A stretch of 64,000 bases of DNA, taken from positions 248,001 to 312,000 of the forward strand of contig JAHYIO010000008.1 in assembly GCA_020543525.1 (NCBI GenBank). The letters run 5' to 3'. Shown one piece after another: positions 1 to 64,000 of this stretch (position 1 is its first letter; each line of letters opens with the position of its first letter). Under the pieces are notes generated by a model. That model saw only the letters and a list, made by a program, of their open reading frames with translations, was not told the origin of the DNA and searched no databases. The position numbers and the translations under genes are program-made. This DNA comes from Coriolopsis trogii. Its lineage: Eukaryota > Basidiomycota > Agaricomycetes > Polyporales > Polyporaceae.

Positions 1-43
1 CCTGCTCGCTCTTCTTCTCCCCATCTCTTTGCCACTCCCTGCA

Positions 44-733
44 ATGTGCTTGTGTCCTCCTGGCCGCCCCGTTGAGCGTGACTATGCAAGCAAGGCAGGA
101 GCAGACCGAGGGCAGCTACGCAAGGCACTCACAGATGCTCTCGGTGTGTACTGCACTCGCTCACAATGTTGCTGTGAATTCTGACCCTCCTCAGTCACGA
201 TGACAGGGAATCCATACGCCAGAATGTACTGGTCACCCGAGAGCTTCCGCCGGGAGGTGGTCATACGGTTCCGGCTCAAACTCGTTGGGTGGCCGCCACA
301 CATCCCGTTTGGGAACCCCAGTGACCTGTCTGGCCCCTCTTCAGCGCAGATCCGAGAGCTCAACGACCTCTGGGCCAGACACTTGCTGTTCTTTGCCAAG
401 GCGACGCCAGAGGAGGTTGCCGCTGCCCGCAAGAGCCTTGGGAATGCGACTCCTGGTCCGCTGTTTGCAGCTCCGGCCCCAAAGTTTGTGCGGCGTGACA
501 TGGGCAAGCGGCGCAAGCCATACACCCGGTATGTGAGGGAGGGGCCGAAAAGTGCGAAGGTTGTCGAGGACGAGGTGGATAGGGTGGCAGGAAGTGGTCC
601 TCCCGGTAGGAACAAGCTCATGATGTTGAAGCAAGGGGCCCGGTTGATCTGGCACAAGGGTGTGTGGCAGGAGTTGGCGCAGGGGGAGCTCTCGGATGAC
701 CCAATTTCTGACTATTCGGACGATGGGTTGTAG
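44..733 (+). CDS. Uncharacterised 'LVGWPP-IPFGNPS' family protein, copy 1
   Basis: Two-exon model: 44-143 and 195-733, joined by a 51-bp intron with donor gtgtgt and acceptor cctcag, giving about 212 residues. The first exon encodes a charged N-terminus (RPVERDY, then RGQLRKALTDAL). The second has a basic stretch followed by the motif LVGWPPHIPFGNPSD, then an aromatic-rich region and an acidic C-terminal tail. I recognise this only as a repeated family of unknown function in agaricomycete genomes, often near repeats. No catalytic motif is visible. The ATG at 44 is the first in the window in this frame, so an upstream exon cannot be excluded. A near-identical copy lies at 9207-9896. Confidence 0.6.
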
Positions 734-1607
734 CATACATTACTATGAGATTCTCTGGCAGGTGGAGCCACTCTGTCCACGAAGCCTGTACAAACCTTCC
801 TCCCAACTCTCCTATGAGGGCTCGATGCACTGCACCTGCGCACACGGTTTGCGCCATGCATGAGAGCGGCCAAGGGGTGAGAACTCTGTCATGCAAGCGG
901 GCGAATTGCGCACGGTGTTCACAATATCCCGGATGGTTCGCATACTTGCATGCGGAGCGGGTGGGCTCGCTTCTAGCCAGGGGTCTCAGGCATCTTGGCT
1001 CACATGCAGTGTGGAACATCCTCAATTATCTGGACATCATGTATCAACGCCCCGGGTCGCCTCTATAGTGCTCCCAGCCGGGAGTCCCGGTCAACGCGCG
1101 GCGTGGAAAATCCGAGTGCTCAATATCACAGATACATGACCCTGACCGCCGTTACGTTCTCTCTGCTCAACGGGCATGCTTCTGCTATCCAACCCACTGG
1201 GAGCCCCAACAGCACAGAGTGCACCGTGCACCGTGCACCTCCTCCTGTGAGTTGGCAGGCCATTTGTGGCGCAGTCTGTTCACCATCGCGGAAGCCTTGG
1301 GAAGGCATCAACAGACAAGCGAACCGTTCAGGAGGATCAGAGATGCGCACGTCGGCAGCGGCAACAGTCGCATTTTCCAGCACTCGTAATTACGTTGCTA
1401 TCCGTGTGGATACCGCATCTGCGGGGAGCGGTTCCACTGCGCATATTGCGCCGGGTCAAGAAAGCCCCTGTTCGTCGTCTCAAATCCGAGGTCAACATGC
1501 AGATCTTCCATTCAGTAGAGTGTCCGATAGATTACATTGACGTGTTTTCTCGTATGTACAAGACTCAAAGAGTGCAAACAGTCGACTTCAAAGACAACTA
1601 GCTACCT
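734..1607. other. Spacer between small gene and minisatellite
   Basis: About 870 bases follow the small gene. Open frames here are short, overlap on both strands and show no recognisable protein motif. The region contains a palindrome-like block around 1070-1090 (ctcccagccgggag) that also occurs in the second copy and, in a variant form, near 7433 and 8590. I see no supported gene. The second copy differs by scattered substitutions and one 9-base insertion near 10610. Confidence 0.5.
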
Positions 1608-1830
1608 GAGTGACCACCTACCTCTAAGGACACGACTTCCAAGACAAATCACCCACCTCTGAACAGATAGCCTACCTCCTAGACGAATAACCCACCTGTG
1701 AACAGATAGCCCACCTCTGAACAGCCACACTCCCTAGACACATAACCCACCTTTGGACAAATAACCCACCTGTGAACAAATAACGTACCTTTGAACCCAC
1801 CTCTGAACAAATAACTCACCCTTGAACGTC
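1608..1830. repeat. Degenerate ~20-bp minisatellite, copy 1
   Basis: About ten imperfect direct repeats of roughly 20 bp, with a core resembling ataacccacctctgaaca, lie immediately beyond the 3' end of the minus-strand F-box gene. Units differ by substitutions in the central cct(c/g/t)tga and in spacer length. The same array with the same unit order is at about 10780-11002, so it was present before the segment duplicated. It may include the 3' UTR or terminator of the F-box gene. Confidence 0.85.
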
Positions 1831-1941
1831 CAGAGGTAGACCATCGATCCGGACAATCTCACGCGCAAATCGTGCTCGCGGCGTGATTGCCCGTCTCCAC
1901 TCGCGCGTGCAACACCGACCCCCGCTCTCACACCACCCACC

Positions 1942-4749
1942 TTAGCCCTGGCCCCTGGCCCCTTGCCCCTTGCCGCACGCCAAGCCGCTCGCGAGCCCGT
2001 TCGTCAACGCGCCAACCGCCACGGACCCATTTGACGTCGACCTGGCCGAAACAAGTCTGACAGAAGTCGGCCTGTCGACGAGGTCAGCTCGGTGTCTCTT
2101 CCCGGATACGGGCGAGGAGCCTGCGTCGTCCAGTTCTTCACTCGACCGTTTCCGCTGGCGCAACGGCGAGCTCGACGGCGGTGGTACAATCGTCACCGAC
2201 GGCGACAGCGACTCCTCCTCTGCCACCTCTCTCCGCATCCGTTTCGGCGGTGTCCGCGCCCGCTCTGACCGGTCGACGTCGGCCTCGATCGACCACGAGG
2301 GCACGTCCGATTCTGCGTCCAGATCTGACGAAGGCCGTTTGCGCGACGTGGCGTGGTATGCGGAGACGAGGGCGGGGGACTCGGGTATCGAGAGAGACGT
2401 GTCGTCGCCTCGCTCTGACTCGCCGTCTTCAGACTCTTCCTCCGACCCGTCCAGGTCGTCCTCTTCCTCTTCCTCGAGGACATCGTCGCGCGCAACAGGG
2501 GGGTCCTGGAGCCTGATCTGCACTGGAGGCTGATTTGGCTGTTGCTGAGCGACAGACAGTTGGGCCTGTGTTGGGACGGTGGCCCCTGCGGGCACGTTCG
2601 CGTTCATCATCGCCCGCTCACATATCGAGCACCGACACTGGTACAGGGGTGCGCAAGCCTCGCGCCACGCCTGTGTGCCGTCAGCATCCCGATCGTCAGT
2701 TTATGAGAGCAACAGACGTACCGCAATCAATGCCTCCACGCTGTATGGCGGCATGTGCTGAGCCGTCACGGGTACGTACGGGATCGGTCGAAGCAGTTCA
2801 GGCGCCTTCATCATGGGCGATATCGGTGACGGGATACCAGTCACAGGGGACGACACGACAGCCTCGTCCTCCTTCGCCGTGGGCGGTGGAGATGGCGTCG
2901 TCTGTAGTGTAGTCGTCGACAACACGGGGCTCGTGATGTGTGAACGGTCCGATCGCGACGACGACGACGAGTCGTCCTCGTCCTTGACCGCCCGTCGTCC
3001 GTCCTCCAACCGCGCGTGCCTCCGCCGCTCCAGCCAGTCGATGCCGTTGTACCAAGTCGATTCGTCCCGCAGCTCACGCAGAACGTCCTCGGTCGACATT
3101 CGCACGGCGCGAATCGCAGGGTCCGTACCATCCGCGGCGCACTCCATCACCAGCTTGCGCACGACGTTGCGCAGCGGAGGCAGGAGAATCTCCCGCATCT
3201 GCCGCTGGAATGCACGAAACGTCTGTTCACAGAGCCCAAAAGAGGGAGCATGGGGGACAGAGTGGGTCTTGGGTCGCGGGTGCTCGAGCTCCTGCGCCTC
3301 GTCGCCTTGGCCATCCTCCAGCGCACCTTCGTAGATAGCACGACGGTTCCAAGGACACGGGTGCTGCGCTGGTGCTAGTCGCGGTCGACCCTGATTCGTG
3401 TTGTTGTACCAATCGTCGGCCGGACTGATCCAATGGCCGTCCAGTATCCGGTTGCGTGCCCAGTCGTTGAGGGCCAGTTCCCGGATCCCGCCCGCGTCTT
3501 CCGTCAGACTGAGCATCTCCGGGTCGTCCAGGTCGTCTTCACTCAGCTCTTCGTCGCTGCCGTATGCCTCGCCGGCTTCTGCTCTCGACACGTATCGCGA
3601 CGCCGCGAGGGCCTGCTGGAGCATGTCTCCGAGCTTCGTGAACGTCCGCAGCCAGTGTTTGTCCTCCGCGACCTGGAGCACGTCTCGGATCGAACCCTCA
3701 CCCATGTCGATGAACGCCTCCACCGACTGCTTCGTCTCCCAGTCCACATGCGCCCATCTCCGAGCGTTCACCGCCTCCTGCCACTCCGGCCGGATCTGCA
3801 CTCTCCTCCAAAACCCTTCGTTGCGGCACGTCCGACACGTCGCTTCCACACCGGGCCACGTCTCTTCGTCCTCGTTTTCGACGCAAGTGATAGCGTTGTA
3901 CGTTTGCGTATAGTCGTCATCGAATTCGCCTCGAGGCGCTTCGCGGAGACATACACCGCAGAATGCGTTGCTCTTCCGGTGCTCCTTGCAGAGGCTGATG
4001 ACGCCGAGAGTGGGCGTCGTGGTGGAGCGCTTTGCACTTCCGGTGCAGAGGCCCTCGTTGTTGTACGGGTAGTTGATGCGACACACCGTGCACGAATTGT
4101 CCAACAAGGACCGATAGTGTCGATACATGGTTATGCGTTGTGCGTGGGCTCCGTTGGAGCCGGCGGTGGGGTGCATGTAGAGGAGGTAGTTGTACGAACC
4201 GGTGGGATCGAGGACAGCGCACGCCTTGTTCCAGAAGAGATGGCATTCGACTGTCGGGTAGCGAATGAGCATGAGACACGGAAGGCAGGCGCGACGAAAC
4301 GCGTCGACACGACTCCGACGCCGTCGCGAACATGTGCGGGTGGCTCGACTGGATCCCTACGCGAGCGCGGAGAATAAAGACACTCACGATGAACCTTCCA
4401 CGCGGGGAACAAGTGCATTACTTTCTCCATCTCCAAACCGTCACGGAGGGTCGTGAATGCGAAACGTTGAGGCCACATCTCCCGGACTTCCCATGTATTC
4501 GGACAGTACCCGCTCGCGGATGCATCGAGGAGGTAGAAAGTCGTGATCAGCCTGAACAAGACGTTAAGCCGGGCGGTGGCGCAAAGCAATAAGCGACGTG
4601 AGGACATGCCTGACGATCTCTCCGGGGAGATCCTGCCACGAACGGGCGGTCTTGCCCTTGTAGACGTGTTGCATGAGCTGTTTGTTGTGCTCGACGACGA
4701 AGACGTTGCCGGAGACGACGTCGAGAGCGGTGTGTGTCGAGGACGCCAT
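1942..4749 (-). CDS. F-box protein with Cys-rich region, copy 1
   Basis: Model on the minus strand: exons 4749-4610, 4551-4388, 4250-2722 and 2670-1942, about 853 residues. F-box proteins recruit substrates to SCF ubiquitin ligases. Residues about 37-75 carry the F-box (WQDLPGEIV joined to RLITTFYLLDAS), followed by YCPNTWEVREMW typical of this basidiomycete family. Next comes a region with paired cysteines (CTVCRINYPY, CGVCLRE, CRTCRNEG) that looks like a zinc-binding module, then acidic segments and a second CxxC (RCSICE) near residue 620. The C-terminus is disordered, acidic and Ser-rich with basic KRM/KR patches that resemble nuclear-localisation signals. Intron 1 (4609-4552) uses a GC donor. 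The C-terminal end differs from copy 2 because of a small tandem-repeat indel near 1942-1975. Substrate unknown. Confidence 0.82.
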
Positions 4750-4876
4750 TGCGCAGGCGTCACAGGAATGTGGGAGGTGACAGATCGCGACAAGCCAGTG
4801 TCACAGTGGGTAATTGCCCCCGTATACGCAGCCACTCCCACTCTCCCACGCACGGACCTCTCCCCCAGCGCCCATT

Positions 4877-5199
4877 ACCAGACTGCAGTGACACACCCAG
4901 GCCATCCCAGCGTCTCATCTGCATGGTCCTCGGAGATCGCGACTGACGTCGCTCGCGCTTGAGCCTCACACTCGCGCTCGCTCGTCTCTGCCCTGCTCGC
5001 CTGCCTCTGTCTCTGTCTGCCTCTGTCTCCGCGTCTGCCGTCGTCTCCGCGTCTGCCGCTCTCCGCTCGCTTGCTCACTCGTCCCTCGCTCTCCCAAGAC
5101 TCAAGTCTCCTCCGCCCGCCTCCAGCGCTCCCTCGCGCTCCCGCCCCGGCTCGAAGATGAAGACTTGCGACGTCGCATGGGATGCCTCTTGCACGCCCA
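4877..5199. other. Spacer between duplication and kinase array
   Basis: Low-complexity C/T-rich sequence (repeated ctctgtctctg and cgctcgctcg) between the divergent upstream side of the F-box gene and the kinase fragments. It may hold the F-box promoter, but no clear TATA element was found. No gene is supported. Confidence 0.4.
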
Positions 5200-7345
5200 C
5201 TCTCTCGTCCCCATCTGTGCGCGTCTCAATCCAAGCCGACTCCAGCAAGCCCACTCTCGGTCGAGGAGGATATTGCAACCTCCTCCTCGCGAACGCGTCT
5301 TTTGGTGCTGGCTCGATGCGACTACATGGTATGTAAGTGAACAGCACGCTCGCTGCGCGCTCCCTTTGTCTCAATCCAGGTACGTCCCAACACCAGTCCT
5401 CCGCCGCCGCTCTGCCATCCGCCGGTCTCAGGTCAACTGCGCCTTCACCGATGCTTGTCTGGCGTCCAATGCGTCTCCTCTCCCAGTCGCCATCGACACG
5501 CTCAGGCTCTTGTGTCCGCAACTCGCCCGGGCTCGTACACTCGGACATCAAGCCTGCGAACATCTTGCTTCCGACCGTCCTAATAGCTCACTACTCATCC
5601 GTCAGAGACGACGACTTCTCCACCAGTGCCGCCTGTACCGCGTCTTGGACGCCGCCTGGGCACCGACGGCCAGCGGGAGCTCTCATACACCCGACGCTAC
5701 GCTGCTTCGATACTTCTTTGAATGACGACGAGTGTGTAAACTACTACAGTCGGACTATGGATACTCTCTGTGCACCGCTCTGCCACCCAGCGGTCTCGAG
5801 TCGGGTATACCTGCTTCCACCCGGAAACTGATCCAGTCTCCCGCTCCCGCTGTCTGGAACTGTCTCTCTCACAACATTGTCCCCCTCTAGTGCTTCCCTC
5901 TATCTGTCTGACAACTCTGCCATCCGCTAGACTAGTCCTCGGGCCCACGCGCACGCCGATACACATCAAGCCTGTGAACATCTCCGTCTCGGCCGACGAC
6001 TACATCATGATCACGGACTTTGGGTCGTCTGGGAACTGCCCTCGCACAATGGCTCCACGTCTCTACGCTCCAATCACGTCTTGGACGTTCTGGTCCCGAT
6101 TCAACAACATCACCTTGTGTGGGGACAACCAAGCGTCCTTCACTCGACGCTACGCTGCTCCAGAACTTGTCAAAGAGCCTCCGTCCTGTATTACGACGAG
6201 CATGTAGACTACTACAGCTGGGGTACGGTGCACAGGGAGCGGTCTCAAGCCGGGTACGCCTGCTCCCATCCGGGAACCTAATCCACTCTCCCGTTCATGC
6301 TATCTCAAACTCTGTCTCCCTCACGACATTGTCCCCTTCTAGTGCTTCCCTCTATCTGTCTGATGACTCCGCCATCCGCTGAACTGGTTCTTGGGCTCAC
6401 GCGCAGACATCAAGCCTGCGAACATCTTGCTCACGGTCGACTGTCCTAATACCTCATCTGCTAGAGATGACAATGGGCCAGACTTCTCCACCGATGCCGC
6501 CCGGACCGCATCTAGGACGACGCCATCATCTTGACCATCAATGGCCAGCTCAAGCTCTCTCGCACCCGACACCACGCTGCTCCAGAACTTGTCAAAGCGC
6601 CTCCATCCTGGATTATGACGAACATGTAAACTACTACAGTTGTGCTACAGTGCACAGAGAGCGGTCTCGACTTGAGTACACCCGCTCCCGGCCGGAACAC
6701 TATTCCGCTCACGCTGTGTTGAAGTCTGTCAGAGCCTACCACTCACGCTGCTCTCCCCTTCCAGTGCTTCCCTCTATCTATCTGACGACTGGGCTCACGC
6801 GCAGGCTGTCACACATCAAGCCTGCGAACATCTCCGTCCCAGCCGACGACCACATTGTGATCCGGCCCGTCGGTCGTCTACGAACCGCCGTCGCACAATG
6901 GGCTTGACGTCTCGACAAATGCTGCCCGGCCTGCATCTCGGTTGCTCTGCCCGCGGTCCAGCACCGTCACCTCGTGCGGGGACGACCAAGCGTCCGCGTC
7001 CTTCACCCACGCTGCTCGAGAACTCCCTGTCATGCTGCGAGAACTGGCGCTTCACAAGATGCTCAGTGCTGACGGCACTTTCTCATGTATGGACTTTGGG
7101 TCGTTTACGAGCCGCCCTCTGCTGACGAGTACGACGGGCTCATTTCCTCGGTCAATGCCGCCTGGACCGCGTCTCATACGTTCAAGCCGCCGTGCAGCAC
7201 AATCCCTCGACGCTACACTGCTCCGGAACTCCTCGAAGCGCCTGCGACGTTGCCGGTCCCCGTGTACGACAAGCGTGTGGACTACTACAGTCTGTGGGCG
7301 ACATACCTGATGCTGACGGCTCGCTTGCGACCGATGGGAGTGCGC
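5200..7345 (+). pseudogene. Tandem array of decayed protein-kinase fragments
   Basis: Pieces of a serine/threonine protein kinase recur in order on the plus strand, interrupted by stops and frame changes. A glycine-rich-loop remnant (LGRGGYCNLLLA) lies near 5252. The catalytic-loop remnant (DIKPANI) occurs four times, at about 5544, 5962, 6407 and 6812. A DFG-loop remnant (ITDFGSSG) is near 6008. The activation-segment end (RRYAAPEL) and following DYYSWG-like segment recur near 5693, 6145, 6569 and 7209. The stretch tgcttccctctatct recurs at about 5891, 6343 and 6765, giving a period of roughly 405-450 bp. No continuous kinase frame exists. I infer repeated local duplication of the catalytic half of a kinase gene followed by decay; which unit is closest to the parent is not clear. 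Confidence 0.8.
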
Positions 7346-9163
7346 TAGTCTGGGGGTGTATCGGGAGGGTGAGTGGACAAGGACTGTGTGGACTCGGAGT
7401 GTACGTACAATTCACATACGTGGAATAGTGCTCCCGGCTGGGAGCTCATTCGCTGACTGGGCTATGCGACGGCTGCCGGGTGCAATAGACTCGCACAGCA
7501 AATTGAAGCCTGCTCGAGACGAGGCAAGGTGAGTTTGCAGCAATGAATACAGGGTGAACACCAGTACATACCCAATGTGCATGGGCACGCGCTGCAGACG
7601 GTCGGACGAGGTGAGTGAACACGATGAACGTCATAGACAGCATCTCATACTCACCCGGTGTGGGTGATTCCTCCGAGACGCGACGGGCATGCTAACGCGA
7701 GCGACAAAACTTCTGCGCGTCACCGGTTCTTGCCGTTCGCATGACCGTCACGACGACGATAACGAGTTTACGTTCAGCACCGGCATGCAACTCATCCCCC
7801 ACGAAGTGCGGCGCATTGGAGGAGCAGCGGTGGCAACAGGATGAACACGGTCATCTTCGCATCTGTGCGCTAACGGGGACAGGCAGGATCAGTTCCGCAA
7901 ACCAGCCGTCACTGATTCGGACGAAGACACTCACCGACTGCTACCCCTGCTGTGCATCACGAGGTGAGTGGGAGAGGGAAGGGCAAAGGACTGAGGGATG
8001 TCAGACACGACTCGGACTGGACCTCTTATGCCATCCGCTTGTATGCCATTGCCCACGATGGGCGCTGTGTCCGCTCCCTCGCATCGTGCCATCATGACGC
8101 TACATCTCTTGTCTTCCCATGCGCGATCATCCCTGTCTCGCGTCAGAGCCGTTCAGGGTAAGATAATGAGAAGATGGGACGGGTTGCCTCTGCCAAGCGT
8201 TGAAGAGGTCTCACAAGAATTTGCGCCTGAAGTGAGTGATTAGTCCGTGTGTGTGTATGCCTGGAGCGACAAAGAGAAGAATCCGCTCTCTCAACTTGAA
8301 ACTATCACATGAAGCCATGCTACGGCTTTGAACCTGGTGAAATCGCACCTCAATGCGCACCCGGACACGACGCAGCAATGTGCAGGGATGCGGGCATGCC
8401 GTGCACCGAGTTCCGGGCTCGCTTCAGCACTAGCACGGTAACCACATGGCTGGCACAACCCGGAACATTGTACGTACATACACACCCAATCTGCACTCGC
8501 TTGACCTGACACTCACATCCCGGGGTGACCCTGTCGGATATCAGACAATAGTGTGGGCTCTCAGGGATCCCTGTTGTACGATTCATACCGGCCGGGAGCT
8601 CCTGGTTGGAAATTGCGATCTATGCAACCGGCATGGATCTCGATAGATATGAGATGAGTGTGCCCAGCCATTCTCAGGCTGCTACCGTCATCTTGGCTCT
8701 GATTTCTATGCAGCCAGTGGTCAAATTGTGTTAGTGCGCTTGCTGGCTATACATGATGGAGAAAACCAACCGCAGAGACCTTGTTATTGGGTCACTGGCA
8801 AGGTCATCTGTGTGCAGGTCACGGACAAGCACGAGACGGCGTGTGAGTGACAGGCTACCTCCTCCGTATTGACAAGATATTGTGAGGCAGCAAGCCTTGA
8901 GTATGTGCATTTGTATATTTGCGGTTGTCTGGCAGGTCTGCAGCCGTCTCATCAACCATTCTTGCATCCCACTGAAGACTAATCCCAAGCGGGAATTGCT
9001 CCGTCCTTCGCATGGAACTCTGGCAGGCTGGGCGCTGCCTCAAATGCCGTGTTTCTCACCCAGGTATGACCCTGCAACTTGGACCCTGTCGCTTCCATTG
9101 ATTCTGCCAACTACTGTCCAATGCCTGTCCAGGAACTCAACCTGGACACCAGTCACACTCCCT
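7346..9163. other. Intergenic stretch with no supported gene
   Basis: About 1.8 kb between the kinase fragments and the second copy of the duplicated segment. Several gtgagtg strings occur (about 7612, 7968, 8229, 8846) that look like splice donors, but no exon chain with coherent protein content could be built on either strand. It may be decayed coding sequence. Nothing more can be supported. Confidence 0.4.
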
Positions 9164-9206
9164 CCTGCTCACTCTTCTTCTCCCCATCTCTTTGCCACTC
9201 CCTGCA

Positions 9207-9896
9207 ATGTGCTTGTGTCCTCCTGGCCGCCCCGTTGAGCGTGACTATGCAAGCAAGGCAGGAGCAGACCGAGGGCAGCTACGCAAGGCACTCACAGATG
9301 CTCTCGGTGTGTACTGCGCTCGCTCACAATGTTGCTGTGAATTCTGACCCTCCTCAGTCATGATGACAGGGAATCCATACGCCAGAATGTACTGGTCACC
9401 CGAGAGCTTCCGCCGGGAGGTGGTCATACGGTTCCGGCTCAAACTCGTTGGGTGGCCGCCACACATCCCGTTTGGGAACCCCAGCGACCCGTCTGGCCCC
9501 TCTTCAGCGCAGATCCGAGAGCTCAACGACCTCAGGGCCAGACACTTGCTGTTCTTTGCCAAGGCAATGCCAGAGGAGGTTGCCGCTGCACGCCAGAGCC
9601 TTGGGAATGCGACTCCCGGTCCGCTATTTGCAGCTCCGGCCCCGAAGTTTGTGCGGCGTGACATGGGCAAGCGGCGCAAGCCATACACCCGGTATGTGAG
9701 GGAGGGGCCGAAAAGTGCGAAGATTGTCGAGGACAAGGTGGATAGGGCGGCAGGAGGTGGTCCTCCTGGTAGGAACAAGCTCATGATGTTGAAGCAAGGG
9801 GCCCGGTTAATCTGGCACAAGGGTGTGTGGCAGGAGTTGGCGCAGGGGGAGCTCTCGGATGACCCAATTTCTGACTATTCGGACAATGGGTTGTAG
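9207..9896 (+). CDS. Uncharacterised 'LVGWPP-IPFGNPS' family protein, copy 2
   Basis: Same two-exon structure as copy 1: 9207-9306 and 9358-9896, intron 51 bp, about 212 residues. Only about a dozen residues differ, for example RAAGGGPP for RVAGSGPP and SDNGL for SDDGL at the end. The frame is open throughout, and most changes are conservative, so both copies may still be under constraint or may have duplicated very recently. Function unknown. Confidence 0.6.
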
Positions 9897-10779
9897 CATA
9901 CATTACTATGAGATTCTCTGGCAGGTGGAGCCACTCTGTCCACGAAGCCTGTACAAACCTTCCTCCCAACTCTCCTATGAGGGCTCGATGCACTGCACCT
10001 GCGCACACGGTTTGCGCCATGCATGAGAGCGGCCAAGGGGTGAGAACTCTGTCATGCAAGTGGGCGAATTGCGCACGGTGTTCACAATATCCCGGATGGT
10101 TCGCATACTTGCATGCGGAGTGGGTGGGCTCGCTTCTAGCCAGGGGTCTCAGGCATCTTGGCTCACATGCAGTGTGGAACATCCTCAATTATCTGGACAT
10201 CATTTATCAACGCCCCGGGTCGCCTCTATAGTGCTCCCAGCCGGGAGTCCCGGTCAACGCGCGGTGTGGAAAATCCGAGTGCTCAATATCACAGATACAT
10301 GACCCTGACCGCCGTTACGTTCTCTCTGCTCAACGAGCATGCTTCTGCTATCCAACCCACTGGGAGCCCCAACAGCACAGAGTGCACCGTGCACCGTGCA
10401 CCTCCTCCTGTGAGTTGGCAGGCCATTTGTGGCGCAGTCCGTTCACCATCGCGGAAGCTTTGGGAAGGCATCAACAGACAAGCGAACCGTTCAGGAGGAT
10501 CAGAGATGCGCACGTCGGCAGCGGCAACAGTCGCATTTTCCAGCACTCGTAATTACATTGCTATCCGTGTGGATACCGCATCTGCGGGGAGTGGATCCAC
10601 TGCGCGTATTACACTGAGAACTCCGGGTCAAGAAAGCCCCTGTTCGTCGTCTCAAATCCGAGGTCAACATGCAGATCTTCCATTCAGTAGAGTGTCCGAT
10701 AGATTACATTGACGTGTTTTCTCGTATGTACAAGACTCAAAGAGTGCAAACAGTCGACTTCAAAGACAACTAGCTACCT

Positions 10780-11002
10780 GAGTGACCACCTACCTCTAAG
10801 GACACGACTTCCAAGACAAATCACCCACCTCTGAACAGATAGCCTACCTCCTAGACGAATAACCCACCTGTGAACAGATAGCCCACCTCTGAACAGCCAC
10901 ACTCCCTAGACACATAACCCACCTTTGGACAAATAACCCACCTGTGAACAAATAACGTACCTTTGAACCCACCTCTGAACAAATAACTCACCCTTGAACG
11001 TC
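10780..11002. repeat. Degenerate ~20-bp minisatellite, copy 2
   Basis: The same array of imperfect ataacccacctctgaaca-like units as at 1608-1830, with the same order of variants. In this copy the reading frame of the F-box gene runs on to 10988, so its last codons and stop lie inside the minisatellite. Confidence 0.85.
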
Positions 11003-13915
11003 CAGAGGTAGACCATCGATCCGGACAATCTCACGCGCAAATCGTGCTCGCGGCGTGATTGCCCGTCTCCATCTCGCGCGTGCAACACCGACCCCCGCTC
11101 TCACACCACCCACCTTAGCCCTTGCCCCTTGCCCCTTGCCGCACGCCAAGCCGCTCGCGAGGCCATTCGTCAACGCGCCAACCGCCAGAGACCCGTTTGA
11201 CGTCGACCTGGCCGAAACAAGCCTGACAGAAGTCGGCCTGTCGACGAGGTCCGCTCGGTGTCTCTTCCCGGATACGGGCGAGGAACCTGCGTCGTCCAGT
11301 TCCTCACTCGACCGTTTCCGCTGGCGCAACGGCGAGCTCGACGGCGGTGGTACAATCGTCACCGACGGCGACAGCGACTCCTCCTCTGCCACCTCTCTCC
11401 GCATCCGTTTCGGCGGTGTCCGCGCCCGCTCTGACCGGTCGACGTCGGCCTCGATCGACCACGAGGGCACGTCCGATTCTGCGTCCAGATCTGACGAAGG
11501 CCGTTTGCGCGACGTGGCGTGGTATGCGGAGACGAGGGCGGGGGACTCGGGTATCGAGAGAGACGTGTCGTCGCCTCGCTCTGACTCGCCGTCTTCAGAC
11601 TCTTCCTCCGACCCGTCCAGGTCGTCCTCTTCCTCTTCCTCGAGGACATCGTCGCGCGCAACAGGGGGGTCCTGGAGCCTGATCTGCACTGGAGGCTGAT
11701 TTGGCTGTTGCTGAGCGACAGACAGTTGGGCCTGTGTTGGGACGGTGGCCCCTGCGGGCACGTTCGCGTTCATCATCGCCCGCTCACATATCGAGCACCG
11801 ACACTGGTACAGGGGTGCGCAAGCCTCGCGCCACGCCTGTGTGCCGTCAGCATCCCGATCGTCAGTTTATGAGAGCAACAGACGTACCGCAATCAATGCC
11901 TCCACGCTGTATGGCGGCATGTGCTGAGCCGTCACGGGTACGTACGGGATCGGTCGAAGCAGTTCAGGCGCCTTCATCATGGGCGATATCGGTGACGGGA
12001 TACCAGTCACAGGGGACGACACGACAGCCTCGTCCTCCTTCGCCGTGGGCGGTGGAGATGGCGTCGTCTGTAGTGTAGTCGTCGACAACACGGGGCTCGT
12101 GATGTGTGAACCGTCCGATCGCGACGACGACGACGAGTCGTCCTCGTCCTTGACCGCCCGTCGTCCGTCCTCCAACCGCGCGTGCCTCCGCCGCTCCAGC
12201 CAGTCGATGCCGTTGTACCAAGTCGATTCGTCCCGCAGCTCACGCAGAACGTCCTCGGTCGACATTCGCACGGCGCGAATCGCAGGGTCCGTACCATCCG
12301 CGGCGCACTCCATCACCAGCTTGCGCACGACGTTGCGCAGCGGAGGCAGGAGAATCTCCCGCATCTGCCGCTGGAATGCACGAAACGTCTGTTCACAGAG
12401 CCCAAAAGAGGGAGCATGGGGGACAGAGTGGGTCTTGGGTCGCGGGTGCTCGAGCTCCTGCGCCTCGTCGCCTTGGCCATCCTCCAGCGCACCTTCGTAG
12501 ATAGCACGACGGTTCCAAGGACACGGGTGCTGCGCTGGTGCTAGTCGCGGTCGACCCTGATTCGTGTTGTTGTACCAATCGTCGGCCGGACTGATCCAAT
12601 GGCCGTCCAGTATCCGGTTGCGTGCCCAGTCGTTGAGGGCCAGTTCCCGGATGCCGCCCGCGTCTTCCGTCAGACTGAGCATCTCCGGGTCGTCCAGGTC
12701 GTCTTCACTCAGCTCTTCGTCGCTGCCGTATGCCTCGCCGGCTTCTGCTCTCGACACGTATCGCGACGCCGCGAGGGCCTGCTGGAGCATGTCTCCGAGC
12801 TTCGTGAACGTCCGCAGCCAGTGTTTGTCCTCCGCGACCTGGAGCACGTCTCTGATTGAACCCTCGCCCATGTCGATGAACGCCTCCACCGACTGCTTCG
12901 TCTCCCAGTCCACATGCGCCCATCTCCGAGCGTTCACCGCCTCCTGCCATTCCGGCCGGATCTGCACTCTCCTCCAAAAGCCTTCGTTGCGGCACGTCCG
13001 ACACGTCGCTTCCACACCGGGCCACGTCTCTTCGTCCTCGTTTTCGACGCAAGTGATAGCGTTGTACGTTTGCGTATAGTCGTCTTCGAATTCGCCTCGA
13101 GGCGCTTCGCGGAGACATACGCCGCAGAATGCGTTGCTCTTCCGGTGCTCCTTGCAGAGGCTGATGACGCCGAGAGTGGGCGTCGTGGTGGAGCGCTTTG
13201 CACTTCCGGTGCAGAGGCCCTCGTTGTTGTACGGGTAGTTGATGCGACACACCGTGCACGAATTGTCCAACAAGGACCGATAGTGTCGATACATGGTTAT
13301 GCGTTGTGCGTGGGCTCCGTTGGAGCCGGCGGTGGGGTGCATGTAGAGGAGGTAGTTGTACGAACCGGTGGGATCGAGGACAGCGCACGCCTTGTTCCAG
13401 AAGAGATGGCATTCGACTGTCGGGTAGCGAATGAGCATGAGACACGGAAGGCAGGCGCGACGAAACGCGTCGACACGACTCCGACGCCGTCGCGAACATG
13501 TGCGGGTGGCTCGACTGGATCCCTACGCGAGCGCGGAGAATAAAGACACTCACGATGAACCTTCCACGCGGGGAACAAGTGCATTACTTTCTCCATCTCC
13601 AAACCGTCACGGAGGGTCGTGAATGCGAAACGTTGAGGCCACATCTCCCGGACTTCCCATGTATTCGGACAGTACCCGCTCGCGGATGCATCGAGGAGGT
13701 AGAAAGTCGTGATCAGCCTGAACAAGACGTTAAGCCGGGCGGTGGCGCAAAGCAATAAGCGACGTGAGGACATGCCTGACGATCTCTCCGGGGAGATCCT
13801 GCCACGAACGGGCGGTCTTGCCCTTGTAGACGTGTTGCATGAGCTGTTTGTTGTGCTCGACGACGAAGACGTTGCCGGAGACGACGTCGAGAGCGGTGTG
13901 CGTCGAGGACGCCAT
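10988..13915 (-). CDS. F-box protein with Cys-rich region, copy 2
   Basis: Exons 13915-13776, 13717-13554, 13416-11888 and 11836-10988, about 893 residues. Domain order is as in copy 1: F-box near the N-terminus, the family motif YCPNTWEVREMW, paired-cysteine module, acidic middle, second CxxC, disordered Ser/Asp/Glu-rich tail. The GC-AG first intron is identical (13775-13718). A 7-base difference in a tandem ccttgcccctt block shifts the frame near the end, so this copy reads through the copy 1 stop for about 40 more residues (VGGVRAGVGVARA then a basic stretch). Which C-terminus is ancestral cannot be decided here. Confidence 0.82.
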
Positions 13916-14044
13916 TGCGCAGGCGTCACAGGAATGTGGGAGGTGACAGATCGCGACAAGCCAGTGTCACAGTGGGTAATTGCCCCCGTATACGCAGCCA
14001 CTCCCACTCTCCCACGCACGGACCATTTCACCATAGCGCCCATT

Positions 14045-14701
14045 ATAGCGAGCGTCTAAAAGCGTGTAAGCGCCAGTGCGTTGAATTCGTACGATGTGTC
14101 TCATCACTCAAACCTCCTCTCCGCGCGGAAGGGTAGATAAACTATCGCGGACGGCATGTGATTGGCGGCTCGCGTCTCGAAACCACTAGATTGACGTTAC
14201 CTTCTACTAGTCTTCTACTCCAAATATGCGCCTAATCTTCATCGCACATTCAACTACTGTACGGTTCCTCCGATTCCGTAGATCGTGACTGCGCTGGTTT
14301 AATGATCCTTGATTCAAGTTGCCTGGGGTCCGAGTGCACGCTTCGGATCGGGTGTCTTAGACGGCTACTTAGTGTTGCTCGCGGGCATGCACATTGCTTG
14401 CGGACATCGATATCTAGCACGTCATTTGAGGCTCAGATGTGCTGGTCTTGCTGATCTCACGCCCAGTATGTGTCAACATGTGGTCAGTACGTAGAGGTGT
14501 TTACAGACCAGACCCTAGAATGTGCTTGCCGGCAGAGAAGGGGATTCCCGACTCTATCGGATTCACCCGACCATTCGGCAAATTGATGAGCTCCACGTAA
14601 TTGAGCCCACATTTCGGACATAGCATTTAGAGCTCACCTGAGTATAAATTCAGGACAACACCGAGAGTTAGCCACAAGCTATACTTACCAGCAGGATCGC
14701 G
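14045..14701. promoter_or_regulatory. Upstream region of first NmrA-like gene, with TATA box
   Basis: No gene is visible between the end of the duplication and 14702. A good TATA-like element, gtataaatt, begins at about 14642, 60 bp before the start codon, a normal distance for a basidiomycete promoter. The rest is unremarkable mixed-composition sequence. Confidence 0.5.
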
Positions 14702-15875
14702 ATGGCGCCCCTTGTACTCATCGTCGGAGCCACTGGCCACACTGGGTACAGTATCGTCAAAGCCCTCAAGGCCTCGGGAAACTTCGTACGTCTCGTCATT
14801 GATCGCCCTCACCATCGCTAGCGATATTCAAGGGTCTGTCTTCGTAGCGGGTTGCTGCTCTGATTCGATCTTCTTCCCTCTCCAAGCCTACAACCGAGCA
14901 ACTGCGCGCGGACGGTGTTGAGATTCGTGTCGGCGACCTCACGGACGATGTCGAAACTCTAAAGAAGGCATTGTCAGGTGTTGACATCGTGATCAGCGCC
15001 GTCATCGCGTGGATGGTCGACCAGCAGAAGGATCTCATCCGCGCTGCGAAGGAGGTTGGCGTGCAGCGCTTCATCCCGTGCGACTTCGCGACCCCTGGTG
15101 CAAAGGGCGTCCGCGACCTCCATGACAAGGTAAGCAACCGTCGCAATGAATCTCACAATAGAGGCTGACCGTGGTGTGCGGACTCGCACAGAAACTCGCA
15201 ATCCGAGAATTCATCAAGGACCTCGGTGTGCCCTATACCTTTATCGACGTCGGCTGGTGGTTCCAGTGCGTACTGCCCATCCCACTCAGAAGCAAGGCGC
15301 CAGAGTCCATCAAGGAGAACACCTGGAAGGTCCTCGGGGACGGTGACTCGAAGATCCTCGCCACGCACGTCGACAGCATCGGGACCTTCGTCGCGCGCAT
15401 CCTCGCAGACCCACGCACACTGAATCAGGCTGTGATCATATGGGAGGAGGAGGTGAGACAGGGAGATGCGTTCGAGCTTGGGGCGCGTGTATCTGGAGAA
15501 GGGGACGCGCTGCGGGCACGTCGCGTCTCGGTAAGCGGCCATAGAACGTTACTCAAGCGGAGGAATGCTTACTTGCGGGATTGTCGTATGGGGCAGGTTG
15601 GCCCTGATGCATTCCTTAAGGCGGTAGAAGAGGGCCGCAAGCAGGCTGAAAAGGACCCCAATGATATTTCGGCACACGTCAAGATTAGCTGGAACGAATA
15701 TTTGCAAAGCGTCGTCGTGCTTCGCGAGAACACTCTCGAGAACGCGAAGCGGCTGGGATACCTCGACGCGAGGGAGCTCTATCCGGATATTGTGCCAGCA
15801 AAGCTCGAGGAATACGCAAAGGAGTACTATGCCATGGAAGAACCTGCGAGGGCGTATGGGATTCCTGGTATATAG
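14702..15875 (+). CDS. NmrA / isoflavone-reductase-like oxidoreductase 1
   Basis: Exons 14702-14785, 14848-15129, 15192-15530 and 15597-15875, all joined in phase 0, giving 327 residues. The N-terminus carries the dinucleotide-binding motif GATGHTG (GxxGxxG) at about residues 10-16, as in atypical short-chain dehydrogenases of the NmrA-like family. Further family signatures are IRVGDLTDD, RFIPCDFATPG and YTFIDVGWW. The family includes NAD(P)H-dependent reductases of phenolic or ether substrates and redox-sensing regulators; the substrate here is unknown. A paralogue with the same intron positions follows at 16825. The TATA box near 14642 supports the chosen start. No targeting signal is seen, so it is probably cytosolic. 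Confidence 0.9.
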
Positions 15876-16781
15876 AATCATGGCATATCAACAGACACTC
15901 ACGTGCCTCCACTTGTACCTGTATTTGTTCGCTCTACTAGTCCGCACTTCATCAGCTTCCCAAGTTATGCAGGTATTGCTTTGCACACCTGTGCTATTCC
16001 CTGGCAATGCACAGGCACCGGCTACGGCAATGTCACGACTCGCTGCTGACAGAACTCAGGGTTCTCGCCGAAATATCGAGCAGCATTACCTCGTACAATG
16101 GCCGGGTACGATAGGTTTATCTACGTTGCCTCCGAGTCCCCAAGGCAGGCGACAACTTGAAGTTCTTGACCTAGTAAATGTGGGGGAAAGGACAGTTACG
16201 GTCCTCGACGGTGTATTCACTGTATCTTGTCCTCGTACATCTGAGATGAAGATCCTGCGAGATTGAGACGTGTGCTGGCTACATAGATGAGTGTCAACGG
16301 CAAGTACTAGAGGTATTCCACGCCACGTCGCTTGTTCAGAGGCAGAACGCCCGGTCCGCATTACCGGTACAGCCAAATAAGGTAACTGAAGCGCCTGGAA
16401 AGTGGACACTAAGTGCAGTCGTGGCGCCACCACCACCACCACCTGGGGCATTCCCTATTTGAACCTCTTCTTCGTCTCCATCCGGATTCATCAACGAGAA
16501 ATGAACGCGTTCATGTGGCTGGTTGATCTGTCGTCAGCTACTTGTATATGCCGATGCTTGAATACCAGTGGCAGTACGTACCCATTCCAAGCATCAGCAG
16601 CGCTGGAACCCCGACACTTTCGACTTCACACATAAGAATCTAGCTGAATAAGCTCCGCTCACATCAGAGGATACGCCTTTGCTCCTCCGATAAAGCGGCC
16701 AAAGGCGATATCCCGACATTAGTCAGTGTCTGTTACCCCTGCGCGCGCGTGCACATACTAGCGCGACGGTTGGCGCTGCCG
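15876..16781. other. Intergenic region between the NmrA-like paralogues
   Basis: About 0.9 kb with no coherent coding sequence on either strand. A short run of cac repeats lies near 16420-16442. The right end contains the promoter of the second paralogue. Confidence 0.5.
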
Positions 16782-16788
16782 TATAAAG
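16782..16788 (+). promoter_or_regulatory. TATA box of second NmrA-like gene
   Basis: The sequence tataaag lies 43 bp upstream of the ATG at 16825, similar in placement to the TATA box of the upstream paralogue. Confidence 0.5.
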
Positions 16789-16824
16789 TTAGTGCAATGT
16801 CCCGAGAATCCGACCAACGACACA

Positions 16825-17994
16825 ATGCAGCCCCTTGTACTCATCCTCGGGGCGACGGGCCAGACGGGGCAAAGCATCATAAACGGCCTCAGGCTTCGGG
16901 TGGAGTCGTACGTTTCTTCGACATCTCATATTTCTCTGATCTGACGAACACACCGTCCTCTGCAGGGAATCGCCGCACTCATCCGCTCTTCTTCCCTCTC
17001 CAAACCGGTTACGGAACGGCTGCGCACAGATGGTGTTGAGATACGGGTTGGTGATCTCACCGATGACCTGGAAACACTGAAGAAAGCTCTGGCTGGGGTG
17101 GACGTCGTCATCAGCGCCGTCTCCGGGTGGTTGATCGAGGAGCAGCAGGGTCTGATTCGCGCTTCGAAGGACGTCGGTGTAAAGCGCTTCATTCCATGCG
17201 ACTTTGCAACCCCTGGCGCGAAGGGCGTCCGCGAACTCCACGACAAGGTGGGTAGCACCGAAGTCAAAGCAATCTTGAACTGCAGAGTGATTGACCATGA
17301 GGTGCCAACTTCTACAGAAACTGGTCATTCGGGAGTTTATCAAGGTGCTTGGCCTACCATACACCTTCATCGACGTCGGCTGGTGGATGCAGATATTCCT
17401 GCCCTTGCCAATCAGGAGCAAAGCACCGGAGTCCGCCAAAGAGATCACATGGAGGGTCTTCGAAGACGGCGACGCCAAGATCCTCATCACGCATCGTGAC
17501 AGCATAGGGACCTTTGTCGCTCGGATTGTCGCCGACCCGCGCACGCTCAACCAGGCCGTGATCATCTGGGAGCAGGAGGTGAAGCATGGAGACGCTTTCG
17601 AGCTTGGGGTGCGCGCTTCTGGGGAAGGGGACGCGCTCAGGTCCCGTCGCATCACGGTAAGTGGCGATAGGTGACTGGACGTATCATAACGCTTGCATAC
17701 CGATATTAGCATCTGTAGGTCGGTCATGACGGTTTCCTCAAGCAGGCAGCCGAGGCCCGAAAACTGGTCGAGAAGGACCCCAGCAGCGTGTCCGCGACCA
17801 TCACCGTCACCTGGAACGAGTACCTGAACAGCATGTACGTCCTGCGCGAGAACACGCTCGAGAACGCAAAGCGGCTCGGCTATCTCGACGCGAGGGAGCT
17901 GTATCCTGATATCATCCCGTCGACACTGGAGGACTTTGCGAAGGACTTCTATGGTATGGAGGATCCTGGGAAGACGTATGTAATTCCTGAGTAA
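16825..17994 (+). CDS. NmrA / isoflavone-reductase-like oxidoreductase 2 (exon 1 junction abnormal)
   Basis: Tandem paralogue of the gene at 14702. Exons 16825-16907, 16966-17247, 17318-17656 and 17719-17994. It keeps GATGQTG, IRVGDLTDD, RFIPCDFATPG and YTFIDVGWW. Exons 2-4 have the same phases as in the paralogue and exons 2-3 also match it in length (282 and 339), while exon 4 is one codon shorter (276 against 279). Exon 1 is 83 bases to the consensus donor gtacgt instead of 84, so joining it to exon 2 puts the protein out of frame. Either one base has been lost near 16891-16895, or a weak in-phase donor (gtggag at about 16900) is used. The rest of the gene is intact, so it may be functional, recently broken, or affected by a sequencing error. 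Confidence 0.82.
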
Positions 17995-18726
17995 TAATAG
18001 ACTATCACGTTAGTATGTATACATCTCGAAGAGACGGTCGTTGCGTATGTTATGAACCATGTGAGACTGACATGCCGCTTGACTCACTTCACCTGCACAC
18101 AGAGACCATAGCATTGAAGGACAAGAGGGAACCGTCTAGACTCACGAGCTTGAACTCTGAAACACCAGTCTGTGCCATTCAGACGTGCGTAAGCTATACC
18201 GCGACCTTCGGATATGCCATACCTCCGAAAACGGTATGTCAGATGAACGAGTTGCTATACATTCTCATACCCAGAGTTCTTCCTGGAGACCCAAGTCATC
18301 GGAGAGCAATCTGCACATCTCCGTCAGGTCTGGATCTCCTAGGTTCTTGAATTTCACAGGTCGCGCTCGAGGATGCCAACTATGAGATTCGGAGAGTGAG
18401 AGACTCGGAAAGGCAAGCAGAAGTCAGTTGATGAAGTGACCAGACACACTGATACTGTGTTCAAGCCCGAGCTGACTTAGTGACTATCCGTCATGATAGT
18501 AGTACAAAGCAGAGAGTAAACGGCAGCAAAGTCTGCGATGTCGGCCAAAGGCGCTTGGCGGAGCCTTCCGTGTGTGCCCGAACCTTCTTGCGGCTGGATC
18601 CGGATTCGCGCCCCCACAATCAGATTTGGATCTTACGGTGCCACTCCCCTCGATCTTGACCAGCTCCAGCTCCCCCGACTTGCTTCATTCTGAACAAGAA
18701 ACTATCAGCAGGGCCCTCAGTCAATC
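17995..18726. other. Intergenic region
   Basis: About 730 bases with no supported gene. It contains the 3' end of the NmrA-like gene and the upstream region of the F-box/LRR-like gene at 18727. Confidence 0.4.
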
Positions 18727-20488
18727 ATGGACAAATTGTATGTGAATTACAGGGGAACTGCACTATCGACTGGTTCGAACGAGATCAAAATGTCCGAGGA
18801 ACTTCAAGTTTGTAAAAAGGACGACGATTACATTGGCATGCCGGTAAGTTGTGGCGATCGTTGTAACCAACCCTCTTTCATTGACTCTCAATACTCAGGA
18901 GCAAGGAACGCAGAGCTCCGTTCTACCCTATGACCTCTTACTGGCGATCATGGACGTCTCTCCGCGCCACCTGATAATGAAAATGATGAGTACATGTCAT
19001 GCCCTACGTCGCGGTGGTGCGAGATACCTCCTCTGTCGGGGAGTGGTCCTCTCAGACGGACAGGACTCTATTTCTTTCATCAAGTTCATGCTCGCAGACC
19101 CCGCGCTTCGATTTCGTTCATTGAATGACTTGACAATCTCTGGGTCCGCTTGGGATCCGTCAAACCGCCGTGGGACTGATGCGCTTTGCGGCCTGCTCGG
19201 TCACCCCTTATTGTCGATCAAGTCATTGAGGGTCATGGACCCCGTCACCCTGGTCCTTGCAGATCGGATGATTTCGAGGGCAATGAATCTCTCCACTTCG
19301 CCTGTATGCGTTGCACTCTCGAAGATCGCCACGCTTACCACACTCACCATCGCTGGCTGCGATAGTCTGGGTCGGGGTCTTCTAGCACTGACGCCCTCTT
19401 CGCTGGTTACCGTCACATTGCACCTTGAGGTCCCAAATTCGTGGAGTGACCCCGAACCGGACTCGCGGAACCCCATCGTCTTGCTCAGGCGTTTCGCACA
19501 AACGCTGCAGGAGCTCTCAGGCTCTGGTTTCGACATCGCACCCAACGTCATCAAATACGACATCGTCTATCCTGCTATCGTGCGACTCAGCGCAACATAT
19601 ACAAGCGCATCCATGCCGGCCACCCTAGCCTACATGAACGCGTTCCCAAACCTGGAGTACCTCTCGCTCACATCACAGACCCAGCGAATGGAAGGCGAGC
19701 CCTCAAGCATTTCTGTCGTGTCCCACCTCTTCGACATCAGTCTACGAAACCGACAGGACCAGACCACCTTTGGAGGCGGATGGGAGCGTCTGCGAGAAGT
19801 CACCGGTAGTGTTGTGGACGTCTTCGTGCTCGGACTTCTGTGCCACGTACCGACCCTGCGAATTATGGGCAATGTCTCCGGCACCGACTGCCAGTTTCTC
19901 CTCCAAATCGTCTCCGACACACGACCTACAACAATGATCCTTGCAGTTGCAGGCTCGTTGCCCTTTGCCGAATCCCGCCAACTGCCTGCCGTGCTGCGGC
20001 ATCCCGCAGCACAACATCTACGAACACTAGAGGTGGAAATTTGCCTGACGCCTTACGATCGATCTCTACACCTCGACGAACTCATCGTAAGCCGCCTATA
20101 TTTGCCCACAGCTCGTGCGGACGCGCTGACGATCTCAATATAGAATCGGGTAGCTGCCGCGCTCAGCCTCGCCCCTTTGCAGTCCCTCACTCTCGTCTTC
20201 AACTACAAAAAGCTGCAGTCCTCGTCTATACGAAAAAGGCGCACTGGCCGCGAGCCTCATCGGCTCGAGCGTGAGTTGCGCGACATGGACGTCTCACTGT
20301 ATGAAGCGCGTTTCATGGCTATCATCACAACCTTGGCCAACATTTCGATATGCGCCGGTTTGGGACGAACCTCGCATCTACACTCCTTCAACGCGGACGT
20401 GGAACACGTGTCGTTGAGTAGCGACGAAGACGAAGACGCACGCGACTTGGCTTCGTTCGTGAACGAAGAAAATGATCCTGGATGGTAG
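18727..20488 (+). CDS. F-box/LRR-like protein of unknown target
   Basis: Exons 18727-18843, 18899-20086 and 20144-20488, about 549 residues. Exon 2 opens with an F-box-like segment (VLPYDLLLAIMDVSPRHL, then MMSTCHALRRGGARYLL), followed by irregular leucine-rich segments (LRFRSLNDLTI, IATLTTLTIAGC, FPNLEYLSLTS). The last exon ends in an acidic tail (SSDEDEDARDL). This resembles the large F-box-like families of mushroom-forming fungi, in which LRR-like repeats select substrates. The gene at 57843-59392 is a diverged relative with the same N-terminal plan (CHAL/CRAL, FVQFML/IKFML) and a final intron at a matching place. Substrate and pathway unknown. The first exon (39 residues) has no known domain and its start is less certain. 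Confidence 0.78.
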
Positions 20489-21732
20489 GAGCAGTGAGTT
20501 CTGTCGTAGCCGTGGCTGCCGCGCAGCCTGCGCAGGATGACTGTGCGTGCCACACGCTCTTGGCGCCCAACTGATTACCTAATATGGTCTGTATCCGCGC
20601 AGTATCAGTACAGTGCCACCAGTCATTGCCACCATCTTGAACAGCTCCATCCAAGTAGCGCTACCCAGCTGTTCTCTTCCGCCTTGCTCGCTCTCCCACG
20701 TATCTGAACAAAGAATGTGCTCTTGCTCCGTACTCTCCTCACCTCGGAACTTGTCTTGCTCAGCCGGGTGAGCCGTGACGCACGATTTCCGCGTGGTTCG
20801 GTCACCCCGCCCGCCAGTCTAATCCGATGCAGATGCTCTTGCATAGCATGGCTTCCATGCTTCTCCGGCGTTGAAAGGACGAGTGCGATCTGCATTGCTC
20901 GCAGTGAAAGTTATCCGGATAAGGGTTCCGCGATCGTATTCCCCGCACGACCTGCTTCCTACCTGCCACTGGTGCCGACCGGTAATCTACACACCGATAA
21001 TGGCAGCGCCCGCGCGCAGGACTTAGCTCACGAAAACGCATCGGTTAGTGGTGCAAACTATCGTGCACGCTAGGTATGTCGGACTCTACTTCACTGTCCA
21101 CAACAATTCCCGATTACTGTTGCGATGCTCCGCAGTTCTCTCGTCCACTTTGCTGTACGGGGTCTCCTGCGAGTCCACTCATGCATAGTCTCTCTATGCC
21201 CCACTTTTCTCCTTCGACCTCAGCATTATATTGCCTCTGGTTGGTGAGCATCTGTAGTTTATTGAATACTGTGCGACTCTATGGCCAGGATGAGAGAGCA
21301 GATGTACGAATAGTCACTACGGGACCGAGCCCGGCTCAACGGCTCCTTCGAAGCCACTTCCGGTCCCGGGCGACAATGCCTCACGCATGACGGTGGCTAC
21401 GATTTTCTATTTCGACCTCCGTCATGTGTGGTGGCTGTCTTCTCCCTCGTTCCCTTCCCGCCCGACGTGCTGTATTTGGCACCACTGTCCACCATGCCCG
21501 CCGGACTGAACCGGACATTACGCAGAGCTGCAGAGGACGGGGCGGCGGTTGGGTGCGCCTTGGAGCTCGACGGTCCACCTCGCAGCTCGTCGTACCCCCC
21601 GACGGCCTCGTTGTGTACACTGCTCGAGCTGAATGTCCGTGTGTTCGTCGGAGGTAACGGAGTACAAGACCGCCAGTGAGTCGATGCTGCCCAACATCGA
21701 AGCCCGCATCGACACAGTGTCCTTCACTGAGT
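20489..21732. other. Intergenic region, possible missed exon
   Basis: No confident gene. One plus-strand stretch at about 21428-21676 is open for 83 codons and ends near a good donor (gtgagt at about 21676). It could be an upstream exon of the DUF4436 gene or an unrelated short frame; its content (Pro/Leu-rich) is not diagnostic. Confidence 0.35.
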
Positions 21733-23294
21733 ATGCTTTTCTCACTTCTGTTACACATCTTGGGCTCGGTTCTCCTACTCTCCAAAATGTCTTACCTGGC
21801 TCGTGCGCTTCGTGTCATGCCACCAAACCCTTCAGATACTCCTCATCTCTCCGTCCCATCATCGCAGACAACGACTATTGGCGCGACAGAGGTATGTGGT
21901 CTCAATGTTCGGCCTCTTACACGGCATTGTTTATTGATGCGCGCTCTCTCCTCTGTAGCTTGTACTCGACGGATATCTACTCACGTTGGACCCTGTCATG
22001 CATGTAGCGACCATCCAATGGGTCGTGAAGATATGCGCATCGGAAGTTCTCCTCCCGCTCGACGACAACATTCCAGAAAACGGCGCTGCTACGGAGATAG
22101 CGCTAGCTTGCACCCTGCCGCCGGACGCTCGGGTTGACTTGTACTTTGACTTCTCCCCGACCGCAAACTGGACGTACAACTCTGGCAGTGCAGTCTATAG
22201 TCTCTATGACGGGCAGCCTCTCTCGTAAGTGTCAAAAAATTTATGTACCCTAGGTATTGTGTGTTTCGTCAAACAGACTAATGTCCTTGCTAACAGGTCT
22301 ACTGCTGGCATGCAAGTCCAGACAGCGCATGAGCTCGATTGGACAGCTCGAAGAGGCCAAGACGAGCTGTTCGTCTACCCGTTCGATACCTACACCATGG
22401 ACATCTTCGTCCGTACTACCTACACCCCATCTGGTCAGCCGTCGGACGATGGCACTGCAGGGAACGGGTCGACACCCATCGGCGTCCGCACTATGCGCCT
22501 ATCCGACAACACGAACGTGTTCGATCCCTCCCTCGTCCTCGACGTCCCCGCCCTCCAGTCCCTCAGCGTCCAGCGCCATCCCGACGATATCACACACGAA
22601 GAGGCTTCCGCCCCCGTCTGGCACCACGTTCGCTGCACGTTCCAGCGCACGCCGGCCACGCGCGCCCTCGTCGTCCTCATGCTCATCGCGTGCTGGCTCA
22701 CGACCGTCCTCGCTGTGGGGGTGGCAGTGAAGGCGGTGTGGGGCCACCCCGGTGGCGCCTCGGAGAACGCGCTCTTCTTCCCGTTCTCCGCGATTCTCAT
22801 CATCGGTTCGCTGCGAGCGTGGTGGATCGGCGCTCCGGCGTTCAATAGCCTCATCGGTGAGTATCGCTTCGCGGATCTTCGTGTACCTGTACTGCTACTG
22901 CTTTCTGTGTGCTTACTTGAGTACATGCACAGACTACGTCGCGACGCTGCCGCAGCTCGCGCTGCTCACGGCAGCCTTCCTGAGCTCCGTGTACAAGCTC
23001 TATTTCGGGGCCGCTGGAGCCCCCGCGATGGTGGAGCCCTGTCCGGCGCAGGCATGGCCAGCCGTAGGATACGAGAGCGATCCGCCTCTCACTGCAGCTC
23101 CTGCTGGGATGGTTGTTTCACCTCCGTGGGCAACGCCGCCCCAGTCGCCTCAGGTGTCGCGCCCCAGTCCCTGCCTGATCATCGATCGGAGCGCGAACAC
23201 GAGCGCGAGCTCTTCGGTGCCGTCGCCTGCGACGTTGCGCCCCCCATCGTGCATGTCGATGCCATCTGCTATCGTCTCTGAGTGCATGGTGTGA
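21733..23294 (+). CDS. DUF4436-type integral membrane protein
   Basis: Exons 21733-21891, 21959-22224, 22297-22856 and 22933-23294; every junction keeps frame. About 448 residues. The N-terminus begins with one hydrophobic helix (MLFSLLLHILGSVLLLS). A lumenal or extracellular beta-type domain follows, with LVLDGYLLTLDP and the family-typical FVYPFDTYTMDIFV. Then come three hydrophobic segments (ALVVLMLIACWLTTVLAVGV, NALFFPFSAILIIGSL and the LALLTAAFLSSVY area) and a disordered Ser/Pro-rich tail. I assign DUF4436 from the overall plan and the YPFD motif. Molecular role unknown. The ATG at 21733 was chosen because it starts the first helix; an upstream exon is possible. Confidence 0.7.
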
Positions 23295-23888
23295 TGCTCA
23301 GACCGGGGTAAGAGTGTGGATATGGGTCGTCGCGCAGGGTTCTTGCAAGAACTCCATGGGCGGACGTTCCATGCATACGCAGTATTTATGATCTTATATA
23401 TTCAACATTTCCCCTGTGTACTCTGGAAGCGCGTGCACACGTCTGTACATACATATGTCACTGATATGGATCGAGGATCGAAAAGTGGACGCGGTAATAA
23501 GCATTGAGACGCTGAAGCTCGGATGGCCGGGCCTGCCGCTCCGTACACCCAGGACTCGGACGTTGTCTTCGTTGGCGATCTCCTCAAATCGTCTCTTTCT
23601 CCACGCTCGCCAGGGCCAATCGCTACCGACAGCGGACAGAACGTTGGCTCGCTGGCTTCGACGGCCAGGAGAGGGTCGGCCGGCAGGGATGTGAAGCACG
23701 CAGCTGGAACCGCCTCGATGACCCGATAAGTCAGGCGCCATATGCTCCCAGCTTCTTGCCCATGCAGCACACCATTTAGACCGGCCATGCCCAGGCTGCC
23801 GTCGTCGGAGCCAGTGCCTGGAGCCTCCGAACGCCATAAGACACCTCCCGACGCCTCTTCCGACTCAGTTTCCGCCCCCACCCCAACC

Positions 23889-26460
23889 ATGAGCTCCCCT
23901 AACGGCCTCATCTGCTTCACGAATTGTCTCCTGCCTCAGGAAGACGGCGCACTCGTCGAGAAGGACCTCTGGGTAGACGAGCGCCGTGGTGTCATCCTCG
24001 ACGCCCAGCGTACCTTCTTCCTCCGCAAAGAGAGACCAGCGCGGGTAATTGACCTCGGAGGGAACATCCTCAGGTGAGTGTATGCGCTCTTCTCACCAGC
24101 CGCGGCCACCCCCTCAAATTCCCCAGTCCTGGCTTCCTCGATATCCAAATCAATGGCGCCTACAACTTTGACTTTTCCGTCTATGAAGGCGACGACGAGG
24201 CCTACAGGGCCGGTCTCCGCCGTGTCGCTGAGAAAATCGTAGAGACTGGGGTCACCTCGTGAGTGCTCTTCTTGTCTGCGCCTCGGTTGTCGTGCTGAAA
24301 TCTGTCTCTGAAGGCTCCTGCCCACCATTATAGTGAGTATCCGATAGAGCCTCCAACATTTCTGTGCCCGTCTCGGTGGCTTTGCACCCCTCTCTCGTTA
24401 TCATTGGGTGCGTATCGGGGCGTTAGTTTGTTTCCTGCAGACTGGTTTCTCGGTTCGTTCATACCATGGAGAGCACGCTATCCTACTACATCCGAGTGAC
24501 CGAATCTCGGTCCAAGTGGCCCAGGTTCTATCGTTCATCGTCTCGGTACCAAACTGCCTTCGTGTGTTCCATCACGGCAGGGATTCCCGCTTTTCGGGCG
24601 GGGGGACTTTGGACGAAACGTTGAATTTCGCGGTAGGCCGTTTGTCCACCAATTCGGCGAGCTGCCGTTCCGATTCGACTTGGGAAGAATAGCCTTACCA
24701 GTCCTCCCACGTCCATCCTATACTTGGAGAAATGTGGGTGGAAAGGAAGCATTTCGGCCAGGTGAAAAGACATTCCAGTGGTGTCCAACTGGCCTTCCAC
24801 GAACTTCAACTTTTCGTCCATATCTCGCCCTCCTGAAAAGCGGGAGTCCCTGCCGTGCATCCTATCCGTCCAGCACTGTCATACTGAGTTTGTATAGAGG
24901 CGCAAACTGTGTTTGATTGTTCCTTTAAGTGTGACATCGCCGTCCTGTTTGTATGTGTTCCCCGTTCGAGGGCTGTTCTCCTATTTTCCCTTGATTCATT
25001 CCTACGCCCCCATCTATGCATGTATTGGACGCGTGCGCTAACCCTGATCTTTCGCCAGACGCAAGAACGGTCTCTCTATCCGAAGCTCCTCCACCTCCTC
25101 CGCCCATACAGCTCCGAAAAGTCCGCAACGCTTCTCGGATGGCACGCCGAAGGTCCCTTCATCCAGTTTGCCAAGCGCGGCGCCCACGAGCCCCAATTCC
25201 TTCTCGCCGCCAAGGACGAGATCAAGTCGTTTGAGGAGGTCTACGGGGCCGACAACCTCGCCGTGACGGAGGACTGGCTTATGGGCGGCGAGGGCCACGA
25301 CCAGTCTGTCGGCGTCCGCGTCGTGACCGCCGCGCCCGAGGTCGACGGCGTGCTCGCGTCCATCGAGGAGCTCACCCGACGCGGAATCGTCTTCTCGATC
25401 GGCCACAGGTGCGTATTTACTCTTAAAGAACGAGCCCTCTGCGTCGCATTGTGGTAATGACACACACTCTCCTCCAGTATCGCGTCGACAAGTTTGGCTA
25501 CGGCGGCCGTCCAGGGCGGCGCACGGCTCATCACCCACCTGTTCAACGCGATGCCGCAGCTGCACCACCGTGACCCGTCCATCATCGGCCTCCTCGGCGC
25601 CTCGCCCCACCTCTCCTCCCCGTCCTCGCCCGTATCCTCGCCCGTCTCGCCCACATTCCCGAAAGTGTCCTCCCTCCACCGCGTCCCCTCGGGCGTGAAG
25701 CGCGCAGCGGCGGCGCAGGGCCCGCAGGCGACGTCGGAGGCGTTCGACGACGTGCAGACGCCGCCGCAAACGCCCGTTCTGCGCGCACAGACGGAGCTGG
25801 AGGATCTGCACCTGACGAAGGGGAAGGTGGCGGCGATGTCGTTTGAGCGGCCGTTCTACGAGATGATCGTCGACGGCATCCACTCGCACCCCAACTCTGT
25901 CCGGGTGAGTGTCTATTTTCTTCCGCACACGGACGTTTCGGGCTGACGAAGGGCGTGTATGTGTGTGGTGCAGCTGGCGTACTCGTCGTACCCCGAGGGG
26001 TGCGTGTTGATCACGGACGCGATGAAGATCCTCGACCCGAACCTCAAGGACGGCGTGCACGAGTGGCGGGACGGGCGCAAGTTTGTCAAGTCGGGCGACA
26101 AGCTCTACCTCGAGGGCACCGACACGCTCGCCGGCAGGTACGTTCCTCTCCGCCTTCCACCCCTCGTGAACTCGCGGACACGACGCTGACTCTCGAACGA
26201 ACGAACGAACGAACGCGCGCGCGCATAACAGCGTGGTGACGCTCGACAAGTGCGTCCGGAACTTTTCGCGCTTCACGGGCTGCTCGCTCGGCGAGGCGAT
26301 CAGATGCGCGACGTACAACCCCGCGCGGTGCCTCGGGATTGAGCACCGGAAGGGCACGCTCCGCCCTGGCGCGGACGCGGACCTCGTCGTGCTTGACCGC
26401 AAAGGCAAGGTGCTCAGCACCTGGGTCGGCGGACGGGAGGTGTGGTCGAGGCCGCAGTGA
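23889..26460 (+). CDS. nagA: N-acetylglucosamine-6-phosphate deacetylase
   Basis: Removes the acetyl group from GlcNAc-6-P in the cytosol (EC 3.5.1.25), a step of chitin-derived amino-sugar catabolism. Exons: 23889-24073, 24127-24258, 24314-24332, 25059-25408, 25478-25904, 25974-26137 and 26232-26460. Amidohydrolase signatures are present: [19 protein letters not shown] (metal and catalytic region), SIGHS, HLFNAMP and the catalytic Asp in ITDAMK. The C-terminal segment [15 protein letters not shown] is also typical. A Ser/Pro-rich insertion of about 70 residues in exon 5 (between GLLGASPH and KGKVAAMSF) is disordered. In-frame ATGs at 23742 and 23787 would add up to 49 disordered residues. 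Intron 3 is 726 bp instead of the usual 50-100 and contains a foldback element. Confidence 0.93.
24573..24858. mobile_element. Foldback / MITE-like element inside deacetylase intron
   Basis: Two arms of about 80-95 bp face each other. The left arm begins cacggcagggattcccgctt at 24573. The complement of the right end, reading back from 24858, begins cacggcagggactcccgctt. Further inside, tggacgaaa, gttgaa, aggcc and ccacc match in the same order on both arms. About 130 bp of unrelated sequence separates them. No transposase is present, so this is a non-autonomous element or an inverted duplication. Target-site duplication is unclear; a 3-base cat occurs on both flanks. It lies wholly inside intron 3 of the deacetylase gene. 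Confidence 0.7.
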
Positions 26461-27210
26461 GATCCGGGATGGAAGCGTTAGGTATGGTAGGGGAGACGTG
26501 GGATGCGGATGCGTGGTTCGCTTCGTGTGTCTCGTGTATGAATAGAGGGGTTCATGTGGAGATGGCGTCACAAAGGTGTTGAGGTACGAAGATCGGTGTA
26601 CGTGCGTGTACGTGTAGTACGGCACTGGCTACGATCTGGTGGAAGTCGGGGCTGTGATAGATATGTACGTAGAAGTCAAACAGACCTGCTCGCGTTGGTT
26701 TTCAAAGCACGCAGAAGTCGTGAAACCAAAGCATATCACACTATCTCCATGTCGCCCGCAACGACATTTTAGCCTATCTCGTCATTTCGTTGGTACCAGG
26801 TTGTCGTCAGACTGGACCATTTTACCCCTCGAATCTTGTGTTGCCTGACTTCGACCTGACATGTGTCATTATGAGGTCCGTAGGATACACCATACATACG
26901 GCACGGGCTATACATGAGCGAACACGTTCGTAAACTTTCGAGTTCAAGTCCGTCACCTCTCCCCTCACCTAAAGACTACTTCCGCAACGCATGTGGTACG
27001 CCGAGCGACCCAACCCTCCAGAAAAAGACTCGTCGAGATACATGAAGCGATAAACAAACAAACAAACGGGGGAAGCTCTAAGGGATCGTACACAAGGGAG
27101 GCGGGTGCCGACCTCGCGCTATCAAAAACCAAGCGGACAACGGAAGCGGCGACACGTCGCGTCATACAAGATAAATGGAACTGCTCGGCGGGGGACTATA
27201 CATCATGCGG
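26461..27210. other. Convergent intergenic region
   Basis: About 750 bp between the 3' ends of the deacetylase gene and the NMN adenylyltransferase gene. No gene or strong repeat is visible. A short aaac run lies at about 27052-27066. Confidence 0.5.
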
Positions 27211-28739
27211 CTAGCAACTGCCGCCTCCAGACGAGGACGAGGAGGACGATGCCGCCGCCTCCTTCTCCTTCTCCTTCCCCTTCTCGCGCTCGGCAGCGAC
27301 CGCCCCCGGGGCCGCGCTCGCGCCGGGCCCATCGTCCATATACAGCCCGTGCTGCTCGATATAGTCCACGACGGGCGCGGGGAGGAGGTACCGGACGGAG
27401 AGCCCCCGGCGGAGGAAGAGCCTGACCTTGGTCGAGCTCACGTCGTTCTGCACGAGCTGGTGGATAAGGTGGATGTTGTGGCGCCAGCGGGAGAGGGAGT
27501 CGATGGCCTGGTCCATGTCCGCGCCGGCGCGCTCGATGATCAGCACGCCGTACCGGCCGAGGATGTGGTCGAGGTCGGGCTCGGACCAGACGCCTGGCTC
27601 GGACATGGTCGCGATGAGGTCTGACCCGGCGAGGAGCATGATCCGCGCGTGTTTCTTCTGCGAGCCGTCCGCGGTCGCGATCCCGCCGAGGCGGGTGTTG
27701 ATCTCGTGCTCAAAGTGGTCGAGGACGACGGCGGTGCGCTGGTACGACTGGAACGCTTCCCAGGGGTCGACCATGAGCCATGTTGAGGTCTGCTCGGCCG
27801 CGAGGTTGCACATGTTCACTCTGGAAACCAGTGGCGTGTGTGAGCAATATGGTCATGGCACTGCTGACTGCGAAGAGGAAGATGCTCCGGAAGGGGCAAA
27901 TGTCTCAGTGCGTCCGATGTGTGCAATAAGCTACAGCTCTGAGTACGCCATGCACCCTCCATAGCGGTCATGGGGCCCATGGGGGTGATAAGACTGAACA
28001 CGAGCTGAACTTGAGACGACAGGAGGACGGCATGGGGGAGTCACCCGACATGCGCGCTGCGCTTCTACTAGTCAGTGTGCTCCGTCCATAGGCAAAGGAA
28101 TGCGGTCGAATCTCTCTGGTCATGCGAGATGGGCGTCGAACGCTCATGTCCTCCCAGAATAGCCGCGAACTCCCCGGAGGTGTACCAGACCCGGTGAACA
28201 TGTGGAGCGTATGCCACAGGGGAGTCGTAGCACCGTCGTGCATGCTCTTGGGCTCTGGTCATGCACAGCGGCGAGGAAAACCACTCCTCACCACCCATAG
28301 GCCGACCGGGGATCCGGAGCCGCAAGTCGACTCACGTGACCTAGTAACACAAGCAAAGATCCCCTCGGCACCGCGATGGAGATAGACGGCAGGCGACGAC
28401 AAAGCAACCGGAAGCAGACAAATGACGAGAGAGCACGTAGAAGATGACACTGACTCACCGATGATGTGCGCTGAGAAGGCCGGGCTTCTTGTACTGGTCA
28501 GAGACCGGACTGAGGTAGCCGCCGACGATCTCCCAGTCTGTATTTTGGCGGACGTAGTCCTTGGCCATCTCGAACATGCGCAGATGGAGGTACGTGACGG
28601 GGCTAAAGGAGCCGCATGCTACGAGAACAACGGGTTCCTTCTCGGGGTTGCGCAGGACGCGGCTGAGGCGGTGTGTCGGGAAGGAGTAGTCTGGGGGGTT
28701 TGTGAAGTCTGTCGTCCGCGGGGGTGGTGACGGGTTCAT
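27211..28739 (-). CDS. NMA1: Nicotinamide/nicotinate mononucleotide adenylyltransferase
   Basis: Transfers AMP from ATP to NMN or NaMN to make NAD or deamido-NAD (EC 2.7.7.1 / 2.7.7.18). Two exons: 28739-28459 and 27820-27211, 296 residues. The nucleotidyltransferase signature CGSFSPVTYLHLRMFEMA includes the TxxHL ATP-binding motif. SAHHRVNMCNLA spans the junction, followed by WLMVDPWEAF, and the C-terminal SSTKVR matches the ISSTxxR motif. The C-terminus has a Lys/Glu-rich then Ser-rich tail. The intron is 638 bp, long for this window. No targeting peptide is evident, so a nuclear or cytosolic location is likely. Confidence 0.93.
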
Positions 28740-29909
28740 GGCTGGATGCGCGACGAGGACGCGGTGGGGCGGTGGGGGGCAGGGAGGGAGGGGGAGTACG
28801 GTGGCTGAGGCTGGGACGAGGCTGAGGAGATAAATATCATATCAGCCTGGACGGCGAGAGATTATGGAGACTCGAGTCATCCGTTCCCACGCTGCGGCAC
28901 TCGCCCTGAACGAGCCCAAGACGTTCGACGCGACCGGCTCGACGCTGCCATACACTCCTCCGTCGTTAGCCCCAACGGCGTCCGATTCGTCGTGGACAGC
29001 GAGCCGGCTGATGCTGGTAACGGACAAGACGACGCGAGGGAGAGAAGCCTTCCTCTAACGCGAGCGGTGCGTGTCTCCAGACGCCGCGGGCCACTTTGAC
29101 ATCTTCATCATGCGTGCTCTGCCTTGAGCTCCGTGTCGGGCGCGCAGTCTCGTCGTCCACGACGACCCCAGTCGCGTTATTGCGAAGGCTATGATATGCA
29201 GTCTAGGGCTTTTTGCTCACGCGCAGTAGTTCAAGCCTCTGCGTGGCCTGCGACTACCAAGATCAATTCCACGAGGAGGACCGTCCGGACATGTCCCCTA
29301 CGAAATCATGAGGCGGCCGCTCGAGGATCCGTCCTTCATTCTTCTCTGCGGTACGTGGTAGTATTCAGGGTCTCGGTTTATGGTGCCATGGACATCGCGC
29401 AACTGCTTCCCTCAAACGCGCCCGTTCCATACGGCGCAGGCGTATAAACTACCAATCGCGCGCCGGGCAGATGTAAGGTATGGTTTTCATTTTGGTGTAC
29501 GTTCTGCCGTGTCTGTTTCAGTTCACGCTTGTCGCCGCTTTCCTCCGAACGACCACAGTATCATACCCTTCTTCTGCCGCTCTCCAGGAGATATCAAACC
29601 TGCGGAAAGCGTTATCGCTTATCCCCCTCTTCTCCAGCATTGCTTGACTCCCTCTCTCAGACTTCGCGCGCTCAAGAAGCCCTGTTATGCCCCGTTCCGG
29701 GAGGATCACTGTCGTTGAGAGAGTATTGCATATATCAGCGGCCTTGCGGTATCATGATGTTCACTGTCCTCTATGGCAATATGTGGATGCGCCGCGGAGC
29801 CCGTTGGCTGCTGTCCGTATGACTCCACTGGTGGTCTATCAGCGGGCTTGCACCAGGAGTGCAGAGGTCATATAAGGAGCCAGCAGGACAGCCACTGCTA
29901 TAAAACTTC
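28740..29909. other. Intergenic region upstream of DUF6533 cluster
   Basis: About 1.2 kb between two divergently placed genes. A plus-strand frame of 64 codons at 28864 lacks recognisable content. A TATA-like ctataaaac sits at about 29898, only about 10 bases before the first ATG of the DUF6533 copy. No supported gene. Confidence 0.4.
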
Positions 29910-31711
29910 ATGTCGTCCCTCCCTCTGTCTCCTTTTGCGATTCGGAGTGCCTTCGAGTCTTTGTGAGTCGCGCTTCTCCCGTCCGTGCTGGGTTGACAAC
30001 CTGATCCAGTCAACAGGTATACGTTCGAATACTGCGGTCTTGCGCTCCTCAGTGAGTGAATGAGCGGTTGCATAAGCATCCTCGAAGCTGATGAAACCTG
30101 CAGCAATTGCGGCGTATGACTGGCTCATCTCGCTGGGTGATGAGGTAGAATTCGTTTGGGCACCGATAGGAGACGTTGGCTTTCGCTTGTGCTCTACCTC
30201 TTGGCGCGCTATGCTCCCATCGCGAACTCAATACTCTCGAATAGCACTATCGGGCCGTACTCAAATTTGGTGCGTCCTGACAACTCATAGACAGAGCGAG
30301 GGCTAATATGCTCGTGCCAGGGGTGAGCGTATGAGTCACAAGCGACGTATGCATAACGGTGTGCGTCGGATCTAACATACATACACAGGTGCCACGTCGT
30401 CAACTACGTCAGCGACTTCCTCCTGGCGTTACTTCCCTTGACCCCAGCAGGTACATCGTTGAGCCCATGATAACTGTACAGGGTCTCACCAGTCCTGAAC
30501 TGAACAGTTTTCTCCGCATTACGCGTCTATTGTCAGTCCGGAACATCATCTTCAGTAACGGCAGCCACCTTCCTGCTCTTGGTAGTGCCCGTCATAACAA
30601 ACACCGTACGTACCTTTTGGCCTGGGGCGTATAATTTCCGAGACTGATGATGGGCTTGCTTCAGTACGCCAACGTCACCTCGACCGTGCATATACTCCCT
30701 CCACCCTTTAACTGCTCATCGACCGGTATTCTCTCACCAAGGACAGATAGCATGTGAGTCACACACTCGAGCTCTCACACGTACTGAGCATGAGATCGCT
30801 GATACGATTGGATCAGACGTGAGCCCGAATCTTATCTGGATGTCCGAGCTGAATGAACTGATCTCCGGGTGGCAAGTCAGTATCACCTCGCGCGCGTGCG
30901 CCGTCGTGGCAGAGATCATCGTCCTCACCGTTACCTGGAGGCACACTTACAAGCAGTACAAACTTTGGACGTACTTCGACTGTCGTTAGTCGCTCTCCTG
31001 CGTATTGTTATACGACGGTGAGGCTCAGCGAGGTTCCAATGCTGGAATGATCTATTGATTGCCTAATTCTGCCAGGAAGTATCTACTTTGTGTACGTCCC
31101 AGATGGCTTGCGTGCGCCTCTTGGCACACCACGCTGACAATACCCTCTCCTGTACACAGGGCGATCTTCATCCTGAACGTCTTACACATCGCGCTCGTTG
31201 GAATAGCCGTGAGTTGCAGTCCCATTCCACCACGTGCGTTATGCAACCCCTCGCGCTCATCCACCACGTCTCTCTCGTTGCAGACGACGCATGGCATCAG
31301 TACGCTCACGGGCAACGCGACGAGCTACGTGGCTGTCATCGTCGACTCGTACGTGTACACTCTGCGTGAGAGTGATCGTCGTCTGACTCGGATTCGATCC
31401 CGGCCCGGACTCGAAGGTCCTCATCCATTCTCGTGGCGAAGTTCATCCTCGACCTCCGCCGGGCGGATCGCGCGCAATGTCTCTCCTCCGGCCAGACCGC
31501 CTTCAGCGAGGACTCTTCGCACACGTTTGTCGCGTCTTTTGCTGGACCGACTGGCACGCTCGTGTTCCGCGGTGGAGACCATCCACTCCGTATAGACGGG
31601 CATGGTCACGCACTCGGTTCCGGCGACGGTAGTAGCTCATGCAACCTTGACGAGATTGAGAGAGTGGCGCAGGTCGACAGTAGTCCCTCCTACTACCACG
31701 GATGGCCTTAG
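29910..31711 (+). pseudogene. DUF6533 membrane protein, paralogue A (frameshift and stop)
   Basis: Same exon plan as paralogues B and C. Exons start at 29910 (MSSLPLSPFAIRSAF), 30017-30051, 30104-30269, micro-exon 30321-30322, 30389-30450, 30508-30605, 30665-30753, micro-exon 30817-30818, then 30877 onward, ending at 31711. The DUF6533 signature YDWLISLGDEVEFVW is clear, and later exons match the helices of B and C (VFSALRVYCQSG, VLHIALVGIA, VAKFILDLRRADRAQ). Two lesions are seen. In exon 3 the frame shifts by one base between about 30166 and 30178. An in-frame TAG lies at 30987-30989, just before SLSCVLLYDG. Splice sites remain intact, so inactivation looks recent. Confidence 0.82.
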
Positions 31712-33100
31712 GGTCGGATGGAAGTCGGTAGAACGCTGTCGTACCTCTGATGCGGCTAGAGCGTGACAGGTGACGGGTGTTGACGGGTTGATTCCTGTTT
31801 GAGGCGGTGAGCCTGTTTGGCGCGATGGAGGACTGCAGTGCCAACTCACCGTTGCGGATGCGATCTTGTAGGTAGAGCTTGGCATCCACATATGTCGAAT
31901 CCACCGCTGGCAAGTCGGGCTCGTGTCATGTTGGCGAAGCATGTGAACCAGACAGGCATGACATTATGAGAACCGTAAAGACTCGCAGCGTGTTCTCGTG
32001 ACGGTGCTATGGGTCGCTCAAGAACTTTGAAGCTACTACGAGGTTGTACCACCCATGATAGTAGATTTCGTGCACAAGAGGTGTTCGACACGGCCAACGT
32101 TCCAGGCGTTGATGATATCGATGCTCCAACAACGTTTTGTGAGCCGACCGCTTCGGAACGACTGACTGGACGGCGTCATCTGAGCGTCGCCACCGTCGCT
32201 GAGTCGAAGTCCCAGACATCATGAGGAAGGGCTTCTCGGCTCAAAGAGGCACTGCCATGTTCGGCGAGTAGTCTATCTGTTAATTTCTTCATCTTCGGGG
32301 TGGTTCTTTCCGTGTTGATAGGGCATCGGTTCATACATTCTTGCAGAATCATGATATGTCGTACTCTTGATCCCGCAGACTCTGTTGACAATCGCGCCGG
32401 CAGGGAGACGCCGCGTACTAGAGGCCTGAGACTCCCTGACGACGGCGGAGGCGGCGTATTCGGCGTACATCAGGTGAGCGGGACGCCTCACCTTCCCTCA
32501 TGGTGACGTCTGCCTCCGATGCCCTCCTGAGCCTCCAAGTGCTTACGTGTCTTTGTAGGCATCGTTGCATACACTCTCTGGGGAAAGCTCCTCGCTGTAA
32601 ATTGATCAATACACACCTCACTCCAGCTATTTTCTGCTGTGGGTCCATTGCTTGCCGCAACAACTTGAACCTCCAAATTACACTGAAAGCTTACTTTCCG
32701 CGACTATTGATATCCTGTCGGCAATACTTACAATTGCCCTGGCAAGTACATCACAGCAATGATCTTCTTACCACAGTTTGGATATTATTCGCGCTATCAG
32801 GGGGACGTCTCTCCATAACTGTCACCATATAATGTCTGATGGTAGTGCCCGTCGCTGCCAGCATTGTAAGTGTACATCATGGTAGCCCCTCGGGTGTGAT
32901 GTTTACTCAGATGCCTCGACAGTGTCACTCAACCTCACGTCTACTCTAGGTCCTCGAGTCTGTAGTGGCCATACAATCACGAGCTCAGTCAATCCAGCCT
33001 CACCCCGACCCGGGAAGTCAAAAAGCGAAGTTGAACGACAGACATAGTATATCTCACGCATATCGAGCGTTCGCAACGCTGTCTGAGCTGAACTCCGCTC
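31712..33100. other. Intergenic region between DUF6533 copies A and B
   Basis: About 1.4 kb. Isolated short frames exist, for example minus-strand DSTYVDAKLYLQDRIRNG ending at a possible donor near 31850, but I could not chain them into a gene. Decayed remains of another family member are possible. Confidence 0.35.
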
Positions 33101-34819
33101 TCAGCAGGGCTGTCTCTCAATCCGTTCGTCCTCCAAGTCGGCATCCGCAGTGGATATCGAGGGACATATTGGCCCTCCAAAAGCAGCGACAAAGGCCGGC
33201 ATAGACCTTTCATCGAACCCAGCGGGCCAGCTAGCGCTGCTATTGCTAATCCGCTGCACGCTATCCGCGCGGCGGAGATCGAGCATGAACTTGGCGACAA
33301 GTACCGATGTGAAACTGTGTGATATATTCATCATCGTATCGATGAAATGAAATGCAAAGGGCACGACTCACGTGTCAACGATAATGGCGACGTAGCTCGT
33401 AACGTTGCCGGTGATCACGCTCAGTGGGCGGGTCATCTGAGAATGGGACGGACGGACAGTGACGATGAGAGTCATGGGATTATCTTTCTTGTAGATGACT
33501 CACTGCAATGGTGAGGAGCACTATGTGTGCGATATTGAGACTAGCGAGGGTGCTGCGTGGTATAATATCCGTAAATGTTGTGATGCAGGTTTGAAGCTCG
33601 TCTCTTCACATACATGAAGTAAAGACTCCCTATGGGAGTCGCCAACGTCAACACCGAGCATGACAGCATGTTCTGGCACTCTGCAGAGCTCACCGTCATA
33701 TAAGAGCACGCCAGAAAGAGTGCCCAGTCCTCGTATCTTGAAATTCTTCTGCATCTTGTATTGTTTGTATGTGGTCGTCCAGGTAATAAGGAGGGCAATC
33801 ACCTCTCCTAACAGGGTGCAGGTACGCGAGAATATAGTGACTACAGTGCCTGTGGTATCAATGCGGGGAATTGGTTTGTAGATCGTGCCATGGCCTTACA
33901 TACCTCTTGTTGACCAAAGTCAGCCAACATTGTCCTCGAGCTTGGAAGTGAACCACTCACTTGATATCTGTCAGTGGGGAAATAGATGTTGCTGAGCAAT
34001 TGAAGGGCGGCGGGAGTATCTCCACAGTCAACTTGACTGCTGCGTACTATCCTCAAAGTTGTCACGAACTTGAGCCATTGAGGAGACAAAGTCAGATACG
34101 TACGGTAGTCGTCATCGTCGGTACCATCAGCAGAAGGAATGTAGCTGCTGTCACTGACCAACGTCTTCCGGATAGAGCGTAGACTCGCAGCGCAGAGAAT
34201 GCTGGCCAGTCAAGCAGTAAGTCCCTGCCGCGCGTCGCACCTGAACCGCAGTAGTGCGCTTACCTGCTGGTCCCAACGAGATGACTGCCCAGAGGACGTC
34301 ACTTAGATATTCGACGACATGGCAACTATTGAATCGGATCCAATATGGAGTTGTATTGTGAAATTGTAGGCCATAACTCACCCCTAAAAGACAGCATGAT
34401 CGTCAAGTTATACTGCAGCATCGATTCGGAAGTGGCAAACCATACCAGGACAGAATATGGTCCTATAGTGGTGGCCGAGAGTATCGCGATGGCGACTGGC
34501 AAGTAACGCGATAATACATAAACCAGTGATGCCACAATGCGTTTTCTGTCAGTGTTCCAGATGAGGCTTATCTCATCATCCAAGGATATAAGCCAATCAT
34601 ATGCAGCGAATGCTCAGGGAGCACGCATGGCAATGAGTTGCAGGACGTGTGTCATAGATTTGGTGATGGACGTACTGAGAATCGCGAGACCGCGGTATTC
34701 GAGAATGTACCTGTCACATAAGTCAGCGTCTTGATGGTCGCTGTGGGGCAATCAAACTTTTCTCACAATGACTGAAGAGAATTTCTCGTCAAGGACGAGA
34801 TTGGGGGGGAAGCAGACAT
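33101..34819 (-). CDS. DUF6533 multi-pass membrane protein, paralogue B
   Basis: Start ATG at 34819 (MSASPPISSLTRNSLQSL), stop at 33101, about 330 residues from at least 12 exons. The N-terminal DUF6533 segment (YDWLISLDDEISLIWNTDRK) is followed by about seven hydrophobic helices, including SLVYVLSRYLPVAIAI, LSDVLWAVISLGPA, VTAATFLLLMVP, VIALLITW and LASLNIAHIVLL. The loop PPPFNCSATS has a potential N-glycosylation site. The C-terminus has the family motif VAKFMLDLRRAD and a disordered tail. In-frame joining with consensus sites requires 2-base exons at 34382-34383 and 33904-33905. Function of the family is unknown; topology suggests a plasma-membrane or endomembrane protein. No lesion found. 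Confidence 0.82.
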
Positions 34820-35316
34820 CGAATCGTATAGGTAAGGTGCATCGCATCAATTACGAGTGCGGCTTTTTATCTCGGGTTCCGGGCTCGACCGGACACGAGA
34901 AGCAGCGAACTCCGAGCGCGACGCCGCCAAAACAACGTGGTCCGCAGCGCGTCCGTAGGGCTCGAGGTGCGCTCCGAGGTGTACCGCCGTATGACACATC
35001 CACGCACCTCCGGTGAAGCAGGGAGCCTACGCACCTTCTGCGTCTGCCACGTTCTAGCGTGTCCTGACCAGTGCATCGAAAGATTCGCGCAGCCCTCAAT
35101 CTCGGTCCGCGCGGGAGACAGTCTGGAAGGGATGTATTTCGAGTAACGCGTGATGTCATTCGAGGCGCGCGCCCGAACGACGTCGCAGAGCTGTAAATAG
35201 CCCAGGAACACTCGAGCCGCACACTGAAAAACCAAGAGCGTGTAAGTACCTCAGCCTTGTGTATAGCCGGTCGAGTGATTGTCAGTCTGCTATGTAACAT
35301 ACCGGTCGAGCTTCCC
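34820..35316. other. Intergenic region between DUF6533 copies B and C
   Basis: About 500 bp holding the upstream region of copy B and the 3' side of copy C. A gagataaaaag element on the minus strand (near 34862-34872) lies about 45 bp upstream of the B start and may be its TATA box. No gene. Confidence 0.4.
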
Positions 35317-37003
35317 TCAGCTCTCAGCCTCTTCTACCATGGCCATCGTAGTACCGGTTGGTCCGGCAAAGGCAGCCACGAAGGCTGGCAGTGATATATC
35401 GCCCAAGACAGCGGAACAGCTACCAACTGTCCCACAGGCCCGGTCCGCGCGGCGGAGGTCGAGCATGAATCTTGCCACGAGTACTGACGTTAGACTATCC
35501 GTCGACTTGTTAGCGCTGGGCAGACAATATGCAAGGGACGACTCCACCTACGTGTCGACGACTGTGGCGACGTAGCTAGCGACGTTGCCGGTGACCACGT
35601 TGACTTGGTGGGTCATCTAAGAGTCGGACGGATGGACATGGAAACCAATGTTGAGACTCATGGGAGGTATCTTGGTGGAACGTCACCTACGGCTATCGCC
35701 AGAAGCACTATGTGTGCAATGTTGAGACTAGAGAGGACGCTGTATTGCACGATAGACGAATGTCGGGTCATGAGAGTTGGAACACGTCTTGACACGTACA
35801 TGAAGTACAGACTCCCTATGGGAGTCGCCAATGTCAACACAGAACATGACGGCATGTTCTGGTACTCTGCAGAGCTCACCGTCATATAAGAGCACGCCAG
35901 AAAGAGTGCCCAGTCCTCGTAGCTTGAATTTCTTCTGAATCTTATATTGTTTGTATGTGGTCGTCCAGGTGACAGCGATGGCAATCATTTCTCCTACAAC
36001 GGTGCAGGCACGCGAGAATATAGTGACTGCACGAGTCTGTAGCCTCAGTACGAGACATTTGTTGTTGGACGGATTCTGGGCGCACATACATCTTGTTAAA
36101 CGAATTCAGCCAAGATCATCCTCGAGATTGGGAGTGGGACACTCACTTGATATCTGTCAGTGGCGAAAGAGATGTCGTCGAGCAGTTGAACGGTGGCGGG
36201 AGAGCCCGCACAGTCAAGTTGACTGCTGCGTACTGTTTGGGTTAGTCTCTGAGGTATTACAGACTCGAGGCACATGCAAGGTAGACTCGATGCGTACAAT
36301 GGTCGTCACCATCGGTACTATCAGGAGCAGGAACGTAGCTGCTGTCACTGATGAACGTCTTCCAGATAGGGCGTAGACTCGCAGCGCTGAGAACGCTGTC
36401 CAGCTAAGCCGTAAGTTGATGCGGCGCGTTGTACATGAACGGCGATAGTGCCCTTACCTGCTGGTCCCACGGAAATTATCACACATAGTACATCACTCAC
36501 GTACTTGACAACTTGACAGCTGTGAGACCGTTTTCAATATGAGATTGTGTTGTGAATCGCCATGGGTTGCGACTTAGTACTTACCCCTGAAAGACAGCAC
36601 GATCATCACGTTACATTGCAAACTACTGAGAAGCAGTAGCACAACTTACCAGGAGAGTATATGGTCCGAGAGTAGTGTCCGAGAGTATCGCGATGATGAT
36701 TGGCGCGTAGCGCGACAGTGCATAAACTAGCGATGCTCCGATGTGTTTCTTGTCGGAGATCCAGAAGAGGTCTACCTCGTTATCCAAGGAGATGAGCCAA
36801 TCGTATACAGTGAATGCTTGGATAGCAAGCAATATGGTTAGCTGCGCGTGCCGTAGAATACTGTACGCACTGAGTAATGCGAGACCGCGGTAGTTCAGAG
36901 TGTACCTGTTGATGAGTTTGGAGTCAAAACCTGCTTTGTCGCGCGATGGCGTTCTCACGCACAATGACTCGAGAGAGCCTAAGGAGGCCTGAGAAGAAGA
37001 CAT
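35317..37003 (-). CDS. DUF6533 multi-pass membrane protein, paralogue C
   Basis: Start ATG at 37003 (MSSSQASLGSLESL), stop at 35317. Exon order matches B: YTLNYRGLALL, then YDWLISLDNEVDLFWISDKK with helices to LGPYTLL, then micro-exon 36585-36586, CQVVKYVSDVLCVIISVGPA, AFSALRVYALSGRR, YAAVNLTVRALPPPFNCS, micro-exon 36090-36091, TIFSRACTVVGEMIAIAVTW, LSSLNIAHIVLLAIAV, MTHQVNVVTGNVASYVA and the C-terminal VARFMLDLRRADRAC with a short acidic end. B and C are tandem, about 500 bp apart, and much closer to each other than to A. No stop or frameshift was found. Function unknown. Confidence 0.82.
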
Positions 37004-37510
37004 TGAACAGCACAAGTGAGATACATGACACAGACTGGGAGTGTACCTTTTGTTTCTTCGAATGCCGGGCTGGACGGGACTTGCTGAGCAGTCTCCGACG
37101 CCAGCTCCGAACGCACCGCTGCCACGACATTGTGCGGCGCATCCGCAACGCCCGGTGGCAAACGGGTACGTACCTGTTGGTGACGCCGCATGATATATAC
37201 ACACACCTCCTGCGACGCAAAGATCGGGTCTTGTAAGCAATCTTGCCTGGTGATCCGGCGTGTCAGGATTGAGGAATGTTGGTGCTGTGGAATGTTCGCA
37301 CAGCCCTCGTCAAAGGCAGGCATTTTATCCGTGCGGGCGGGCGGCGGCATTCCATTTCCATTTATATCAAAGTATCGACAAGTGATCGTGCCCGAGGGAA
37401 ATACAAAGCCGAGCCCACAAGGGCGTTCAGAATCGAACTATGAAATCAGACGAATCATCAGCAAAGTACATGCAACAAATCCTCTTCAGCACCAACCGAA
37501 TTGATCGTGT
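37004..37510. other. Intergenic region
   Basis: About 500 bp upstream of DUF6533 copy C and downstream of the small secreted-protein gene. No gene is supported. Confidence 0.4.
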
Positions 37511-37912
37511 TCACGGCCCCCATCCCCATTCGCAGATAGTCACAGACCAATCTCCATTTTGCACCTCCGAACAGCACCACTGGTGGTCCCCACCGATCAC
37601 TACATTCATACAAGAGTCGTGGGTGATATAGAAGTGGCCGTCCATGCTCGTGTTGTGTCCACCCTGGAACCGAGTCGGGGAGACTGCGAGAACGTCTATG
37701 ATATCCCCACAGTGATCGCGTAAGGGCGTGCTAGTAAAGGTGTCGGAGCCGTTACTGATCTTGGCGATGTGTGTTGGAGTAATGTCGTTGGTGGTTGGGT
37801 CTTGGGTCCACCCGCTGATGCATGTTATGACCCCGTAACTGTCAATTGAATATGCGCCTGGGGGGTAGAGGGAAAGCATCGTAAACAAGGCAAAGACAGT
37901 AGCACAATGCAT
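37511..37912 (-). CDS. Small secreted cysteine-rich protein
   Basis: Single-exon frame of 133 residues. It starts with a typical signal peptide (MHCATVFALFTMLSLYPPGAYS); cleavage after about residue 22 is likely. The mature part has six cysteines (about 31, 68, 101, 113, 114 and 127), including an adjacent CC pair, and two NxS/T glycosylation sites (NGS near 54, NTS near 87). The pattern fits a disulfide-stabilised extracellular protein. It is not one I can assign to a family. The absence of introns is unusual here but common for small secreted proteins. Both neighbours are unrelated. Confidence 0.65.
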   Translation of the reverse strand: MHCATVFALFTMLSLYPPGAYSIDSYGVITCISGWTQDPTTNDITPTHIAKISNGSDTFTSTPLRDHCGDIIDVLAVSPTRFQGGHNTSMDGHFYITHDSCMNVVIGGDHQWCCSEVQNGDWSVTICEWGWGP

Positions 37913-38632
37913 AGAGGAGAAGACGGGGAAAAGCTCCGCGAGTGCCTGAGTTTCTTCTCTCGTTGTCTTATACGCAGATGGCTCGCCCTCTCAGCGATCA
38001 TGGCAGTTGAGTGAGCCCGTGAGAAAATTTCTTGCGTATGATTGGGCAAAAGCTTAGTTGAGGATGAGTTGCAGATTGGCGACGATCAGCGAAGTGATAG
38101 GTACAGAATGATATAGCGACCTCGAGGCTCTTGTACGGACCACATTGCTGGATATTGTAGGTCTGCAGATCATGCACAGGGCCTCGGCTCAGTCCATATA
38201 GAAAAGGAAAAGAACCTGGTAAGGGTCTCATCTTCGACCCGTTCACGACTCCCCGAGCACACGTCGCGAACGCATAGAAGTTCCCGGTTCCCTAGTACTC
38301 ACTGGCAGAACACTTTCGGACATCCTGATCGAAGAGACGATCTACTCGTCTGAGGCCAAATCATCCTTCAGGGCTGGCAGTCCGGGGCACCTCATGTTCC
38401 TGGCATCGTTGTGCAATGGAGGTCTGGAGGGAGGTGCTGGCGGTGAGTAGACACGAGGCATCGCCTCAACAAGCGCCAGCACAATGTTGGCTATTGTGAC
38501 AGTGTTGTGACTCACAGTCACGTACCTGGTAGGCGCTCCCCCTCGTCGCGAGCTTGGAATGTCGGCGCGACTGTTGATCTAACCCATAACCATCTTCCTT
38601 GCCTTCTCCGTATCATCACGCAATAATCAGCC
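37913..38632. other. Divergent intergenic region
   Basis: About 720 bp between the starts of the secreted-protein gene (-) and the disordered-protein gene (+). No further gene or repeat is seen. Confidence 0.4.
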
Positions 38633-41106
38633 ATGCGAACACGGCGCAGGCCTGTTCTGCAAGACAAGACTCCAGTCAACACGCCGCAGAAGCCCAAGGG
38701 CAAGGCGAAGACGACTCGCTCTGCGAAGCCCAAACTCGTTCCTGTTGTGGAGATCACGTCAAGACCGCGGAGAGCTGCGAAGAGCAAGCATGTCGTCAAT
38801 GCTGAGCCAATGGAAGTAGATGATGCGGAAGGTGAGCGTTTGACGACCTGCGTCGCGTGGTAGACGCGTTCTGGAGGCAATTTCGAACTCATAGGTGATA
38901 TCCCTCTAGAAGTTAAGCGGCATTCTCCCATCGCGAAGAAAACGCGCAAGGCCGCCTCCAAGCCTACTACACGCACGATCCGAGCGACTCGATCTAGAGG
39001 GAATGTTGAGGTTGGAGAGAATAGGCGAGATGCAGGTCGAGGTACGCCCACATTTGCGCCTGCACCACCAACTCACATCAATCGACATATTGTCCTAGAT
39101 GGCGCCCTTGTTGAAGACTCTGTCGCTGATGTCCCAGTGACTGGGCACGAATATGAAGGTAAGCGTTGCAGTTAGATTGTGCCACTCCCACTTCTTCATG
39201 ACGCACGCGCACACAGAGCCACCTGCAGACCAGAACATCGAGGAACAGCAGGTTCCCCGCATGCTCCCTTCGCCTGTGTCTCCGACTGCAAGAAGCCATC
39301 CTACTCGTCTCCCTCTTGGATCACTCCCTCCGTCTTCGTTCCCAGTCGCCCAACCAGAGCGTGCGCACACACCAGACTCCATACCGGTCGCAGACGACGA
39401 TAGCACCGCATCTGAGGCGGCGGGAGCAATCTTGGCCACACCATCTCCCGCCCGTATCATCCGCACACCAATACCTGTTGCGTCCACTCCTCTTGGTCGC
39501 TTACCAGCCCTCGAACGGTCTCTCCTCCCCTTCCATCCCACCGGGAGACACCGCAGTAGTATTAGAAAGTGGAACGCCGGCATATCGCGTCTCGACTCCC
39601 CTCTTCCTCCATCCTCGCCTCCACTGCCTTCTCCGACCCAGGGACCCATCGCGTCGGGGTCTCAACTGCACCCTCACCAATATCAATCAAGCGACGGTCC
39701 TGAGGAGGATCAAGAGAACAATCCTCACGCTGGGACAATGTATGCTCGCAGAGAGAACCTCAGTGATGATGATCCCTTCGGGCTCCTAGCAGCAGAGAGG
39801 AAACTCCAAGCGATGCGAGCACGTCGAGTCCCTGCTGAGTCCTCGAGGGCCCCCGGTGCCACTCGCGCGCCACTAGGCACCTTGGCAGTGGACGAAGTAC
39901 CGTCTTCTGTCGCTATTCCTGATCGTCTCCCTACTCCCATACCGTCCGACATTACCGAACACAACATTGATGACCTCTATCTTGACATTGATCCCGTACG
40001 ACCTCGCCGGTCTCCAGACGACTACGACTCGGACGATCTCGAGGATGAAGACAAGGAAAATGTTCCCATCGACGACTATGATCTGAACGAGGACAAAGAG
40101 AACATGGTCCCTCCCCATTTCATCCCTGAGAACGTCAATGATGTTGATGGCCAGTCAATGGATGATGTTGACGAAGACACAGAGAATCTCCCTTCCGTCG
40201 CCCCTCTTCTGCTTGCCTCTGCTAAGAAGCATCTAGGAGAGCTCCTTGAGTCCCCGTCATCCTCTGCTAGTCTTACACATGCTCTCCGTACTCCGCATAA
40301 ACATCGTAGTGCCCATCAACGCTCCCCTCTGCCCACTCCGCATTTCTCGGACGGCGGGTTATCCGACTCGCCCACCATGTCTATAGCCATGCGGAATTCC
40401 TCTCCTTCTCCCGTCAAGCCCTCCGTTGCTCGATTCGCTCCATCCAGGGCAACCCGGCAGCCATTGGCCACTCTCGAGCTAGAGGAACTAGAACCACCGA
40501 AAGTCGTCGGCAAGAAACGCACTCGAGCCCAGGTGGAAGAGAGCAGCGAGGAGTCGGATCCCCGGGCCGCAGTCCGTAAGCTCGAAGCGCTCCTCCCGAA
40601 ACGCGCAAAGACGGCGAGGACGGCGGTGACGCAGGCTGCTCGTGGTCGCGGCGTCACCGCAGCACGGAGTAAGGGCAAGGGCAAGGAGCGGGAGAACATC
40701 CCGGAGACGGAAAGCGAGTCTGAAAGCGATGTGGAGAATGACTCGTCCCCGCCTAAAGCGCCTGCTCGTGCTGCGCGAGGGCGAGGACGGGGTCGTGGGC
40801 GTGGGGCTGGACGAGGAGGTGGGTTCCGAGGCAAAGCAACAGCTCCTGTGTCTTCTGCAGCTGGCCGGGGACGCTCGACCTCGCGAGGCCGTCCCGCATC
40901 GAAGGGCAAAGGCAAGGAGAAAGCCGAGGACTTCAATCCGGAAGAAGATGAGGTGCGTCAGGCTTTTGTGCTGCTACGTATACGTTATCCTCATTGAAGT
41001 GTTACTGCGATCAGGAGCGTGCGAGGCAGCGCCAGGAGCGCCTCGAGTACTATCGCAAGTTGAAGGACTACAGCCTCGAGAAGGAGGACGTCTATGTTAT
41101 TTAGCG
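38633..41106 (+). CDS. Large disordered, basic/acidic nuclear-type protein
   Basis: Exons 38633-38831, 38895-39158, 39217-40952 and 41015-41106, about 763 residues, all junctions in frame. The N-terminus is Lys/Arg/Pro-rich (TRRRPVLQDKTPVNTP, RPRRAAKSKH). The middle is Ser/Pro-rich with acidic blocks ending in KEN, which resembles the KEN-box degron of cell-cycle proteins (DEDKENV, NEDKENM). Towards the end are an RG-rich block (RGRGRGRGAGRGGG) and AT-hook-like RGRP. The last exon encodes a charged helix (ERARQRQERLEYYRKLKDY) ending SLEKEDVYVI. Composition suggests a chromatin or nucleic-acid-associated protein regulated in the cell cycle. No enzymatic domain is visible and I cannot name it. 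Confidence 0.75.
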
Positions 41107-41837
41107 TGAATGTCGCGAACTCGCCTCGTTCGTTCCCTGGTTTGGTCCCCTTATTGATTCTTGAATATCCTCCTTGTGTTTTTCTTGTCTCTATCTGTGA
41201 GCGGTCGCGCTACCTCCCCTTCCTCGTCGAACTTGACACACATGCTAATTCCTCATCTCCACGGTTACCTATTCACCCGTGTCCTATCCTTCTCAGATCT
41301 GTCCATACGATTATCACCCTCGTAATAGGTATGCTGTTGTTGTCGTCACTGTACACGTGGCGGTCATCTGCAGCTGCCGTTGTAGCTACTGGTAAAGAAG
41401 TTGAGTATGCGATTGTATGTAGCAATATGCCTCTGTACCATCTTACGATCATTATGCCATGACCCCAATGTTTCCCCCATTCATATTCTCCTTGACACCT
41501 CCGTCCTGGCTGCCGGGTCTGGGAGATCCATTGGTGAGTAATCGTCTTCGCGCTCTTGGTCGCCATGTTCGCTGACGATTGCCATATGTCCATCAAGCTC
41601 AAGTCCAGACTACACAATGTCCTGTATTCCCACACGTTTGCTATTGCGTTCTCGATGCACATGAGAAAGTGTCTGTGGATCCTGTGGCCTGAGGCCTGAG
41701 GGTTCGCCCGTGTGAGATGTACGTGAGAGATTATGACATGCTATGCTTAGTCTTCACCAACCTGGCCTATAAGTAACAAGGTGAGCTCCGAATGCCATTA
41801 TCTTGCCCGTCGTTCCCGCTCAAAGACCACTGCAACG
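41107..41837. other. Intergenic region
   Basis: About 730 bp upstream of the aldo-keto reductase gene. No supported gene on either strand. Confidence 0.4.
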
Positions 41838-43734
41838 ATGTCTCTAGATAAGAGAATGCATTACGGTATGCAACGAACCGTGTTTCTTCCTCGCCGTCCT
41901 TCACATATTCTGTCAACAGTCAGACTCGGAAAGTCAGGTCTGAAAGTCTCCCGTATCATCTTGGGGACGATGCAGTACGGACACCCAGGCTGGGCACCGT
42001 GGGTACTAGGTGAAGACGAGGCCATCGAGCACATCAAGTTTGCGTGAGCACCTCTCATAGTATTCAGATGCTCGTGAGTCTTAAGTGCGACGCTCGCACG
42101 CCCCACAGATATGAGCATGGGATCCAGACTTTTGACACGGCGAACGTACGCGATCTGACAGCACAAGGGTCATATGATGTACTTACTGGGGATGTCTTCC
42201 AGGTATACTCCAATGGTCTTTCGGAAGTGATCTTGGGAAACGCGATCAGGAAGCTTGACCTCCCGCGCGAGGAGCTTGTCATTATGACTAAGGTAGCTGG
42301 CCAGGGTCTCTCCTCTCGTTAGGTTCTGACGGTTCTACTCAAGTTGCACCTTGTTGTGGCACCGGAGTATGGGATGGTTGTGAGAGAGGATCCAGACCGT
42401 GTTGGGCTCGTAAACCAGTACGGATCGAATCGCAAGGTGCTGCCTGATCGACCGACCGCCTTTGACTACATGCTCTTGAGACATAACTGACATGAGCTTC
42501 TCTGCAGCATATATTTGCATCCGTGAACGCGAGTCTGAAGCGCCTGCAGTTGGACTATGTCGATGTCCTGCAATGTGGGTACTTCCTCCGCAGCTCGTTG
42601 AAATGACACTGATGGACGCGTACAGGTCATCGCTTTGACTACAATACTCCGATCGAGGAAACAGTGAGTAGTCAGTCGTCTCTCGGCACTAATTTAAGTG
42701 CAACTAACCTCGGAGACTAGATGCAAGCTCTCCATGATGTCGTACAGGCTGGATACGTGCGCTACATAGGAATGAGCTCCTGTTGGGCTTATCAATGTCA
42801 GTCCTCTGATGACGGCCTGATGGCAGCACGACCTTCCTGACACGAACTACTCTCCCCTCTCCACAGTCCAGGCAATGCAAAGTCTGTGTAAATCGTCATA
42901 TCGCAAACGGCCCTACTTACCGCCTAGCTTTCACAGATTATGCGATCACCCACAAGCTCACCCCGTTCATCTCCATGCAGAATCAATACTCACTCGTCTA
43001 TCGTGAGGAGGAGCGAGAGATGTTCCCCACTCTGAAGGTATGTGCTGTTCTCCGCCCCACGCCTCCAGACCTTGAAGTTCTGACTTGCCTCCTTCTGAAC
43101 GCGAAGATGTTCGGAGTGGGCTCGATCCCCTGGTCGCCTCTTGCTCAAGGAATGTTAGCTCGCCCATTGAGCGCGCAGTCAGGGACAAAGCGCAGTTCAG
43201 ATCAATGGTACGTCCGACAGCCTGAACACCAGCTACGTCTGGCATGCTTTGACATCTGTGATATGAGCAGGTTCACCCAATGGATCGATTTCCAGAAGGA
43301 GAGCGGTATGTCTGAAATAGTCAATCGGTATGCACCGTCCGTTCGATGTCCCTACTACCGGCTGACTCCGTGCACTTCATCGTCGGTACTTAGTGTGGAG
43401 GAACTCTCCAAGAAGAAGGGAGTCAGCATGGCGCAGGTCTCGATCGCTTGGATGCTTACAAAGGAAGGTAGGTGCACTTTGATCGCTCACTGAGGTGTAC
43501 AGGATGATGTCGACGCTGTCGGTCACCGTAGGTGTTTCGGCTCCCATTGTGGGTACCACCAGCTTGAAGAATCTGAAGGACATCATCGGTACGTCATCTC
43601 TGCTTTGCATGTGATGACATTTTCTGAGAGGTCATGTTCCTTGACCAGCTGCTGTTCATGTCAAGCTAACTGAAGAGGACGTGAAGTATCTCGAAGAGCC
43701 TTACCGCCCCCTGCCCATTGCAGGGCACAAGTGA
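41838..43734 (+). CDS. Aldo-keto reductase
   Basis: NADP-dependent reductase of aldehydes or ketones, split into at least 13 exons. First exons are 41838-41865 and 41920-42043. Family motifs in order: VRLGKSGLKVSRIILGTMQYG, YEHGIQTFDTAN joined to VYSNGLSE (Asp and Tyr of the catalytic tetrad), ELVIMTK (Lys), VNQYGSNRKHIFASVNASLKRL, DYVDVLQCHRFD (His), VRYIGMSSCWAYQ, FISMQNQYSL, GSIPWSPLAQGMLARP, SMAQVSIAWMLTKE, GTTSLKNL and EPYRPLPIAGHK at the end. All four tetrad residues are present and no lesion was found. The plan matches fungal AKR proteins related to yeast aryl-alcohol dehydrogenase-like and potassium-channel beta-like enzymes. Substrate unknown; probably cytosolic. Confidence 0.9.
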
Positions 43735-44060
43735 AGATTGGACGCTACCTGCGACGTACCGAGGGCTGAGCATGAGCGGAACATATTGCTTGAATGAGAT
43801 AAGATGCTGTACAACACTTGACGAATCGCAGTTCTTTTCTGAGCGACATGGGACTGAAATGCTTCAACGAAGGGGCAGGAGATGAAATGAATAGTCCGTT
43901 TGCTTTGGCTTTACGCTTATAAACTGCTAGATCATCTTGTTCAGCTGACGGAGCCTGGTTAACAAGTCAACGGTTCCGAGATCAGTACTGGGTCGTGCAG
44001 TAGAGTTGAGCACCCCAATGAGCGCTTATGATATCTTCTCTTTCTCATCTCAACCACCAC
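43735..44060. other. Short intergenic region
   Basis: About 325 bp with no gene. An in-frame ATG at 44028 would extend the next gene by 11 residues. Confidence 0.4.
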
Positions 44061-45188
44061 ATGGCTCCCAGTAAACTGCGGCTCAAACGCACACCCGCAG
44101 AACAAGCCGAGCACGATCTCAAGAAGGCCCGTAAAGCAGCCCGCAAGGCCGCCAGACACAAGCGTGCACACGACAATGACGACATAGGTCCGGAACGGGT
44201 ACACAAACGACAACGCGCGGACGACGCCTACAGCCCTCACGACAGCGATGAGGAGTACGGACCTCAACCTGCAGGAGGGTCGTCATCATACTCTCCAACA
44301 AGTCATCGGGCACACAAGCCGGACTACGACTATATCCAAGCACAGCTCGAGGAGGAGCGGTTTCGGGACAAGCTGTGGGGTGCGCTCGGTGACGACGAAC
44401 GGCTCGACTCGGTTGAAGCGTCGCTGAACGCATACGCGCATGTCCCACGGAGGTGGAGAGGTGGCGGGATGGATCGGATGGACGACGAGCTGGACGTCGA
44501 TCCGAGGTATATGGAGGACGAGGACTACGCGGAGTGGGTGAGGGCGGGAATGTGGAGGTGCGTACTGACATTCTAAGACGCTACGTTTGGAACCACGGGC
44601 ACAAACCCTATCCTCCTATCCAGGAAGAAGCACGCTGCAGAACATGAGGAGCAGATGCGCCGGCAGGCTGAACTCAAGGCCCGGCAAGAGCGGGAGCAGG
44701 CACTCCGAGAGGAGACGAGAAGGCTCGAGCGTGCAGCGGAGGATGATAGGAGAAGACGCAGAAGGACAAAGGAACGTATGCGCGAGGTCGAGGCGAGGGA
44801 GCTCTACGAGATGCGATGGAAGTCTCTCCTTGCTCCTCCCAGTGTGGACTCCGTCGAAGATGGGACTCTGCGCTTTCACGAGATTCCCTGGCCAGTTATG
44901 GCCTGTTTCTCAAAGTCAGACCTTCCCGCTCTCCATATCGGAGACATCACCGCGGAGGCCATTTCGTCATTCCTACTACCACCCTCTGAACGCGATGGAG
45001 AATTGGATGGAGATGCGCCGAAGAAGGACAGAAGAGAGAAGCTGCGGGAGACAATGCTCAGATTCCATCCCGACAAGTTTGAAGGTCGGATTATGAAGCG
45101 TGTCCGTGATTCCGATAGGGAGCTGGTGAAGGAGGCTGTGGGCATCGTTGCAAGGACGATCAACGCGCTCATGGGAGAGGCAAAGTGA
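44061..45188 (+). CDS. NF-kappa-B inhibitor-like protein 1 (NFKBIL1) homologue
   Basis: Two exons, 44061-44557 and 44624-45188, about 353 residues. The N-terminus is strongly basic (KLRLKRTPAEQAEHDLKKARKAARK). Next comes YIQAQLEEERFRDKLW, then a long Glu/Arg-rich coiled-coil (about residues 165-235), and WKSLLAPP. The C-terminus contains FHEIPWPV and LRFHPDKFEGRI, a J-domain-like HPDKF element, followed by VKEAVGIVARTINALM, which is the usual NFKBIL1 ending. Fungi lack NF-kappa-B; in animals the protein is linked to pre-mRNA processing, so a nuclear RNA-related role is a fair inference. The ATG at 44061 was preferred because family members begin near MAPSKLRLKR. Confidence 0.85.
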
Positions 45189-45299
45189 ATGGTTAGTGAG
45201 TGGTATGAGTGTTTGGATTCTCGACGTTTGACTCAATACAGTTCATGTTACATCGGTATATTTCCGCGTCTTCAATCGTCCGCACCACGCTAGTTCACC

Positions 45300-46569
45300 T
45301 CACAACTCTCTCCTGACCCCCGCCCCAACGTGGAGCCTGCATGGTACCCATGCACCTTCCCCAGTGGAGACCTGGCAGTCGATATCACCCAGCGATTTTC
45401 CAGGAGGTAGCACGCGACCCAGAAGGTGGTTCCCAAGTGAGCATCGCCGCTTGTATGTGGAGTCAGGTAGAGGGAGGATGGCGGCGCACCAGCTGGTACT
45501 CGACCCCGCAGTGCTGCATGAATCGGTTCACGTTCGTCTCCCGGGACGCTGCCGGTTGGCCTAATCCGTATTCGCGGACGAGTGCGCTTGCGTGTTCGGC
45601 TGTGGATGGATTTAGATGCTAGCGGGTTTAAACGGAAGGGCAATGACTGTACTCACGTGTAAGGGAGAACATCTCGCTGAGTGTCTGGGGGAAGGCCTTG
45701 CTGATCTCGCCCTTTGCATCGAACAGGGTGTGGACTCGCTCGTCAAGTCTGTGCGAGCGGAGACTGGCATTGGCTCGCTGGGACTCCCTGGGTGCGATGA
45801 GCGTTGTGGTGAGTGCTACTGGCAAGAACGATGCGCGATGACATACGAATTATGAAGTTCTTTCTGAAGAGAGTCGAGTTGTTTGCGGTGGTGTTGAAGC
45901 TCGTCCTGTAGCGCCTTGGGCATGTATTGTGGCAGATGCTGCGCCACCTGTTGTGCGACGATCTCATCGATGTCTTTGAGAATGCCGGCTTCGACTACCA
46001 CCGGCGGTGTGAGACCTGCAGGTGAGCTTTCGATGCGCTATTGATGTTGCTCACTCAAGGCGGTCAGATGTTCGATAACGTCGTGTTCGAGGACTTCCCT
46101 GAGCAGTGCTGGAACAAGTCGGTGAATCGCATGCAAGGTTCGTGCTCAGTGACCCACATACTCTGGATCTCCTTGATGTCGTCCGCCTGCTTCTTCTCTT
46201 GGTTCTCCAGATCCTTGTAGATGCTGTGTTCGTCAATGATTGGGACAAACCCTCTCGCTGATGAGATAGCCAGATCATACCTTGCGATCTGCCCCGAAAT
46301 ATGCGCCTCCCCGCCCTCCTGGATCATCCTGACGGTCTGTTCTCCCAGCGAGTCCAAGGTTCTCTGATGGACTGCTTCAGCGACGGAGAGCTTGGAGGCG
46401 ATGAAAGGCGTACTCCGAGACTACCAATGGACCCTTTCATGACCGTGATGAGCTCCGCTGCCGCGCGCACTTCCGCAGGGGCTGCTGTCACGGTGGTGAG
46501 CAAGGAGCCGTTGACTGCGAGTGTCGAAGTCGTGCTCTCTGATTCGGATTGTCGAAGCTTGGAAGCCAT
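45300..46569 (-). CDS. Uncharacterised coiled-coil protein, paralogue D1
   Basis: Multi-exon minus-strand gene starting at ATG 46569 (MASKLRQSESES). Exon content in order: LITVMKGSIGSLG, then RTLDSLGEQTVRMIQ to GQIARYDLAIS, IYKDLENQEKKQADDIKEIQ, a coiled-coil block (EAGILKDIDEIVAQQVAQHL to LQKELHNS), ESQRANASLR, VHTLFDAKGEISKAFPQTLS, and EHASALVREYGLG with RFMQHCGVEYQL. The final exon to 45300 is uncertain. Every block has a counterpart in the gene at 53375-54704. I recall similar proteins as uncharacterised basidiomycete coiled-coil proteins but know no function. No membrane segment or signal peptide. Confidence 0.68.
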
Positions 46570-47772
46570 CTCGTGGAGGCTGCAGAGATACCGTCTTGTG
46601 TGATGAATGCGCTGGATATTCGGAGGCAGATGACTCTGCGATGGAGTATGCTCGCCGGAGTACGCAGGCTCAAGGAGCAGTGAATCGATGCTCTGAAGGT
46701 CCTGCAAGAGAGATCTGGGCGCGATCGTGCATACATGCTTGTGCGTCTCTATGGCACGCGCGAGCCATGAGCTGACAGCACGCGGCGTATGATCTGCCGC
46801 GCTCCGGGGGAGAAGAGGAGAACCGCGAAGCAGGAATTGGGGTGGGGTTGTAAACAGCTGTCGAGAAGCTCAGTAACGGCATAGTCCGCCACGAGAGGGT
46901 GCTGCGGTAACCTCAGGTGAGCAACAACAGTCCTTTCTACTGCTCGCATGCGCTTGACGGCCTGTCGATTACTAGTAGTATCGGCATTCAGCTGGTGTGG
47001 GATAAGTAGCACCCAGCAGCGGGACGCGCGCATTGCCGTTCTGTCCGCGCAATGTCTCCCTAGGCTCAGTCCGCATGGGACGCACTCTGTTATCCCCGGA
47101 ATATCCCAACCGCGGCCACATCAAGAATATCTATCATTATATCCTAGGTCGCCCGATACTGAGGGCCAGGCGCTTTCACTACGATATGAATGTGGCTTAC
47201 CCTGCTCGCTCGTCGGCTCCTTGACCAAAGCAATCATCGACTTGTAGCCCGTTTAGCCTTTTCACAATAACTGTCGGTCCCTAGCGCACTGCGTATCGAA
47301 GCTATCCAAGGTGTTCTCCCTATTGCTACCTGATCTGCTGTGAGTCCCAAGTTGCACGGATTCCAACAATTTGATATATGTGTGCCGTAGTTCTGCTATC
47401 CCGTCTTGACATATCTTGGAGTACGAGTCACTGCTCCAATTGATCCTGTGAGGATTGATCCTTGTTACGGTATTCAGGAGCATTCGGCTTTGAGGAGAGA
47501 AAGGCCAGAAACGATTAATACCGGACTTGACCTCGAGAGCTCCCTAACTCACTTGGTGAGATCATGTCCTTACTACTGTACCGACTTCTCCTGCTTCTGT
47601 ATATCAATCTCTGTGGGTTCAGTAATTCTGGTCGAACACAACAAGGTAGTGCATTATCCTCAGTTCAACTAGTGAGATACTTTTGTTTCTACTCCGATTA
47701 TCAAACAGTTGATAATATGTCGAATCTGCGGCCAATAAGTCGGATTAGGGTCAAAAAATAAACATAATGTTA
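46570..47772. other. Intergenic region between D1 and tRNA-Thr
   Basis: About 1.2 kb, no gene supported. A run of T on the minus strand next to 47773 (tttatttttt) probably terminates RNA polymerase III transcription of the tRNA gene. Confidence 0.45.
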
Positions 47773-47844
47773 TGCCCTCAGGCTGGATTGAACAACCGAC
47801 CTCACCATTACGAGTGGCGCGCTCTACCACTGAGCTATAAGGGC
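47773..47844 (-). tRNA. tRNA-Thr: tRNA-Thr (CGT), intronless, copy 1
   Basis: A 72-base cloverleaf. The 7-bp acceptor stem pairs GCCCTTA with TGAGGGC (one G-U) plus discriminator A. The A box resembles tagctcagtgg and the B box is ggttgttcaatcc. The anticodon arm CGCCA-CTCGTAA-TGGTG gives anticodon CGT, reading ACG threonine codons. CCA is not encoded and no intron is present. Downstream there is a T6 run for Pol III termination. It is identical over all 72 bases to 52723-52794. Confidence 0.93.
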
Positions 47845-47878
47845 CTATGATGCCAAGAGTCTGCAAAATGATCATGGT

Positions 47879-48388
47879 TTACCTGTAGGTCAGCATGCCT
47901 TGCACACCCTCCCACCTATAAGTTACTACAGTCATTCCACCGTCTGCTTCTATCGTTTGCATCATACCGAGTCCATTCGCGTGCAAAGTTTCCTCGACAT
48001 CGCCCAAACTCGCAGCTGCCTCGTTGGACCGGGACCGGGATCTCAAGAAAGCGGCGTGTTGATTGTAGGGATCTCGGAGTCGGACGATGTGGGCACTGAG
48101 CAGGCCGGGGTAGCGGCTCGCAACAGCGCGTGCCCAGTCCTCGTGCGATGGAAAATGGGCAGAATGGCAGAGAGGGGTGCCCCTGGCGCGACATGGATCC
48201 ACAAGGTCAGGACAGCCCCAGGCTTTGTCAGTCTATCCTCGGGTCTCGGCGAGCAAGTTTCTCCGTCCGTCCCCTGCAAAACTCGCACTCGCCCTCGTCA
48301 GTCGGCCTTTCTCCCCAACTAAAAGTCTCGCATCCTCAGACTCCCCATCTCGCTGCAGCTGACGGAGGAGATCCCATCCAGAAGACAT
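47879..48388 (-). CDS. Hypothetical protein, divergent from ECM31 (model uncertain)
   Basis: On the minus strand an ATG at 48388 opens MSSGWDLLRQLQRDGESED and continues to about 48240. A second open stretch, 48202-47879, reads HFPSHEDWARAVASRYPG, LRDPYNQHAAF and TVVTYRWEGVQGMLTYR before a stop. Both look protein-like, but I could not find splice sites that join them cleanly. The start codon overlaps the ECM31 start on the other strand within one CATG. No family recognised. Confidence 0.4.
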
Positions 48389-49827
48389 GCTCAAGACCGT
48401 CAGCCCAGTACGGCTTCCTGTCGTCCAAGATATTTTCCGTAGCACATCGGCCACTCGCGCGTGCGCCCGGCGATGGATGAGTGCAAGGCCCGAGGAGCGC
48501 CAGGGCACTGCCGTGTCTGGTGAGTCTCCTCGTCTTCCTTTACCTCATCTTTTGCTCTCATGCGGAAAGGGGTAATACATCCGCACGGCGCTCGTTCCCC
48601 CGTGTCGCGTGCCGTGCTGGTGTCTTAACCACTCAGTGGCTCGATGCTGATCTCGTCTAGAGATCTACGCATGATTTTCTTCGCTATGGAGTTACGACAA
48701 TTCCAGAGCATCACGACCACAGCGTCATCCCTGATACATGTAGCTCACCATCCGTGATCGCGGCCGTTATCCGAATATTGCTAGGCATACTTAGTACAGG
48801 CAATGGATCGGTCCTGTGCAGGGCATTGTACGCTGCTCAGCGGCTTTTGATCGCAAAACTTCGTCCGCGAGTACCGACACAATACACACTTTTACCCCCA
48901 ATAACGATCCCGAGCTAGCACTGACGTTTTCATCCAGGCACACCCCGCAAGAAAGTGACCATCCAACACCTTCACGCCCTCCGCACCGCCCGCACGCCCA
49001 TCACCATGCTCACCGCGTACGACTACCCCACCGCGCGCGCCTGCGAAGCGCACGGCGTGGACATCACCCTCGTCGGCGACTCCCTCGCCCAAGTCTGCCT
49101 CGGGTACGACTCCACGACCCGGCTCACGCTCGACGAGATGCTCCACCACGTCCGCGCCGTCGCCCGCGGGTCCCACACGCCCCTCCTCGTCGCCGACATG
49201 CCGTTCGGGACGTACCTCTCCAGCCCCGAGGACGCCGTCCGCGCCGCCGTCCGGCTCATGCGCGAGGGCGGCGCCGAGGCCGTCAAGCTCGAGGGCGGGC
49301 TCGAGCTCGTAGAGACCGTCAGGCGGTTGACGGCCGTCGGCATCCCCGTCATGGCGCACGTCGGCCTCCTCCCCCAGCGCCACGTCATGCTCTCCGGGTA
49401 CCGCGCGCAGGGGCGCGACGCCGAGGGCGCGCTCGGGGTGCTGCAGAGCGCACTCGCGCTCGAGGACGCGGGCGCGTTCGCGATGGTCCTCGAGGCCGTC
49501 CCGCATGCGCTCGGCACGTTGGTCTCGCAGCGCCTCAGGCGGGCGGCGACGATCGGGATAGGGGCCGGGCCGGGGACGGACGGGCAGGTGCTCGTGTGGG
49601 ACGACGTGATGGGCACTTGGGAGGGCCACCAGGCGAAGTTCGTGAGGCGGTTTGCGGACGTGAGGGGGGAGGTGGAGAGGGGCGTGAAGGGGTATATTCA
49701 GGCTGTAAGGGAGAGGAGCTTTCCGGCGGCTCAGGAGAGCTACGAGATGCCGAAGGCGCAGTGGGAGCGGTTCCAGCAGATGGTTGCGGATATGGATGGA
49801 AGGGCTGTGAATCCAAAGGATGAGTAG
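48387..49827 (+). CDS. ECM31: 3-methyl-2-oxobutanoate (ketopantoate) hydroxymethyltransferase
   Basis: First committed step of pantothenate and CoA synthesis: transfers a one-carbon unit from 5,10-methylene-THF to 2-oxoisovalerate (EC 2.1.2.11). Two exons, 48387-48519 and 48938-49827, 340 residues. Exon 1 encodes an N-terminus rich in Arg, Ser and Ala and poor in acidic residues (MLKTVSPVRLPV, then ATRACARRWMSARP), a good mitochondrial presequence, consistent with the known fungal location. Exon 2 starts GTPRKKVTIQHLHAL and has TAYDYPTA, VGDSLAQVCLGYDST, ADMPFGTYLSSPE, VKLEGG, PVMAHVGLLPQ, VLEAVP and TIGIGAGPGTDGQ, all family signatures. The 418-bp intron is long for this window. Exon 2 has a strong GC bias. 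Confidence 0.95.
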
Positions 49828-50029
49828 GAGGACCGCATCTAATGTGAAACGTATCTTTATCGCGGTATGTATCTAGGAAGGTCAGCTTGGAGAGTATCCA
49901 CACAAATGCTACTGTCATCCGGGGGCGTGTCATGTTGCATACGGTGATCTCAGCACGTTGTACTGGAATCAAGGCGGACGCAAGCAACCAAATAATGATA
50001 GACGAGAAAGCAGAAAGGCATACAAGAGA

Positions 50030-52571
50030 CTAAGAGTCTGACGACGCCGCGACCGTCTTGCGGATCCTCCGTCGTTTCTTCTTCGTAGACCCTTCAGCCG
50101 CTGCGTCCTGATGCTGCTGCTCTCGCGTCTCCTCCTGCGCGACCCCCCGCTTCCTCTTCTTCTCCGGTTGCGTGTCCTCACCGCCGGCGCCCTCATCACC
50201 AGCAGCAGCAGCAGCCGCAGCCTTCTCGCGCATCCGCTCCTTCTTCCCCTTCCGCTTCTTCCCCTTCTCATCCCCTCCCGCACGATCGCGTTGAGCGTCG
50301 CCATCGACACCGCGCTCGTGCAACTTCGCCTTGAGCTCCTTGAGGCGCGCGGTACGTTGCGCGTCCCAGTTCCGGCCCTTGCCCTCCTTGCGGTACGGCG
50401 CGTACTTCTTGATACCCATATACGTATTGAGCTCCGCGTCGGTCGCCATGAGGATCTCAGCCGGCGACAGGCCGAACGTCTGAGGCTCGACCTTCGTATA
50501 GCGGAATCGGGTGGGCATGCCCCCGACCTGTATGCCATGCCGATCGTGTGTCAGTCTGCGCTCTCGCGAGAAGAGGTGGAGCGGGGAAAGGAAGGCGCAC
50601 CATGTCGTTGAAGTCGAGCCCGAAAACCTCGTCCATGTACTCCTCGAGCTTCCGCTTCCGCATCTCCTCCGTCCCATCCCACTCTTCCTCGTCCGCATCC
50701 CCGGGTATGCGCTCGACGTCCGCGTCCATCTCGTCAATGTCCACCCCACCGTCGTCCATCCCGTCTTCCTCCGCACCCTTCTTCTTTTTCTTCTTTTTCT
50801 TCTTCTTCTTGGACGGACCTTCGTCGTCCGAGTCCGACTCCGGAGGCACGATGTCCGTGATATCGATGTCGTCATCCCAAGTCGGCTTCTCGTCGTCGAC
50901 GATGTCGTCCTCGCCATACTCGGCGCCGTCGTTCGCGTACAGCTGGGCCATCTGCCGGTCGTGCGCCTCTGGGTCGAAGTCGCCTTCCAGATCCAAGGAT
51001 TGCAGCGCTAATTCGATCCGCCTCGTCAACCAGCACCACATGGAGAAAATGGAGGAGAAGGCGCACCTTCGCTCTCGTCGAGCTTTTTGCCACCTTCGCG
51101 TCCGATGCGCTCGAGCTTCGCGCGGAGCTCCTTCATCTTGAGCGCCTTCAACCGCTTCACTTCTTCCTTCTTCTTCAGCAGCTCCTCCTCTTTGCGTGCT
51201 CTGCGCTTCTCACGCGCTTCTTTACGGGTCGTGTCTTGTCGTCGAACGGTAGAGTCCAAGTTACGTGGGTATCGCGCGATCTCAGCAGCACCTCTGTAAA
51301 CCAGTCAATATGCGCGTGTTCTCAAGGGGCAGGGAGCGGAAGACGTACGGCTCCTCGAAGCGGAAGTTGTAAGAACTTTCAAAGCGGTCAGCAACCTCTT
51401 CGAACTCGTCTTCATCTTCTAAGAGAGCATCCGGCTCAGCTTCATCCTTGATCGCATTCTCACCCTCGTCCTCGGAGGTAGCATCGCCTGCGTCAGAGTC
51501 CGCCGTAGGCTTCCCTTTGCCCTTTTTCGAACTGGTGATCTCCTTGTACGTAGGCAGACGGCGTGCAGAGCGGTCGATCCAGCCGCGGTTCAGGATGTAG
51601 CTAGAAAGATATGAGAGAGTCGGGGGACGAGCAAAGAGATGGAAAGCTCACTTCATCAGGAACTCCTGGTCCTCCTCCTGCTTGCTCCTCGCACCTTTGG
51701 CCTTCTTCTCCTTTTTGCTCTTCTTTTTCTTTGGAGACTCTGCCTGAGCCTCTGTAGCATCTGCGTTCCCAGTCCCGTCGCCAGGGTCCCCCTCGACCGT
51801 GATCAGGCCGGAGAGGTCCTCTCCTACTTCACGCTGCAAGTACGCCCGGTATTCCTCCTCCTCCTTCTCTATCTCGTCCTTCGTCTTCTCGCGTAGCACG
51901 AGCAAGTCATCCGCGGCTGCATCATCGTCTTCGTCCTTGACGTCGACCGCACTGTGGAATGCGGCGATCGTCTCTTCTCGAAGCTTGCTCTGCTCCTGGA
52001 CGTGCGTGAGGGGTTGGGGGGAGGGTGACCGCGACCCGGATGCTTCCTCGAGAGCAGACGCGAGGGCGTGCTGACGCAGAGTAACGGGCTTCGACTAAGG
52101 GTTGGAATGTAAACATGGGTATGTTACCCCGGCTAGTATACATTTTTGACGAGCGTACCTTGTCCTTCTGCCTCTTCCCCAAGGAGATCTCTCCCGTCCG
52201 GCTCCTCTCCTCTAACCTCAACATTATTCAACCCTGCGAGCTCGACAGGAAGCAAGCGCGAGGTAAGACTCACCTTCGAACACGTCCTTGCCGCTCTCGT
52301 ATATCGACGGATCCTTGCGCTTTATGCGCGCGAGTGTGCGGAGGATAGCCGCGTCCATCGCGGGCGTGAGCTCCTCGCCATCCTCGTCCTCCGACTCTGC
52401 CTCTTCCGAATCCTCCTCGTCTGCGCCGTCCTCGTCGATGTCGGAGCCGTATTTCTCCTTGAGTTTGGCTAGTTCTTCGCGCTCTTTGCGGTACTCGAAC
52501 GCTTTCGCGTAGTGCTCGTTGATCGTGAGAGTGTGTACATCTTCAATATCCGAGCCGTCATCGGAGAGCAT
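50030..52571 (-). CDS. KRI1: KRI1-type ribosome biogenesis protein
   Basis: Nucleolar protein needed for 40S subunit assembly; in yeast it binds KRR1. Exons begin 52571-52274, 52211-52159 and 52094-51652, with four more down to 50030. Early block: LTINEHYAKAFEYRKEREELAKLKEKYG and PAMDAAILRTLARIKRKDP, both diagnostic. Middle: EISLGKRQKDKSKPVTL, YILNRGWIDRSARRLPTYKEI, FRFEEPGAAEIARYPR, and the long Lys/Glu coiled-coil (RKEAREKRRARKEEELLKKK). C-terminal Kri1 domain: EEYMDEVFGLDFNDM, then RFRYTKVEPQTFGLSPAEIL and MGIKKYAPYRKEGKG. A poly-Lys run (about 11 Lys) lies near 50800 and the tail is basic. An upstream exon starting MRRDAR (about 52683-52621) could be joined but MLSDDGSDIED fits family starts better. 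Confidence 0.92.
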
Positions 52572-52722
52572 CTTCTGAGAAATCACACCACAGTCAAGGG
52601 CGACAGGGAGGAGATGCTTACGCTTTTGAGGCCAATGGCTGAGGTCAGGACCAAATTGACGAGGGCCCGCGCATCACGACGCATGGCATACCAGGTATGA
52701 CTGCGGCCGCATACATTCTCAT

Positions 52723-52794
52723 GCCCTTATAGCTCAGTGGTAGAGCGCGCCACTCGTAATGGTGAGGTCGGTTGTTCAATCCAGCCTGAGGGCA
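52723..52794 (+). tRNA. tRNA-Thr: tRNA-Thr (CGT), intronless, copy 2
   Basis: Identical in all 72 positions to the complement of 47773-47844, with anticodon CGT. A tttt run follows at about 52805 as terminator. The two copies face away from each other, with KRI1 and ECM31 between them. Confidence 0.93.
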
Positions 52795-53374
52795 ATCACG
52801 TGCGTTTTCTAAACGCGACCGTCATTTTTTTTTCCACTCATATCGAGTACCAATGACATATTGCAGCAGGCTCCGAATGTTTGCGTGGATGTTGTTCTTG
52901 TCTGTCAATCTCAGACAACAACTAGAAGTACAGGAGCCGTACCTGACAGCAGGCGCCTCGAACGGCAAGTTTGATTGCTCACCTCTGCGGCATCTCCACA
53001 AGAGCATATCAAGTAGAATCATTAACGGCCAGCACAAACTTTGCACGGAGCTGCTCTTTGTGAAGTTTCATCATCTTCTCTGCGCGCTGCAGCTCCGAAC
53101 CTGCCTTACCGCAGCACCCTCAACCTGTGTCCCACATCAAGAATCCGTCGGGGGATGACCGGGAAACCTTGCTGCGTCTTCTCCTTTTGTATACAGGTTC
53201 CGCCGCTGAAGTATGGATGGTTGTATGTGGACTGCCACGCCCCCGTCGTGTGACGTTGTCATCAAGAAGACTCGTCCAATGTACTATATATGACCTCTGT
53301 GCTATGTGAGTCACGTAGTGCACTCAGCACACAACTCCCCATTCCTCTTCAACTGTGCATATTCGAGGCTCCTC
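52795..53374. other. Intergenic region between tRNA-Thr and D2
   Basis: About 580 bp, no gene supported. It contains an A/T-rich stretch with tttttttt near 52827. Confidence 0.4.
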
Positions 53375-54704
53375 ATGCCTCCGCATACATCAGGCAACCA
53401 AGACGCTGACCCTACACCGACTGCGTCAGCGGCTCGTCCTACAGAATCTACTAGCATGGCGCAAATCTTCGAGACCACGAAGAGCTCCATCAGTGGTCTG
53501 CTGGTATGTGATTGGTGTAGCTCACTTATCCTCGGGAAGTGATGCTTCAAGGTCACAGGAGCTATTTGATGCACTAGGAAAGCAAGACATGGGCGGCGAG
53601 AGCTCGCTCTCCATTCAGATAGCCAGGTACGTTTGACTTACGTCGAGACTCGTCACGTTCTAGTCGTCCCCGCGCTCTTACACGAGCAGCATACGGGAAG
53701 ACATCGAGTGCCAGGACAAGACCTCCGAGGCACAGGTCGTCGAGCAACAAGGTATTGATTATATTGTTCCCTTCAACAAGCTACTGGGTAATCATGTGCT
53801 GAACACATATCCAGAGTTGCTCAAGAAAGAAATAGAGGCCGAGGTCATCGATCATCTCACCAAACTCAGTGAGCGAACACTTTGCATAACACTCGCCCCC
53901 GCATTCATCAGCCTGACCCGCTCCGGACAGTCGAAAAAGGGGTCCTCGCCGAGGTCGACAGGGTGGTCACCGAACAGGTCAGCCGCCATCTGGAAGAATA
54001 CGCGCCAAAGCAGATGCGAACGGAACTTGAACGCCATCGCGCGGAGCTCACCAAGCTGGAATGGGAGCTGCACAATTCGTACGTTTGCACCTTCTCCATC
54101 TCTTGTCCGGCGCAGGGCTCACGCTGATACTGCTCTTCGTTATTTCATGGCGGATCGCAGCGAGAGTCGTCGAGCAAATTCCACCCTGGACTATCGCACG
54201 CCCCACCAGGCACTTCACACCATCTTCAACGCGAAGGGTGAAGTTAGCGAGGGCTTCCCTCGTACACTCAACGACATGTTCGAGCTCGCCCGTAAGTACA
54301 ATCCCTTGTACAATCCCGGGCCCTTGATCACGCTTCACAAACCGAGTAGAGGAGAATGTCACCGCTCTGATGCGCCACTATGACCTCGGTGATCCCTCCA
54401 CCTCTCGTGTGCAGAACATCAACCGCCTCCTCAAGCACTGCGGCATCTGGCAGTGTCACCTAGTGCGTATACTCTTCATCTCTGTCGATAGGACCAATCC
54501 AGACTACCGGGACGCGCAGGTCAAAACTGGTGCAGGCACTACTGTGCAGTCTTCTGGGGCACTGGCATGATTGATGATTCTCGGGAGAGGCCTAGGGTGG
54601 ACGAGAGAGGACCGTTTGAACAGTGGCAGCTGAGTATACGCATCCTGCTTGGTTGTACGGGCCGTCAAAGCGATTCCAATTGGATCAGTAGTGTCGGAAT
54701 TTGA
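53375..54704 (+). CDS. Uncharacterised coiled-coil protein, paralogue D2
   Basis: Start ATG 53375 (MPPHTSGNQDADPTPTASAA). Blocks parallel to D1: IFETTKSSISGLL, ELFDALGKQDMGG to IQIAR, IREDIECQDKTSEAQVVEQQ, LLKKEIEAEVIDHLTKL, a coiled-coil (LAEVDRVVTEQVSRHLEEY to LEWELHNS), ESRRANSTLDYR, LHTIFNAKGEVSEGFPRTLN, and ENVTALMRHYDLGDPS with RLLKHCGIWQCHL. The last exon (about 54510-54704) is open and Arg/Trp-rich but has no clear match in D1, so the 3' end is tentative. Identity to D1 is moderate, so the duplication is old. Function unknown; probably a soluble coiled-coil protein. Confidence 0.68.
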
Positions 54705-55202
54705 GCCTGGATATGAGATGTACACGGTTCAGTGGAAATTGCAATGGCTGGCAGCACCCCGAGCTCCGAGTGGGATTCGAAGAAATGCCATCTCTGCCGG
54801 GCTTGCGACTGGGAGCGCCCTTATGTGGGTGCCGCTTTGCGAGCCTAGAGATGTTCCGTCCGAGAGGTCTTCATGATGGATCGTGAGCGTTGAGAGGGCT
54901 GAAGCTGTATACAGCGGACGTCTACGTTTGGAGTAAGAAGCCGCTGGAGACCGTGCGTGACGCCCGTTCACGGACAGCCATCGGCTAATCCCCTGTTGTT
55001 TGCTTTGTACTTCGTTACACAGAACAATCCACACAAGGATGATCCCACGTTCGTACCTCCGACGCTGCCTTGTCAACGTTGTCAACACACGCCGATTCTG
55101 CTTGATCTGACCCTGCTCAGAATCCTCAGCGAGTGCTGTTATAACTGGCTGGCTCTCCGGCGAGTCCCCGGCGATTGTCGACGGTCACTACTATCACCAC
55201 TC
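54705..55202. other. Intergenic region
   Basis: About 500 bp. The reading frame of the next gene is open upstream to 54957 without an ATG (it begins with a non-ATG codon), so part of this may be 5' UTR. No other gene. Confidence 0.4.
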
Positions 55203-56943
55203 ATGGAGGAAATTCCACCCGAATCTGGGCCCAGGTTACCCCCTGAACTGTGCTTGCTCGTCATCGACATCCTCTACGCATCGGAACTGGATCGCAATCT
55301 CTACGACTTTTATGACTATCGACTTGCGCTCTCGACCCTCGGCGCGTGCGCCTTGACAAGCAGGCACTGGCGAGACCACGCACAGAAGTTGCTCTTCCAT
55401 GTCGTCCAATTGCGTAGCGTCGGCGCACTGGGAAGCCTGACAGAGGTGATTAGGGCCTCCCCTCGGCTGGGCACCTACGTGGAGCATCTCATTCTCGCTG
55501 CTGACGGCGACGACAGCTCGAGTAGCCCGGTTGCGCTATTTCCTGCCCTACTCTGTGGCCTTCTTCCTCGTCTGCGGGAAATATCGATATATGCATGGCG
55601 ATCTGACAAAGGGGGCCCGTTGCCGGTCCACTATCGCTTCCCAACGTGGCTGGCAACCTTTCAATCCGTCACGACCTTCTCCCTGGCTGGGACGACCTTT
55701 CCCTCGTTTGGGGCGTTTCTTCGGACCGTGAACGCCCTCTCGGGGTTGACGAGTCTAGAGCTTGGGGACGTGAAATGGCAGACAACCGGCAGTCTTCCAG
55801 CGTTCATGACGACGATTGCCGTCCAGCCCGGGATGGAAAGCCTGTCCTCGGGCCGCCGCCGCTTTCTCCCTCACCTTCGGAAGTTACGGGTGCGTCCTGA
55901 CCTGAACTTGGCGCTACACAACGCTTACGTCTCTTCTCCGTGCGTTTACTCCAGATGTGGGACCCATGGCCTCAGCAGGAACTACAAACATTTCTCGCAT
56001 CACTGGGGTCCTCCCTCGTTCAACTCATTCTACATCTCCCAATGTTGGCTGAGCAGCTGCCCGACGACTTGAACGCGGATGGCGGCGACGAAGGTTAGCA
56101 TCTAGTGTCTCATTGATCTCATCACGTCCCGGGCGCGCGCTGACTCACCTGCCGGTCCGACCGTGAACTGCCTAGCCAACGAGCCTCCGGTTCTCAGCCT
56201 GGCTCACTTGGACAACTTGAGGTGGTGCACCGTCTACATCAGACCAGGTGCAGACGAACCCCGCAACCTCGCATCGCTCTCGGCCACATTGCGCAGCTGG
56301 AAGGCTCCTGCATCTATCTCTGGCTCACCACCGTTGCGTAGGTATCTACACCTCGAGGCGGCCACAGAAAGCTTGTTCGTCCGCAACGAGTTTCTTGCAG
56401 CCATTGGACCTCTCGTCTTCCAGCTCGAGCAGCCCTTCGCGGACAAAGACGACTCGCCCGGAGCCAAACCAGACAACGCCTCCGAGTCGCTCGGAGATGG
56501 TGACTCCGAGAGGCCAGCCATCGTGGCCGAGAACGTACGCGTCCGGATCAGGGACAAAAGGGAGAGATGGGACGAGTGGCGCACGGCCTTAGCTGCCTCC
56601 TTCCCGCGCCTGTCCAAACTTGGCGCATTCAAGTCGCTTCTCTGCCGTACGTGTTCTGTGCTCCAGGCTCCTCATGCGCCGGTGGACGAGGCTCCCGCTC
56701 ACTCACTTTTGATGATCTCTCCGGCATCGTTTGACGCTTCAAGTCCCCTACTCTCCGGAATTCGAGTGGAAGGACTACGACAGCACGGATCCTATCCTCA
56801 TACCGGGCCCGCAAGCGTCGACGAGATCCGACGACGCCCCTGAGGTATCGACCAGCACGTCCGCTCCTTTCGTGACTTCCGGTGATCCCGCCGCGATAGA
56901 CGACCAGCCTGAGCATACCGCACACACCGTCGGTGAGTCATGA
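55203..56943 (+). CDS. F-box/LRR-like protein
   Basis: Exons 55203-55889, 55955-56093, 56176-56646 and 56744-56943, phases consistent, about 498 residues. The N-terminus has an F-box-like segment (RLPPELCLLVIDILYASEL then LGACALTSRHWRDHAQKLLF). Leucine-rich repeats follow: LGTYVEHLILAADG, LLPRLREISIYAW, FQSVTTFSLAGTTFPS, LSGLTSLELGDVKW, LPHLRKLRV, LVQLILHLPMLA. The fourth exon continues into YSPEFEWKDYD and an acidic/Ser-rich tail. Probably a substrate receptor of an SCF ubiquitin ligase; target unknown. It belongs to the same broad class as 18727-20488 and 57843-59392 but is clearly diverged. Confidence 0.75.
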
Positions 56944-57842
56944 AGTGAACACTGCCTCGCTTGACAAGACTCAAGCGGTCTACGACTCAACAGAGTCGCA
57001 CCTTCATCTCGGAGGCTCTGCCTCTATGCTCGATGCCTCCGATCTGATGCAAGCGAATTGAGCGTACCGTGACGCGCGTTGACGGTGGTGGTATATAGGG
57101 CACGACACCGTCGACCAGTACTAGTACCTGCACAAAAACACCTCTCTGCCTCGCAGATGTGCTAAGTTACGGCGTACGTCGGATGTCGACATGATGTGAC
57201 AGAGCGGGAGCGGGGGCTCTATTGGCGTTCGCTTGGAGGTGGGAGCTGTGCAGAGGACTAGATATGGCCACGCCGTCGGCTCACGGGCTCTCCCAAGGAC
57301 GGAGCAGTATCGAACATGTATACGATGGGACATGATACCGGTGCATATCTACATGTCTCTATATTTATTGAGTGGTGACCAGTGCAGTGAAGAGGAAGGC
57401 TCAGGGGGTATTGCTCGGGCCGAAGTCAGGATAGCTGTCCGAGGAAGGGAGGAGATGGGGACAAGCCGAGGTGCGAATCGCGATTGGAAGAAGGGATGCA
57501 GAACGATGGACCATATGGCGGAATCAGCGTGTATCGATATACGTACTCTACATAACAGCCTGGAGATATCTTCATTGATGTACCGGACGAGAGCAAGGCG
57601 TCGCCGTCCGTGCCTAACGGGGACACAGTAGCTCGACTAGAATCCGAATCTGTCGCTGACGAGGGACATGGTGACGGAGGCGGCATGAAAGCCATGGGGA
57701 GCAATACTATTTGAGAAGACGGCATGGCTGAGTACGCGTGTGTATGTGCTCTGATCCATGAACGCGCCCCTGATCATCGATCGACCGTCAGTCCTCTGCA
57801 ACTGTCGCTCTACACGCTTACTCACCGGCTACTTCGAGGGTG
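56944..57842. other. Convergent intergenic region
   Basis: About 900 bp between the 3' ends of two F-box/LRR-like genes. Short frames only; nothing recognised. Confidence 0.45.
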
Positions 57843-59392
57843 TCAAGGACACTTCATAGACATACAACATCGGACGCTCTCGAGCGATGGATGGCCAATG
57901 GAGATGCGTTCCGACAGAAAGCTCAGTGCCTCGTCCGAGAAGCTCCCTCCGGGTAACCTCCCTAGCCTCAGACACAGCCTTGTGAGCGTCGAGGGCAGCA
58001 CCTCGAGGGCGGAAGCGACGTTCTCCTGTGCGACGCGCCGGCGAGTGGAGGTCAGTCAAAATGAGGACTGTATGCGTCAGCGCCAGGCCCGAAATCGCTC
58101 ACCATGACACTGATGTCCTCCTGCTCCGCATCCGGGTCGCATTCGGTCGTCAGGTCGCGCGTTGGGAGCGAGAGGTCCAGGGATAGGTGACGTAAGGTTT
58201 CCGAATGTTCGATACAAGGGAGGAGCCCATCCCTTCCACTCAGCGCGTCCCATCCGTTGACCCGGACTGAGAGAGATGTAGGCCGCAGGTCGGAAAGCGC
58301 CATGCCCATCAGTACCGCATGCTCCGGCGTTGGGTAGTAGTGTTTTACGTGGAGCGTATTTACTGCGCGTTCTCCCTGGACAATGGGAGGAAGCCCGAGC
58401 GAGCTCAGGCTCTGCAGGTCACCGCTGCATTCCGAGAGGCCTGGCCAGACGCCCGCATAGTACTCGGGACGTCGAAACTCGACGATGTTGCTGTAATTGT
58501 TAGAGAGGACGTTCCCTGAAGTATACGCTGGGAGATCTATATTCGAGGACGAGATGCGGGGGCAAGTCGAAGGGAAATTGGTCATGGCGAAGGACGATAG
58601 GTTGGGGAAGGCGCGAACGAAAGGCGCAATTCTTGGCGTGGCGTGTTCGGAATGACGAGAGTCGGCCATGTGTACTAGAGAGAACCTCTTTAGCTTTGGA
58701 TAGACAGGCATATGCGCTGTGTGCGGGATGGAGTATGCGAGCGGGCTAAATCGTTCGTCTGTCTGCGTCCAGGACAGCTCCTGAAGAGAATCGCACGAGC
58801 GGGAGAGTAGGAAGAGGGGATGCCAGCAGCGTATCACACCTTGCACTTGAGTGACTGGGACGGGATCTCGCAGCGTCGATGTGATCGCAATATCAGCGCG
58901 AACAAGTGTCGCTGACATATGCTGCAGTAGGAAAGCGGTTCGAGCTCCGCCATTCCGCACCACAAGCCGCTCAAGAGTCGATAGGTTGCATATTGCCGGG
59001 AGGAGGGTGTGTTCGGCGTGGAGGAATGCCTCTGCGTCCTCGAGGACAAGAACACGCAAGGATAGCCTTGGATGTTCGAGTAGCTTGACGAGATTCTGCG
59101 TCCAGTCGACAGACTTCCGACGACGAGAGTCAAGCGACCCCAATTCTCCAAAGCAAATGCTGAGCTCGCGCAAGAAGGAGAACCGTGCGGGGTCTCCAGT
59201 GAGCATGAATTGGACAAAGGCGATGACGTCGTACGGATCTCTCAGTGCGACACCACTGAGAAGCAGGTGTTTCGGACCTTGGGTGTACAGTGCACGGCAC
59301 GTTAGCATCAGAGAGTATACAGCCTGAGACGACGACGTTGCCATCACGTCCACGAGGACGTCGAAGGGAAGATGGGAGCCTGGTTCTGGCAT
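57843..59392 (-). CDS. F-box/LRR-like protein
   Basis: Two exons, 59392-58103 and 58025-57843, 490 residues. The N-terminus reads HLPFDVLVDVMATSSSQAVY and LMLTCRALYTQGPKHLLLSG, an F-box-like fold. Leucine-rich segments follow (FLRELSICFGELGSL, LSLRVLVLEDAEAFL, LSTLERLVVRNGG, LKRFSLVHMADS, FPNLSSFAMTNFP). The last exon (ENVASALEVLPSTLTRLCLRLG to SLESVRCCMSMK) fits directly after the consensus donor at 58102. Related to the gene at 18727: both have FVQFML/IKFML with DPxLRF/DPARF after the F-box-like part. In-frame sequence upstream of 59392 lacks an ATG start, so the ATG at 59392 was chosen. Target unknown. Confidence 0.78.
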
Positions 59393-62300
59393 GGCAAACA
59401 GTAGTACCGGCTGGGGCTGTCTATCCGCGTTAATAGCGATCAAACAGGAACCAGATGCAAAAGTACAAACCAAAGAAATAGCCACTAATGCTTCAGAGCT
59501 CGAGAGGACTGTCGTCGTCGTCACAGTGGAAGTAGAGGCGTGTGAGGGCCCTCAGCCTCGTGGGGAAAGAAGTTGGGCAAGGTTCAGTACTCGGCCACCT
59601 GTTCGGGCCATGAGCTCTGCCCACGTTCAGTCGTACAAAAGCTATACTCACAGAGCAACTCGCTGTTCGTAGAGTACCAAGCGAATGAGTGCCGGGTGTA
59701 GCAAGACAAGCTGAGAGTGAGATGAACATGTTGGATCCAGTACGCAAACACGCCCATCGTGATCCCGGAGGAAACATGACTAGCGAATCGCTGTGGGTGA
59801 GATATAGTAAAGTCACATAATGAAGGCTAAAGCATCACGGTATTAGAGCGAAAGTGTCCAAGCGTGGTCAAATGGTAGAGATAATGGAAGCTGTGTAAAT
59901 CTCTACGTAGTTTTGTCGCTGAGAGGACAGGCGTTTAGCACGCCAAATCGGGACTACCACGTGCCTGGACGCCGCGCTTAGGTTCGGTCTGGGGAAGGGA
60001 TTTCACTGTTTTCTTCCTTCGTCCATCACCACTACCAGCTCGGGATCGTCCCATGTTTTCGCGATATAGCATAGCCGTGAGCACCATTGTGCCTGCGTAC
60101 ATGGATTCACGGCGATCTCCTGGTCCCATGAGACCGTGTAGTCAGAGAGTCTTCGAGTCCCACGGTGCGTTCGTTCAAATCTGATTCATCCTTTCACGGA
60201 CTTTGGCGAGAACAGCAGGAGAAGCCCGACCCCACGGATACAACTCTCTGCGATTGCGTTTGAGATGGAGAGGCAAGGTTTGCGCCGCCACGGCAAGTTT
60301 CGACTGCCATTCAATCTATCACCCGAATCCTGGGATCCTCCTCCACTCTGTCAGCTTTCACGCAACACACCGGGTCTAGTGTACTATCGCCAGTCAAGAC
60401 ATCTGTCAGATACGCATACATGCGTGAGGGTCAACTCCTCAACCAATGCTCCATCTCCAGTCTGGCGCTACGAAGGATGCCAGGTGCCAGCAACCTCCGC
60501 CCAGCGAGTAGTCAGAATCCGGTAGAAGGCAGCCAGCGTTCAGGCGCACGCTCCAACAATAGTACGCTTCTCTCGCATTGCGTTTGATATGCTTGACGTC
60601 CTGAACACGTCATTCCCAGGCTACCGAATGCGCTCAGCGTCGTTCCGTTCAACACGTCAAGCATGGGACGCGCGAGCCTCGTGTCTGACTTGCGCAACAT
60701 GGCCGGGCGGCGGTCGACCCTCTGCTTCAGCGGCTGCATATTCCCGTGTGCGCGTCAGCCGCTGGGTAGAGACGACGAGGACCGAGCGATGGGAGCACGA
60801 GCCGCCGAGCTGAAGAAGTTCACGGGAGAAGCACGTAGTACCTGCCCATGGCGCGGTCATTGATATTCTTCTCCATGGTCGGGCGGCGTGGTGCCGCCTC
60901 GATGGACGCCTCACTCCCTGTGGACGTTCCACTAGCACAAGGGCGGAGGTTCTCCGCGAGTATCTGCGCTGAGGAGGAAGGACCCGCGCTACGTCTCGAA
61001 AACGACATGCGCGCCTAGGAACACACAGTTGTAACCTTGGCTCCGCTGCCTACCCACGGGAGCGCGCTTCTGCACCACATGCACTATTTTCATGGCAAGA
61101 ACGACTACCAACGACTGGACTTTGCCTCTCCTCCGCCGCAAGATGGCCCCGCAAATCCGACTGGTATTTCGCTTTACTCCATCGCAGGAATCGTCAAGAA
61201 GCACGATCTGCCAGCTCACATACTCCCGGCCATGCATGCCGACATCTAATATATCCTATTCCCCACACGCATTCTCGAAGGACTCGACTGTTCTCCTCGG
61301 TTTGACATCTAATCGCGCTACCTGTCCCGTGCGCAAAGCCTATTGTAAACGACATCCACGTTTCGCGCTAGGCGAGTCGCTGCACTCGAGAAGCACCTGA
61401 ACGTCTGTGGTTGGTTGCGGAAGGCCATCTTGATGTGAGTACAACAGGCGTATGACGCGTGGAGACCCTCAGCCTGTCTGGACTCCATGTAATTATGCTG
61501 AAGACGGGAAAGTCTGACCCACGCGCGCACCACGGTACGTCTCCCAGGCATTGTGTTCGCACTCGATTAGTCAATGATGACATATACCCACACAATTGGT
61601 GAGTCCCATCCATTTGTTTCTACACCTAGGCCTCATTACAACATCTTCAGCGGTAGCTCCGCCGGCGACGTCGCGTCAGTAAGACCAGAAGGACGTTTCT
61701 AGCAATGCTGCGTGCATCTTGTGAACCAAGGTTCACGACGTGCTGTTACCTCCACTGCGCCAGCGCTTCCTGTCCGACGCATTCCCTTCCCTGTCACCAC
61801 GCCTTGCCGCACCCGACGGCAAGCACATTAGGCTCGTGGTTTCCTAGCATAGCAAAGCCAGCGGAATGGGAGAAGCCTCGGGTAGAGGCCGCTTCTCGGT
61901 GCGCATCATGTCCGACTCCTGCTCCTTCGCGCGGTGTGACCCGCAAACGTGCTCAGATGTTATCCACGGCTGGGCGGGACGCTCTAGCGTCACTTTGACG
62001 CCGGCTTGCGCGGCGGTTGACGCTGACACTCGAGCTTGCGCTGATGCCGTTCTGCGACCGGTCCAGCTCATCCTGTACGCCTCTGATCCGCACTATGCAC
62101 CGCTGCCCCACCCCTCCTGGGCGGGTGCTTCCCGCTTCGGGTGTTCGTCATCTATCTCTGCTGGTGTTCGCCGCACTGTCTTCAGGTACTCGTCTCTTCG
62201 CTGTGATGCGAGGCTGTTGCCTAGCTATGGGTACGTTCGCCGCCTTTGCGACCTGCCGACGCACCTTCCCTACTACAGACGCGCCGAATCGTACATCGCA

Positions 62301-64000
62301 CACGCAAAGCTCCCCCTAGGTCCCTATCCGCTCCCGTCTTTGTTCACTGGCGCTCAGTATTCGGCGGTATGTTCCCCGTCTTCGCGACTGTTGCATCTCC
62401 CGCGGGTTTGTGCGCGTCCATACCTGTAGTCGCAGGTATACCATGTTCAGCCGTTCAGCGTCCGCAACCGAAGAGCTCTTGTCAGCTCGCGTCTTTGAAC
62501 GGATATCTCTGCACCGCACACCCTAGTGGCCGCCTAACATACTCCATCCGGTCTTCGACACACTTCTGTGCATCAGCAACAGAGTCTCGTATACTGCTCG
62601 TGCACCTTTGCTTCTCCTCGGGTTCTCCATCGCGTCCTATGGTCTGCCGGTAGGCAGATAGGTTCTCCGGCCACCAAGTGGAGCCTTGTTCGCTTTCCTT
62701 CCTTCGAGCCGCGGGAGGACCCAACCAGCAACATCGAGGACTTTGGTCTGCTCGCGTTTGATCATGTGGACGTTCAGTCGTACCTCACATTTTGGGAGGT
62801 GATGCAGCCGCGAAGCAACCCAGAGTCCCAGACTTTCTCTGCCTTTGTCGGTTCCAGCTCGGCGCCACGTATTCTGTCTTTCCACTGCAAGAAACATCGT
62901 TCTTCGGGCCAGAGACCGACTCCGCCGATGGTCCTATCGAATACAGTCCCCACCGAGGTGGAAGATTTGTAGACACCACACACCAGCTCTCCCGCTCACT
63001 GGGCTTGTCGGGACATAGCAGTCGACTACACGAGAGGTTCGTTCCTTCGTCCGTCCGCGCAGGTCGCGCGCTGTATCACCACCATCCGTCGTCGGCAGCC
63101 CACGTCTTCTCGCCCAAGCTCCAGGTGCGGGCCTCCGGGCATAGCGGTGCTGCCCAGGATAGAGAAATAGACCCCTCTACGGTGTGCTACCATCTCTCCC
63201 CTCTGAGCCTCCGCCGGCCGCGACCCGACGCGCAGGAAGCCCACGTCGACGGTCAGCTCTCAGGGACAGGCCTGACACAGCGAGTCGCCCGTTGGTTCCT
63301 GTACAGACGTCTTCGGCTTCCTTTTCTCTCACCCGCAGCCCCTCTCGTCCTCTCACCCTCTCTCGGCCGCCGCCGCTGCCCTGTGGACCGCGAACCACAC
63401 TCGCCCCCTGCGCCCGACCTACATAAGCGGCTTCGAAGCTTAGGGTTTGCAGCACGGCGAAACCTCGATATTTGTGCTCGCGCATCGAGCCGGAGCCGGA
63501 GCCGGAGCGCGCGCGGCACCCAGAGCATTACAGCATAGTCTATAAGTAAGTGCGTGGTCTCTAGGTGTCGCTTCGGGTTCTACGCTATGTGATGGTGATG
63601 TCGTTGATGATGTTGATGAGACGTACATCCTAGGCGGTTTTCCTTGGTCAATACAAGGCGCTGTGCTCGAACGAACACCGTAGGCTTGGGACCTGCAGCT
63701 AGCAAGATGCATGCTCCATGTTCTGCGGCGTTTCGCGCAGGCCGTGGCGAATCGCGAAGGACTCTAGCTGTGCCTTGTCGACGTCTCGTTCCTGATCCGC
63801 ATATCTCGTAGTCTCGCACTACGTATCCCGCCCAATCCCAACAACGTAACCGGTCGCGGAGCTTTCGAGGACCCGGAAGTCGGTGTTCACTACATACAGT
63901 ACTTACTCTGGAGCCTGGAGGTGCGCATTCGCGCGCGGGTCCACCCCAGGCCTCAGGGCCCAGTCCAGATACCGATAATGACGGGTCAATTGCCAGGGCG
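59393..64000. other. Gene-poor terminal region
   Basis: About 4.6 kb with many short overlapping frames on both strands, none with a recognisable motif or plausible exon chain. The longest plus frame (62792-63538) is Ser/Arg/His-rich in all readings and overlaps equally long minus frames, as expected for GC-rich non-coding sequence. No tRNA, TIR or clear tandem repeat was found. Decayed genes or repeats are possible. Confidence 0.4.

Follow-up and report, generated by a model that had tools for sequence, protein, structure and literature searches.

Probable two-nucleotide exons at two fixed positions in the DUF6533 gene family of Coriolopsis trogii

How can a gene keep its reading frame when two of its exon junctions do not match in phase? 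Three copies of a gene with the DUF6533 domain (A, B, and C) raise this question in the DNA analysed here, a window of 64,000 nucleotides (nt) from the wood-decay fungus Coriolopsis trogii. The initial annotation had proposed that each gene contains two frame-restoring exons of only 2 nt. Our analysis supports this proposal and widens it beyond the three copies: at each site, it holds for most of the 93 paralogues examined. With a probability of about 0.92, we regard these as real and constitutive exons, two per typical gene, that are ancient and were spread by gene duplication.

In gene C (positions 35317..37003, minus strand), a 13-exon model of 315 amino acid residues with both 2-nt exons is open from ATG to stop, and its GT-AG introns are 54-74 nt long. 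Microexon 1, GG (36585..36586, minus strand; tttcag/GG/gtaagt), is flanked by DUF6533 exon 3, which ends in phase 0, and by exon 5 (36458..36519, minus strand), which has 62 nt and starts one base ahead of a conserved Cys codon. The predicted mRNA junction is ACTCTCCTG-GG-CTGTCAAGTTG with the microexon, yielding Leu-Gly-Cys, and CTCCTG-CTGTCAAG without it. Microexon 2, AT (36090..36091, minus strand; aacaag/AT/gtatgt), lies between exon 7, which ends in phase 2, and exon 9. Gene B (33101..34819, minus strand) also has an open 13-exon model (331 residues) with both 2-nt exons, GG at 34382..34383 (ttttag/GG/gtgagt) and AG at 33904..33905 (aacaag/AG/gtatgt), both on the minus strand. In genes B and C, the frame shifts if one 2-nt island is omitted. 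Copy A (29910..31700, plus strand, 3' end approximate) leaves a single frame in exon 3; the islands, GG at 30321..30322 (tgccag/GG/gtgagc) and AC at 30817..30818 (gatcag/AC/gtgagc), both on the plus strand, and several exons are still discernible. All six islands were re-read in the sequence, and the initial coordinates proved right, with canonical flanks. The eight neighbouring introns in B (62, 56, 55, and 63 nt) and C (63, 65, 55, and 63 nt) agree with the claimed 55-65 nt, and, as had been stated, B and C are the two fully open copies. These exons are thus shorter than 3 nt, have canonical AG and GT boundaries, lie between two introns of normal size, and are required by the frame and by the conserved residue context. 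In the search with Pfam PF20151 (DUF6533), B (48.1 bits, E 1.3e-12) and C (40.1 bits, E 3.8e-10) both exceeded the curated cut-off of 24.1 bits.

The genome contains 125 DUF6533 matches, and we examined 93 of these copies, 3 in the window and 90 fetched. In models made with a family profile, site 1 had a 2-nt exon in 66 of the 93 copies, and in 9 the two bases were part of the following exon (fused copies); site 2 had a 2-nt exon in 63 and an exon of 5, 8, or 11 nt in 12. Both 2-nt exons were found in 48 copies (about half), and 129 modelled 2-nt exons occupy the two fixed positions in the 93 copies. The 62-nt exon at the Cys position recurs across many paralogues. Against the 2-nt reading, 18 of the 93 copies per site have neither a 2-nt, a fused, nor a 5-, 8-, or 11-nt form, and five of the 18 exceptions at site 2 have modelled microexons of 1, 6, 6, 7, and 9 nt. 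The gene-wise models contained small spurious exons at both termini, and their middle part was used; the profile-based model of copy A was bridged by an artefact intron.

As the family profile includes the Cys column, models based on it lean on expectation. In a profile-free splice-path search, a 2-nt exon was obtained in 38 of 72 solved loci at site 1, where the next commonest size appeared twice, and in 39 of 45 solved loci at site 2 (hand count). The arrangement "2 nt then 62 nt", sought in all 93 copies without selection, protein profile, or requirement for Cys, fits 67 of them, with Cys next in 62. Other lengths fit fewer copies: 2 then 59 nt in 7, 2 then 65 in 7, 5 then 62 in 15, 8 then 62 in 14, 11 then 62 in 5, 5 then 59 in 1, and 8 then 56 in 2. 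The same Cys codon was reached in 12 of the 15 loci fitting 5 then 62 and in 10 of the 14 fitting 8 then 62; thus, alternatives exist for a few copies.

At site 1, 41 of 66 regions contained AG(2)GT islands with good splice scores (shuffle mean 0.84), and at site 2, 49 of 63 did so (shuffle mean 0.82); all these regions were pre-selected for having a 2-nt exon. Spacings other than 2, from 0 to 15, gave 0-4 islands each, except for 11 islands with a spacing of 6 at site 2, which may reflect GTNNGT donors. That the islands are AG-NN-GT motifs arisen by chance, or that the genes are degraded, as the broken frame of copy A might suggest, is hardly credible in view of these shuffle values, the open frames of B and C, and the 67 copies of 93 as opposed to 7 for neighbouring lengths. 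Removal of the island donor cost a median of 26.6 score units at site 1 and 27.6 at site 2; L012 and L056 lost less than 5 units without the site-1 microexon, which counts against it in these copies.

Alternatively, each pair of introns could be one long intron (median 118 nt), and the missing bases could come from a shifted or non-canonical site, for example if the AG of acceptor 2 were coding. AG plus the next base would then encode Ser or Arg before the Cys, and these are frequent residues there. However, AG precedes the acceptor-2 AG in 0 of the 129 cases, so that the acceptor would be non-canonical everywhere, and the span from donor 1 to acceptor 2, 98-150 nt, exceeds the 375 other introns in the 48 models with both microexons (40-91 nt, in a model search range of 40-110 nt). 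Fused copies also show AC, GC, TG, or AG directly after a canonical acceptor, and we consider the long intron very unlikely. A GC donor two bases downstream was judged by eye to be possible in copy A only, since the bases in B and C forbid it.

In the fused copies, the following exon opens with the two bases, which shows that these bases are coding. Paralogue L066, which has no intervening intron, reads ttacag/AGTTGTCGCGCACTT, and L079, in which the intron is present, reads atacag/AG/gt..(61)..ag/TTGTCGCGCACTG; the same bases thus occur without and with the intron, and both paralogues share a clade with A, B, and C that has an SH-aLRT of 98. The tree was a quick search with 91 of the 93 rows (L002 and L064, with scores below 500, were left out) in which 40 of 88 inner branches are open, and copies neither 2-nt nor fused were left out of the count of changes; for this purpose, L069 was relabelled as fused, whereas L022 and L033 were reassigned to the 2-nt class. 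The second base is G in 56 of 66 site-1 microexons but in only two of the ten fused copies, five of which lie in one clade (p 8e-5 in a Fisher test that takes no account of kinship).

Could the islands instead be splicing intermediates, as in a zero-nt recursive splice site or a stwintron, with no base kept in the mRNA? Stwintrons have been described in fungi, and they share with the present case adjacent introns and consecutive removal reactions. In favour of this reading, 38 of the 66 site-1 islands and 7 of the 63 site-2 islands are AG/AG/GT, in which a second AG stands directly before GT. However, the islands without AG (28 of 66 at site 1 and 56 of 63 at site 2) offer no second acceptor, the frame breaks without the two bases, and fused copies retain them as coding. 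In a stwintron, as described, the internal intron splits a splice signal of the external intron (a donor, branch, or acceptor element); here, two coding bases separate two complete introns. A zero-nt recursive site likewise does not match, as the two bases are needed for the frame. We therefore hold this reading to be highly improbable.

The islands, phases, frame, fused copies, and conservation can be read from the genomic sequence, and they suggest how 2-nt exons would be spliced. At site 1, the microexon would supply positions 1 and 2 of the codon ahead of the conserved Cys, between introns of phases 0 and 2; at site 2, it would finish one codon and open the next, between introns of phases 2 and 1. 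The introns on either side of each microexon are short and ordinary (44-83 nt), and the spliceosome would recognise them by intron definition and remove them in turn. After removal of the upstream intron, the two bases, now joined to the preceding exon end, would serve together with it as the exonic part of the following 5' splice site. As skipping of one or both exons shifts the frame, inclusion should be constitutive. The microexons were probably present in an old ancestor and inherited through gene duplication, and loss of a flanking intron in some copies would have fused the two bases to the neighbouring exon.

As a point against the 2-nt reading, the island donors score below the upstream ones (4.26 versus 6.29 at site 1; 5.97 versus 7.23 at site 2). 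Donor compensation reached significance only in the pooled data (p 3e-4), with p values of 0.31 and 0.07 for the single sites. Random pairs of the introns around site 1 were 0.545 and 0.531 identical, compared with 0.522 and 0.519 after shuffling, and the median protein identity among copies was 0.32. Thus the islands have been kept although the introns around site 1 are now hardly more alike than chance. The weak site-1 donors, and the ideal suitability of a 2-nt exon for switching the frame, would suit real microexons that are regulated, so that skipping turns receptor expression off. This is unlikely, as the microexons occur in most paralogues examined and the near-chance intron identity leaves no obvious shared regulatory motif. 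It is similarly doubtful that the two exons act as a gate, in which regulated skipping would silence single genes and allow receptor choice at the splicing level in a GPCR-like family of more than 100 members.

Annotation pipelines had been expected to miss such exons, and this is partly borne out. Among 98 annotated NCBI proteins, mostly from polypores and judged at the protein level, site 1 was not clean in 41 and site 2 in 52-54; on the other hand, the residue-Cys pair of site 1 is intact in 51 of the 98. The ordinary junctions j5 and j6 were disturbed in 5 and 8 relatives, and j2, j9, j10, and j12 in 19, 27, 28, and 12, respectively; the length-variable junction j11 was disturbed even more, in 63 of 98 relatives and 31 of 48 of our own models. 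Seven relatives (221-437 residues, on contigs of 965-2315 nt), which we infer to derive from transcripts, are all clean at site 2, and four of the five that extend across site 1 are clean there as well. One of these four, P0100, lacks the Cys; another relative, P0095, has Ser-Cys at site 1 with a 2-residue gap nearby. The best identity of a database protein to our models was 67%, and thus there was no same-species protein. A pattern search of viral contigs gave 471 matches with no relative among them.

Sub-codon exons are already known; what is new is a paired, family-wide set. In plants, APC11 and VPS55 have 1-nt exons (PMC4674806, PMC8831610) that, according to the passages concerned, lie between two introns, restore the frame, are conserved, and in some relatives are subsumed in a larger exon, and sequential, recursive-like intron removal was proposed, as here; in contrast, the present exons have 2 nt and occur twice per gene in dozens of fungal paralogues. 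The 1-nt exon of Fusarium CYP621A is presented as the first case in fungi of an exon of the smallest size (PMC12940212). It was likewise revealed by a phase mismatch, with an intronless relative as length marker, and RNA reads back it there, but it concerns the orthologues of one P450 gene. The same paper also refers to exons 2-5 bp long from Arabidopsis, Drosophila, and humans. Among wood-decay basidiomycetes, Phlebia radiata is described as having very short exons, some less than one codon (PMC6540522), in a general remark whose passage gives no analysis of family, position, or conservation. In the P450 family of Phanerochaete chrysosporium, which also has small exons across a gene family, the microexons encode 2-10 residues and the shortest named is 6 bp (PMC1184071). 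The passages on the DUF6533 domain found in open-licence papers are silent on exons. A phrase search of open-licence literature for 2-nt exons gave only matches that were off topic by title and abstract, and as PMC12940212 cites such exons elsewhere, wording is no safe test for them. The suggested challenge to splicing models is lessened by the 1-nt exons of Arabidopsis (PMC4674806) and Fusarium (PMC12940212).

The predicted fold of a relative has seven helices resembling solved GPCRs, with Ste2 as the best match; DUF6533 proteins appear to be receptor-like membrane proteins. SNB1, a mushroom protein that shares the domain with the window copies, is described as having seven predicted transmembrane helices and an extracellular N terminus, and its family as needed for fruiting-body patterning (PMC10949477). 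Sub-codon exons have so far appeared, in the passages available, in single genes or passing mentions. In contrast, a single genome now provides 129 modelled 2-nt exons, and sister copies without one of the flanking introns can serve as internal controls, which opens to test how the spliceosome handles an exon too short for two-sided contact and in what order the introns are removed. Since both sites are frequently disturbed in the annotated relatives, database models are probably wrong for a large GPCR-like family, one member of which has been linked to the development of fruiting bodies (PMC10949477).

Including the islands proposed by the initial annotation, which are 2-nt exon candidates in an AG-NN-GT context, yields complete 13-exon genes for copies B and C of the DUF6533 (Pfam PF20151) paralogues in the window, each above the Pfam cut-off. 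All six islands were found where it had placed them, with canonical flanks: 30321-30322, 34382-34383, and 36585-36586 in A, B, and C, respectively, before a conserved Cys (site 1), and 30817-30818, 33904-33905, and 36090-36091 further 3' (site 2). In copy A, the islands are retained and exon 3 is out of frame. The 38.8-Mb genome contains 125 DUF6533 matches, of which 93 (three in the window and 90 elsewhere) were examined and the other 32 were left out; the 1.14-Mb contig carrying the window holds 22 of the 125 (counted by hand).

Profile-guided spliced alignment gave a recurring exon layout, with exceptions, of 35, 161-170, 2, 62, 95-101, 86-92, 2, 135-147, 16, and 49 nt. The 16-nt exon 10 (35800-35815 and 33614-33629 in the window) recurs in many paralogues. 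At site 1, 66 of the 93 models have a 2-nt exon, followed by Cys in 64; nine are fused, with the two bases opening the following exon (64 nt, or 2+62, in four; 162 nt, or 2+62+98, in four; 186 nt in one), and 18 are other, including L022 and L033, where the 2-nt exon precedes one of 68 nt. Locus L069 is compatible with the fused form. At site 2, 63 models have 2 nt, seven 8 nt (L009, L041, L052, L059, L065, L068, and L082), three 11 nt (L035, L053, and L071), two 5 nt (L014 and L084), and 18 are other. The longer forms look as if enlarged by whole codons; five of the 18 others, with modelled microexons of 1, 6, 6, 7, and 9 nt, break this 2-modulo-3 rule. Both 2-nt exons occur together in 48 of the 93 copies. 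Because the family profile includes the Cys column, these counts lean on expectation.

That profile was absent from two splice-path searches and a direct test. At site 1, a 2-nt first internal exon was picked in 38 of 72 solved loci (L090 had no solution and 20 loci lacked the anchor motif), 34 times followed by a 62-nt exon; the next commonest size was seen only twice. At site 2, a 2-nt exon was picked in 39 of 45 solved loci (counted by hand), one further locus having no solution. In the direct test, 67 of the 93 copies accommodated a 2-nt and then a 62-nt exon, and Cys, which was no condition, was the next codon in 62. Control pairs fitted fewer copies (2 and 59 nt, 7; 2 and 65, 7; 5 and 62, 15; 8 and 62, 14; 11 and 62, 5), and at a score of at least 20, the numbers were 58 versus 0-6.

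Strong islands number 41/66 (site 1) and 49/63 (site 2), against shuffled values of 0.84 and 0.82, in regions preselected for an island. The introns around site 1 show identity near chance, slightly above shuffles, and median identity among the 48 proteins is 32%; thus, recent copying is not the reason for the islands. The span from the first donor to the second acceptor is 98-150 nt, versus 40-91 nt in 375 other introns (model maximum, 110 nt). Removing the island donor cost a median of 26.6 (site 1) and 27.6 (site 2) units, and less than 5 units in two site-1 cases.

A terminal G ends 56 of 66 site-1 microexons versus 2 of 10 fused copies, five of those ten being a single clade, and 9 of 63 site-2 microexons. 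Island donors are stronger at site 2 (5.97) than at site 1 (4.26); donors after G are weaker with the sites pooled (p = 3e-4), and not significantly so within each site. This pattern would be consistent with recognition of the two bases as the exon portion of the 5' splice site.

The best single argument for the 2-nt exon is the pair L066 and L079, which share AGTTGTCGCGCACT; a 61-nt intron separates AG from TTGT in L079, and L066 has no intron. Both fall in the clade of A, B, and C (SH-aLRT 98). The tree requires three changes between the 2-nt and fused states at site 1. L054, L005, L006, and L010 form a small clade in which site 1 appears to be fused or altered.

Two protein searches, with about 8000 candidates scored in each, gave at least 105 relatives: 98 annotated NCBI proteins, mostly from polypores by name, and seven unnamed ORFs. 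Among the annotated relatives listed, and at the protein level only, site 1 is not clean in 41 of 98 and site 2 in 52-54, and the residue-Cys pair at site 1 is intact in 51. The ordinary exon junctions j5 and j6 are not clean in 5 and 8, j2 in 19, j9 in 27, j10 in 28, j12 in 12, and j11 in 63, where our own models also vary (31/48); j1 is not spanned. Around the 16-nt exon 10, the figure is 27-28. The unnamed ORFs listed are clean, again in protein, at site 2 in 7/7 and at site 1 in 4/5 of those spanning it, one of the four (P0100) without the Cys. The predicted seven-helix fold of one relative (P0009), whose best solved match is the yeast pheromone receptor Ste2, points to DUF6533 as a large fungal GPCR-like family.

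Sub-codon exons as such are already known: reports describe 1-nt exons in Arabidopsis (PMC4674806) and Fusarium (PMC12940212, which also cites 2-5 bp exons in other organisms), and sub-codon exons are mentioned for Phlebia (PMC6540522). Judging from genomic DNA, the typical gene of the GPCR-like DUF6533 family contains two predicted frame-restoring 2-nt exons, which appear to be old and family-wide.
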